Below, in pieces: positions 1 to 29,595 of a stretch of DNA of 29,595 bases. Below the pieces are notes generated by a model. The model was not told the origin of the DNA, made no database searches, and saw only the letters and a list, made by a program, of their open reading frames with translations. The position numbers and the translations under genes were made by a program. This stretch comes from a virus: positions 1 through 29,595 of IMG/VR virus record IMGVR_UViG_3300047370_000083. The stretch is one strand, 5' to 3'. How positions within the stretch are numbered: position 1 is the stretch's first letter; each line of letters opens with the position of its first letter.

Positions 1-431
1 CAACATCAGGAAGCACAGTTGGTGATACTGCAACATTACACTCATTATCACAAGAAGATATTTCTGGCCAGAATGCACCTATTACTCCAGACCTTGTGGT
101 TGACCATTCACTCAATGGGTCGTATGCAATACGAACAGTTGTCATTGATGCAGAGGATAAACTCAAAACAAGTCTATTACTTGAAAAGAAATATGAAGGA
201 TACTTCTATAAAATACCGACCATTGCAGAAGTTCGTTCTGCACTAAAGAGTTCGTATGTGGGTGATGCAGTAGGCAGTATTCTGGTTGCGGATGGTTTGT
301 TGAACCCTGAATACAAAATACCAACACCGCCTGCAATTGGTAGAACTGTGAAAAAGTCTGCATCATCAAGATTTGGTTATCAACCTATCGGGAATGCGCT
401 TGAAAACAGAGGAAAGAGATTTAGACCATGA
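1..431 (+). CDS. Baseplate/hub-region protein, C-terminal part (5' end outside window)
   Basis: The reading frame is open from the first base (first full codon at position 3) to a TGA at 429-431, giving about 142 residues of a protein that starts upstream. The visible part is mixed: a polar Thr/Ser/Gly-rich stretch, a beta-rich section (SYAIRTVVIDAEDKLKTSLL), a short helical section (IPTIAEVRSALKSSYVGDAV), and a basic, proline-containing tail ending in KRFRP. I do not recognise the family from this fragment. Its stop overlaps the next start as ATGA and the following genes are baseplate wedge genes, so a virion baseplate or hub role (for example a gp5-like hub or its partner) is inferred from position only. 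An internal ATG at 96 would give a shorter protein, but the upstream in-frame coding sequence argues against it. Confidence 0.6.
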   Translation, partial: TSGSTVGDTATLHSLSQEDISGQNAPITPDLVVDHSLNGSYAIRTVVIDAEDKLKTSLLLEKKYEGYFYKIPTIAEVRSALKSSYVGDAVGSILVADGLLNPEYKIPTPPAIGRTVKKSASSRFGYQPIGNALENRGKRFRP

Positions 432-1027
432 TTATATTAGCAGACCCAGTATACAACCCAGAGAATCAAGTATCAATCAGTTCTGCCACTAAGTTAGGGC
501 CAGGCATCACGATTGCAAAGTTCTTGGGTGCATATGGTGACCGAACACCTTTTAATCACATCGAGTTTGAGTTTAATCGTAGGCGTATCGCTCGTAATCT
601 GTATCTTCATGCAGAAGCAATGAGAGTAATCAACGATAGTCCATTGTTCAATGATATCCGTCTGATTGTTTCGGAAGGATTGTTACAACCCAAAGATATA
701 TGGGCATCTCTGATTGGTGATGAAGTGATTGAAGATAAACGATTTGGTCGCTTAGTTTATTATCAAGTCATAGACAAAGATGGTAAGATTGACTTTGAGA
801 AAACCTTTGATATCGCTGAATATTGGAAAGACTATATTAGTTTTGACAGACTATATCTAGATTATGATTCGTATGACCCTAGTGGTAAATTGACTGGTCA
901 GATTGGATTACGATTCAACGATGTCCCTGAGAGTTTTGATGTGACCTTTTCAAATGATATTCAGACATGGTATAATGGGACACTTATGAGTAAAAATGAA
1001 TTGATAGAAATAAGAGAAACTGACTAA
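428..1027 (+). CDS. M15 peptidase-like protein without zinc ligands, baseplate region
   Basis: This 199-residue protein has an order of motifs that resembles phage-type M15A (VanY-like) peptidoglycan peptidases. These are LGPGITIAKFL near residues 23-33 (family: LSPHFTLAEF), a helix then NDIRLIVSEGLL at 75-86 (family: IRVTSGYRS), RFGRLVYYQV at 105-114 (family: HxxGxAxD), ISFDRLYLDY at 137-146 (family: FDQLILEY) and GQIGLRF at 157-163 (family: WVHVSY). The three metal ligands appear lost: the expected His, Asp and His align with about Lys104, Tyr111 and Gly160. It is therefore probably a structural descendant and not an active enzyme. Its start overlaps the upstream stop (ATGA), and gp25 follows 20 bases downstream, so it is likely a baseplate component. 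The family assignment is by eye and moderate; the virion role is inferred from context. It does not resemble T4 gp53 beyond similar length. Confidence 0.6.
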   Translation: MIILADPVYNPENQVSISSATKLGPGITIAKFLGAYGDRTPFNHIEFEFNRRRIARNLYLHAEAMRVINDSPLFNDIRLIVSEGLLQPKDIWASLIGDEVIEDKRFGRLVYYQVIDKDGKIDFEKTFDIAEYWKDYISFDRLYLDYDSYDPSGKLTGQIGLRFNDVPESFDVTFSNDIQTWYNGTLMSKNELIEIRETD

Positions 1028-1034
1028 AAACACA

Positions 1035-1042
1035 TATAAATA
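1035..1042 (+). promoter_or_regulatory. T4-type late promoter (TATAAATA) upstream of gp25
   Basis: This is a perfect TATAAATA octamer. In T4 the element occupies about -13 to -6 and is read by the phage late sigma factor gp55 with gp33 and the gp45 clamp; cyanophages use NATAAATA. With T4 spacing, transcription would begin at about 1048, which is the A of the gp25 start codon. Confidence 0.7.
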
Positions 1043-1047
1043 GAATT

Positions 1048-1494
1048 ATGGCAAGAAGAGCATTCGCACAGGAAGATAATAATATCAACACTGCTTCGGT
1101 AACGACTAGTAGAACGAAGCAGTATACAGATATTGACCTATCATTTACGGCAAAACCGTCCTCTGGAGAAATATTCAAGAAGACGGACGCAGCTGCTGTG
1201 AAGCAGTCAGTCAAAACGTTGGTGATGTGTAATAAATTGGAAAAACCATTTCGTCCTGATTTTGGAGGAGATGTCCGAGCACAACTCTTTGAACTGGCAT
1301 ATAAAGGTAAGGATGCACTCTTACGCGATAGAATTATTAATACTATTCAATTTTACGAACCTCGAGCAGAAGTTCTTGATTTGATAATAGATTTGCAGAG
1401 TGATTATAATAGTTTAAGTGTAACACTAAAATTCAAAGTGGTGAATACTGAAGAACAAGTAGAATTCACTTCAACACTATCAAGGTTAAGATAA
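1048..1494 (+). CDS. gp25: Baseplate wedge protein gp25
   Basis: This 148-residue protein matches the gp25 family, the wedge component that joins the gp6 ring to the tube and sheath start and is related to GpW and type VI secretion TssE. Diagnostic features are the N-terminal YTDIDLSFTAKPSSGEIFKK segment, the central LEKPFRPDFGGDVRAQLFE stretch and the FYEPRAEV motif near residues 103-110, which contains the conserved EPR of the family. Length is close to T4 gp25 (132 residues). No Shine-Dalgarno sequence is visible before the ATG, while a perfect late promoter lies 6 bases upstream. gp6 starts one base after the stop codon, so the two are almost certainly co-expressed. Identification is firm. 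Confidence 0.93.
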   Translation: MARRAFAQEDNNINTASVTTSRTKQYTDIDLSFTAKPSSGEIFKKTDAAAVKQSVKTLVMCNKLEKPFRPDFGGDVRAQLFELAYKGKDALLRDRIINTIQFYEPRAEVLDLIIDLQSDYNSLSVTLKFKVVNTEEQVEFTSTLSRLR

Positions 1495-1495
1495 A

Positions 1496-3322
1496 ATGGG
1501 AACAACAATCAAATCAACCTCACTAGACTTTGATGCAATCAAAAATAATCTAAAAACCTTTCTTGAACAAGGGGGGGAGTTTGATGATTACAATTTTGAA
1601 GCATCTGGATTATCAAGCATCCTTGATGTGCTTGCATATAATACTCATTACAATGGTCTCATCGCAAACTTTGCTTTGAATGAATCATTTCTTGGGACGG
1701 CACAACTTCGTGGGTCAGTTATTTCTCTCGCAGAGGGTATTGGATATATTCCTGATTCAAAAACTACATCCAAAGCAGTAGTAAATCTTTCTATGAATCT
1801 GTCAGGATTGGCAACCAGACCAAACAAAATTAGTATCAATGATGGATTTAAGTTCAATGCAACCGTTGATGAAGTTGAATATGTATTTCAAACATTGGAA
1901 GATATCTCTGCAACTGATGATGGTAACGGTCTTTATCTCTTTACAAACGTTGACGGTTCACAAAATATCACAATCCATGAAGGTATTGCTAGAACAAAGA
2001 CTTTCCTTGCGTTGGATGCAACCGAAAATGCAAACTATATTATACCAGATGAGTCATTAGACTTAGACACAGTTGTTGTTCGTGTATATGAAACTTCTAC
2101 TTCATCTAATTTTCAAACATATACTAATATAGTTGATGCTGTAAATATAAATGAAAACTCGACACTCTTCATATTAAAAGAAGCGCCTAATGGTCTCTTT
2201 GAACTTTCTTTTGGTAATGGTAAAACATTGGGTCGTGCGCCAGCGGCTGGTAATAAAGTTACAGTTGACTATCTTGCAGTATCAGGTAGTGATGCTGATA
2301 CGTCTTCAACATTTGCTCCGCAAAGTAAAGTTACGGTAGAAGGTCAACAATTTAATATAAATGTGACAACGGTCACAAAGGCAGTTGGTGGCGGTAGTAA
2401 AGAATCAATTGAGTCAATCCGTAAGAATGCACCATTCCAATACGCATCACAAAATCGCATGGTAACCGCAGTAGATTATTCTACGTTGGCCTTGAGAAAT
2501 TTCTCTACACTCATCAAAGATATTAAATCTTTTGGTGGTGAAGACGCACTAGAACCAGAATTCGGAACGGTCTTTATGTCGGTTCTATTCAATGATGATG
2601 TAGATGCGACAACAATACAATCAACAAAGGATGCAATTCAAGACCTTGCGAAACAATTGTCGGTTGCATCATTTAGTTTGAAGTTTGATGACCCCGTAAA
2701 GACATTCATTGAGACGAGGATATTCTTCCAGTTCAATCCGAACTTGACTACACTATCTCGTAATACAATTCAAGATAATGTCAATACAGTTATTGGAAAC
2801 TATTTTGCGGCAAATACTGGCAAATTCAGTCAATCGTTTAGACGTTCAAATCTCTTAACATTAGTGGATGATATAAGTCCGGCTATTCTCTCTTCTCGCT
2901 CAGATGTTTTTTTCCAGAGAAGGTTCACTCCTACTTTGAATACTTTACAAGACCATAAATTAAGATATGCAGCAATCATCGCTGACCCTGATGACAAAGA
3001 ACATATAATCACATCTTCTGCGTTTACGCTCAATAATAAAACCTGTATCTTACGCAATAAACTAGATTCATCAAAACTTGAAGTATTTAACACTATTGAT
3101 AGAGAGGTTCTAGTTGACAATATTGGAAATTACAGTGATGACACTATAAGTATTGTCGGTCTCAAAGTTGATGATTTTGTTGGTGCAAATCAATTTATCA
3201 AAGTAAGTGCAAAACCCGCAAACCAAAGTGCGATTACTCCATTCAGACAAGATATTATTGAATTTGATACTGATGAATCATTCTCTCGTATTGTAGATGT
3301 TGAGCCTGGAGTTACAAACTAA
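1496..3322 (+). CDS. gp6: Baseplate wedge protein gp6
   Basis: This 608-residue protein is the gp6 family baseplate wedge protein (T4 gp6 is 660 residues), distantly related to the P2 gpJ/Mu gp47 baseplate_J proteins that form the inner iris ring. The N-terminal region (LDFDAIKNNLKTFLEQGGEF, then GLSSILDVLAYNTHYNGLIANFALNESFL) is the conserved gp6 head. A gpJ-like section around residues 290-340 contains GGGSKESIESIRKNAPFQY and MVTAVDYSTLAL, the usual J-type arrangement. An AAGG at about 1482-1485 serves as ribosome binding site. The gene contains runs of seven G (1571-1577) and seven T (2907-2913), but the frame continues through both. It follows gp25 by one base and its TAA overlaps the next ATG (TAATG). 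Confidence 0.93.
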   Translation: MGTTIKSTSLDFDAIKNNLKTFLEQGGEFDDYNFEASGLSSILDVLAYNTHYNGLIANFALNESFLGTAQLRGSVISLAEGIGYIPDSKTTSKAVVNLSMNLSGLATRPNKISINDGFKFNATVDEVEYVFQTLEDISATDDGNGLYLFTNVDGSQNITIHEGIARTKTFLALDATENANYIIPDESLDLDTVVVRVYETSTSSNFQTYTNIVDAVNINENSTLFILKEAPNGLFELSFGNGKTLGRAPAAGNKVTVDYLAVSGSDADTSSTFAPQSKVTVEGQQFNINVTTVTKAVGGGSKESIESIRKNAPFQYASQNRMVTAVDYSTLALRNFSTLIKDIKSFGGEDALEPEFGTVFMSVLFNDDVDATTIQSTKDAIQDLAKQLSVASFSLKFDDPVKTFIETRIFFQFNPNLTTLSRNTIQDNVNTVIGNYFAANTGKFSQSFRRSNLLTLVDDISPAILSSRSDVFFQRRFTPTLNTLQDHKLRYAAIIADPDDKEHIITSSAFTLNNKTCILRNKLDSSKLEVFNTIDREVLVDNIGNYSDDTISIVGLKVDDFVGANQFIKVSAKPANQSAITPFRQDIIEFDTDESFSRIVDVEPGVTN

Positions 3323-4320
3323 TGGGTAAACAAAACGATACTTTAAGAGATTTAGGTAGAAGAGAGCTTGTTTTTTCTGATAACAAGATTACTCAAGTTC
3401 TACCTGAATTCTTCAAGACAGAGTATCCAAAACTCATTACACTTCTTGAACAGTATTATAATTTTGAAGATGATGATAACGCACCTTCTCGTCTTGCAGA
3501 TGACCTGTTTTACTCTCGTGATATTACACAGACTGATTTAGACCTTCTTTCATATATTGAAGATGAACTCCTATTGGGTCAATCATACTTTGAAGGGTTT
3601 ACTGATAAACGTGCTGCTGCAAAATATTCTAACACTCTGTATCGTTCAAAGGGAACAAAATATTCTATTCAACAGTTCTTCCGAACTTTCTTTGGTGTTG
3701 ACCCAGATATTATTTACACAAAAGAGAACGTATTCAAGGTAGGAGAAACTGACTCTCAAATTGGATTGGAATCACAGAAGTTCTTGACAGATAATAAATT
3801 GTTTCAGACATTTGCGATTCAGGTAAAGTCTGACATCTCATTTAACGAGTGGAGAGAACCATATAAATTATTCGTTCACCCTGCGGGTATGTTCATTGGT
3901 TCGGAGGTGCAGATTGTATCGAGTGTTACTGATGAATTGACTGCTCCTCTTGTTGTGCCTTCTGAAGCACCACCTATTGTGGTCGAGGCAACAGGATTAT
4001 TTGGCGATACAGGAGTAACAGATTTGACCTCTATTGTGGATGACCTAAATACAGATTCAGCAGGCGTATTCAGTCGCATCAATGCAGAATTGACAAATAT
4101 GGAAGGGTTTGATTTACAAACTATCCAAACTATCAATAATCAATATTCATCGTTGCGTGAAGCGCAAATTGCATCTTCACCAACATTTGACGATTCAGAT
4201 GAAGTTGGAACAAACGGTATGGACTTGTCAAACAACTTGTTCTTCGAGACTTTAGACCAAGACAAACACCAACATTTCAGTGCTGACTCTGACCAATACT
4301 TAAAAAGTTTCACTCTTTAA
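3322..4320 (+). CDS. Baseplate/virion structural protein of the SKGT type, short form
   Basis: This 332-residue protein follows gp6 with a TAATG overlap. The first half has features I recognise from uncharacterised T4-like structural proteins: FFKTEYPKLITLLEQYYNF (about residues 31-49), LLSYIEDELLLG (73-84), and RSKGTKYSIQQFFRTFFGVD (about 108-127) followed by IIYTKENVFKVG. Relatives carry the same SKGTxxxxxxxFRxxF block and are often much longer. The second half is Ser/Thr/Asp-rich with a VVPSEAPPIVVEATG linker and looks less ordered. The role is inferred to be a baseplate wedge component from its place between gp6 and gp8, possibly taking the position of T4 gp7. The T4 equivalence is not shown by sequence. 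Confidence 0.75.
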   Translation: MGKQNDTLRDLGRRELVFSDNKITQVLPEFFKTEYPKLITLLEQYYNFEDDDNAPSRLADDLFYSRDITQTDLDLLSYIEDELLLGQSYFEGFTDKRAAAKYSNTLYRSKGTKYSIQQFFRTFFGVDPDIIYTKENVFKVGETDSQIGLESQKFLTDNKLFQTFAIQVKSDISFNEWREPYKLFVHPAGMFIGSEVQIVSSVTDELTAPLVVPSEAPPIVVEATGLFGDTGVTDLTSIVDDLNTDSAGVFSRINAELTNMEGFDLQTIQTINNQYSSLREAQIASSPTFDDSDEVGTNGMDLSNNLFFETLDQDKHQHFSADSDQYLKSFTL

Positions 4321-4331
4321 CCGATAAACCT

Positions 4332-4339
4332 TATAAATA
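4332..4339 (+). promoter_or_regulatory. T4-type late promoter (TATAAATA)
   Basis: A perfect TATAAATA lies in the 41-base gap before the 343-residue protein. With T4 spacing transcription would start near 4345, leaving a leader of about 17 bases before the ATG at 4362. Confidence 0.72.
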
Positions 4340-4361
4340 GTTAAAACAAACGGACTATAAA

Positions 4362-5393
4362 ATGGCAAGACAAACATTAAACAGAGGCACTACAGCAAAT
4401 GACGGAACGGGTGATACCCTCCGCACCGCTGCCCAAAAGATTAATGAGAACTTTACTGAACTCTACCAGAGTATCGGTGGTGATTCTGCAGCTGCAATCG
4501 TAAGTCTATCAAATGTGGGTGTGGTCTTTGAAGGTCAGGTTGCAGACAGTAACGAAACATATATGGTTGCGGTAGAACCTACCGCTGATAATTATGTGTA
4601 TGTTCCTAATGATGGCGGGACACTTATTCTTGACTCTTGCGCTCAGACTTTGACTAACAAAACTATTTTAAGTCCTTCGTTGACTACTCCTTCTATTAAA
4701 GATAATGACTCTAGTCATAGTTACAATGTTGTGGTTGGTAATTTATCTGCAAATCGTAATATCACTATTCCGTCACTGTCAACAAACGACACATTCGTGT
4801 TTGCAGATGCAACTCAGACTCTTAGTAATAAAACAATTAATGGGTTAAATGTTAACAATCCAGTAGTTGGTGGTATAGATGGCGGTTCAAAATTCTTTGA
4901 TAGTTCAGATAACGAGTATTTACAATTCAACAAAACTTCAAGTGCAGTCAATTTCATAACACTGACAAACTCTGCAACTACTACTGGCCCAACTATCGAT
5001 GTCGATGGTGATGATACTAATGTTAGTCTCAATTTAAGTGCAAAGGGAACTGGTGGTATCACGTTTACAAATAAGATTGTATTTGAAAAAGGAACTGATG
5101 TAGCATCCACCACTGCGGTCAACTTAAATCAACCCCTAACAGTGTTTAACTCTGGTAGTTTTATCAACCCTACTCTTGGTGATGGAACGATTCAGGCAGA
5201 GTCTAAATACTTCAGTAATATTGGGGCGGGTGAAGTTCATCTCACGCCAGCGGGCGGCGCATCAAACATTCAGGGTGTAGATTCTGCTGCTGGGTTTATT
5301 AAGTTTACTATAGGACAGGGGTGTCAACTAATATGGAATACAACAGCAAGTAAATGGTTTATTGTTGGAAACAACGGGACAACAACAGCGTAA
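4362..5393 (+). CDS. Fibre-like virion structural protein with KINENFxELY head
   Basis: The 343-residue product begins with TANDGTGDTLRTAAQKINEN and FTELY, a head motif that recurs at the N-termini of many T4-superfamily tail fibre or baseplate-attached proteins. After it come two copies of a short repeat common in phage fibres, QTLTNKTILSPSLTTPSI near residue 90 and QTLSNKTINGLNVNNPV near residue 150. Next is a beta-rich Thr/Asp/Gly region, and the protein ends in a compact domain (GQGCQLIWNTTASKWFIVGN). The composition (Thr, Ser, Asn, Gly, few charges) is that of a beta-structured trimeric fibre. It has its own late promoter and lies between baseplate genes, so it is probably a baseplate-attached short fibre or spike. 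Exact partner and receptor are unknown. Confidence 0.8.
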   Translation: MARQTLNRGTTANDGTGDTLRTAAQKINENFTELYQSIGGDSAAAIVSLSNVGVVFEGQVADSNETYMVAVEPTADNYVYVPNDGGTLILDSCAQTLTNKTILSPSLTTPSIKDNDSSHSYNVVVGNLSANRNITIPSLSTNDTFVFADATQTLSNKTINGLNVNNPVVGGIDGGSKFFDSSDNEYLQFNKTSSAVNFITLTNSATTTGPTIDVDGDDTNVSLNLSAKGTGGITFTNKIVFEKGTDVASTTAVNLNQPLTVFNSGSFINPTLGDGTIQAESKYFSNIGAGEVHLTPAGGASNIQGVDSAAGFIKFTIGQGCQLIWNTTASKWFIVGNNGTTTA

Positions 5394-5408
5394 GCGTAGG
5401 ATAATAAA

Positions 5409-6767
5409 ATGGCGATTGTAACAAACAGAATTAAAAAACAAGTTATAACAGATTTGTTGACAGATTTTGCTGATTCTTCTAGTAGATATTATGCAGCTAT
5501 TGGTCGTTCAGAAGATTGGAATGACTCTGATGTTGCGCCCACTGCTCTTAACAATCTGGTAGAAGATAGAAACTTCCGTCTTGGACTCCAATCGGTAAAA
5601 AATATTATTGATACTTCCTTTGTTGTTCCTCGTTTCAACTGGTCATCTGGTGCAATTTATTCTCCATATGATGATATCCAAGTAGGATATCCTACTCAAA
5701 CATACTACGTTATGAATGACAATAACCAAGTTTATCTGTGTATTCAACAATCAAAAGATGTCTCTGGTAATGCACAGGTTTCTACAGTTCAACCGACAGG
5801 TGGCACAGATGGAACGCCATTCGATACCGCTGATGGTTACATTTGGAAGTTCCTATATTCTATTGGTGCATTGGATGCTAACAAATTTATTTCTGCCAAC
5901 TTCCTTCCCGTCAAATTAATTGGAACAACTGACTCAGATTCTCCTTCTGCTGACATTGAACAAAAGACAGTTCAAAATAACGCAATAGTTGGTCAGATTA
6001 TTGGATATGCAATTGACTCTGGTGGCGCTGGATACTCTGGTAACCCAACCATCGAAGTGAATGGAAATGGCACAAAAGCAAAAGCAGGCGCAACAGAGAA
6101 TGGTGGTCAGGTAACTAAGGTAGAACTAATTGATAGTTCTGGTAATTATACATTTGGTTCAGGTTATGACTATGCAACAGTATCCGTTACGGGCGGTGGT
6201 TCACCAACCAAACCCGCAAAAATACGACCAATTCTAGCAACACCTCTTGGACTTGGTGGTGACGCTCGAGATGACCTTCGCTCCACCGCAGTCATGTTTA
6301 ACAGTAAACCTAGTGGAACTGAAACTGGAGACTTCATTGTCGGTAACGATTTCCGTCAAGTAGGTCTTATCAGAAATATTCAAGATAGTTCTGGGTCTAC
6401 CTTATTTACTGGGTCAACAGGTATTGCGTTAAAACAATTAAGACTTTCAAGTGTGAACACAGGATTTACCGCAGACAATACTATTCAGGGTTCAACATCT
6501 AATGTCAAGGCACTTATTGATAAAGTCGATTCTGCGAATATTTGGTATCACCAAACAGCGGAGACAGGATTTGGTAACTTTGATTCAGGTGAAAACATCA
6601 CTGAAACCGATGGTAATGGTGCAGGCGTATTGAATGCTTCTTTTGCTCCATACATAAATCCTGAAGTAGATATTCTAACGGGTGATGTTCTATATATTGA
6701 TAATCGCGCATCAGTTACTCGCGCAACTGACCAAACAGAAGATATAAAAATCGTAATTCAAATTTAA
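5409..6767 (+). CDS. gp8: Baseplate wedge protein gp8
   Basis: The 452-residue product matches gp8, the dimeric wedge subunit. The N-terminus has SSRYYAAIGRSEDWND, equivalent to the T4 segment ending in FITFGRSEPW. The centre has DTADGYIWKFLYSI, equivalent to T4 EPGDGYVWEYLFEI. The C-terminus has DVLYIDNRASVTRATDQTED, equivalent to T4 EMIYMENRPPIIMAMDQTEE. It is about 118 residues longer than T4 gp8 (334). Much of the excess is a Gly-rich insert around residues 198-278 with GGAGYSGNPTIEVNGNGTKA and SGYDYATVSVTGGGSP, the GSGY-type beta module often found in phage surface proteins. AGGA at 5398-5401 gives a seven-base spacing to the ATG. The identification is strong because both ends and the middle align. 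Confidence 0.92.
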   Translation: MAIVTNRIKKQVITDLLTDFADSSSRYYAAIGRSEDWNDSDVAPTALNNLVEDRNFRLGLQSVKNIIDTSFVVPRFNWSSGAIYSPYDDIQVGYPTQTYYVMNDNNQVYLCIQQSKDVSGNAQVSTVQPTGGTDGTPFDTADGYIWKFLYSIGALDANKFISANFLPVKLIGTTDSDSPSADIEQKTVQNNAIVGQIIGYAIDSGGAGYSGNPTIEVNGNGTKAKAGATENGGQVTKVELIDSSGNYTFGSGYDYATVSVTGGGSPTKPAKIRPILATPLGLGGDARDDLRSTAVMFNSKPSGTETGDFIVGNDFRQVGLIRNIQDSSGSTLFTGSTGIALKQLRLSSVNTGFTADNTIQGSTSNVKALIDKVDSANIWYHQTAETGFGNFDSGENITETDGNGAGVLNASFAPYINPEVDILTGDVLYIDNRASVTRATDQTEDIKIVIQI

Positions 6768-6777
6768 GGTAATACCG

Positions 6778-9700
6778 ATGCCAAGAACGTTTACAGAAAA
6801 TGTATTTTCATCCACATACAAGGATGATTTTAAGGATAGTGATAACTATCACCGTATCCTGTTTAATAGTGGTCGGGCGCTACAAGCGAGAGAACTTACT
6901 CAATCACAAACAATTATTCAGGAAGAGATTGGTAGATTTGGTCGCAACATCTTTAAGGATGGTGCATCGGTAAATCCTGGCGGCCCTACAATTAATACGA
7001 ACTATGAGTTTGTAAAACTAAACACAAACACTAATGCATTACCAGCTGGCGCAAATGCGCTTGAAGCAAATGGTGGTTTGATTGGTGTAGAATTTACTGG
7101 TGCCAATTCTAATGTTGTCGCACGAGTTCTTGAGGTTGTCGAGGCAGAGGGTTCTGACCCTGCAACACTTTATGTTCAGTATGTTAATACTTCTGGTGGT
7201 GAAGTTGGAGAAAACCCAGTTCGTTATAAGTCAGGTGAAACTATATCAGGCGGCGGTGAGACTCTAACTGTTCAGTCAACCAACACCGCATCAAACCCCG
7301 CTATTGGTCGCGGTTGTCAAATTTCTAATTCATCTGGTGACTTTTTTGTTCGTGGTCATTTTGTATTTGCAAAAGAACAAAGTTTAATTCTATCGAAATA
7401 CTCGCGACTACCTTCAAAAGTTATTGGTTTCAAAGTAACAGAAGATATTGTTACAACCAGTGATACAAATGAGTTGTTTGATAATCAAGGTGCTACACCA
7501 AACTTATCTTCGCCGGGCGCAGACCGATATCGTATTCAACTTACTTTAACAACAAAAGACCAAGTTGCAAGTGATGAAAACTTTGTTTACTATTGTGATG
7601 TAGTCGATGGTAATATCGTTGACCAAGTAAGCGGAACAGATGATTACAATAAAATTACCGAAGTATTAGCGCAAAGAACGGCCGAAGAATCGGGTAATTA
7701 TATCGTGTCCCCATTTACTATTGATTTTGCTGACGATGCGACAAACAATACAAACTTCATTGCAAGTGTATCTTCGGGTGTTGCATATCTTAATGGATAT
7801 CGCGTTGGTTCTGAAAAACCTACGAAGTTAACTATACCAAAACCTCGGGCAGAAGTTGAACGCACAAATGAGGTTGTTGGTGTTAACTATGGTCAGTATT
7901 TTATATGTGATGTATTGGAAGGTAATCTCAATATAAACCAATTCCAAACTGTTGGACTTAAAGATGCAACAGGGTTTGGCGGCAACGGGCTCGGCACTGC
8001 AAGAGTTAGATATGTAGAAGAAGATGGGTCAAACTTCAAGATATACCTTTTTGATATTAACTTATTATTAGGTAAAGTTTTGCGTGATGTTAAATCATTC
8101 GGAACAGGCACAGCTGATTTTGCACAACCACTTTTGGAAAATGGTAAGGCAGTAATCAAGGAATCTAATAAAGTAAATCTTGTATTCCCTACACCAGACC
8201 CTCGTCCTAAAAGTATTACTGATGTAGACTTTGAAGTTCAACGTGTGTTCACTGGAACTTCTGACGATGGAACAATTGTTCATTCAAGTAGTATACCAAC
8301 TAATAATGCTAGTGGAACTGTTCAACTTACATTGTCTGCTACAGGTGAGACATTTGCTAATACGGGTCAATTCATTGCGACTGTTGACTCTAGTGGTGAT
8401 GTCGTTTCGTCTCTAACCATTGGTGCTGCGGGAACTCAAAGCGTTAACGTTAGTGGTTTACCAATTGGTTCAGCTGTTACAGTTTATGCAAAAGTTAATA
8501 AAGCACAACCATCAGTTCGGACAAAGACGTTGGTTGAAACCACAAAAACTTTTACTGGTATATCCGAAGATAGTAACGGAAGTAAATATATCGACCTTCA
8601 TGAAAATGATATCTTTGAAATTGTTTCAATTAAAGATACAGATTCAAATGGCGCAGACCAATCAAGTAAATACTATCTTGATAATGGTCAGAGAGCAGGG
8701 TTTTATAATAATGGTCGTTTGATTCTTAATGGTGGTGCAACTGCACCCGGCGGTTCTGATAATACCTTCATAAGATTCAAACACTTTACCCACGGTGCAG
8801 GCGACTTCTTCTCCGTGAACTCTTACACTGGTCAAGTTGATTATGAAGATATCCCATCCTTCGCAACAGGCCCACGGGAATCCGTAAACTTGCGTGATGT
8901 GATTGACTTCCGTTCTTCGGTTGACTCTGATGGATTGTTTGTTGGTGGTGATGCTGCTGTCAATGAAATGCCTACCAATGGTGATATTTTTCAAGGGGAT
9001 GTAACATATTATATGCCTCGTGCAGATAAGGTTGTGATTACCAAAGATGGAGAACTGAAAAATATTCAGGGTGAGAATGGATTTGGTTCACAAGTTCCAG
9101 ATACTCCCGAAAACACTCTAGGTCTTTTTGAGTTAGAATTGAATGCATATGGTCTGCATGATTCGGATGTTGCAACAAATGTTCTTAGAGCAAAAAGATT
9201 CACAATGGCCGATATTGGCAAACTAGAAAAACGTGTCGATAAACTTGAAGAAGTTACCTCGTTGTCATTACTTGAAGTCGGCACTGATGCTCTGTTGGTC
9301 TTAGACTCTGCGGGTAATCCAAGAACTAAGTCTGGTTTCTTTGTTGATAACTTCGCTGACAGAACTTTCTCAGACGTTCAAAGTCCAGAGTATCGTGCGG
9401 GTATTGACCCATCAACAGAAACTTTATCACCTCAAAAGACTGAGAAAAATGTTACACTACGATATGACTCTGCTGCATCATCGAATACTATTCTGAAGGG
9501 TGATACTGTATATCTGAAATATCAAGATGTAGAAGCAATTACACAAACACAGGTATCAGGAACAGAGAATGTAAACCCATTTGCTGTTATTACAGGTGAA
9601 GGCGAACTTACACTTTCTCCTGCTTCTGATGAATGGATTGACACAGAATATCGTCCCGCAAATGTAATTAACAAAACTGCAACAGAAACTTTGGCAGCAG

Positions 9701-12009
9701 TTAATGAGGGTAATCTTGCGGTAGGAACTGCTGCAAGCAGAGGTCTCATTGCATTTTGGTGGGGTCGTGCATTCTGGATACCACTTCTTGGATTCGGTCT
9801 CATTCCTAATGCTGGTATTTGGAATGGATGGAACGGAGTTGCTAACTGGAATAGAAACGGTGTAGTTCAAGGTTCTGTTGTAAGAAGAGGTCGAAATATT
9901 GTTAGAAGTTTCTCACAACGTATCGTTGTGGGCGAAAGGACTGTAAGGAAAGAAATTGGTGACCGCACAGTTTCGCTAACATTCTTACCTTTCATTCGTG
10001 CTCGTAAAATATTCTTCCACGCAGAAGGTCTCCGTCCAAATACGCAATACTTTGCATTCTTTGATGGAACACCTGTTGCAGACTATGTTCGCACTGAAAC
10101 ATCATTCGAAAGATTTGCATCTTCAACTAATGGTGGTTGGAAATATGGTGACCGACATAAGTTAGCAGCAGAACACCCTGAAGGTAAATCAACTCTCACA
10201 TCTGACTTGAATGGTGCTATTCGAGGTTCTTTCTTCATCCCAGCTCGTGAGGATTTGAGATTTAAGGCAGGCGAAAGAGAATTCAAACTTCTTGATATTA
10301 GTGTAAATAATGATGCAAATGCATTATCAATTGCATCTGCAATTTATACTGCACAAGGAACATTGGATACAAGACAGAAGACTATTACATCTACTCGTAT
10401 CACAACGGTAAGAACTCGTAGATGGACAGAAACTCAACGTGTTCGTGGACGCGACCCTCTCGCACAATCCTTCCGTGTGACAGAACCAGATGGTATATTC
10501 GTAACCAAAGTTCAAACTTATTTTAAGAGTAAGGATGATGTTATCCCTATTCGTTTGGAAATCCGTCCAATGGTAAACGGTCAACCATCTGCAACAGACA
10601 TCATTGCAAATGCGGTGAAGTTTCTGACGCCAAGTTCAGAAGTGAGTCTCCCTGCATCACAGACACAGGCAGCGGTTGTTGCTGCACCTACAACGTTCAC
10701 ATTCGATGAACCAGTCTTCTTGAATCCAGATACGGAATATGCAATTGTTCTGTTGGCAGAGTCAACAAAATATGAAGCGTATGTTGGAGAGACCTATGCA
10801 TTTGAATTAGGTTCAACTGAAAATCGTATCTCTCGTCAACCTTCTATGGGTTCATTGTTCAAATCACAAAACGGAACGACATGGGAGCCTGACCAGACTA
10901 AAGACCTTGCATTCAAAATCTTTAAGGCAGATTTCTCTACTGCTGGTGGTTTTGCTGTATTTGAAAATGTCGATATGCCTAAACAACTTCTTAAAGAAAA
11001 TCCATTCCATGTTGAGAACGGTGATGCAACTGTTACTGCAATGATTGATGGACATGGTTTCCAAGTTGGTGACGATATTCATATCGAAGGTATTGATAGT
11101 GCAGATACAGTTAATGGTATCACTGGTGCAAATATTGTTGCCACAAGAGCTATTACTCACGCCGATGGTTATGGTATTAAATTTGAAGCAGGCGCTAATG
11201 CAACCTCATCAGGTCGTTTCGGTGGCACCAATGTTGCCGTTGACCAACAGATACAGTTTGATGAAGTTATTCCGATGTTCACTACACTGACCCCAGACAA
11301 CACAAATCTGACATATAGTGCAAAGTTTACCACAGGTAAATCATGGGCGGGTTCAGAAACACGTTTCCAAAAAGATACAAGTTTTAATAGTGACATCGCA
11401 ATACTTGACACCAATCTATTTGATAGTCCAAGACTTATTGCTACTCCACAAAATGAAACTACGGAATTGGGTGCAGGGGTTCGTTCTACTACATTCAAAG
11501 TTGATATGACAACAAATCGTGCTGATGTTTCACCAATCATCGATGCACAAAGAGCATCATTGATTTGTGTCGGAAACCAGATTGACAGACAAGCAAATAG
11601 CGTTTCATCAGGATTCAATGTTCCATTATCATTTACCGCAGAAACCGAAGCGTTTGGTGGGTCATCTCTTGCGAAACATACCACTTCGGTTCAGACTCTT
11701 GCAGAAAGTGCTGTTGGTCTAAAAGTTCTACTCGCTGCATTAAGACCTTCGGCTTCTGACTTTGACTTATATTACAGGGTCGCAAGAGATGGAACAGACA
11801 TCTTCCAAGAGGATTTTATACTTCAAGGTAGAGAAACTGCGGTTGCTCCAGATGGAGAAAACTTCCGTGAGTATCGATATTTGATTGGTAAACAGGGTGG
11901 GGATATCGCTCCGTTCACTCAATATCAATTAAAAATTGTTATGACTTCAACAAACTCGTCTCTAGTCCCAATCTTTAAGGACTTGAGAGTGATTGCAATG
12001 GCTGTCTAA
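6778..12009 (+). CDS. DUF4815-type giant virion structural protein (baseplate/fibre base)
   Basis: The 1743-residue protein begins with a DUF4815-like head: KDDFKDSDNYHRILFNSGRA, then LQARELTQSQTIIQEEIGRF and GRNIFKDG. Later landmarks typical of large T4-like marine structural proteins are VNLRDVIDFRSSVDSDGLFV (about residue 705), a coiled-coil-like segment ADIGKLEKRVDKLEEVTSLS (about 812-831), FFVDNFADRTFSDVQSPEYR (about 856), NPFAVITGEGELTLSPASDEW (934 on; first 20 residues are diagnostic), GDRTVSLTFLPFIRARKIFF (about 1061), GLRPNTQYFAFFDG (about 1083) and DPLAQSFRVTEPDGIFVTKV (about 1226). Near 988-1033 is a Trp-rich hydrophobic stretch. The role is inferred from its place after gp8 and its size: a peripheral baseplate protein that probably carries fibres, a functional counterpart of T4 gp7/gp10. 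It has no enzymatic motif. Confidence 0.85.
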   Translation: MPRTFTENVFSSTYKDDFKDSDNYHRILFNSGRALQARELTQSQTIIQEEIGRFGRNIFKDGASVNPGGPTINTNYEFVKLNTNTNALPAGANALEANGGLIGVEFTGANSNVVARVLEVVEAEGSDPATLYVQYVNTSGGEVGENPVRYKSGETISGGGETLTVQSTNTASNPAIGRGCQISNSSGDFFVRGHFVFAKEQSLILSKYSRLPSKVIGFKVTEDIVTTSDTNELFDNQGATPNLSSPGADRYRIQLTLTTKDQVASDENFVYYCDVVDGNIVDQVSGTDDYNKITEVLAQRTAEESGNYIVSPFTIDFADDATNNTNFIASVSSGVAYLNGYRVGSEKPTKLTIPKPRAEVERTNEVVGVNYGQYFICDVLEGNLNINQFQTVGLKDATGFGGNGLGTARVRYVEEDGSNFKIYLFDINLLLGKVLRDVKSFGTGTADFAQPLLENGKAVIKESNKVNLVFPTPDPRPKSITDVDFEVQRVFTGTSDDGTIVHSSSIPTNNASGTVQLTLSATGETFANTGQFIATVDSSGDVVSSLTIGAAGTQSVNVSGLPIGSAVTVYAKVNKAQPSVRTKTLVETTKTFTGISEDSNGSKYIDLHENDIFEIVSIKDTDSNGADQSSKYYLDNGQRAGFYNNGRLILNGGATAPGGSDNTFIRFKHFTHGAGDFFSVNSYTGQVDYEDIPSFATGPRESVNLRDVIDFRSSVDSDGLFVGGDAAVNEMPTNGDIFQGDVTYYMPRADKVVITKDGELKNIQGENGFGSQVPDTPENTLGLFELELNAYGLHDSDVATNVLRAKRFTMADIGKLEKRVDKLEEVTSLSLLEVGTDALLVLDSAGNPRTKSGFFVDNFADRTFSDVQSPEYRAGIDPSTETLSPQKTEKNVTLRYDSAASSNTILKGDTVYLKYQDVEAITQTQVSGTENVNPFAVITGEGELTLSPASDEWIDTEYRPANVINKTATETLAAVNEGNLAVGTAASRGLIAFWWGRAFWIPLLGFGLIPNAGIWNGWNGVANWNRNGVVQGSVVRRGRNIVRSFSQRIVVGERTVRKEIGDRTVSLTFLPFIRARKIFFHAEGLRPNTQYFAFFDGTPVADYVRTETSFERFASSTNGGWKYGDRHKLAAEHPEGKSTLTSDLNGAIRGSFFIPAREDLRFKAGEREFKLLDISVNNDANALSIASAIYTAQGTLDTRQKTITSTRITTVRTRRWTETQRVRGRDPLAQSFRVTEPDGIFVTKVQTYFKSKDDVIPIRLEIRPMVNGQPSATDIIANAVKFLTPSSEVSLPASQTQAAVVAAPTTFTFDEPVFLNPDTEYAIVLLAESTKYEAYVGETYAFELGSTENRISRQPSMGSLFKSQNGTTWEPDQTKDLAFKIFKADFSTAGGFAVFENVDMPKQLLKENPFHVENGDATVTAMIDGHGFQVGDDIHIEGIDSADTVNGITGANIVATRAITHADGYGIKFEAGANATSSGRFGGTNVAVDQQIQFDEVIPMFTTLTPDNTNLTYSAKFTTGKSWAGSETRFQKDTSFNSDIAILDTNLFDSPRLIATPQNETTELGAGVRSTTFKVDMTTNRADVSPIIDAQRASLICVGNQIDRQANSVSSGFNVPLSFTAETEAFGGSSLAKHTTSVQTLAESAVGLKVLLAALRPSASDFDLYYRVARDGTDIFQEDFILQGRETAVAPDGENFREYRYLIGKQGGDIAPFTQYQLKIVMTSTNSSLVPIFKDLRVIAMAV

Positions 12010-12218
12010 TGAGTAACAAATATGTAATGGTTGATGGCTCTCCTAGTTATGCTCGTGATATGGAAACTGGCGGTATTATTAATATAAATAAAGAAGAGAT
12101 TGAAGCGGCGAGAGAAGCAAAAAGAAAAAGAAAAAATAAGGAACAGGAGTTCCAAGACTTAAAGAATGAAGTTGGTGAAATAAAAGAACTCCTCAATAAA
12201 CTGGTAGAGAAACTGTAA
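12009..12218 (+). CDS. Small charged coiled-coil protein (69 aa)
   Basis: The gene starts inside the stop codon of the DUF4815 protein (TAATG) and ends inside the start of the next gene (TAATG again), so all three are translationally coupled. The N-terminus (MSNKYVMVDGSPSYARDMETGG) is followed by a lysine/arginine/glutamate helix from about residue 27 (INKEEIEAAREAKRKRKNKE) and a heptad-like end (FQDLKNEVGEIKELLNKLVE). I recognise no enzymatic family. Small proteins of this type accompany structural genes in T4-like marine phages. A scaffold, linker or fibre-assembly role is only an inference from context. That it is coding is supported by the exact overlaps on both sides. Confidence 0.8.
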   Translation: MSNKYVMVDGSPSYARDMETGGIININKEEIEAAREAKRKRKNKEQEFQDLKNEVGEIKELLNKLVEKL

Positions 12219-13267
12219 TGGCAACAAATCCACCGACAATTACTAATATTACCGATACCTTCACCACATTGGTGACGAACTTAAATACCATGTCATTGGA
12301 TTTAGGTGCAACTGGACGGTTAAACACCAATCAGGATTCAAGCACTGTTGCTGCTATCAATGAGTTGGAACTTGCGATTCGAGGAACATCGAATAACCTA
12401 GTATCCGCAGACTTGTCTACGGGCGGTCTTACTGCAAATAATTTGACTGCAGCGATTGTCGAACTCGATAGTGATGTCGGTGCGAGACCTCATACGACAT
12501 TGACAACGACTGCAAAAACTCTTACAGGTGCAGTCAATGAAATTGATGCGTTACAGGGTAATGTCTCACTCACGACCACAGCAACAACTATCACTGGTGC
12601 GGTTGCAGAACATGACGCAGAACTCGGAACAATCACTGCGGGTGCAATGGGAACTACTGCTTCTACGGTAAGTGGTGCGATTGCAGAACTGGAAGTGGAG
12701 ATTGACACACTTAACACAAAGGTCGAACCCGCTCAAGCATTAACGACTACCGCAACCACATTATCAGATGCGGTAAATGAACTTGATGCAGAGATTGGTA
12801 GTGCAACACTCACAACTACAGCACAGACACTTTCTGGTGCTATCAACGAACACGATACAGAGATTGGTGCAGCATCACTTAATACTTCTGCGACTACTCT
12901 TCGTGGCGCAATCAACGAACTACACACAGAGTTGGGTGCAATACCAGATTCCGATGGCCAAAAGAATTTGGTCGCAAGTAAAGTCGGTGAATCATTACGA
13001 CTACTAGATAGTTCTTTAGGTGATTTGTCTACATTGACTTCCACCATAACAGACCATTCAACCATTGTCAAGGCAATTAATTCAAACAAAGCACAGATTG
13101 ACACATTGGACTCTGATGGTGTTGTAGTCAATCAAACTTTAGGTTTATTATCTAGTTTAGATTCTGCATTTGTTGGTTCAGAACGAAACAACTTCGTGAA
13201 CGCACTCAACGCATTAAGAGCGGATATACCACTAATCTATGATGAGAACGGCACACAACTTAACTAA
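12218..13267 (+). CDS. Tail fibre-like structural protein with TTTAxTLxGAhNEhD repeats
   Basis: The 349-residue protein has at least six copies of a repeat of the form L-T-T-T-A-x-T-L-x-G-A-[IV]-N-E-[LH]-D-x-E-[IL]-G between residues 95 and 240; the last three are exactly 23 residues apart (about 175, 198, 221). Two weaker copies precede them (about residues 41-54 and 68-87). Each unit combines a Thr-rich extended part with a short amphipathic helix, typical of trimeric phage fibre shafts. A conserved-looking tail (RNNFVNALNALRADIPLIYD then ENGTQLN) ends the protein, and its last residues resemble the end of the 1756-residue fibre. It overlaps the 69-residue gene and is followed by the twin fibres, so it is probably part of the same fibre assembly. 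The receptor is unknown. Confidence 0.83.
   Translation: MATNPPTITNITDTFTTLVTNLNTMSLDLGATGRLNTNQDSSTVAAINELELAIRGTSNNLVSADLSTGGLTANNLTAAIVELDSDVGARPHTTLTTTAKTLTGAVNEIDALQGNVSLTTTATTITGAVAEHDAELGTITAGAMGTTASTVSGAIAELEVEIDTLNTKVEPAQALTTTATTLSDAVNELDAEIGSATLTTTAQTLSGAINEHDTEIGAASLNTSATTLRGAINELHTELGAIPDSDGQKNLVASKVGESLRLLDSSLGDLSTLTSTITDHSTIVKAINSNKAQIDTLDSDGVVVNQTLGLLSSLDSAFVGSERNNFVNALNALRADIPLIYDENGTQLN
12500..12937 (+). repeat. Six protein-level repeats in the 349-aa fibre
   Basis: Repeat units of about 23-30 residues carry the core TTAxTLxGA[IV]NE[LH]D. The DNA of the units has drifted (for example acgaccacagca against acaactacagca), so the repeat is maintained at protein level and does not look recently copied. 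Confidence 0.85.
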
Positions 13268-13285
13268 TACTTGGAGTGATACATA

Positions 13286-16200
13286 ATGACAAGTTATGTT
13301 CCGTTAAAATTAAAAGACAGCGCGAACTTTGAAGAATTCGATACGACAAGTAGTATTGCATCAAATGATGAAAACTATTTGGCATATCAGGTAGGTCTTG
13401 CACTTTCCGAAGCAGATAGTAGTGAACCAGCTTCACTATCTCTCTTAGCTGATTTAAGCACAGATTCCGCATATTTTATTGGTGATTTAATAAACACTGA
13501 ATATGATTCAGCCATTGGAACTGGCGGAAGTGGTTCATTTTTAACTTTTAGTCAAACTGTTCAGTCAGTGTTTCAAAGAGACGGAACAGTATCTTTTACT
13601 GACAGTGACTACCGTATTCCTATCTACACAAAAAATTATTCAGGCGCTGACCAATTGGATGACACAACAGCGAATTTGTCTCAAGTCAATCTCTTGCGAA
13701 ATCGCACAAAATTTGATTATGTTGAAATTGTTTCGGTTAGTAATGGTGATGACTTAACAATAAAAATACCCTCTGAAAGAAATGTAATATTCGATAGGTT
13801 TGTTGGAACTTCAATCAATCAACATGATAGTGATGTAAATGGATATGCAACACATGCTGGCACTGTAGAGTTTGGTAACGCTCTTCATGAACCACCAAAA
13901 ATGACGGTGGAGGCTGCTGTTGGTGTAACAACTGGTAGGTATGAAGATTCTGATAATGCATATGTGATTAACTTTAGAAATGCAACTATTGGTGGAACGG
14001 CATATGCTTCGGCAGAAGCAAAATCAGAATATGAAATTGGCGACAATGGAATATATGTAAATGCTTTAACTCAAAATAATTTTCAAACAATAATCAATGA
14101 GATGGATAGTTCTGCTAGAAGCAGTCTTGTTGATAGATTGAATAGACGTATTTTTACATCTGACTATCCAGGCTCGTATAGACTTAGTTCAGTCTCTCCT
14201 GACAGTGCCGACTGGTCACTTGATTTGTCTAATGTAATGACTGATACGAGAGATAGTGCTGGTAACTATTCCTTACAATATAATATCTATAAAAGAACCT
14301 CAATGGCGGCTCCCAATACGGTTCTCCCATTCGCAATCAAACGGTCTAATGGTGATAGTGGAGACTATCAGGGTCTTCAAAGAATGACACCTAGACAGGT
14401 GAAGTATTCTTTGGGTCAGGAAGCAAAGAAAAGAATCGCGTCTTCTTCTACAAATATTGGTAATTACAGAATCCTGAGTTCTGCGACAGGCACACCATCA
14501 GATATAGGTTTATCAGGAACATGGACGGCAAAGGGAACTGCAACAGATACTCGTCAAGCGGTTGTTGATGCTAACTATACAAGAACTCGTTCAAGTTCAT
14601 TTTCTCGATTAAGAACTTCTACGTTTGCGGGTAACTATACAAGAACTCGTTCAAGTGCATTTTCAGAAGATTATACAACAACTAGAGAATCAACATATAG
14701 TGCAAACTATACCAGAACACGAGCAAGTAATTACTCACTCGGTTTTGTGGGTGACTTTATTGCTAACTATACAACAGAACGTGACCAGAATTTTACAAGG
14801 AATCGAATTGCCCCTGGCGCATTAAGTTATACAAGAACTCGTTCAAGCACCTTTACTGGTAATTTTAGTAGAATACTACAATATACAACAAACTATACTG
14901 GTGATTTTGTAGGCCCAGTGACATCAGGTTTATCAGTTATTGGCACGGCCGACATCCAGATAACCTCACAAGCGTTATTTAATGGCGCTGTTTCAGCTCT
15001 CGTAACTGTTCCGTCTGGAACAAAGTCTGTTATATTGTGTGCTAATGTTAAAACGAATGGTAATAGACGGTCATTGTTTTCCGCTGTTACGTTTGGTGGC
15101 ACCGCAATGAACGAAGCGATATCTCAAAATAACACGCCCGCTGAATATACTTTTGATACAGGAATTTATAATGTAAACTATACTTCTACAGGAGTCAAGA
15201 CTGTTTTTTTCTTCCTGAGTAATAATCCACAAGTCTATGGTATGGGTGCAAGGGTTATTTTTCTCAATAAGGCGTTTAGTAGTTATTCGCCAAGTGATGC
15301 TGATGGCGTCTCCACAACAGGTTCAAGTGGCAGAGGCGATATCACTAACCACAACAAATATGCCAATGGCATAACTGTAGCAAGTGCCACATGTCGAGCG
15401 CCGAATAGTGGTGCTTATGTTGCTCAGGTTGGCGATTTGGCGTATCTATTCTCACCTTATATCGATACTACTGGTTGGAATCAGGGTTTTATTCAACATC
15501 CAAGTGGCAATAACAGTGGGTCTATCACTGGTTATGAATTGCCAACTGGTGTTGGGCCAGCTGGGACAATTTCATTTCGTTATATGCAAAATGATTTTGG
15601 TGAAAGTGCGGCGGTAGCCTCTTGGGCACCATCAAAGTTTGAACAAGATTATGATGTTACTTATACTGGTAACTTTACGAGAGTTGGTCAATATACGTCA
15701 AATTTTTCTAGAAATTTCACAGGTAATTATACTAGAGATGCAGTTTATACTGGTAACTATACGGGAGACTTTTTAGGCGATTTCACAAGAAACCGTCAGG
15801 CCACAAGACCAGACGACTTTACTCGTGACTTTACAGGTGACTATAGTAATGACTATACCAGAACAAGAGTATCAACATATACTCGTAACGCCACTGGTGT
15901 ATTTACGGGTGGATATACTGGTTACTATACTGGTGATTTTACTAGTAATTTCACTAGAATTAGCACAGCAACTACAGGAGCAACTCAACGAGTTCTTATT
16001 GGGCCGGCAAGTAGTAATACCAATTATTGGTGGTCGAGCAGTAACCAAACCAATCGTGTATCTTTTGGAAGTTTTGAATCTTGGTTTGCTGCTACCAATC
16101 TAATTGCTTCCAGTGGTAGTTCTGCCATAAGCGTTGAAAACTACAATACAAATGGGACATACTTACATGGATATTATGGTCATCCAGCGAGCGCGAGCGT

Positions 16201-17035
16201 CTCAAGAACAAATAAATCACCTAGTTATACAGAGACTATCAGGACAGCGACTACCGCACAACTAACTTGGATACGAGGTCATCAGCCGGGTCTTGCGGCC
16301 ACAAACGGACAGGATTGGATTGGCGCATCGTCTGGCATTAGTTATCCTTATTCGAATAGTGATTACATTCAGGCCGGCCCGAATGGAACGCAATGCCCAT
16401 ATGGCGCAACATTCACGAAAAACCTAACTCGTGCTTATGCTCTGAATAACTCATCACAACCAACATTTGCTAATGGAATATACCCTGTAGGTTTTGATGA
16501 TGATTATGGCACGGGTGGAATATTTTGTTTTTATGCGAACAATAATAATGTTTATCTAGTTGGTTCGAATTGGTTAGATTCACAAAGCACAAGTAGTAAT
16601 CGAGGGATTACAGTCTGTGATTTTTCAACGGCGGTTTCTACAAATTATACTGGTAACTATTCAACTGATTTCTTACAGAACTTCACCCGTCTAATTGAAA
16701 CTAATTTTACAGGCGACTTTGCTGGTAACTATTCTAGGAACTTCACGGGGAACTATACTAGGGATTTCACTAGAACACGCACATCAACATACTTGGGTGC
16801 TGAAACATTTAGTCGTGATTTCACAGGTAACTATGAGGGTAACTATACTAGGAACTTTACTCGAACATTTGAAGGTAACTACACAAGAGACTTTACTGGA
16901 AACTACGAAGGTAATTATCAACAAAACTATATTGGTAACTATGTAGGTGAGTTTTTAGGTAACTATGCTGGTGATAGTATTGGTTCAGGGTCTAGTAACA
17001 TTGAGACATATACACTCTATGTAAGAACTGCATAA
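13286..17035 (+). CDS. Large twin fibre with tetrapeptide lattice and two globular islands (1249 aa)
   Basis: Layout by eye: an N-terminal region of about 428 residues containing SNDENYLAYQVGLALSEADS (26-45), IFTSDYPGSYRL (289-300) and GTWTAKGTATDTRQ (411-424); lattice 1 (429-546); island 1 (547-785); lattice 2 (786-893); island 2 (894-1115); lattice 3 (1116-1232); and a C-terminal tag NIETYTLYVRTA. In the lattices every fourth residue is Phe, Tyr or Arg, preceded by Asn/Asp/Ser/Thr and followed by Thr/Ser/small then Gly/Arg, as in GNYTRTRSSAFS. Island 1 resembles a beta-sandwich of the type VTVPSGTKSVILCAN...VTFGGTAMNEA seen in bacterial and phage surface proteins. Island 2 is Trp/Tyr/Asn/Ser-rich and unrecognised. 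The next gene is a paralog lacking both islands. GGAG at 13273-13276 supports the start. It is most likely an adhesin or side fibre; there is no T4 counterpart that I recognise. Confidence 0.85.
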   Translation: MTSYVPLKLKDSANFEEFDTTSSIASNDENYLAYQVGLALSEADSSEPASLSLLADLSTDSAYFIGDLINTEYDSAIGTGGSGSFLTFSQTVQSVFQRDGTVSFTDSDYRIPIYTKNYSGADQLDDTTANLSQVNLLRNRTKFDYVEIVSVSNGDDLTIKIPSERNVIFDRFVGTSINQHDSDVNGYATHAGTVEFGNALHEPPKMTVEAAVGVTTGRYEDSDNAYVINFRNATIGGTAYASAEAKSEYEIGDNGIYVNALTQNNFQTIINEMDSSARSSLVDRLNRRIFTSDYPGSYRLSSVSPDSADWSLDLSNVMTDTRDSAGNYSLQYNIYKRTSMAAPNTVLPFAIKRSNGDSGDYQGLQRMTPRQVKYSLGQEAKKRIASSSTNIGNYRILSSATGTPSDIGLSGTWTAKGTATDTRQAVVDANYTRTRSSSFSRLRTSTFAGNYTRTRSSAFSEDYTTTRESTYSANYTRTRASNYSLGFVGDFIANYTTERDQNFTRNRIAPGALSYTRTRSSTFTGNFSRILQYTTNYTGDFVGPVTSGLSVIGTADIQITSQALFNGAVSALVTVPSGTKSVILCANVKTNGNRRSLFSAVTFGGTAMNEAISQNNTPAEYTFDTGIYNVNYTSTGVKTVFFFLSNNPQVYGMGARVIFLNKAFSSYSPSDADGVSTTGSSGRGDITNHNKYANGITVASATCRAPNSGAYVAQVGDLAYLFSPYIDTTGWNQGFIQHPSGNNSGSITGYELPTGVGPAGTISFRYMQNDFGESAAVASWAPSKFEQDYDVTYTGNFTRVGQYTSNFSRNFTGNYTRDAVYTGNYTGDFLGDFTRNRQATRPDDFTRDFTGDYSNDYTRTRVSTYTRNATGVFTGGYTGYYTGDFTSNFTRISTATTGATQRVLIGPASSNTNYWWSSSNQTNRVSFGSFESWFAATNLIASSGSSAISVENYNTNGTYLHGYYGHPASASVSRTNKSPSYTETIRTATTAQLTWIRGHQPGLAATNGQDWIGASSGISYPYSNSDYIQAGPNGTQCPYGATFTKNLTRAYALNNSSQPTFANGIYPVGFDDDYGTGGIFCFYANNNNVYLVGSNWLDSQSTSSNRGITVCDFSTAVSTNYTGNYSTDFLQNFTRLIETNFTGDFAGNYSRNFTGNYTRDFTRTRTSTYLGAETFSRDFTGNYEGNYTRNFTRTFEGNYTRDFTGNYEGNYQQNYIGNYVGEFLGNYAGDSIGSGSSNIETYTLYVRTA
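14570..14923 (+). repeat. Tetrapeptide lattice 1 of the 1249-aa fibre
   Basis: This stretch encodes residues 429-546. From Tyr431 to Arg507, every fourth position (431, 435, 439 and so on) is Tyr, Phe or Arg without a slip, giving twenty consecutive units. The DNA unit is 12 bases, with synonymous variation between copies. Confidence 0.85.
14924..15640 (+). other. Globular island 1 inside the lattice
   Basis: Residues 547-785 interrupt the period-4 repeat. The section has alternating hydrophobic strands (SALVTVPSGTKSVILCANV, LFSAVTFGGTAMNEA, VKTVFFFLSN, ARVIFLNKAFSSYS) and returns to the lattice at Asp788-Tyr-Asp-Val-Thr-Tyr. The pattern resembles a carbohydrate-binding-like beta-sandwich often fused to phage or bacterial surface repeats. 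The homolog call is by eye. Confidence 0.6.
15641..15964 (+). repeat. Tetrapeptide lattice 2 of the 1249-aa fibre
   Basis: This stretch encodes residues 786-893, including VTYTGNFTRVGQYTSNFSRN and NYTGDFLGDFTRN. The 4-residue period is the same as in lattices 1 and 3. Asn-aromatic-Thr/Ser triplets are frequent. Confidence 0.83.
15965..16630 (+). other. Globular island 2 inside the lattice
   Basis: Residues 894-1115 form a second, unrelated interruption. It is rich in Trp, Tyr, Asn, Ser and Gly (NYWWSSSNQTNRVSFGSFES, QLTWIRGHQPGLAATNGQDW) and contains Cys1037, Cys1081 and Cys1111. I do not recognise a family. It is a candidate receptor-binding head domain because it is unique in the window and displayed between lattice segments. 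Confidence 0.55.
16631..16981 (+). repeat. Tetrapeptide lattice 3 of the 1249-aa fibre
   Basis: This stretch encodes residues 1116-1232. Asn or Asp falls at 1120, 1124, 1128, 1132, 1140, 1144, 1148, 1152, 1156 and 1160. After one phase shift near 1170 it falls at 1178, 1182, 1186, 1190, 1198, 1202, 1206, 1210, 1214, 1218, 1226 and 1230. The aromatic residue follows directly each time. Confidence 0.85.
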
Positions 17036-17038
17036 ATA
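17031..17038 (+). promoter_or_regulatory. Probable late promoter (CATAAATA) before the second twin fibre
   Basis: CATAAATA fits the NATAAATA cyanophage late consensus and overlaps the stop codon of the 1249-residue fibre. With T4 spacing the start would fall near 17044, only 3 bases before the ATG at 17047. An AGGG at 17038-17041 would serve as ribosome binding site only on transcripts that begin further upstream. Confidence 0.5.
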
Positions 17039-17046
17039 GGGTTATC

Positions 17047-18777
17047 ATGGGAACTACACCACTAAAACTTGACGGAACTGACGGCAACCTTAAACAGATG
17101 ACAACATCTGAAGAGAACTATCTCGCATATCAGGCGGGATTGCATCTTGCATCTTTGGATTCTGGTCAAACCTATGTGATAGGTAATGTCTCTCATTCTG
17201 GAACAAATCGTTCAATCGGTTCTATAGTTGATACCAAGTTTGATGACGGAGTTGGAACACATGGATTTGCTAATGGAACTGTTCCTGTTACTCAAACAAG
17301 TTATGCCTTCAATCAACACGCAGATTCGATAACATATTCAGACTCAGCGGATTTCAGAATTCCTACTGAATTTGTTGATAATAGTGGTTCTGCTGAAATT
17401 CATGAACTTACAACAAGTGAACAAAACACACTAGGTGATAGAATAGCATCTGCACTTTTTACCAATGAATATCCTGGCTGTTACAAGTTAGGGTCATCAA
17501 CGCCAGGCAGTGATTGGTCAGTTCACAAATCAGGTATCTTTGAGGATACAATTGAAACTGGTGTATCAGGAACTTCATATAATCTATATGTAAAAGACTC
17601 TATCTCATCTCCACCGTCTGCTGTCCGACCAGTTAGTGTCAAACGTTCAAGTGGTGCAACAGGAACGTTTCAGGGTATTCAGGAGATGTCTGATGCAGAG
17701 GTGAGGTATACTTTTGGTGCTCTTTGTCAAAGTCGGATGGCATCTGCTTCAAGTGCTATTGGTAATTATCTAATCAGGTCATCTGCTCAAGGTGCGCCAT
17801 CAGGTGGAACATGGGTTGCAAAAGGAACTGCAACTGACAGTCGTAGGGATACAACTGATACAGATTATACTAGAACATCTGTAACTGAATTTACAAGAAC
17901 TAGGTCAAGTGCCTTTCAGGGTAATTACTCTAGGGTCTTTTCTGCTGACTATACAAGGAATTCAACTGAAAACTTCACACAAGTTTTTACGGGAAATTTC
18001 GTAGGCGACTTCACTGGTAACTATGCTACAAGTTATACGAGGACTTCTACCCGTGAAACTGATACGGATTTTACCAGAAGTTCTAGTGGTGACTTTATTG
18101 GTAACTATGCTACAGATTTCACAAGAAACTCTACCAGAAATTCAACTAGAGATTCAAATAGAACATCAACTCGAACTAGAGTTCTTACCTATGCCGGCAA
18201 CTTTGCAGGCAACTTTGCTGGTAACTTTGTTGGTAACTTTGTTGGTGACTATACTCGCGGTAGACTCTATTATTCTGACGGAACATTTTATGGCACTGCG
18301 GGTAACTATGTAGGTAACTACGCCAGAACATCAACTCGAACATCAACTCGAACATCAACTCGAACTAGAGTTACTAACTATGTCGGCGACTTTGCAGGCA
18401 ACTTTGCTGGTGATTTTACAGGCGACTTTACAGGCGACTTTGCTGGTAACTATGTTGGTGACTTTACCAGAACTCGGGCGGTTGATTTTACAGGTAACTT
18501 TATTGGCGATTTCACAGGTAACTATGAGGGTAACTATGCTACGGATTTCACAAGAAACTCTACCGCTGACCGAACTGAGGATTTCACTGGAGACTTTGTA
18601 GGTGACTTCACAGGTAACTATGAAGGTAATTACTCTAGGAATTTTTCAGCTGACTATAGTCGAGACTTCATAGGTAACTATGGAGAAAGTTTTTTAGGTA
18701 ACTATGTCGGAACAACAATCGCAGCATCGACTTCTACAATTGAAACATACACCCTATATGTTAAAACCGCATTGTAA
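17047..18777 (+). CDS. Small twin fibre with uninterrupted tetrapeptide lattice (576 aa)
   Basis: This is a paralog of the preceding 1249-residue fibre. Matching landmarks are TSEENYLAYQAGLHLASLDS (20-39), LFTNEYPGCYKLGSSTPGSD (137-156), VKRSSGATGTFQGIQEMSDA (198-217) and GTWVAKGTATDSRR (254-267), plus the C-terminal tag TIETYTLYVKTAL. The head is about 155 residues shorter than that of its twin. Residues 273-555 form one long lattice of about 70 four-residue units, interrupted only by a short GRLYYSDGTFYG segment near 405-416. Units vary by block: TRTS blocks, GNFA/GNFV blocks and GDFT blocks. No globular island is present. Probably a structural fibre or shaft partner of its twin; the shared ends suggest a common docking site and a common tip. 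No database family is recognised. Confidence 0.83.
   Translation: MGTTPLKLDGTDGNLKQMTTSEENYLAYQAGLHLASLDSGQTYVIGNVSHSGTNRSIGSIVDTKFDDGVGTHGFANGTVPVTQTSYAFNQHADSITYSDSADFRIPTEFVDNSGSAEIHELTTSEQNTLGDRIASALFTNEYPGCYKLGSSTPGSDWSVHKSGIFEDTIETGVSGTSYNLYVKDSISSPPSAVRPVSVKRSSGATGTFQGIQEMSDAEVRYTFGALCQSRMASASSAIGNYLIRSSAQGAPSGGTWVAKGTATDSRRDTTDTDYTRTSVTEFTRTRSSAFQGNYSRVFSADYTRNSTENFTQVFTGNFVGDFTGNYATSYTRTSTRETDTDFTRSSSGDFIGNYATDFTRNSTRNSTRDSNRTSTRTRVLTYAGNFAGNFAGNFVGNFVGDYTRGRLYYSDGTFYGTAGNYVGNYARTSTRTSTRTSTRTRVTNYVGDFAGNFAGDFTGDFTGDFAGNYVGDFTRTRAVDFTGNFIGDFTGNYEGNYATDFTRNSTADRTEDFTGDFVGDFTGNYEGNYSRNFSADYSRDFIGNYGESFLGNYVGTTIAASTSTIETYTLYVKTAL
17863..18711 (+). repeat. Long tetrapeptide lattice of the 576-aa fibre
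   Basis: This stretch encodes residues 273-555. The repeat is [NDST]-[FYR]-[TASVE]-[GR], with a DNA unit of 12 bases. Blocks of nearly identical units, such as the GGCAACTTTGCA type near 18196-18250, indicate local expansion. Confidence 0.87.
18328..18363 (+). repeat. Three perfect 12-bp tandem copies (ACATCAACTCGA)
   Basis: ACATCAACTCGA occurs three times head to tail without a mismatch (18328-18339, 18340-18351, 18352-18363), encoding the TRTS block. A related single unit lies near 18163-18174. The length is a multiple of three, so gain or loss of copies keeps the frame. Confidence 0.92.
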
Positions 18778-18808
18778 AAAATGAATATATAAAATTGAAA
18801 TTAACTAT

Positions 18809-18813
18809 GGAGA
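18809..18813 (+). promoter_or_regulatory. Shine-Dalgarno GGAGA that selects a GTG start
   Basis: GGAGA touches the ATG at 18814, which is too close for initiation there. It sits 6 bases before the in-frame GTG at 18820, which is the better start. Confidence 0.6.
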
Positions 18814-18819
18814 ATGATA

Positions 18820-19272
18820 GTGCAGAGAATATGGTTAAATAATGCATTTTGGGAAACACCCAAAAGACAAATGTTGAATGCAATTAGTGAGGTGACCGAA
18901 GAACCTAATAAGGTGAAACGGGAAGTTCACAAATTAAATAAATATAATGATGACGGAACACCAAACGAACTTTTTAATGAAGCGATTGAATTTTTAGGTG
19001 AAGAGTCTATCAATGCAGCAACTAACAAACGTCTTGAAAAGAAACAAGCAGAAGCTGAAATTGAAAAAGAAAAAAAGTTAGAGCAAGAACGTTCTAAGAA
19101 ACTCGAAAAACTGTTTGAGTATAAACTAGAGACATTTGAGATTGATGAAATAAAGAATTCAAAAAACCGTTTATTAAAATCAAAGTTGAGACGTTCTAAA
19201 TCGATTCCTGAAGTGAACCTGTATGCTATGATGATTGTTAAGGAATCTTTAGAAGATGAACACATCAAGTAA
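18820..19272 (+). CDS. Coiled-coil protein, possible fibre assembly factor (about 150 aa)
   Basis: The start chosen is the GTG at 18820 because GGAGA at 18809-18813 gives a proper 6-base spacing. The in-frame ATG at 18814 abuts that site and would add two residues. The N-terminus is Trp-containing (QRIWLNNAFWETPKRQMLNA). The middle is a long charged helix (about residues 72-125) with KRLEKKQAEAEIEKEKKLEQ and ERSKKLEKLFEYKLE, strongly predicted by eye to be a coiled coil. The end is basic and then helical (SKLRRSKSIPEVNLYAMMIV). I recognise no family. It directly follows the twin fibres and overlaps the glycosyltransferase start by 17 bases, so a chaperone or adaptor role for the fibres or the modifying enzymes is plausible but inferred only from position. 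Confidence 0.8.
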   Translation: MQRIWLNNAFWETPKRQMLNAISEVTEEPNKVKREVHKLNKYNDDGTPNELFNEAIEFLGEESINAATNKRLEKKQAEAEIEKEKKLEQERSKKLEKLFEYKLETFEIDEIKNSKNRLLKSKLRRSKSIPEVNLYAMMIVKESLEDEHIK

Positions 19273-20002
19273 GGGTTTTGTAATTGTCGCGTCAAAGAAT
19301 TCAAACTTCTATATCTATGCGACTAACCTAGCAGAATCAATCAAAGACTTTTATCCTGAATCGCAAATCACTCTGGTAACAGAAGAACGTTTTATTGATG
19401 GACGGGCTGATGTTGCAGATAACATCATATATTGTGACAATCACTATCGTGCCAAACTCTGGGGTATGGCACAAACTCCATATGACATAACAATGTATGT
19501 TGATGCAGATATGGATTGCGAACACGAAGACATCATGACCGTGTGGGATAATCTAAAAGACTATGATATGGTCTTTCACGAGTTGACAAAAGAAAGAGAG
19601 AAATTTTACGCAATACGAGAGTTTTCATATAATGGTAATATGGAGAAATATACCTTATGCGGTGGTGTCTGTTTGTATCGCAGTTCTAATCCTCTGGTTC
19701 GGGAGTTCATGGAAGACTGGTTTGAATTATTTAACAAACAATATAATGGTCTGTGGACTCCTAATGGATTTAATGATGAACAGTGGAGACAAGACCTTGC
19801 TAAATTTGACCAGACAACACTTTGGTGGTTGGTTAACAAGGTAGATAAATATAAGGACTTAAAGATTGGTTTCTTTCATGATGATATTCGATGGAACTAT
19901 TTTACCCAATATGGTTATGAAGGTCTAAAATCCATTGAAGGTAAACCACCAGTTTTACGTCACTACTCTGGTTCTTTGAAAAAGGATACACTCATAGTAT
20001 GA
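19256..20002 (+). CDS. GT8-like glycosyltransferase
   Basis: The 248-residue protein has the outline of a retaining GT-A glycosyltransferase of the GT8 (glycogenin-like) type. A Rossmann-like start is KGFVIVASKNSNFYIYATNL (6-25). The metal and nucleotide-sugar motif is YVDADMD, with the DxD at Asp83-Ala-Asp85. CGGVCLYRSS (135-144) matches the acceptor-side GG motif and FDQTTLWWLV (184-193) the DQ motif. LRHYSGSLKK (235-244) gives His236, Gly239 and Lys242, as in the GT8 HxxGxxK signature. All key residues seem present, so activity is likely. No signal peptide or membrane segment is seen, so it acts in the infected cell's cytoplasm. It overlaps the preceding gene by 17 bases and the next by ATGA. 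Surrounded by fibre genes, it may decorate fibre protein; an unknown glycan substrate or a DNA base are alternatives. Confidence 0.8.
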   Translation: MNTSSKGFVIVASKNSNFYIYATNLAESIKDFYPESQITLVTEERFIDGRADVADNIIYCDNHYRAKLWGMAQTPYDITMYVDADMDCEHEDIMTVWDNLKDYDMVFHELTKEREKFYAIREFSYNGNMEKYTLCGGVCLYRSSNPLVREFMEDWFELFNKQYNGLWTPNGFNDEQWRQDLAKFDQTTLWWLVNKVDKYKDLKIGFFHDDIRWNYFTQYGYEGLKSIEGKPPVLRHYSGSLKKDTLIV

Positions 20003-20667
20003 AAAATGTCCCCATAAAAAATCAAGAGATTCTTGAGGCCTTAAATAACTTTCTATGGTTTTATAATAATCGGGGAATTATTGAAAGAAATTATGTATTA
20101 CATGGAACTGAGAGACAAAGAAAGGAGTATGTGAGTTCTGAGTATCGTGACAAGGTTATCGCAATGAATGAAAACCATGATGGTTTCCCAGAAACAATAC
20201 ACTCTTACGCTCTCAAGGCTGACCGTATCGTTCATGTCAACAATAACAGTGTTGAGGTGGCGGAGGCAATATCAAAATATAGTGATTATAATCAACAACT
20301 AGCACATATGTTATGCACAAAAAATAATGCACTAACTCAAATGTATCCGCCTGGCGGATTTATTGCTTGGCATAATAATGCAAATGCATCTGCATATAAT
20401 ATTATTTTCTCTTGGTCAGAGACGGGAGAAGGATGTTTTAGGTATGTTGATGGTCATACAGGTGACGAAGTTGTCATGCAAGATGTAAAAGGATGGCAGT
20501 GTAAAGCAGGATACTTTGGTGCATATGGTGAACCGTGGTATAATCGTGTATATCATGCAGCGGAAACTGACTGTTGGCGACTAACGGTATCATACATGTT
20601 TGATAGAAGTCAAATGTCTATGGGACTGCAAGACGAAATTGTAGAAGAAATAATGTCTGAAATATAG
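19999..20667 (+). CDS. 2-oxoglutarate/Fe(II) oxygenase-like protein with HxN in place of HxD
   Basis: The 222-residue protein carries the core of a double-stranded beta-helix oxygenase of the prolyl/aspartyl hydroxylase type. YPPGGFIAWHNNANASAYNI (116-135) places His125 and Asn127 where the HxD/E metal motif is expected. VYHAAETDCWRLTVSYMF (184-201) supplies the distal His186 and an Arg194 that would bind 2-oxoglutarate. Many phage relatives have a similar WHxNxN motif, so the Asn may be a family trait; such proteins could bind metal with two His plus water or halide, or be inactive. The start overlaps the glycosyltransferase stop (ATGA), so the two are translated together. A role in hydroxylating or otherwise modifying fibre protein is inferred from neighbours. 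The substrate is not known. Confidence 0.75.
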   Translation: MKNVPIKNQEILEALNNFLWFYNNRGIIERNYVLHGTERQRKEYVSSEYRDKVIAMNENHDGFPETIHSYALKADRIVHVNNNSVEVAEAISKYSDYNQQLAHMLCTKNNALTQMYPPGGFIAWHNNANASAYNIIFSWSETGEGCFRYVDGHTGDEVVMQDVKGWQCKAGYFGAYGEPWYNRVYHAAETDCWRLTVSYMFDRSQMSMGLQDEIVEEIMSEI

Positions 20668-20688
20668 TTTCCTTAACGTCAAAATCCT

Positions 20689-20696
20689 TATAAATA
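20689..20696 (+). promoter_or_regulatory. T4-type late promoter (TATAAATA)
   Basis: A perfect TATAAATA lies in the gap after the oxygenase-like gene. The expected start near 20702 gives a leader of about 25 bases to the ATG at 20727, and would drive the Ig-like protein and the giant fibre. Confidence 0.72.
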
Positions 20697-20726
20697 AAGA
20701 CAAAGAAGAAGTAATGGGTTTTGAAA

Positions 20727-21095
20727 ATGGCATTAATTTCATATGAAGATATTGTAATAAATCAAGGCACCGATGTCGCTATTGAGATTCATCTCATCAA
20801 TGACAGTGGTTCTGCATATGATTTAACATCACGAACAGCTACAGCAAAAATGAAACGTAGATATGGTGACTCGGCAAATGACCCTGATACGGTTACATTT
20901 AATGCCGTGGTTACCACACCGCCAGAAGATGGTATTGTTACATTATCTCTTACAAACGCCGAAACTGATGCTCTGAAAACAAGAGGTCGGTATGTTTATG
21001 ATGTAGAAGTATCTTACGCTGATAGTGATAACAATCAAATAATTCAAAGAGTTCTCGAAGGACAAATCGAAGTCTCACCTTCGGTCACAAAATAA
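20727..21095 (+). CDS. Ig-like/BppU-N-like accessory structural protein (122 aa)
   Basis: The ATG at 20727 is chosen; an in-frame TTG at 20721 would add two residues and an ATG at 20714 is out of frame. The predicted beta-sandwich has strands such as DVAIEIHLINDSGSAYDLTS, ATAKMKRRYG, DGIVTLSLTNAETDALKTRG and YVYDVEVSYADSDNNQIIQR, ending with VLEGQIEVSPSVTK. This is the layout of BppU N-terminal-like domains that often accompany phage receptor-binding proteins. It sits 12 bases before the giant fibre and behind a late promoter, so it is probably an attachment or adaptor domain for that fibre. No enzymatic residue pattern is seen. The family label is by fold pattern and moderate. Confidence 0.8.
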   Translation: MALISYEDIVINQGTDVAIEIHLINDSGSAYDLTSRTATAKMKRRYGDSANDPDTVTFNAVVTTPPEDGIVTLSLTNAETDALKTRGRYVYDVEVSYADSDNNQIIQRVLEGQIEVSPSVTK

Positions 21096-21107
21096 TAAGA
21101 GGAAACC

Positions 21108-24100
21108 ATGACTGAAAAGATTATTGTCAAGAAGGTGGTAGTAGGAACTCCTGTAAAACGAGTGACTGCTGGTTCTTTCTCTCTCACCAACTTGGGTGGT
21201 GTGGATGTTACTGCCACCGAATCTGATGGTTCTATCCTTGCATATAACCCCACAACAGGGAACTATGAAATAACGAATCTTCGTAATGATGATAATGTCA
21301 CTGTCACATTTGATAGTGCTGAAAATACATATTCCTTTGCTTTCACCAATACAACATTCACTGGTTCTCTGATACCAGATAGTAACGAGGTATATGACCT
21401 CGGCAGTGAAAATAAAAAGTTTCGTAGTCTTTTCCTGTCAGGCAACACCATCACTCTAGGGTCAATTGACCTAAAAGATAGTAGTGGTGCATTGGTGGTC
21501 GTGGATAGTGACGGAAACTCTATCAGTCTCAACATCTCTCTAGGAACTTCTCACACAGACGGTAATACGGATATTCTGACGTTTGATAGTGGGTCAGGTC
21601 AGTTTACATTTAGAGATTCAGATGTTGCAAGAACTGATGTTGCAGAAATATTTCATCAAGGCATTACAGTAGACAATGGCGCAACGATTGACTCCGCAAC
21701 AATCACCAATCTCGCAAATACACAACTGACGGGTTCTCAAGCGACCTTTGATAGTGCAGATATTGGAAACCTGAAGATTACGGGTAACCTCAATGTAACG
21801 GGGACAACCACTACTCTGAATACAGAGACAATCGCACTCGCAGATAACACTATTGTTTTGAACTCAAATGCAACGGGTTCTGCAACCGAAGATGCTGGTA
21901 TCGAGATTGAACGTGGTGATGATGCAAACAAAACATTCCTCTGGGATGAGACCAACGATTATTGGTCAATCGGGTCAGAGACTTTCAACACCACAGGTAA
22001 GATTCTCTTTGCAAACGTATACAGCACAGAGGGTGACCTTCCAAGTGCATCGACATATCATGGTATGTTTGCACACGTTCATGCAACGGGTCGTGGATAC
22101 TTTGCACACGGCGGTGCATGGCACAGACTGGTTGACTCCGATACGACAGGTGAACAACAAGTATATTCATTGTATTCCAACAATGCGAGAGTCACCAACG
22201 CACAAATTGATTCTGCAACCATTACTAATCTAGCAAGCACTCAATTGACAGGTTCACAGGCAACCTTCGACAGTGCGAATATCACATCTCTAGGTGGTAT
22301 TACTGGATTTGATGCAACATCAACTTCTACCTTGCGTGGATTGTTCTCCTCTGCGGGTGACCTAACATACAATAGTGGAACAGGTCAATTCTCCTTTGAT
22401 GTAGAACAGGTTTATACTAAATCTAATTTTGACAGTGACTTGGGTGCAGCCCTTGATGGTGGCACGGGTATCACTTACGATAGTTCGACAGATACAATTT
22501 CTATAACGAACACGGGTGTTACTGCGGGAACTTATGGTTCGGCGTCTTTGATTCCTGTCTTTACTGTGAATGCACAGGGTCAACTTGATAGTGCGGGAAC
22601 AGTTTCAGTTGCGGGTGTGACATCATTTGCATTCGATTCCTCAAATGGTAACATCTCTATCGGAACTGCTGATGGTGCAACATTCCTCACAACGATTACC
22701 CTTGACCCATACACAACGAGTAATCTTGTAGAGGGAACAAACCTTTACTATACAACCGCTCGTGCTGACTCTGATGCGAAGGCATCTCTCCTTGTCAACG
22801 ATACGGGTGGTGATGGTTCACTGTCTTACGATAGTGCGACTGGTGTATTCACCTACACAGGGCCATCGTCCAGTGAGGTTCGCGCACACTTTAGTGCTGG
22901 CGGAGATATGACGTATGACAGTTCAACGGGTCGTTTCTCGATTGATGTTGAACAAATCTACAGTCAAGCAAACTTTGATAGTGACTTCCTGACACGATTA
23001 CAGACACAGATTGACAGTGCAAGTTTTGACCAACTTACTGCGGAATTCATTCATACGGATTCTGCATCCTTCGATAGTGCAACGATTACGAACCTTGCGA
23101 ACACCCAGTTTACTGGTTCACAGGCGACTATCGATAGTGCTGATATCACAACTATAAAATCGACTACCGCGACCATCACAAATGCGACAGTTGATAGTGC
23201 AACAATTACAAATCTTGCAAACACTCAATTAACTGGTTCACAGGCGACTATCGATAGTGCTGATATCACAACTATAAAATCAACCACTGCGACTATCACA
23301 AACGCAACCGTAGATTCGGCCACAGTAACTAATTTAGCAAATACACAGTTCACTGGTTCTCAAGCAACTATTGACAGTGCAAATATTGGAACGTTAAAAT
23401 TTACTACACTGACCAATACAACAAGTGACATTACTGAAGGAACGAATTTATATTATACAGATGCAAGAGCGAGAAATTCAATCGGTCTCTCCGATGTCGG
23501 AGGAGACGGTTCACTCGCATATGATTCTTCAACAGGTAGATTTACATATACTGGCCCAAGTGCTGCAGAAGTTCGAGCGCATCTGACCGCAAACAAAGGT
23601 TTATCGGTAACGAGTGGTGAGTTCAATATCGACTCTGCAAATGTCAAAGGTATGTTACAGGCGGGAACAGGTGTCACATACGATAGTTCCAATGGTCTTA
23701 TCAGTATCGGACAAAATGTTTCAACAACAAGCGATGTGACCTTTGGTAAGATACATGGTGATTCCGCAGAATTGCATGTTATAGATTTTGATACAACTAT
23801 CTCTGGTCATGCACCGTATAAAGAAGGTAGATTATTCTACGATAATACGCATAAAACCCTCAACTACTATGATGATATCACAAATGTTGTTCATGAGATT
23901 GGTCTGGAAGAACACCAACGTGTATTCAATAATACAGGCGCCACTATCAAGAAGGGTTCAGCACTCTACTTCTCTGGTAACTATACATCAGGAGCAATCG
24001 ATGTTCCAACTGTAGGTCTTGCAGATGCGACAGATGTAAACGCATATAACGCACAAGGTCTTGCAGCTGGAGATATTGCAAACCTCTCCTATGGTCATTG

Positions 24101-26378
24101 TATTATCGCTGGTCAGTTGACCGAAGTAAATACCGCACATTTGAGTGATGGACAAAACTTCTTTGTATCAGTGACACAACCTGGCTCACATCAAAACCAA
24201 TCTCCGACATATCCAAACTTCCCAATGTGTCTGGGTTGGGTTGTTCTTTCGGGTGACTCTAGCAACGGTATCCTGTTGGTTAATCAACAAAACCACTCTG
24301 TGAACTCATTCCGTGTTCGCACATCTGCACATATCGGTTCGGACTTACAAGTCGATGGTAACCTGACCATTCTGGGTAGTCAGACTACTGTGGGTCAATC
24401 AAATGTGACACAAGGTGCGCCTTTCTATCGTCTCAATGAAGGTGACGCGATTGGTGAAGCAGGAACGACATATACTGGAACGGGTCTTGACGATGCCTTC
24501 TTCTCTGGTCACTTTACAGGAACAACAGCACAGACCTACTATGTCCGTATTGACGGTGCGGGAACTGGTGCGGGTGGTGTAGATACCTTTGAGGTTGCAT
24601 TGGGTAATGATAGTGTATTTGCCTCACCTATCCTTACAAAAGTTGCAATCACAGGTAATAAACAAGAAATTCATTCTACCGATAATATTTCGGTTGAGTT
24701 CGGTGCAACCACGGGTCACGACTCAGGTGACCTATGGCAAGGTGTTGCATCTCCTGTAAATGTTGATACTGGTTTCTTCACAAACAGAAACACAGGCACA
24801 TCAGGTGTCGGTTATACCCACATGGGTCTCTATTTTGATATCTCTGACGAGAAGTGGAAACTCCTTGATGAGTATGACTCAACACCAACAGGAACTATTA
24901 ATGCTGCGGATTCATCATTCAGTCTTGCAACATTGGTTGCAGAAACCTTTGAAGGTAATCTGACTGGTGCGGTGACAGGTAATGCCTCGACTGCAACGGC
25001 ACTCGCAAGTGGTCGTAACTTCTCCATATCTGGTGATGTGACTGCAAGTGCCGTATCGTTTGATGGAACGGGTGCGGTAACATTAAGTGCCGCAATCACT
25101 GCTGATACGATTATCAATGCAGACATCAAATCAGATGCCGCAATTGCAGATACTAAACTTGCAACAATATCAACATCTGGTAAAGTAAGTAACTCTGCGA
25201 CTACGGCAACAGACGCAAATACCAACTCTGCGATAGTTGCTCGTGATGGTTCGGGTGGATTTACAGCAGGAACAGTCATACTAAGTGACCTACATGTTGG
25301 TAATCTTCACGTTGACTCAGCAGATATTATTACGATTGCGAGAGCAAATCTTTCAGGCGGAACAGGTATTACATATAATACAGGGACAGGTGCAATCACA
25401 ACAACAGATGGAGATATCGTTCACGATAATCTGTCAGGGTTTGTTGCAAATGAACACATCGACCACAGTGGTGTATCGATTGTCGCTGGTAAAGGTCTTT
25501 CAGGTGGCGGTGATATCACCGCATCAAGAACAATCGATATTGACTCTGCAAATGTCAGAGGAATGTTTGTTGGTGGAACTGGTCTTACATACACAAGTGG
25601 CACAGGCACATTTGATATAACAAATAGTGGTGTCAGTGCTGGAACGTATGGTTCTGCCTCTTTAGTTCCAGTTCTGGTAGTCAACGCACAAGGTCAAATT
25701 ACAAGCGCATCAACAACTTCAGTTGCGGGTGTATCCTCGACAGCATTTGATTCTGGAACAGGTCAATTTACTATTAGCACTGCTGATGGTGGTTCGTTTG
25801 TAACCAATATCACATCGAGAAGGTCAAATCTCCCAGATAGTGATATGTTGTTTGGTGACAATAAACAATTAAAATTTGGCACTGGTAATGACTTAAGCAT
25901 TCGACATACTGGCGCAATATCACATATATCAAATTTCAATGGTCAACTTCGTATTACAGGCGATTCCGCAGCGGGTTCATATTTGCAATTCTTGGATGGC
26001 GGTGATATGGTCATCCGTGATGTTAATGACAATCCAAAAATGGTTTTTGACGCAACAAATGGTAAATTTGCTTTCAATTCCGTTAATACCCCTACTAACG
26101 TTCTTGATGTTGCAGGCCAAAATAATGCTGCTCATTTGGGTATTTTAGCGGACGATAATTCAACCGCTAACCTGACACTGAAGACAAGTAGTGCCGAGTT
26201 CAAACATGTCGCCTACAATAGTAAATATGAAATTAGAGACCAAAACAACTCTGGGGCGGTTCGATTAGAGATTAGTAGTGCTGGTGTTGTTGGCATGGAT
26301 TCAGCATTGGTCGGCGGTAAACCTGTCGCACAAAGATTGATTTCAGTGTTCGATGCCTCTGGAACGTTGTTAAATTAA
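21108..26378 (+). CDS. Giant modular tail fibre (1756 aa)
   Basis: The start has a clear AAGAGG ribosome site at 21097-21102. Modules in order: an N-terminal linker ([20 protein letters not shown], about 24-43); a [20 protein letters not shown] block (about 99-118); a [20 protein letters not shown] repeat found five times (195, 368, 656, 696, 736); [20 protein letters not shown] with AWHRLVD (about 309-345), a module I recall from cyanophage virion proteins; repeats of the YDSSTGxFS form; two copies of an 82-residue GTYGSAS module (451-532 and 1489-1569); a receptor-like middle ([20 protein letters not shown] near 935); a [20 protein letters not shown] module (about 1282); and a C-terminal section ending in [11 protein letters not shown]. 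No S74 intramolecular chaperone motif is seen at the end. It is probably the main host-recognition fibre. Its codon use resembles the rest of the window. Confidence 0.87.
22458..22703 (+). repeat. 82-residue GTYGSAS module, first copy
   Basis: It encodes [20 protein letters not shown] through [12 protein letters not shown] and pairs with the copy at 25572-25814. Both contain [15 protein letters not shown] or TVNAQGQ, and SVAGV followed by AFDS. The DNA of the two copies has diverged. Confidence 0.85.
23073..23400 (+). repeat. 120-bp tandem repeat in the giant fibre
   Basis: Copies start at 23073, 23193 and 23313 with an exact 120-base (40-residue) spacing; the third is partial. Between copies one and two, 23112-23161 and 23232-23281 are identical over 50 bases, which points to a recent duplication or homogenisation. 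The encoded unit carries [20 protein letters not shown] and [20 protein letters not shown]. Confidence 0.9.
25572..25814 (+). repeat. GTYGSAS module, second copy
   Basis: This 81-residue counterpart of the copy at 22458-22703 is located about 3.1 kb downstream in the same gene, which suggests modular growth of the fibre by internal duplication. Confidence 0.85.
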
Positions 26379-26379
26379 G

Positions 26380-26387
26380 GATAAATA
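26380..26387 (+). promoter_or_regulatory. Probable late promoter (GATAAATA) before gp13
   Basis: GATAAATA fits NATAAATA. With T4 spacing transcription would start at 26393, the A of the gp13 ATG. An AAGGA at 26377-26381 would act as ribosome site on read-through transcripts only. Confidence 0.5.
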
Positions 26388-26392
26388 GATAG

Positions 26393-27187
26393 ATGTCACA
26401 GTATAGTAGAATAACAAATAGAGGCCAGTTCATAGATTACTGTCTTCGTAGATTGGGTCATCCTGTGATTGAAATCAATGTGGATGATGAACAAATTGAA
26501 GACCGTATTAATGATGCAATACAACTATATCACGATTATGTTGCAGAGGGTAGTTTTAGGGCATATGTTCCAAAAACAATAACATCAGATATAGTTTCTA
26601 GAGGATTTATTAATTTTGACCTTGATGGTATCGGTTCAATAAATCCCGATAATATTTTAAGTGTTGTTCGAGTTCTCCCTGTTGATGACCAAACAAGTAG
26701 TGTCAATTTCTTTGATATCAAGTATCAAATGCGACTAAATGATGTTGCAGATTTAGCAACCAGTGTAGGTGACCTTGCGTATTACGAACAGATGCAACAG
26801 TATCTTGCAACGATTGACCTAAAACTGACTGGTCATCCACAAATACAATTTAGTAGAGCCGGAAATACTCTGAATATATTTGGTGATATTGCTGGTTCAC
26901 GAGGTGATTTACAGGCGGGTGATATCATTCTGATTGAAATGTATATTGCAACCGATGTAAATGGTGTTGGAAAAGCATATGATAATATGTTCCTAAAAGA
27001 ATATGCAACTGCACTTATCAAAGAACAGTGGGGACAAAATCTCATAAAGTTTGAGGGTATACAATTGCCTGGCGGTGTGCAATTAAATGGTAGACAAATT
27101 CTTGAAGATGCAAAACAAGAGATTGAAGCTGCTCGTCAGAGAATATATAATGAATATGATACACCACCAGATTTCTTTGTTGGATAA
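26393..27187 (+). CDS. gp13: Neck protein gp13
   Basis: The 264-residue product matches the gp13 neck (head completion) protein of T4-like phages (T4 gp13 is 309 residues), which sits under the portal with gp14 and closes the packaged head for tail joining. Recognisable features are the opening GQFIDYCLRRLGHPVIEINV (12-31) followed by DDEQIEDRINDAIQLYHDY (32-50), the strand block QIQFSRAGNTLNIFGDIAGS (150-169), and the C-terminal helix region LKEYATALIKEQWGQNLIKF (about 201-220) ending EIEAARQRIYNEYDTPPDFF. It begins the neck-to-terminase run, four bases before gp14. A NATAAATA motif lies immediately upstream. Confidence 0.92.
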   Translation: MSQYSRITNRGQFIDYCLRRLGHPVIEINVDDEQIEDRINDAIQLYHDYVAEGSFRAYVPKTITSDIVSRGFINFDLDGIGSINPDNILSVVRVLPVDDQTSSVNFFDIKYQMRLNDVADLATSVGDLAYYEQMQQYLATIDLKLTGHPQIQFSRAGNTLNIFGDIAGSRGDLQAGDIILIEMYIATDVNGVGKAYDNMFLKEYATALIKEQWGQNLIKFEGIQLPGGVQLNGRQILEDAKQEIEAARQRIYNEYDTPPDFFVG

Positions 27188-27191
27188 TTAA

Positions 27192-28064
27192 ATGGCAACG
27201 AACCCGTATTTCAAACAAGGAGTTCGTTCTGAACAGAACATGTATGAGGACATCATTATTGAAGCCCTCAAAATGTATGGTCAGGATGTTTACTACCTTC
27301 CAAGAGAAATAGTCAATAAAGATAAAGTCTTTCTTGACGATGTTCCGTCACGTTTCGGTTCTGCCTACAAGGTGGAGATGTATATTGAGAATACTGAAGC
27401 GTTTGATGGTGAGGGAGACTTGTTTACCAAATTCGGTATCGAACTAAGAGACCAAGCAAACTTCATTGTTTCAAGAAAAAGATGGAAACAACTCGTAGGG
27501 TCTCGACTTGACTCACAGAACTTTCGGCCTCGTGAAGGTGACTTAATCTATCTGACACTTTCCAACTCCATATTCCAAATCCAGAAAGTAGAGACAGAGA
27601 CTCCTTTTTATCAGTTGAGTAATCTGCCTACATTCCGTATGACTTGCGAATTGTTTGAATATAATGATGAAGATTTTGATACAGAAATCGCGAGTATTGA
27701 TGTGATTGAGTATGAAGGCGCTTTTCAATATGCGTTGACTATGGACTCTGCATCTAGTGGTTATACTGTTGGTGAAACTATCACCCAAGTTCATACGGGT
27801 TATAATATGGAAGGTGAAGTCACTGATTGGTCTGACTCTGATAGAGTTCTTCAGGTTGCACATGTTGGTTCAACTGACGGTAAGTTCCACACCTTTGCCA
27901 CAAACAAACAGGTAACAGGTGTAACGTCTGGTGCAGTAGCAACACCTAATTTGGTTCAGGAACTTCAGGAGATACAGAAAGACGCACAGAATAAAATCTT
28001 TGATGACTTCGAATCAGACTTCCTTGATTTCTCAGAGTCTAATCCATTTGGAGATATCGGATAA
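27192..28064 (+). CDS. gp14: Neck protein gp14
   Basis: The 290-residue product is gp14, the partner of gp13 in the head-tail connector. The opening NPYFKQGVRSEQNMYEDIII with EALKMYGQDVYYLPREIV is diagnostic in T4-like phages. Further marks are VPSRFGSAYKVEMYIEN (51-67), FGIELRDQANFIVSRKRWKQ (about 82-101), and RPREGDLIYLTLSNSIFQIQ followed by KVETETPFYQLSNLPTFRM (about 112-150). The C-terminal part is acidic and ends ESDFLDFSESNPFGDIG. T4 gp14 is 256 residues, so this is slightly longer. The stop codon overlaps the gp15 start (TAATG), consistent with stoichiometric expression. Confidence 0.93.
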   Translation: MATNPYFKQGVRSEQNMYEDIIIEALKMYGQDVYYLPREIVNKDKVFLDDVPSRFGSAYKVEMYIENTEAFDGEGDLFTKFGIELRDQANFIVSRKRWKQLVGSRLDSQNFRPREGDLIYLTLSNSIFQIQKVETETPFYQLSNLPTFRMTCELFEYNDEDFDTEIASIDVIEYEGAFQYALTMDSASSGYTVGETITQVHTGYNMEGEVTDWSDSDRVLQVAHVGSTDGKFHTFATNKQVTGVTSGAVATPNLVQELQEIQKDAQNKIFDDFESDFLDFSESNPFGDIG

Positions 28065-28843
28065 TGTTTGGCACACACTTCTATCATAAAAGAGTGAGAA
28101 CTGCGGTATCCGTCTTTGGGTCACTGTTCAATAATCTACATGTCCTCCGAACTAATAGTAATGGTGTAGTTATATCTCAAGTCAAAGTTCCTTTATCATA
28201 TGCACCTAAAAGAAACTTCATTTCTCGTCTAGAGGAAATGAATAAAGGTGAACAGGCAGAACGTAGGGTCGCAATCAAGTTACCTCGTATGTCATTTGAG
28301 ATTACGAACATGTCGTATGACGCAGAACGTCAACTACCCAAGATGAACAATATCTCGAAGGCAGTATCAGATAGTGTTCTAACTCGTCAAAGAATTTATA
28401 CTGCAACACCATATATAATCTCGTTCCAACTGAACATATATGCGAAATCACAGGATGACGCATTACAAGTTGTAGAACAGATACTACCATACTTTGCACC
28501 ACAATATTCGGTAACGATTAAACCGTTCTCTGATATTAGTTCACTCACAGAAGATGTTCCTATAACTTTAAGTGGAGTTACCTTCTCTGATGATTTTGAA
28601 GGTGCAATAGAACAAAGAAGAACAATTCTTTATACTTTAGATTTTGATATGAAGATTGCGTTGTATGGCCCAGAGAATAATGGTTCTATCATCCGCGATG
28701 TTCGTAATAACTTATTTTTACAAGAATCGGGTCTTAATGATAGTGATGTGTATATCAAAACACTGAAACTTACACCAAACCCAACTAATATAAATGCTGA
28801 CAGTGATTATGGATTTACTGAAATTGATTTGGATAGTGCTTAA
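28064..28843 (+). CDS. gp15: Tail sheath stabiliser and completion protein gp15
   Basis: The 259-residue product aligns by eye with T4 gp15 (272 residues), the hexameric ring that caps the tail tube and sheath and accepts the head. Corresponding segments are VSVFGSLFNNLHVLRT (T4 LMGDLFSNIQIKRQ), VPLSYAPKRNFISRLEEM (T4 VPITYASKEHFMMKL), KLPRMSFEITNMSYDAERQL (T4 LPRINLHLVDFSYNAPFK), and AKSQDDALQVVEQILPYFAP (T4 TRYEDDMFQIVEQILPYFQP). GGAG at 28050-28053 is the likely ribosome site. It overlaps gp14 and gp16 by one base each. The identification is certain. Confidence 0.95.
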   Translation: MFGTHFYHKRVRTAVSVFGSLFNNLHVLRTNSNGVVISQVKVPLSYAPKRNFISRLEEMNKGEQAERRVAIKLPRMSFEITNMSYDAERQLPKMNNISKAVSDSVLTRQRIYTATPYIISFQLNIYAKSQDDALQVVEQILPYFAPQYSVTIKPFSDISSLTEDVPITLSGVTFSDDFEGAIEQRRTILYTLDFDMKIALYGPENNGSIIRDVRNNLFLQESGLNDSDVYIKTLKLTPNPTNINADSDYGFTEIDLDSA

Positions 28844-29187
28844 TGAGTGAAGAAAAAAATGTTAAAGATGATTATGAATACTCTCGCGAAACGTATTATG
28901 ACCTTTTAGAAAAAGGTAAAGAGAGTATGGAACTTATGATTGAAGTTGCTCGTGAATCGGAGCATCCTCGTGCGTTTGAAGTTTTATCAACTATGATGAA
29001 AAACATGGCAGATATCAACGACAAGTTGATGGATTTGAACAAAAAAAACAAAGACATTAACAAAAAGGATGAACCTAAACAATTAGGTAATACCACGAAC
29101 AACTTGTTTGTAGGCACGACTACAGACTTACAAAGACTGATTCATGCAGAATCGGGAGTGGTTATTGATGCTGATAAATCAGAATGA
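28843..29187 (+). CDS. gp16: Small terminase subunit gp16
   Basis: The 114-residue protein is the gp16 small terminase, which forms a ring that presents concatemeric DNA to the gp17 motor. The central helical pair ESMELMIEVARESEHPRAFE and VLSTMMKNMADINDKLMDLN is the conserved gp16 coiled-coil core with the usual EHPRAFEVL motif. A lysine-rich linker (KKNKDINKKDEPKQ) follows, then NNLFVGTTTDLQRLI near the C-terminus, the region likely to contact gp17. It is shorter than T4 gp16 (164 residues), as is usual in marine T4-like phages. Its last 20 bases overlap the start of gp17. Confidence 0.93.
   Translation: MSEEKNVKDDYEYSRETYYDLLEKGKESMELMIEVARESEHPRAFEVLSTMMKNMADINDKLMDLNKKNKDINKKDEPKQLGNTTNNLFVGTTTDLQRLIHAESGVVIDADKSE
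29154..29158 (+). promoter_or_regulatory. Shine-Dalgarno GGGAG for gp17 inside gp16
   Basis: GGGAG lies 9 bases before the ATG at 29168. It supports that start over the out-of-frame ATG at 29184, which would yield a nine-codon peptide. Confidence 0.65.
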
Positions 29188-29595
29188 GTCGTATCTTGGT
29201 AATCCCAATGTAAAACGGGATGGTGTTCAGCATCAATTCACAGAAGAAGAAGTTAAGGAATATGTCAAATGTGGCAGAGACCCTATATACTTCTGCAAAA
29301 CTTACCTAAAAGTTATCTCTCTCGATGATGGACTAGTCCCTTTCGACTTATATCCTTATCAAGAGCAGATGTTCAAACACTTTAATGATAACAGGTTTTC
29401 TATCGTTCTGGCGTGTCGTCAATCGGGTAAGTCGATTAGCTCTGTTGGTTATCTACTATGGTATGCTTGTTTCCATAGTGAGAAGACGATTGCAATTCTC
29501 GCAAACAAAGGGCAAGTCGCTCGTGAAATGTTGGCGCGGGTTACTCTCATGTTGGAGAATCTTCCCTTCTTCCTACAACCTGGCTGCAAAGCACT
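29168..29595 (+). CDS. gp17: Large terminase subunit gp17, N-terminal part (continues past window)
   Basis: The reading frame is open to the window end, giving 142 residues of the DNA-packaging motor ATPase. The start ATG lies within gp16 and reads MLINQNESYLGNPNVKRDGV. The conserved pre-ATPase segment YFCKTYLKVISLDDGLVPFD is followed by LYPYQEQMFKHFNDNRFSIV (the Q-motif and adenine-binding region), and then the Walker A loop CRQSGKS at about residues 83-89 (T4: SRQLGKT). EKTIAILANKGQVAREMLAR matches the segment after Walker A. The catalytic Walker B and the nuclease domain lie beyond the window. A ribosome site GGGAG is at 29154-29158. The 20-base overlap with gp16 implies coupled translation of the two terminase subunits. 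Confidence 0.94.
   Translation, partial: MLINQNESYLGNPNVKRDGVQHQFTEEEVKEYVKCGRDPIYFCKTYLKVISLDDGLVPFDLYPYQEQMFKHFNDNRFSIVLACRQSGKSISSVGYLLWYACFHSEKTIAILANKGQVAREMLARVTLMLENLPFFLQPGCKA

Follow-up and report, generated by a model that had tools for sequence, protein, structure and literature searches.

The window, i.e., the whole stretch of 29,595 nucleotides of viral DNA that was analysed (IMG/VR record IMGVR_UViG_3300047370_000083), encodes two adjacent putative fibre proteins, P0001 and P0002, in which long segments follow a four-residue periodicity (hereafter, lattices). The genes and their segments are the following, in coordinates of the window.

13286..17035, + strand: P0001, putative fibre protein 1, an ORF of 1249 aa with a base domain, three lattice segments, two inserted domains, and a C-terminal tail
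14573..14923, + strand: lattice 1 of P0001 (L1), residues 430-546, delimited by HMM segmentation and lag-4 autocorrelation
14924..15646, + strand: inserted domain 1 of P0001, residues 547-787, hypervariable, a probable receptor-binding domain
15647..15964, + strand: lattice 2 of P0001 (L2), residues 788-893, with a central turn-like RPDD at 841
15965..16636, + strand: inserted domain 2 of P0001, residues 894-1117, hypervariable
16637..16984, + strand: lattice 3 of P0001 (L3), residues 1118-1233, with a shift-by-two slip at 1172, delimited by autocorrelation and HMM
16985..17032, + strand: C-terminal tail of P0001, ...IETYTLYVRTA, the putative returning base strand, kept in homologs
17047..18777, + strand: P0002, putative fibre protein 2, an ORF of 576 aa, interpreted as a simple hairpin fibre
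17047..17841, + strand: base domain of P0002, residues 1-265, three repeated modules, AlphaFold pLDDT mostly 80-96
17863..18264, + strand: outgoing arm of P0002, residues 273-406, predicted to pair with 554-421 (register i+j=827)
18265..18300, + strand: putative hairpin tip of P0002, residues 407-418, with YYSDGTFYG, the sole lattice break, at 0.49 of the lattice length
18301..18696, + strand: returning arm of P0002, residues 419-550, from register scoring
18697..18774, + strand: C-terminal tail of P0002, ...TIETYTLYVKTAL, residues 551-576, the strand that would close the hairpin at the base
18814..20667, + strand: three conserved genes 3' of the fibre genes, of 152 aa, 248 aa (glycosyltransferase-like), and 222 aa (oxygenase-like), the last two so described by eye

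The genes of 152, 248, and 222 aa lie downstream of a fibre gene in 100, 96, and 90 loci, respectively. Pfam and PHROGs searches assigned neither of the two enzyme-like genes.

The lattice consensus, written with the anchor first (positions a to d), is [FY/R]-[T/A/V/S]-[G/R]-[N/D/T]. A preliminary description of this DNA had reported twenty unbroken units with Tyr, Phe, or Arg at every fourth residue, and few phase shifts in the second and third lattices and in the second protein. Both observations hold. Residues 431-507 of P0001 have F, Y, or R at 20 out of 20 fourth positions, and the gaps between successive F/Y residues are divisible by four in 94% of the cases in L1, 80% in L2, 96% in L3, and 90% in the lattice of P0002, a periodicity that none of 20,000 shuffles matched. 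The autocorrelation of aromatic positions, which had been suggested as a check, is 0.39-0.83 for Phe/Tyr at lag 4 in these lattices. A small HMM identified slip-free stretches at residues 430-508 of P0001 and at 273-406 and 418-556 of P0002, and the few slips of P0001 (at 530, 800, 819, and 1172) are all shifts by two. Isolated slips in homologs are even in 138 out of 219 cases, which preserves the parity of the faces. Unit identity is highest at lags of 3 and 6 units. This led us to consider a one-way solenoid of 12 residues per turn, which we rejected: the peak reflects the local grammar of the units (Arg then Phe, Gly then Tyr) and leaves unexplained the mirror symmetry described below.

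Neither P0001 nor P0002 matched a family in Pfam or PHROGs, and searches of NCBIfam and the PDB revealed nothing significant. A match to a characterised repeat family, which the preliminary description had named as an outcome contrary to its reading, was not found either: no catalogued family of repeats, those of pentapeptide and hexapeptide type included, gave a match to these proteins in Pfam or PHROGs or a significant one in NCBIfam. Among 30 homologs, none matched Pfam, and some matched PHROGs weakly, two of these to a tail fiber family. Judged by these searches, in which neither the known protein families nor the structures solved so far included a match to the lattice, the fold is undescribed, as had been suggested. 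We defined a C48C1-type fibre family by a three-module base, a mirror-symmetric period-4 lattice, and a TYTLYxR tail. The window proteins belong to it, and we gathered 77 non-redundant full-length members. Across 50,697 phage records, the family was found only in Phage C48C1 (OQ984149), whose 3347-aa protein is a true homolog (34% identity in the base domain). It shares with the window the lattice, the tail (ETYTLYVRVA), and the three downstream genes in the same order, but has a far longer lattice and six inserted domains of 71-246 aa. This protein is annotated only as hypothetical, in a record that gives no host.

The period-4 lattice is mirror-symmetric around its own midpoint, a feature absent from the preliminary description. 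In homologs with one lattice break, the break lies within 0.47-0.53 of the lattice in 25 out of 30, and the arms are nearly equal (e.g., 83/87, 283/287, and 619/614 residues) over a sevenfold range of lengths. A divergent branch has an FFGGF element in the middle of the lattice (at 0.42-0.49); its register scan shows a broad peak, from c=-13 to -18, which is suggestive only. We tested the register on 28 of the 77 family members. At c=-6, the antiparallel mutual information reached 0.317, while its median over 121 registers was 0.137 (robust z of 12); same-face diagonals were also visible at c=-4 and c=-8. The parallel control gave a z of 2.5 and its register scan had no peak. Tip-centred segments fell out of register when aligned with MAFFT, and this alignment was excluded from folding. 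When each protein was left out in turn, c=-6 (or -5/-7) came top of the 121 registers in 22 out of 28, including P0002, and the other 6 failed to recover the register. With a pairing rule trained without the window, the expected register of P0002 ranked first out of 121. At this register P0002 scores 0.473, a value that none of 5,000 unit shuffles reached (0.216 ± 0.046). Side-chain volumes of facing c positions are anticorrelated at c=-6 (r = -0.50, n = 1353), against values within 0.15 of zero in ten other sampled registers; in P0002, r is -0.72, with adjacent registers reaching up to -0.46. Finally, the stem scores of held-out proteins exceed those of shuffles in 44 out of 49, and crossing stems amount to 7/67 versus 55/177.

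Across the strands, a covaries with a, c with c, and b with d, which is the pattern that an antiparallel beta-ladder must show. Favoured pairs are Tyr:Tyr, Phe:Arg or Ser, Gly:Arg/Ala/Thr, and Arg:Ser, and the disfavoured ones are Gly:Gly and Arg:Arg. This covariation supports the earlier proposal that aromatic/Arg and Gly/Arg residues share one face and Asn/Asp and Thr the other. It also supports the beta-type part of the shaft then envisaged, but the one-way spiral or trimeric shaft part does not fit the turn at mid-lattice and the tail at the base.

The AlphaFold model of P0002 has ordered strands just before the lattice (255-275) and in the C-terminal tail (552-575, pLDDT of about 95), which are symmetric about residue 413.5 and match the centre given by covariation (275+552=827). 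In between, residues 277-550 have a pLDDT of about 30 and no structure. Confident plain disorder, the other outcome that the preliminary description had deemed contrary, is thus half observed, yet covariation points to ordered pairing in the lattice, concealed from AlphaFold by the alignment used. A single-sequence prediction of residues 353-474 gave, with low confidence, long strands compatible with a hairpin, at a register sum lower by 18. The profiles of the base-domain modules align to one another (hhalign), and the tail of P0002 resembles SYNLYVK, the return strand of module 2. A Foldseek search of the whole P0002 model against the PDB and BFVD found nothing significant and thus offered no hint of what the base domain does.

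We propose, with a probability of about 85%, that the lattice is a giant out-and-back antiparallel beta-hairpin extending the third base module, in tail-fibre or whisker subunits of an uncultured marine phage. The conserved three-module base domain would presumably anchor each subunit to the baseplate. Modules 1 and 2 would consist of two strands joined by a short beta-hairpin, whose place in module 3 would be taken by the lattice: the chain would extend for ~60 to >600 residues, turn midway, and return, the C-terminal strand closing the ladder at the base. The period of four would arise because one face of the ribbon bears positions a and c and the opposite face b and d; across the ribbon, a would face a, c face c, and b face d. 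The register would be held by the residue-pairing rule, the two halves matching residue by residue much as RNA bases pair. P0002 would form a simple hairpin, in which about 130 pairs lead up to a short tip; a rise of some 0.33 nm per residue would give it a length of up to about 44 nm.

Alternatively, the antiparallel partners could belong to different chains, arm 1 pairing with the neighbour's arm 2 in a trimer, or three hairpins forming a six-stranded needle. Phage fibres are usually trimeric, and in the needle of T4 gp37 every chain runs out and then returns. The gp37 tip is indeed a six-stranded antiparallel needle (PMC9659904), and covariation is identical for pairs within and between chains. 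However, the hairpin homology of module 3 to the other modules and the strands 255-275 and 552-575 of the single-chain AlphaFold model favour pairing within the chain, and branching (see below) is harder to imagine in a trimer, which makes this arrangement conceivable but rather unlikely. Known trimeric fibre shafts have short repeats, and the strict lag-4 periodicity with alternation of two faces would suit a one-way trimeric beta-spiral or beta-helix. Such a shaft is nevertheless improbable: it is at odds with the mid-lattice turn, the equal arms, the mirrored covariation, and the lack of a parallel signal, and the C-terminal strand is ordered together with the base domain instead of at the far end.

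Evidence from DNA bears on two other readings. The low pLDDT and tandem tracts of 12, 24, and 36 bases could betray a low-complexity disordered linker whose repeats arose by slippage. Yet units of the same sequence have a DNA identity of 0.85 and 0.82, against 0.834 expected from codon usage. This lack of excess identity led us to reject recent tandem duplication; synonymous codons vary as codon usage predicts, so the lattice is maintained at the protein level. Given also the strict phase, the even slips, the cross-strand pairing rule, and the equal arms, we consider such a linker very improbable. An artefact of a DNA inverted repeat, or of the copying of one half from the other, was also weighed, since a palindrome could correlate mirrored codons. 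This is refuted for P0002, where the arm-to-arm complementarity at the register (0.236) is below the mean over offsets (0.262). Moreover, neither Tyr:Tyr nor Phe:Arg joins codons that are reverse complements of each other, and the parallel scan lacks a peak, leaving the chances of such an artefact negligible.

The hairpin we propose resembles gp37 in having a distal fibre region of antiparallel strands, although the out-and-back path is here drawn from covariation and symmetry rather than from a solved structure. Neither gp37 nor any other solved fibre in the PDB matched the window proteins in sequence, and, unlike gp37, these combine long, variable arms with inserted domains and a pairing rule of period 4. 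The P0002 lattice has no His and thus lacks the iron-binding HxH motif of gp37. The S-RIM2 structural protein, from a cyanophage virion, also has a four-residue repeat ([N/D]-x-T-G, as in NVTGNLTG), but its anchor is aliphatic instead of aromatic and its N- and C-termini are unlike those of the window proteins; it was rejected as a homolog because the match is confined to the NVTG repeat. The C-terminal beta-prism of the T4 gp5 spike, one-way and trimeric with a period of 8, has short-period Gly-containing beta repeats as well; it was weakly matched by the S-RIM2 repeat only, and the window lattice gave no match to it. The tetrapeptide adhesin motifs of chlamydial Pmp proteins, GGA(I,L,V)/FxxN (PMC11166332), are located in beta-helix coils, as opposed to the antiparallel hairpin proposed here.

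Inserted domains are similar in only 27 out of 861 pairs, against 2917 out of 2926 for base domains, and the sequences of the two in P0001 are common only to close relatives of the window. Because bases are conserved and inserted domains hypervariable, these proteins are probably receptor-binding fibres, the inserted domains probably being what binds. For some homologs that carry two inserted domains, a three-way branched hairpin gives the best score (branched versus unbranched: 65.8 versus 48.9 for L171, 57.2 versus 46.6 for L180, and 54.6 versus 41.7 for L175; 25-31 when shuffled). In P0001, the lattice would carry the two variable domains at mirrored positions of a single hairpin or else on two branches. 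The topology of this protein is ambiguous and fits any single model poorly: the branched model scores 38.1 versus 36.4, or 33.7 versus 37.2 under different trimming, and a simple L1:L3 hairpin was discarded as weak (z of 1.0 ungapped and 3.1 gapped).

It seems somewhat better than an even bet that these are RNA-like protein fibres, i.e., nested antiparallel beta-ladders with a complementarity-coded register, bulges, looped-out domains, and three-way junctions, whose architecture and adhesin display sites can be read from sequence. If our interpretation is right, this is a fibre architecture for which our searches revealed no described relative, with beta-ribbons that would measure tens and perhaps even hundreds of nanometres, and covariation within one repetitive protein can reveal structure where AlphaFold sees disorder. 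It would also point to the proteins with which many uncultured marine phages probably recognise their hosts.

The two adjacent putative fibre proteins, each composed of a base domain and a four-residue lattice, are encoded in the same 29.6 kb virus record as T4-like baseplate and tail genes:

13286-17035, + strand, P0001, 1249 aa
17047-18777, + strand, P0002, 576 aa

The four-residue lattice proposed in the preliminary description is real. Phe/Tyr residues in the lattices of both proteins have a lag-4 autocorrelation of 0.39-0.83, and multiples of four account for 80-96% of successive F/Y gaps (0/20,000 shuffles as high). Lattice 1 of P0001 was said to run without a slip, and it does so over 20 anchors (residues 431-507). 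The DNA of identical units shows no similarity beyond that expected from codon usage, so the lattice is under selection at the protein level. In homologs, an isolated slip usually shifts the phase by two residues (138 even, 81 odd), and such a shift preserves both faces of a beta-strand.

Neither protein matched Pfam or PHROGs, and matches in NCBIfam and PDB were insignificant. Relatives in environmental viral contigs number in the hundreds: 213 candidate stretches encode one, and a DNA pattern search for just the lattice found at least 119 stretches. Almost all lattice-rich ORFs fall into a single family, with a conserved base domain of ~265 aa, a lattice, and a C-terminal tail of the TYTLYxR type. 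Among 50,697 phage records, the base domain occurs only in a 3347-aa hypothetical protein of Phage C48C1 (OQ984149, Kyanoviridae). Bacterial genomes yielded a single match, a contig from a Sphingobacteriales bin (JAAXIF010000028.1, our locus L227), which is probably a mis-binned phage. A tblastn match in S-RIM2 differs from the window lattice in having an NVTG repeat; this NVTGNLTG period-4 repeat of a cyanophage structural protein (L007:7339-13077) is an aliphatic counterpart of the lattice. A divergent branch (loci L042, L099, L111, L112, and L125) shares the overall plan, with a Gly-rich lattice, a tail ending in LW[VI][KR]T and, in several members, an FFGGF element mid-lattice. L042 also has an ORF (+ strand, offset 524, 1104 aa) with lattice-like YTGFYTGPSTPGTP repeats, a Pro-rich variant of the family. 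A literature search, poor in subscription journals, found no paper containing the repeat strings.

Three modules related to one another make up the base domain (hhalign, M1-M2 E 9e-6, M2-M3 E 4e-6), and M3 plus the tail aligns to M1 through the return strand (E 2e-4); these E-values are single comparisons of shallow alignments. Module 2 has the return strand SYNLYVK, which is similar to the TYTLYVK of the C-terminal tail. Given these likenesses and the predicted strands, we infer that the lattice replaces the short hairpin turn of modules 1 and 2.

From 30 sequences, AlphaFold modelled the P0002 base domain with confidence, but gave neither a structure for 277-550 (pLDDT about 30) nor a lattice ladder; it also predicted strands at 255-275 and, very confidently, at the extreme C-terminus (552-575). 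Because these two strands are ordered, the lattice appears to be a loop with its base closed. The two strands share the covariation centre (275+552=827). A single-sequence run on 353-474 predicted, with low confidence, long strands at 365-390 and 419-444 (centre about 404.5 vs 413.5), and at most backs a hairpin-like topology. According to a small lattice HMM, the only interruption of the P0002 lattice, at 407-417, is in its middle. In 25/30 single-interruption homologs the break lies within 0.47-0.53 of the lattice, regardless of length (arms of 619/614, 425/429, 283/287, 131/134, and 83/87). The median distance from the midpoint in the first 16 was 0.007 (0/100,000 random break-point draws as low). 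Most loci come from IMG/VR, and there is some redundancy among them; dereplication (shared 10-mers) left sequences that are still related, so such statistics do not come from independent samples.

We computed mutual information for pairs of mirrored residues, counting the register (c) from the base. It peaked at c=-6 in a first set (0.379 vs about 0.2) and in a larger one (0.317 vs a median of 0.137, robust z 12); when the two halves were aligned in parallel, nothing similar stood out (z 2.5). The peaks on either side of c=-6, at -4 and -8, are a beta-ladder's same-face diagonals. The facing positions at c=-6 are a with a, c with c, and b with d.

Residue pairs at facing positions (observed/expected, window excluded)
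a:a Tyr:Tyr 451/311
a:a Phe:Arg 268/91
a:a Phe:Ser 153/76
a:a Phe:Tyr 188/352
a:a Arg:Tyr 61/161
c:c Gly:Arg 543/336
c:c Arg:Ser 158/74
c:c Gly:Thr 117/55
c:c Gly:Gly 52/208
c:c Arg:Arg 61/136

Side-chain volumes at c:c are anticorrelated at c=-6 (r -0.50) and hardly so at other sampled registers. In leave-one-out tests c=-6 (or -5/-7) ranked top among 121 registers in 22/28 proteins; some Arg-poor lattices fail to recover the register with this score. Scored with the other proteins only, P0002 gave 0.473 at i+j=827 (0.216 ± 0.046 for shuffled units). By eye, its residues 372-404 form an STR-rich and then a FAGN-rich block, and antiparallel to them, along 455-423, FAGN faces STR and STR faces FAGN. 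This antiparallel pairing could also occur between chains instead of within one.

Applying the same pair scores to proteins outside the training set, a stem finder scored 44/49 above shuffles, with crossing stems rare (7/67 vs 55/177). For proteins that carry two inserts, the best-scoring model is often a base stem with two arms, one insert per arm. This was the case in three loci with break points near the equal-arm solution: L171 (branched 65.8 vs unbranched 48.9), L180 (57.2 vs 46.6), and L175 (54.6 vs 41.7), where shuffles score 25-31. The stems of C48C1 form a mostly nested tree. The branched optimum of P0001, with breaks at 487, 842, and 1173 adjoining RPDD (841) and a slip at 1172, is only z 2.5 over shuffles, and a mirrored-insert model is not clearly worse.

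Of 162 loci with the base domain, some truncated at contig ends, 81 have two such genes; another three genes lie 3' of the fibre genes in 90-100 loci:

18814-19272, charged 152-aa protein directly 3' of P0002, position kept in 100 loci, possibly a fibre chaperone
19256-20002, glycosyltransferase-like by eye (YVDADMD), downstream in 96 loci and C48C1
19999-20667, 2OG-Fe oxygenase-like by eye, downstream in 90 loci and C48C1

The last two have no Pfam or PHROGs assignment and, by tblastn, no match in phage records other than C48C1; their putative products may modify the fibre. Since the N-[FY]-[TS] units of the lattice also form N-X-S/T motifs (14573-16984 and 17863-18696) next to a glycosyltransferase-like gene, lattice glycosylation is a candidate modification.

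Base domains are alike in 2917/2926 pairs, inserted domains in 27/861. Conserved anchors bearing hypervariable displayed domains would fit what is expected of receptor-binding fibres.

Follow-up and report, generated by a model that had tools for sequence, protein, structure and literature searches.

Genes for proteins with Phe or Tyr at every fourth residue are near-invariantly linked to genes for a coiled-coil-type protein (CC), a glycosyltransferase (GT) and an oxygenase-like protein (OX). This array protein-CC-GT-OX block probably constitutes a cassette for modification of a virion protein, in which GT most likely O-glycosylates tyrosines of the arrays. The original prediction had proposed a self-contained cassette, with a glycosyltransferase and an oxygenase serving the array protein, and the linkage among relatives supports it well beyond the DNA from which it was made.

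The block is located in a 29,595-nucleotide stretch of viral DNA (the window), which is a fragment of a T4-like phage (Table 1). Baseplate genes (phrog_219 and phrog_438) lie upstream and are followed by a structural gene run that includes the cassette; past this run come head-tail adaptor (phrog_211), neck (PF11649, phrog_460), tail-sheath stabiliser and terminase genes. The cassette is thus placed between the baseplate genes and the head-tail adaptor/neck genes, and the corresponding place in pelagimyophage genomes is named the host recognition cluster in the available part of their description (PMC7029224). The modifying genes had been predicted to lie directly 3' of the 1249-aa protein A; in fact, the 576-aa protein B intervenes, whereas the coiled-coil-type gene and the ATGA joint, where the GT stop and the OX start overlap (19999-20002), are indeed present. 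The C-terminal motif of protein A is common to many relatives.

Table 1. Features of the array-CC-GT-OX block and its downstream neighbour in the window (nucleotide positions unless marked aa).
Feature	Position	Strand	Description
Array protein A	13286..17035	+	1249 aa; N-terminal domain, three period-4 aromatic arrays, C-terminal motif ETYTLYVRTA
Protein A arrays	aa 429-545, 784-900, 1118-1233		Two non-repeat inserts between them
Array protein B	17047..18777	+	576 aa; N-terminus similar to that of protein A; C-terminus ETYTLYVKTAL
Protein B arrays	about aa 271-410 and 431-556		Period-4 aromatic
CC	18814..19272	+	Coiled-coil-type, small, charged, probably helical; weak phrog_4375 match (E 0.0038)
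GT	19256..20002	+	Glycosyltransferase, predicted GT-A fold; glycogenin (GT8) is the closest solved fold
OX	19999..20667	+	Oxygenase-like, predicted PHD2/P4H-type fold; H125-x-N127, H186, R194
ADP	20721..21095	+	Related to phrog_3304 (L-shaped tail fibre assembly) and phrog_1084

In the arrays of both proteins, Phe or Tyr occupies every fourth residue, the usual tetrad being [N/D]-[F/Y]-x-[G/R]. Aromatic residues with other aromatics at both -4 and +4 number 34 in protein A and 31 in protein B, whereas 200 shuffles of each gave no more than 9 and 6, and no other plus-strand ORF of at least 100 aa in the window exceeds its own shuffles for period-4 aromatics. Spacings of 4, 8, 12, 16 and 20 predominate among the aromatics of protein A (57, 55, 44, 39 and 38 pairs), and the same spacings are represented by 40, 36, 35, 32 and 30 pairs in protein B. 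Since the array codons differ synonymously, the repeat is maintained at the protein level. The array proteins are probably long structural proteins of the tail-fibre kind.

Tyr is not the sole residue permitted at the array position: among 113 non-redundant array proteins, Phe is found in its place at 45% of the positions. With Arg two residues downstream, Tyr is enriched over Phe (Mantel-Haenszel odds ratio 5.4). All 90 non-redundant ORFs located directly upstream of CC carry period-4 Tyr, none of them (0/90) being Phe-only, and 86 of the 90 meet the array threshold; their Tyr share extends from 0.10 to 0.99. For instance, Phe fills about 90% of the array positions in loci L351 and L440, and the arrays of L484 and L476, with very variable positions around the aromatic, have Tyr at 372/375 (3 Phe) and 351/373 positions, respectively. 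In L484, Tyr recurs every fourth residue and little else is constant, and L451/L455 combine hexapeptide NYAGPT repeats with a short period-4 stretch. Tyr repetition thus outlasts these changes of array form. Lys and Pro make up 0.1% and 0.3% of 33,574 array residues, and this near-absence leaves no collagen-type acceptors there; collagen-like Lys/Pro hydroxylation of the array was therefore ruled out.

To examine the linkage from the array side, viral contigs were searched with a DNA pattern of four consecutive G-[ND]-[FY]-x units, which is blind to the enzymes. At least 118 array-pattern loci were read, of which 112 were in frame and 97 had a strong array, 54 of the latter with at least 1.4 kb downstream; left out of the count were 6/118 out-of-frame loci, 15/112 weak arrays (fewer than 10 positions) and, among the matches listed, 43/97 strong-array loci that were too short downstream. 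Among the matches listed, 52 of the 54 testable strong-array loci lead into GT and OX, and CC is present in 53. The two loci devoid of GT are uninformative by position: a second array runs to the locus end in L182, and the locus end cuts the CC gene in L122. Of the strong loci with CC among the matches listed, all except four have an array-to-CC gap of between -70 and 115 nt, and two of the exceptions (L150 and L163) have a second array within the gap. As for the weak arrays, L086, L095, L109, L133, L141, L147 and L159 have at least 2.4 kb downstream and no cassette gene there, and L151 has CC, GT and OX; the weak arrays of L095 and L099 consist of glycine repeats of the GGDF type.

As a control, we used arrays of four consecutive G-[ND]-[VL]-T units, which have the same period as the aromatic arrays and no aromatic residue. 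GT, OX and CC are all missing from the 120 such loci (0/120), 58 of which extend downstream by 1.4 kb or more. Since these control arrays retain Asn/Asp, Thr and Gly, the enzymes seem to track the aromatic position, a suggestive result, as the control proteins might have no relation to the array proteins. Phage S-RIM2 was not accepted as a relative, since the stretch that matches consists of Gly-Asn/Asp-Val/Leu-Thr repeats devoid of aromatics, and neither GT nor OX occurs within the 26 kb of S-RIM2 examined.

The same linkage is observed when the enzymes are the starting point. Viral contigs supplied relatives of GT and OX, and genome contigs further relatives of GT; the relatives scans covered the best 80 of 489 GT and the best 80 of 574 OX relatives, with a bias toward close relatives. 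Because many loci share one contig, GT ORFs were clustered at 95% identity, so that 363 loci gave 283 GT ORFs of at least 200 aa and 90 clusters; GT pairs within the linkage set go down to 26% identity. Among the matches listed, an array is present within 4.5 kb upstream of GT in 82/85 testable clusters (253/258 loci), CC adjoins GT in 89/90 clusters (276/277 loci), and OX is downstream of GT in 86/87 testable clusters (269/270 loci). Again among the matches listed, ADP follows OX in 69/84 clusters (231/256 loci) and is absent or relocated in 15/84, which retain CC-GT-OX; ADP is a usual, not an obligate, neighbour of the cassette. In an earlier, smaller set, CC adjoins GT in 128/128 testable loci, and the OX start is at -3 from the GT end (ATGA type) in 75/116 loci.

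The array exceptions are a short weak array (L359/L433), a Tyr array of another period (the hexapeptides of L451/L455) and a strong array whose end lies 4.8 kb upstream of GT, just past the 4.5-kb limit (L463). The sole cluster without adjacent CC and OX, L404, comes from a contig labelled as a gammaproteobacterial MAG and has its enzymes apart, one Tyr array being followed by GT and ADP and a second Tyr array by CC and OX. Ten of 11 large records have GT, in a single copy each; the 11th (behind L093), without GT, is an out-of-frame pattern match. No GT turned up in six OX-only contigs, which carries little weight as these contigs are 17-31 kb fragments. Among 50,697 isolated-phage records, GT, CC and OX queries matched only Phage C48C1. 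Collectively, the lattice, GT8-like and oxygenase genes, whose co-occurrence had been proposed as a check, are near-invariantly linked across relatives, and with an array at 82/85 GT clusters the GT/oxygenase pair is not frequent without the lattice.

Neither GT nor OX could be usefully assigned with Pfam, PHROGs or PDB sequence profiles, so their folds were predicted. The GT model (52 sequences, pLDDT 93) has a predicted GT-A fold closest to GT8 structures: by Foldseek, glycogenin is the best match (E 3.1e-8), followed by LgtC (E 4.0e-8) with UGGT close behind, and VIA-align superimposes the model on glycogenin with a Z of 17.4 and an rmsd of 3.4 over 196 residues, at 17% identity. Further matches include a PBCV-1 capsid-modifying enzyme (Z 14.3) and a Skp1 galactosyltransferase (Z 14.9). 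The early guess of a GT8/glycogenin-like enzyme is thus borne out by a confident predicted model with glycogenin and LgtC as top matches. By sequence, none of 24 members matches the Pfam GT8 family at E up to 1, and 14 of the 24 give a weak Glycos_transf_2 match; hence we call GT a GT8-like protein in fold and not a member of GT8. D83 and D85 (DxD), D185 and H236 are invariant in 52/52 sequences. GT8 enzymes have a C-terminal motif of the HxxGxxKPW type; in GT, H236 is followed by K243 (51/52), with an H+7 spacing and no PW. Glycogenin is self-glucosylating, placing glucose on a Tyr hydroxyl, and LgtC is a lipooligosaccharide galactosyltransferase. Since LgtC matches almost as well as glycogenin, the common predicted fold leaves the acceptor unfixed.

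This near-equal match to LgtC is also in line with another role, in which GT belongs to a host-interaction island and, instead of acting on the fibre, remodels the host surface polysaccharide (O-chain), thus excluding rival phages. In the available text on pelagimyophages, such a role is proposed for GT8-type enzymes of the same region, between VrlC and gp14 (PMC7029224). However, a host-acting enzyme need not be tied to one fibre type, and here the array accompanies 82/85 GT clusters and GT accompanies 52/54 array loci (among the matches listed) and 0/120 Val/Leu-array loci. Furthermore, the constant OX partner would remain unexplained, and we regard this role as rather unlikely.

Alternatively, the block could be a structural operon co-inherited in one broad phage lineage, with no functional coupling of its products. 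The window and C48C1 are both T4-like, and the divergence of GT correlates with that of OX (r 0.81) no more strongly than with that of ADP (r 0.80); GT and OX thus show no co-divergence beyond that of GT and ADP, and this correlation was discarded as a proof of interaction. On the other hand, CC-GT-OX is kept in the 15/84 clusters in which ADP was lost or moved, and it stays united in L050, L129 and L463, where insertions of about 3.3-4.3 kb separate CC from the array. In L404, moreover, each enzyme is found with its own array. Simple co-inheritance is accordingly an improbable account, and the modification cassette is the reading that we favour.

About 25 Asn-X-Thr/Ser triplets, almost all Asn-(Phe/Tyr)-(Thr/Ser), had been noticed in the lattices and taken as acceptor sites. 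The recount agrees, with 25 Asn-x-Ser/Thr in the three arrays of protein A, 24 of them N-[FY]-[ST], and they are mildly above register-preserving shuffles (P 0.03, 0.025 and 0.006 for the three arrays), as could be expected if GT acted in N-linked glycosylation at Asn-x-Ser/Thr. In protein B, however, the triplets are not above such shuffles (P 0.77 and 0.99), and Asp, rather than Asn, precedes [FY][ST]. Across the 113 non-redundant array proteins, the array aromatic is preceded by Asn at 49% and Asp at 24% of positions and followed by Thr at 26% and Ser at 14%. Over these proteins N-[FY]-[ST] tetrads are slightly depleted, with 1065 observed against 1110 expected within proteins (z -3.2), and the coupling of Asn with Ser/Thr has a Mantel-Haenszel odds ratio of 0.80. 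Diverged arrays, such as the first array of L404 and those of L484 and L084, are largely devoid of Asn before the aromatic. It seems that the Asn-x-Thr "sequon" is a by-product of tetrad composition. The family-wide independence test and protein B rule it out as a selected feature, so the proposal of a designed acceptor site is not upheld, and N-linked glycosylation is very improbable.

The OX model (61 sequences, pLDDT 93.6) matches P. putida P4H (E 2.0e-5), and Z is 11.5 for PHD2 and 10.6 for bacterial P4H, the predicted fold being a double-stranded beta-helix of the PHD/P4H type. H125, N127, H186 and R194 are invariant (61/61). The distal His and Arg of the iron site are thus kept, but HxN is present instead of HxD/E in 61/61 sequences, and N127 would stand in the place of the usual Asp/Glu iron ligand. 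The guess of an oxygenase is supported as to the predicted fold and not as to the canonical triad. Given HxN, we describe OX as prolyl-hydroxylase-like by predicted fold and do not claim membership of the canonical Fe(II)/2OG oxygenases. An acidic ligand is dispensed with in AspH, and halogenases carry HxG/A. OX also has paralogues that lie apart from arrays, at other places in the same genomes. C48C1, for instance, has two, carrying HNN and HTN and located between a tail-tube and a UvsY-like gene and beside a NifU-like gene; HxN so seems to be a trait of the OX group. In some phages, pairs of a TET/JBP-type oxygenase and a glycosyltransferase modify DNA, and OX paralogues adjoin recombination and replication genes, but hypermodification of phage DNA by GT and OX is highly unlikely, with predicted folds of PHD2/P4H (OX) and GT8 glycogenin (GT) and the pair placed within a structural gene run, behind array genes.

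In the modification cassette, with the arrays as putative substrate and Tyr as putative acceptor, CC would, upon late expression, bind, hold or present the array protein, possibly as a chaperone or adaptor. GT, as a glycogenin-like UDP-sugar transferase, would most likely add sugar to the array tyrosines in the host during assembly, and OX would most likely oxidise residues of the same arrays, in a reaction order that is equally presumptive. A coat of sugar could change how the fibre binds its receptor, protect the fibre, or preserve its stiffness and solubility. C48C1 genes annotated as UDP-glucose dehydrogenase and nucleotide-sugar epimerase agree with a sugar supply. Against the cassette stand the Phe at 45% of array positions, reaching about 90% in L351 and L440, the OX site without the usual acidic iron ligand and the OX paralogues away from arrays; furthermore, gene order alone can persist through common descent. 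More tentatively, as a possibility that we hold with some doubt, a Tyr-ladder fibre, with Tyr/Phe every four residues and tens to hundreds of them per protein, could be made into a sugar-coated rod by the glycogenin-like enzyme, the HxN oxygenase oxidising the same rod; this would represent an undescribed phage post-translational system.

Comparison with known systems reveals both resemblances and differences. Glycogenin is the closest solved fold of GT, which has the invariant DxD, Asp185 and His236, but identity is only about 17%, no glycogen is involved, and the presumed acceptor here is a separate long repeat protein. PHD2 and bacterial P4H share with OX the predicted fold and the conserved distal His and Arg, whereas OX has HxN for HxD in 61/61 sequences and the arrays are nearly devoid of Pro. 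PaTox and YeGT are described, in the available part of the source, as bacterial GT-A enzymes that glycosylate protein Tyr on eukaryotic GTPases (PMC11152714); by this description, they resemble GT in the GT-A fold and in Tyr as proposed acceptor, and differ in their eukaryotic targets. The pelagimyophage host recognition cluster similarly belongs to T4-like marine phages and carries fibres and GTs before gp14, but its GTs are ascribed to the host O-chain, and the accessible text mentions neither aromatic arrays nor an array-CC-GT-OX block (PMC7029224). The 2OG oxygenases of marine T4-like phages are ascribed to host nitrogen/2OG signalling in the available part of their description (PMC3037559). 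In the accessible portions of the open-licence PMC literature, no description of the aromatic array or of the array-CC-GT-OX block was found.

Mimivirus already offers an example of a viral hydroxylase and a viral glycosyltransferase that act on a repeat protein: according to the available parts of the sources, its collagen lysyl hydroxylase and glucosyltransferase serve a collagen-like repeat protein (PMC9546862, PMC5802723). The cassette resembles this system in combining a viral oxygenase and a glycosyltransferase for a repeat protein. It differs in that hydroxylysine is the substrate there, whereas the cassette arrays are almost without Lys or Pro, and no sequence relation between the enzymes was found or expected. 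The near-invariant tie to one kind of repeat protein provides a concrete candidate substrate, in the virion, for at least one large group of the GTs and oxygenases of marine T4-like phages. If our reading is true, bacterial viruses would have in this cassette their own equivalent of the enzymes with which mimivirus modifies collagen, one whose acceptors follow a defined geometry and whose iron site is an unusual variant.

The cassette occurs naturally in a split form. The phage-like contig L404 (4376-10951) carries two distinct Tyr arrays, one followed downstream by the predicted glycosyltransferase (GT) and ADP, the usual neighbour after the predicted oxygenase (OX), and the other by the small charged protein (CC) and OX. 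The cassette was also found on two contigs labelled as bacterial MAGs (L403, Sphingobacteriales; L405, Bifidobacterium breve), which are probably phage contigs mis-binned into these MAGs.

Gly-Asn/Asp-Val/Leu-Thr arrays with the period of the aromatic arrays are common among viral contigs, and reading of 120 such loci (L204-L323, 58 with at least 1.4 kb downstream) revealed no cassette enzymes. The Tyr spacing is four in the usual arrays but six in the NYAGPT repeats of L451 and L455, which precede the same set of CC-GT-OX genes. Among 113 non-redundant array proteins, tetrads ending in Arg strongly favour Tyr over Phe (odds ratio 5.4).

In L052, L064 and L074, the HxN oxygenase copy is of the tail-structure/UvsY-side type, with neither GT nor array found around it in the stretch fetched. 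Cassette-bearing records contain one to three HxN oxygenase copies.

In the window, an imperfect 120-bp tandem repeat (2.6 copies) occupies 23073-23380.

Array proteins, oxygenase paralogues and repeat-containing ORF
Feature	Location	Remark
Array protein, NYAGPT hexapeptide repeats	L451:5539-6852	upstream of CC-GT-OX
Array protein, NYAGPT hexapeptide repeats	L455:3148-4491	upstream of CC-GT-OX
HxN oxygenase paralogue, Phage C48C1	L485:18267-18920	distant from array
HxN oxygenase paralogue, Phage C48C1	L485:40130-40804	distant from array
Fibre-like ORF, 1756 aa	window 21108-26378	contains 120-bp tandem repeat
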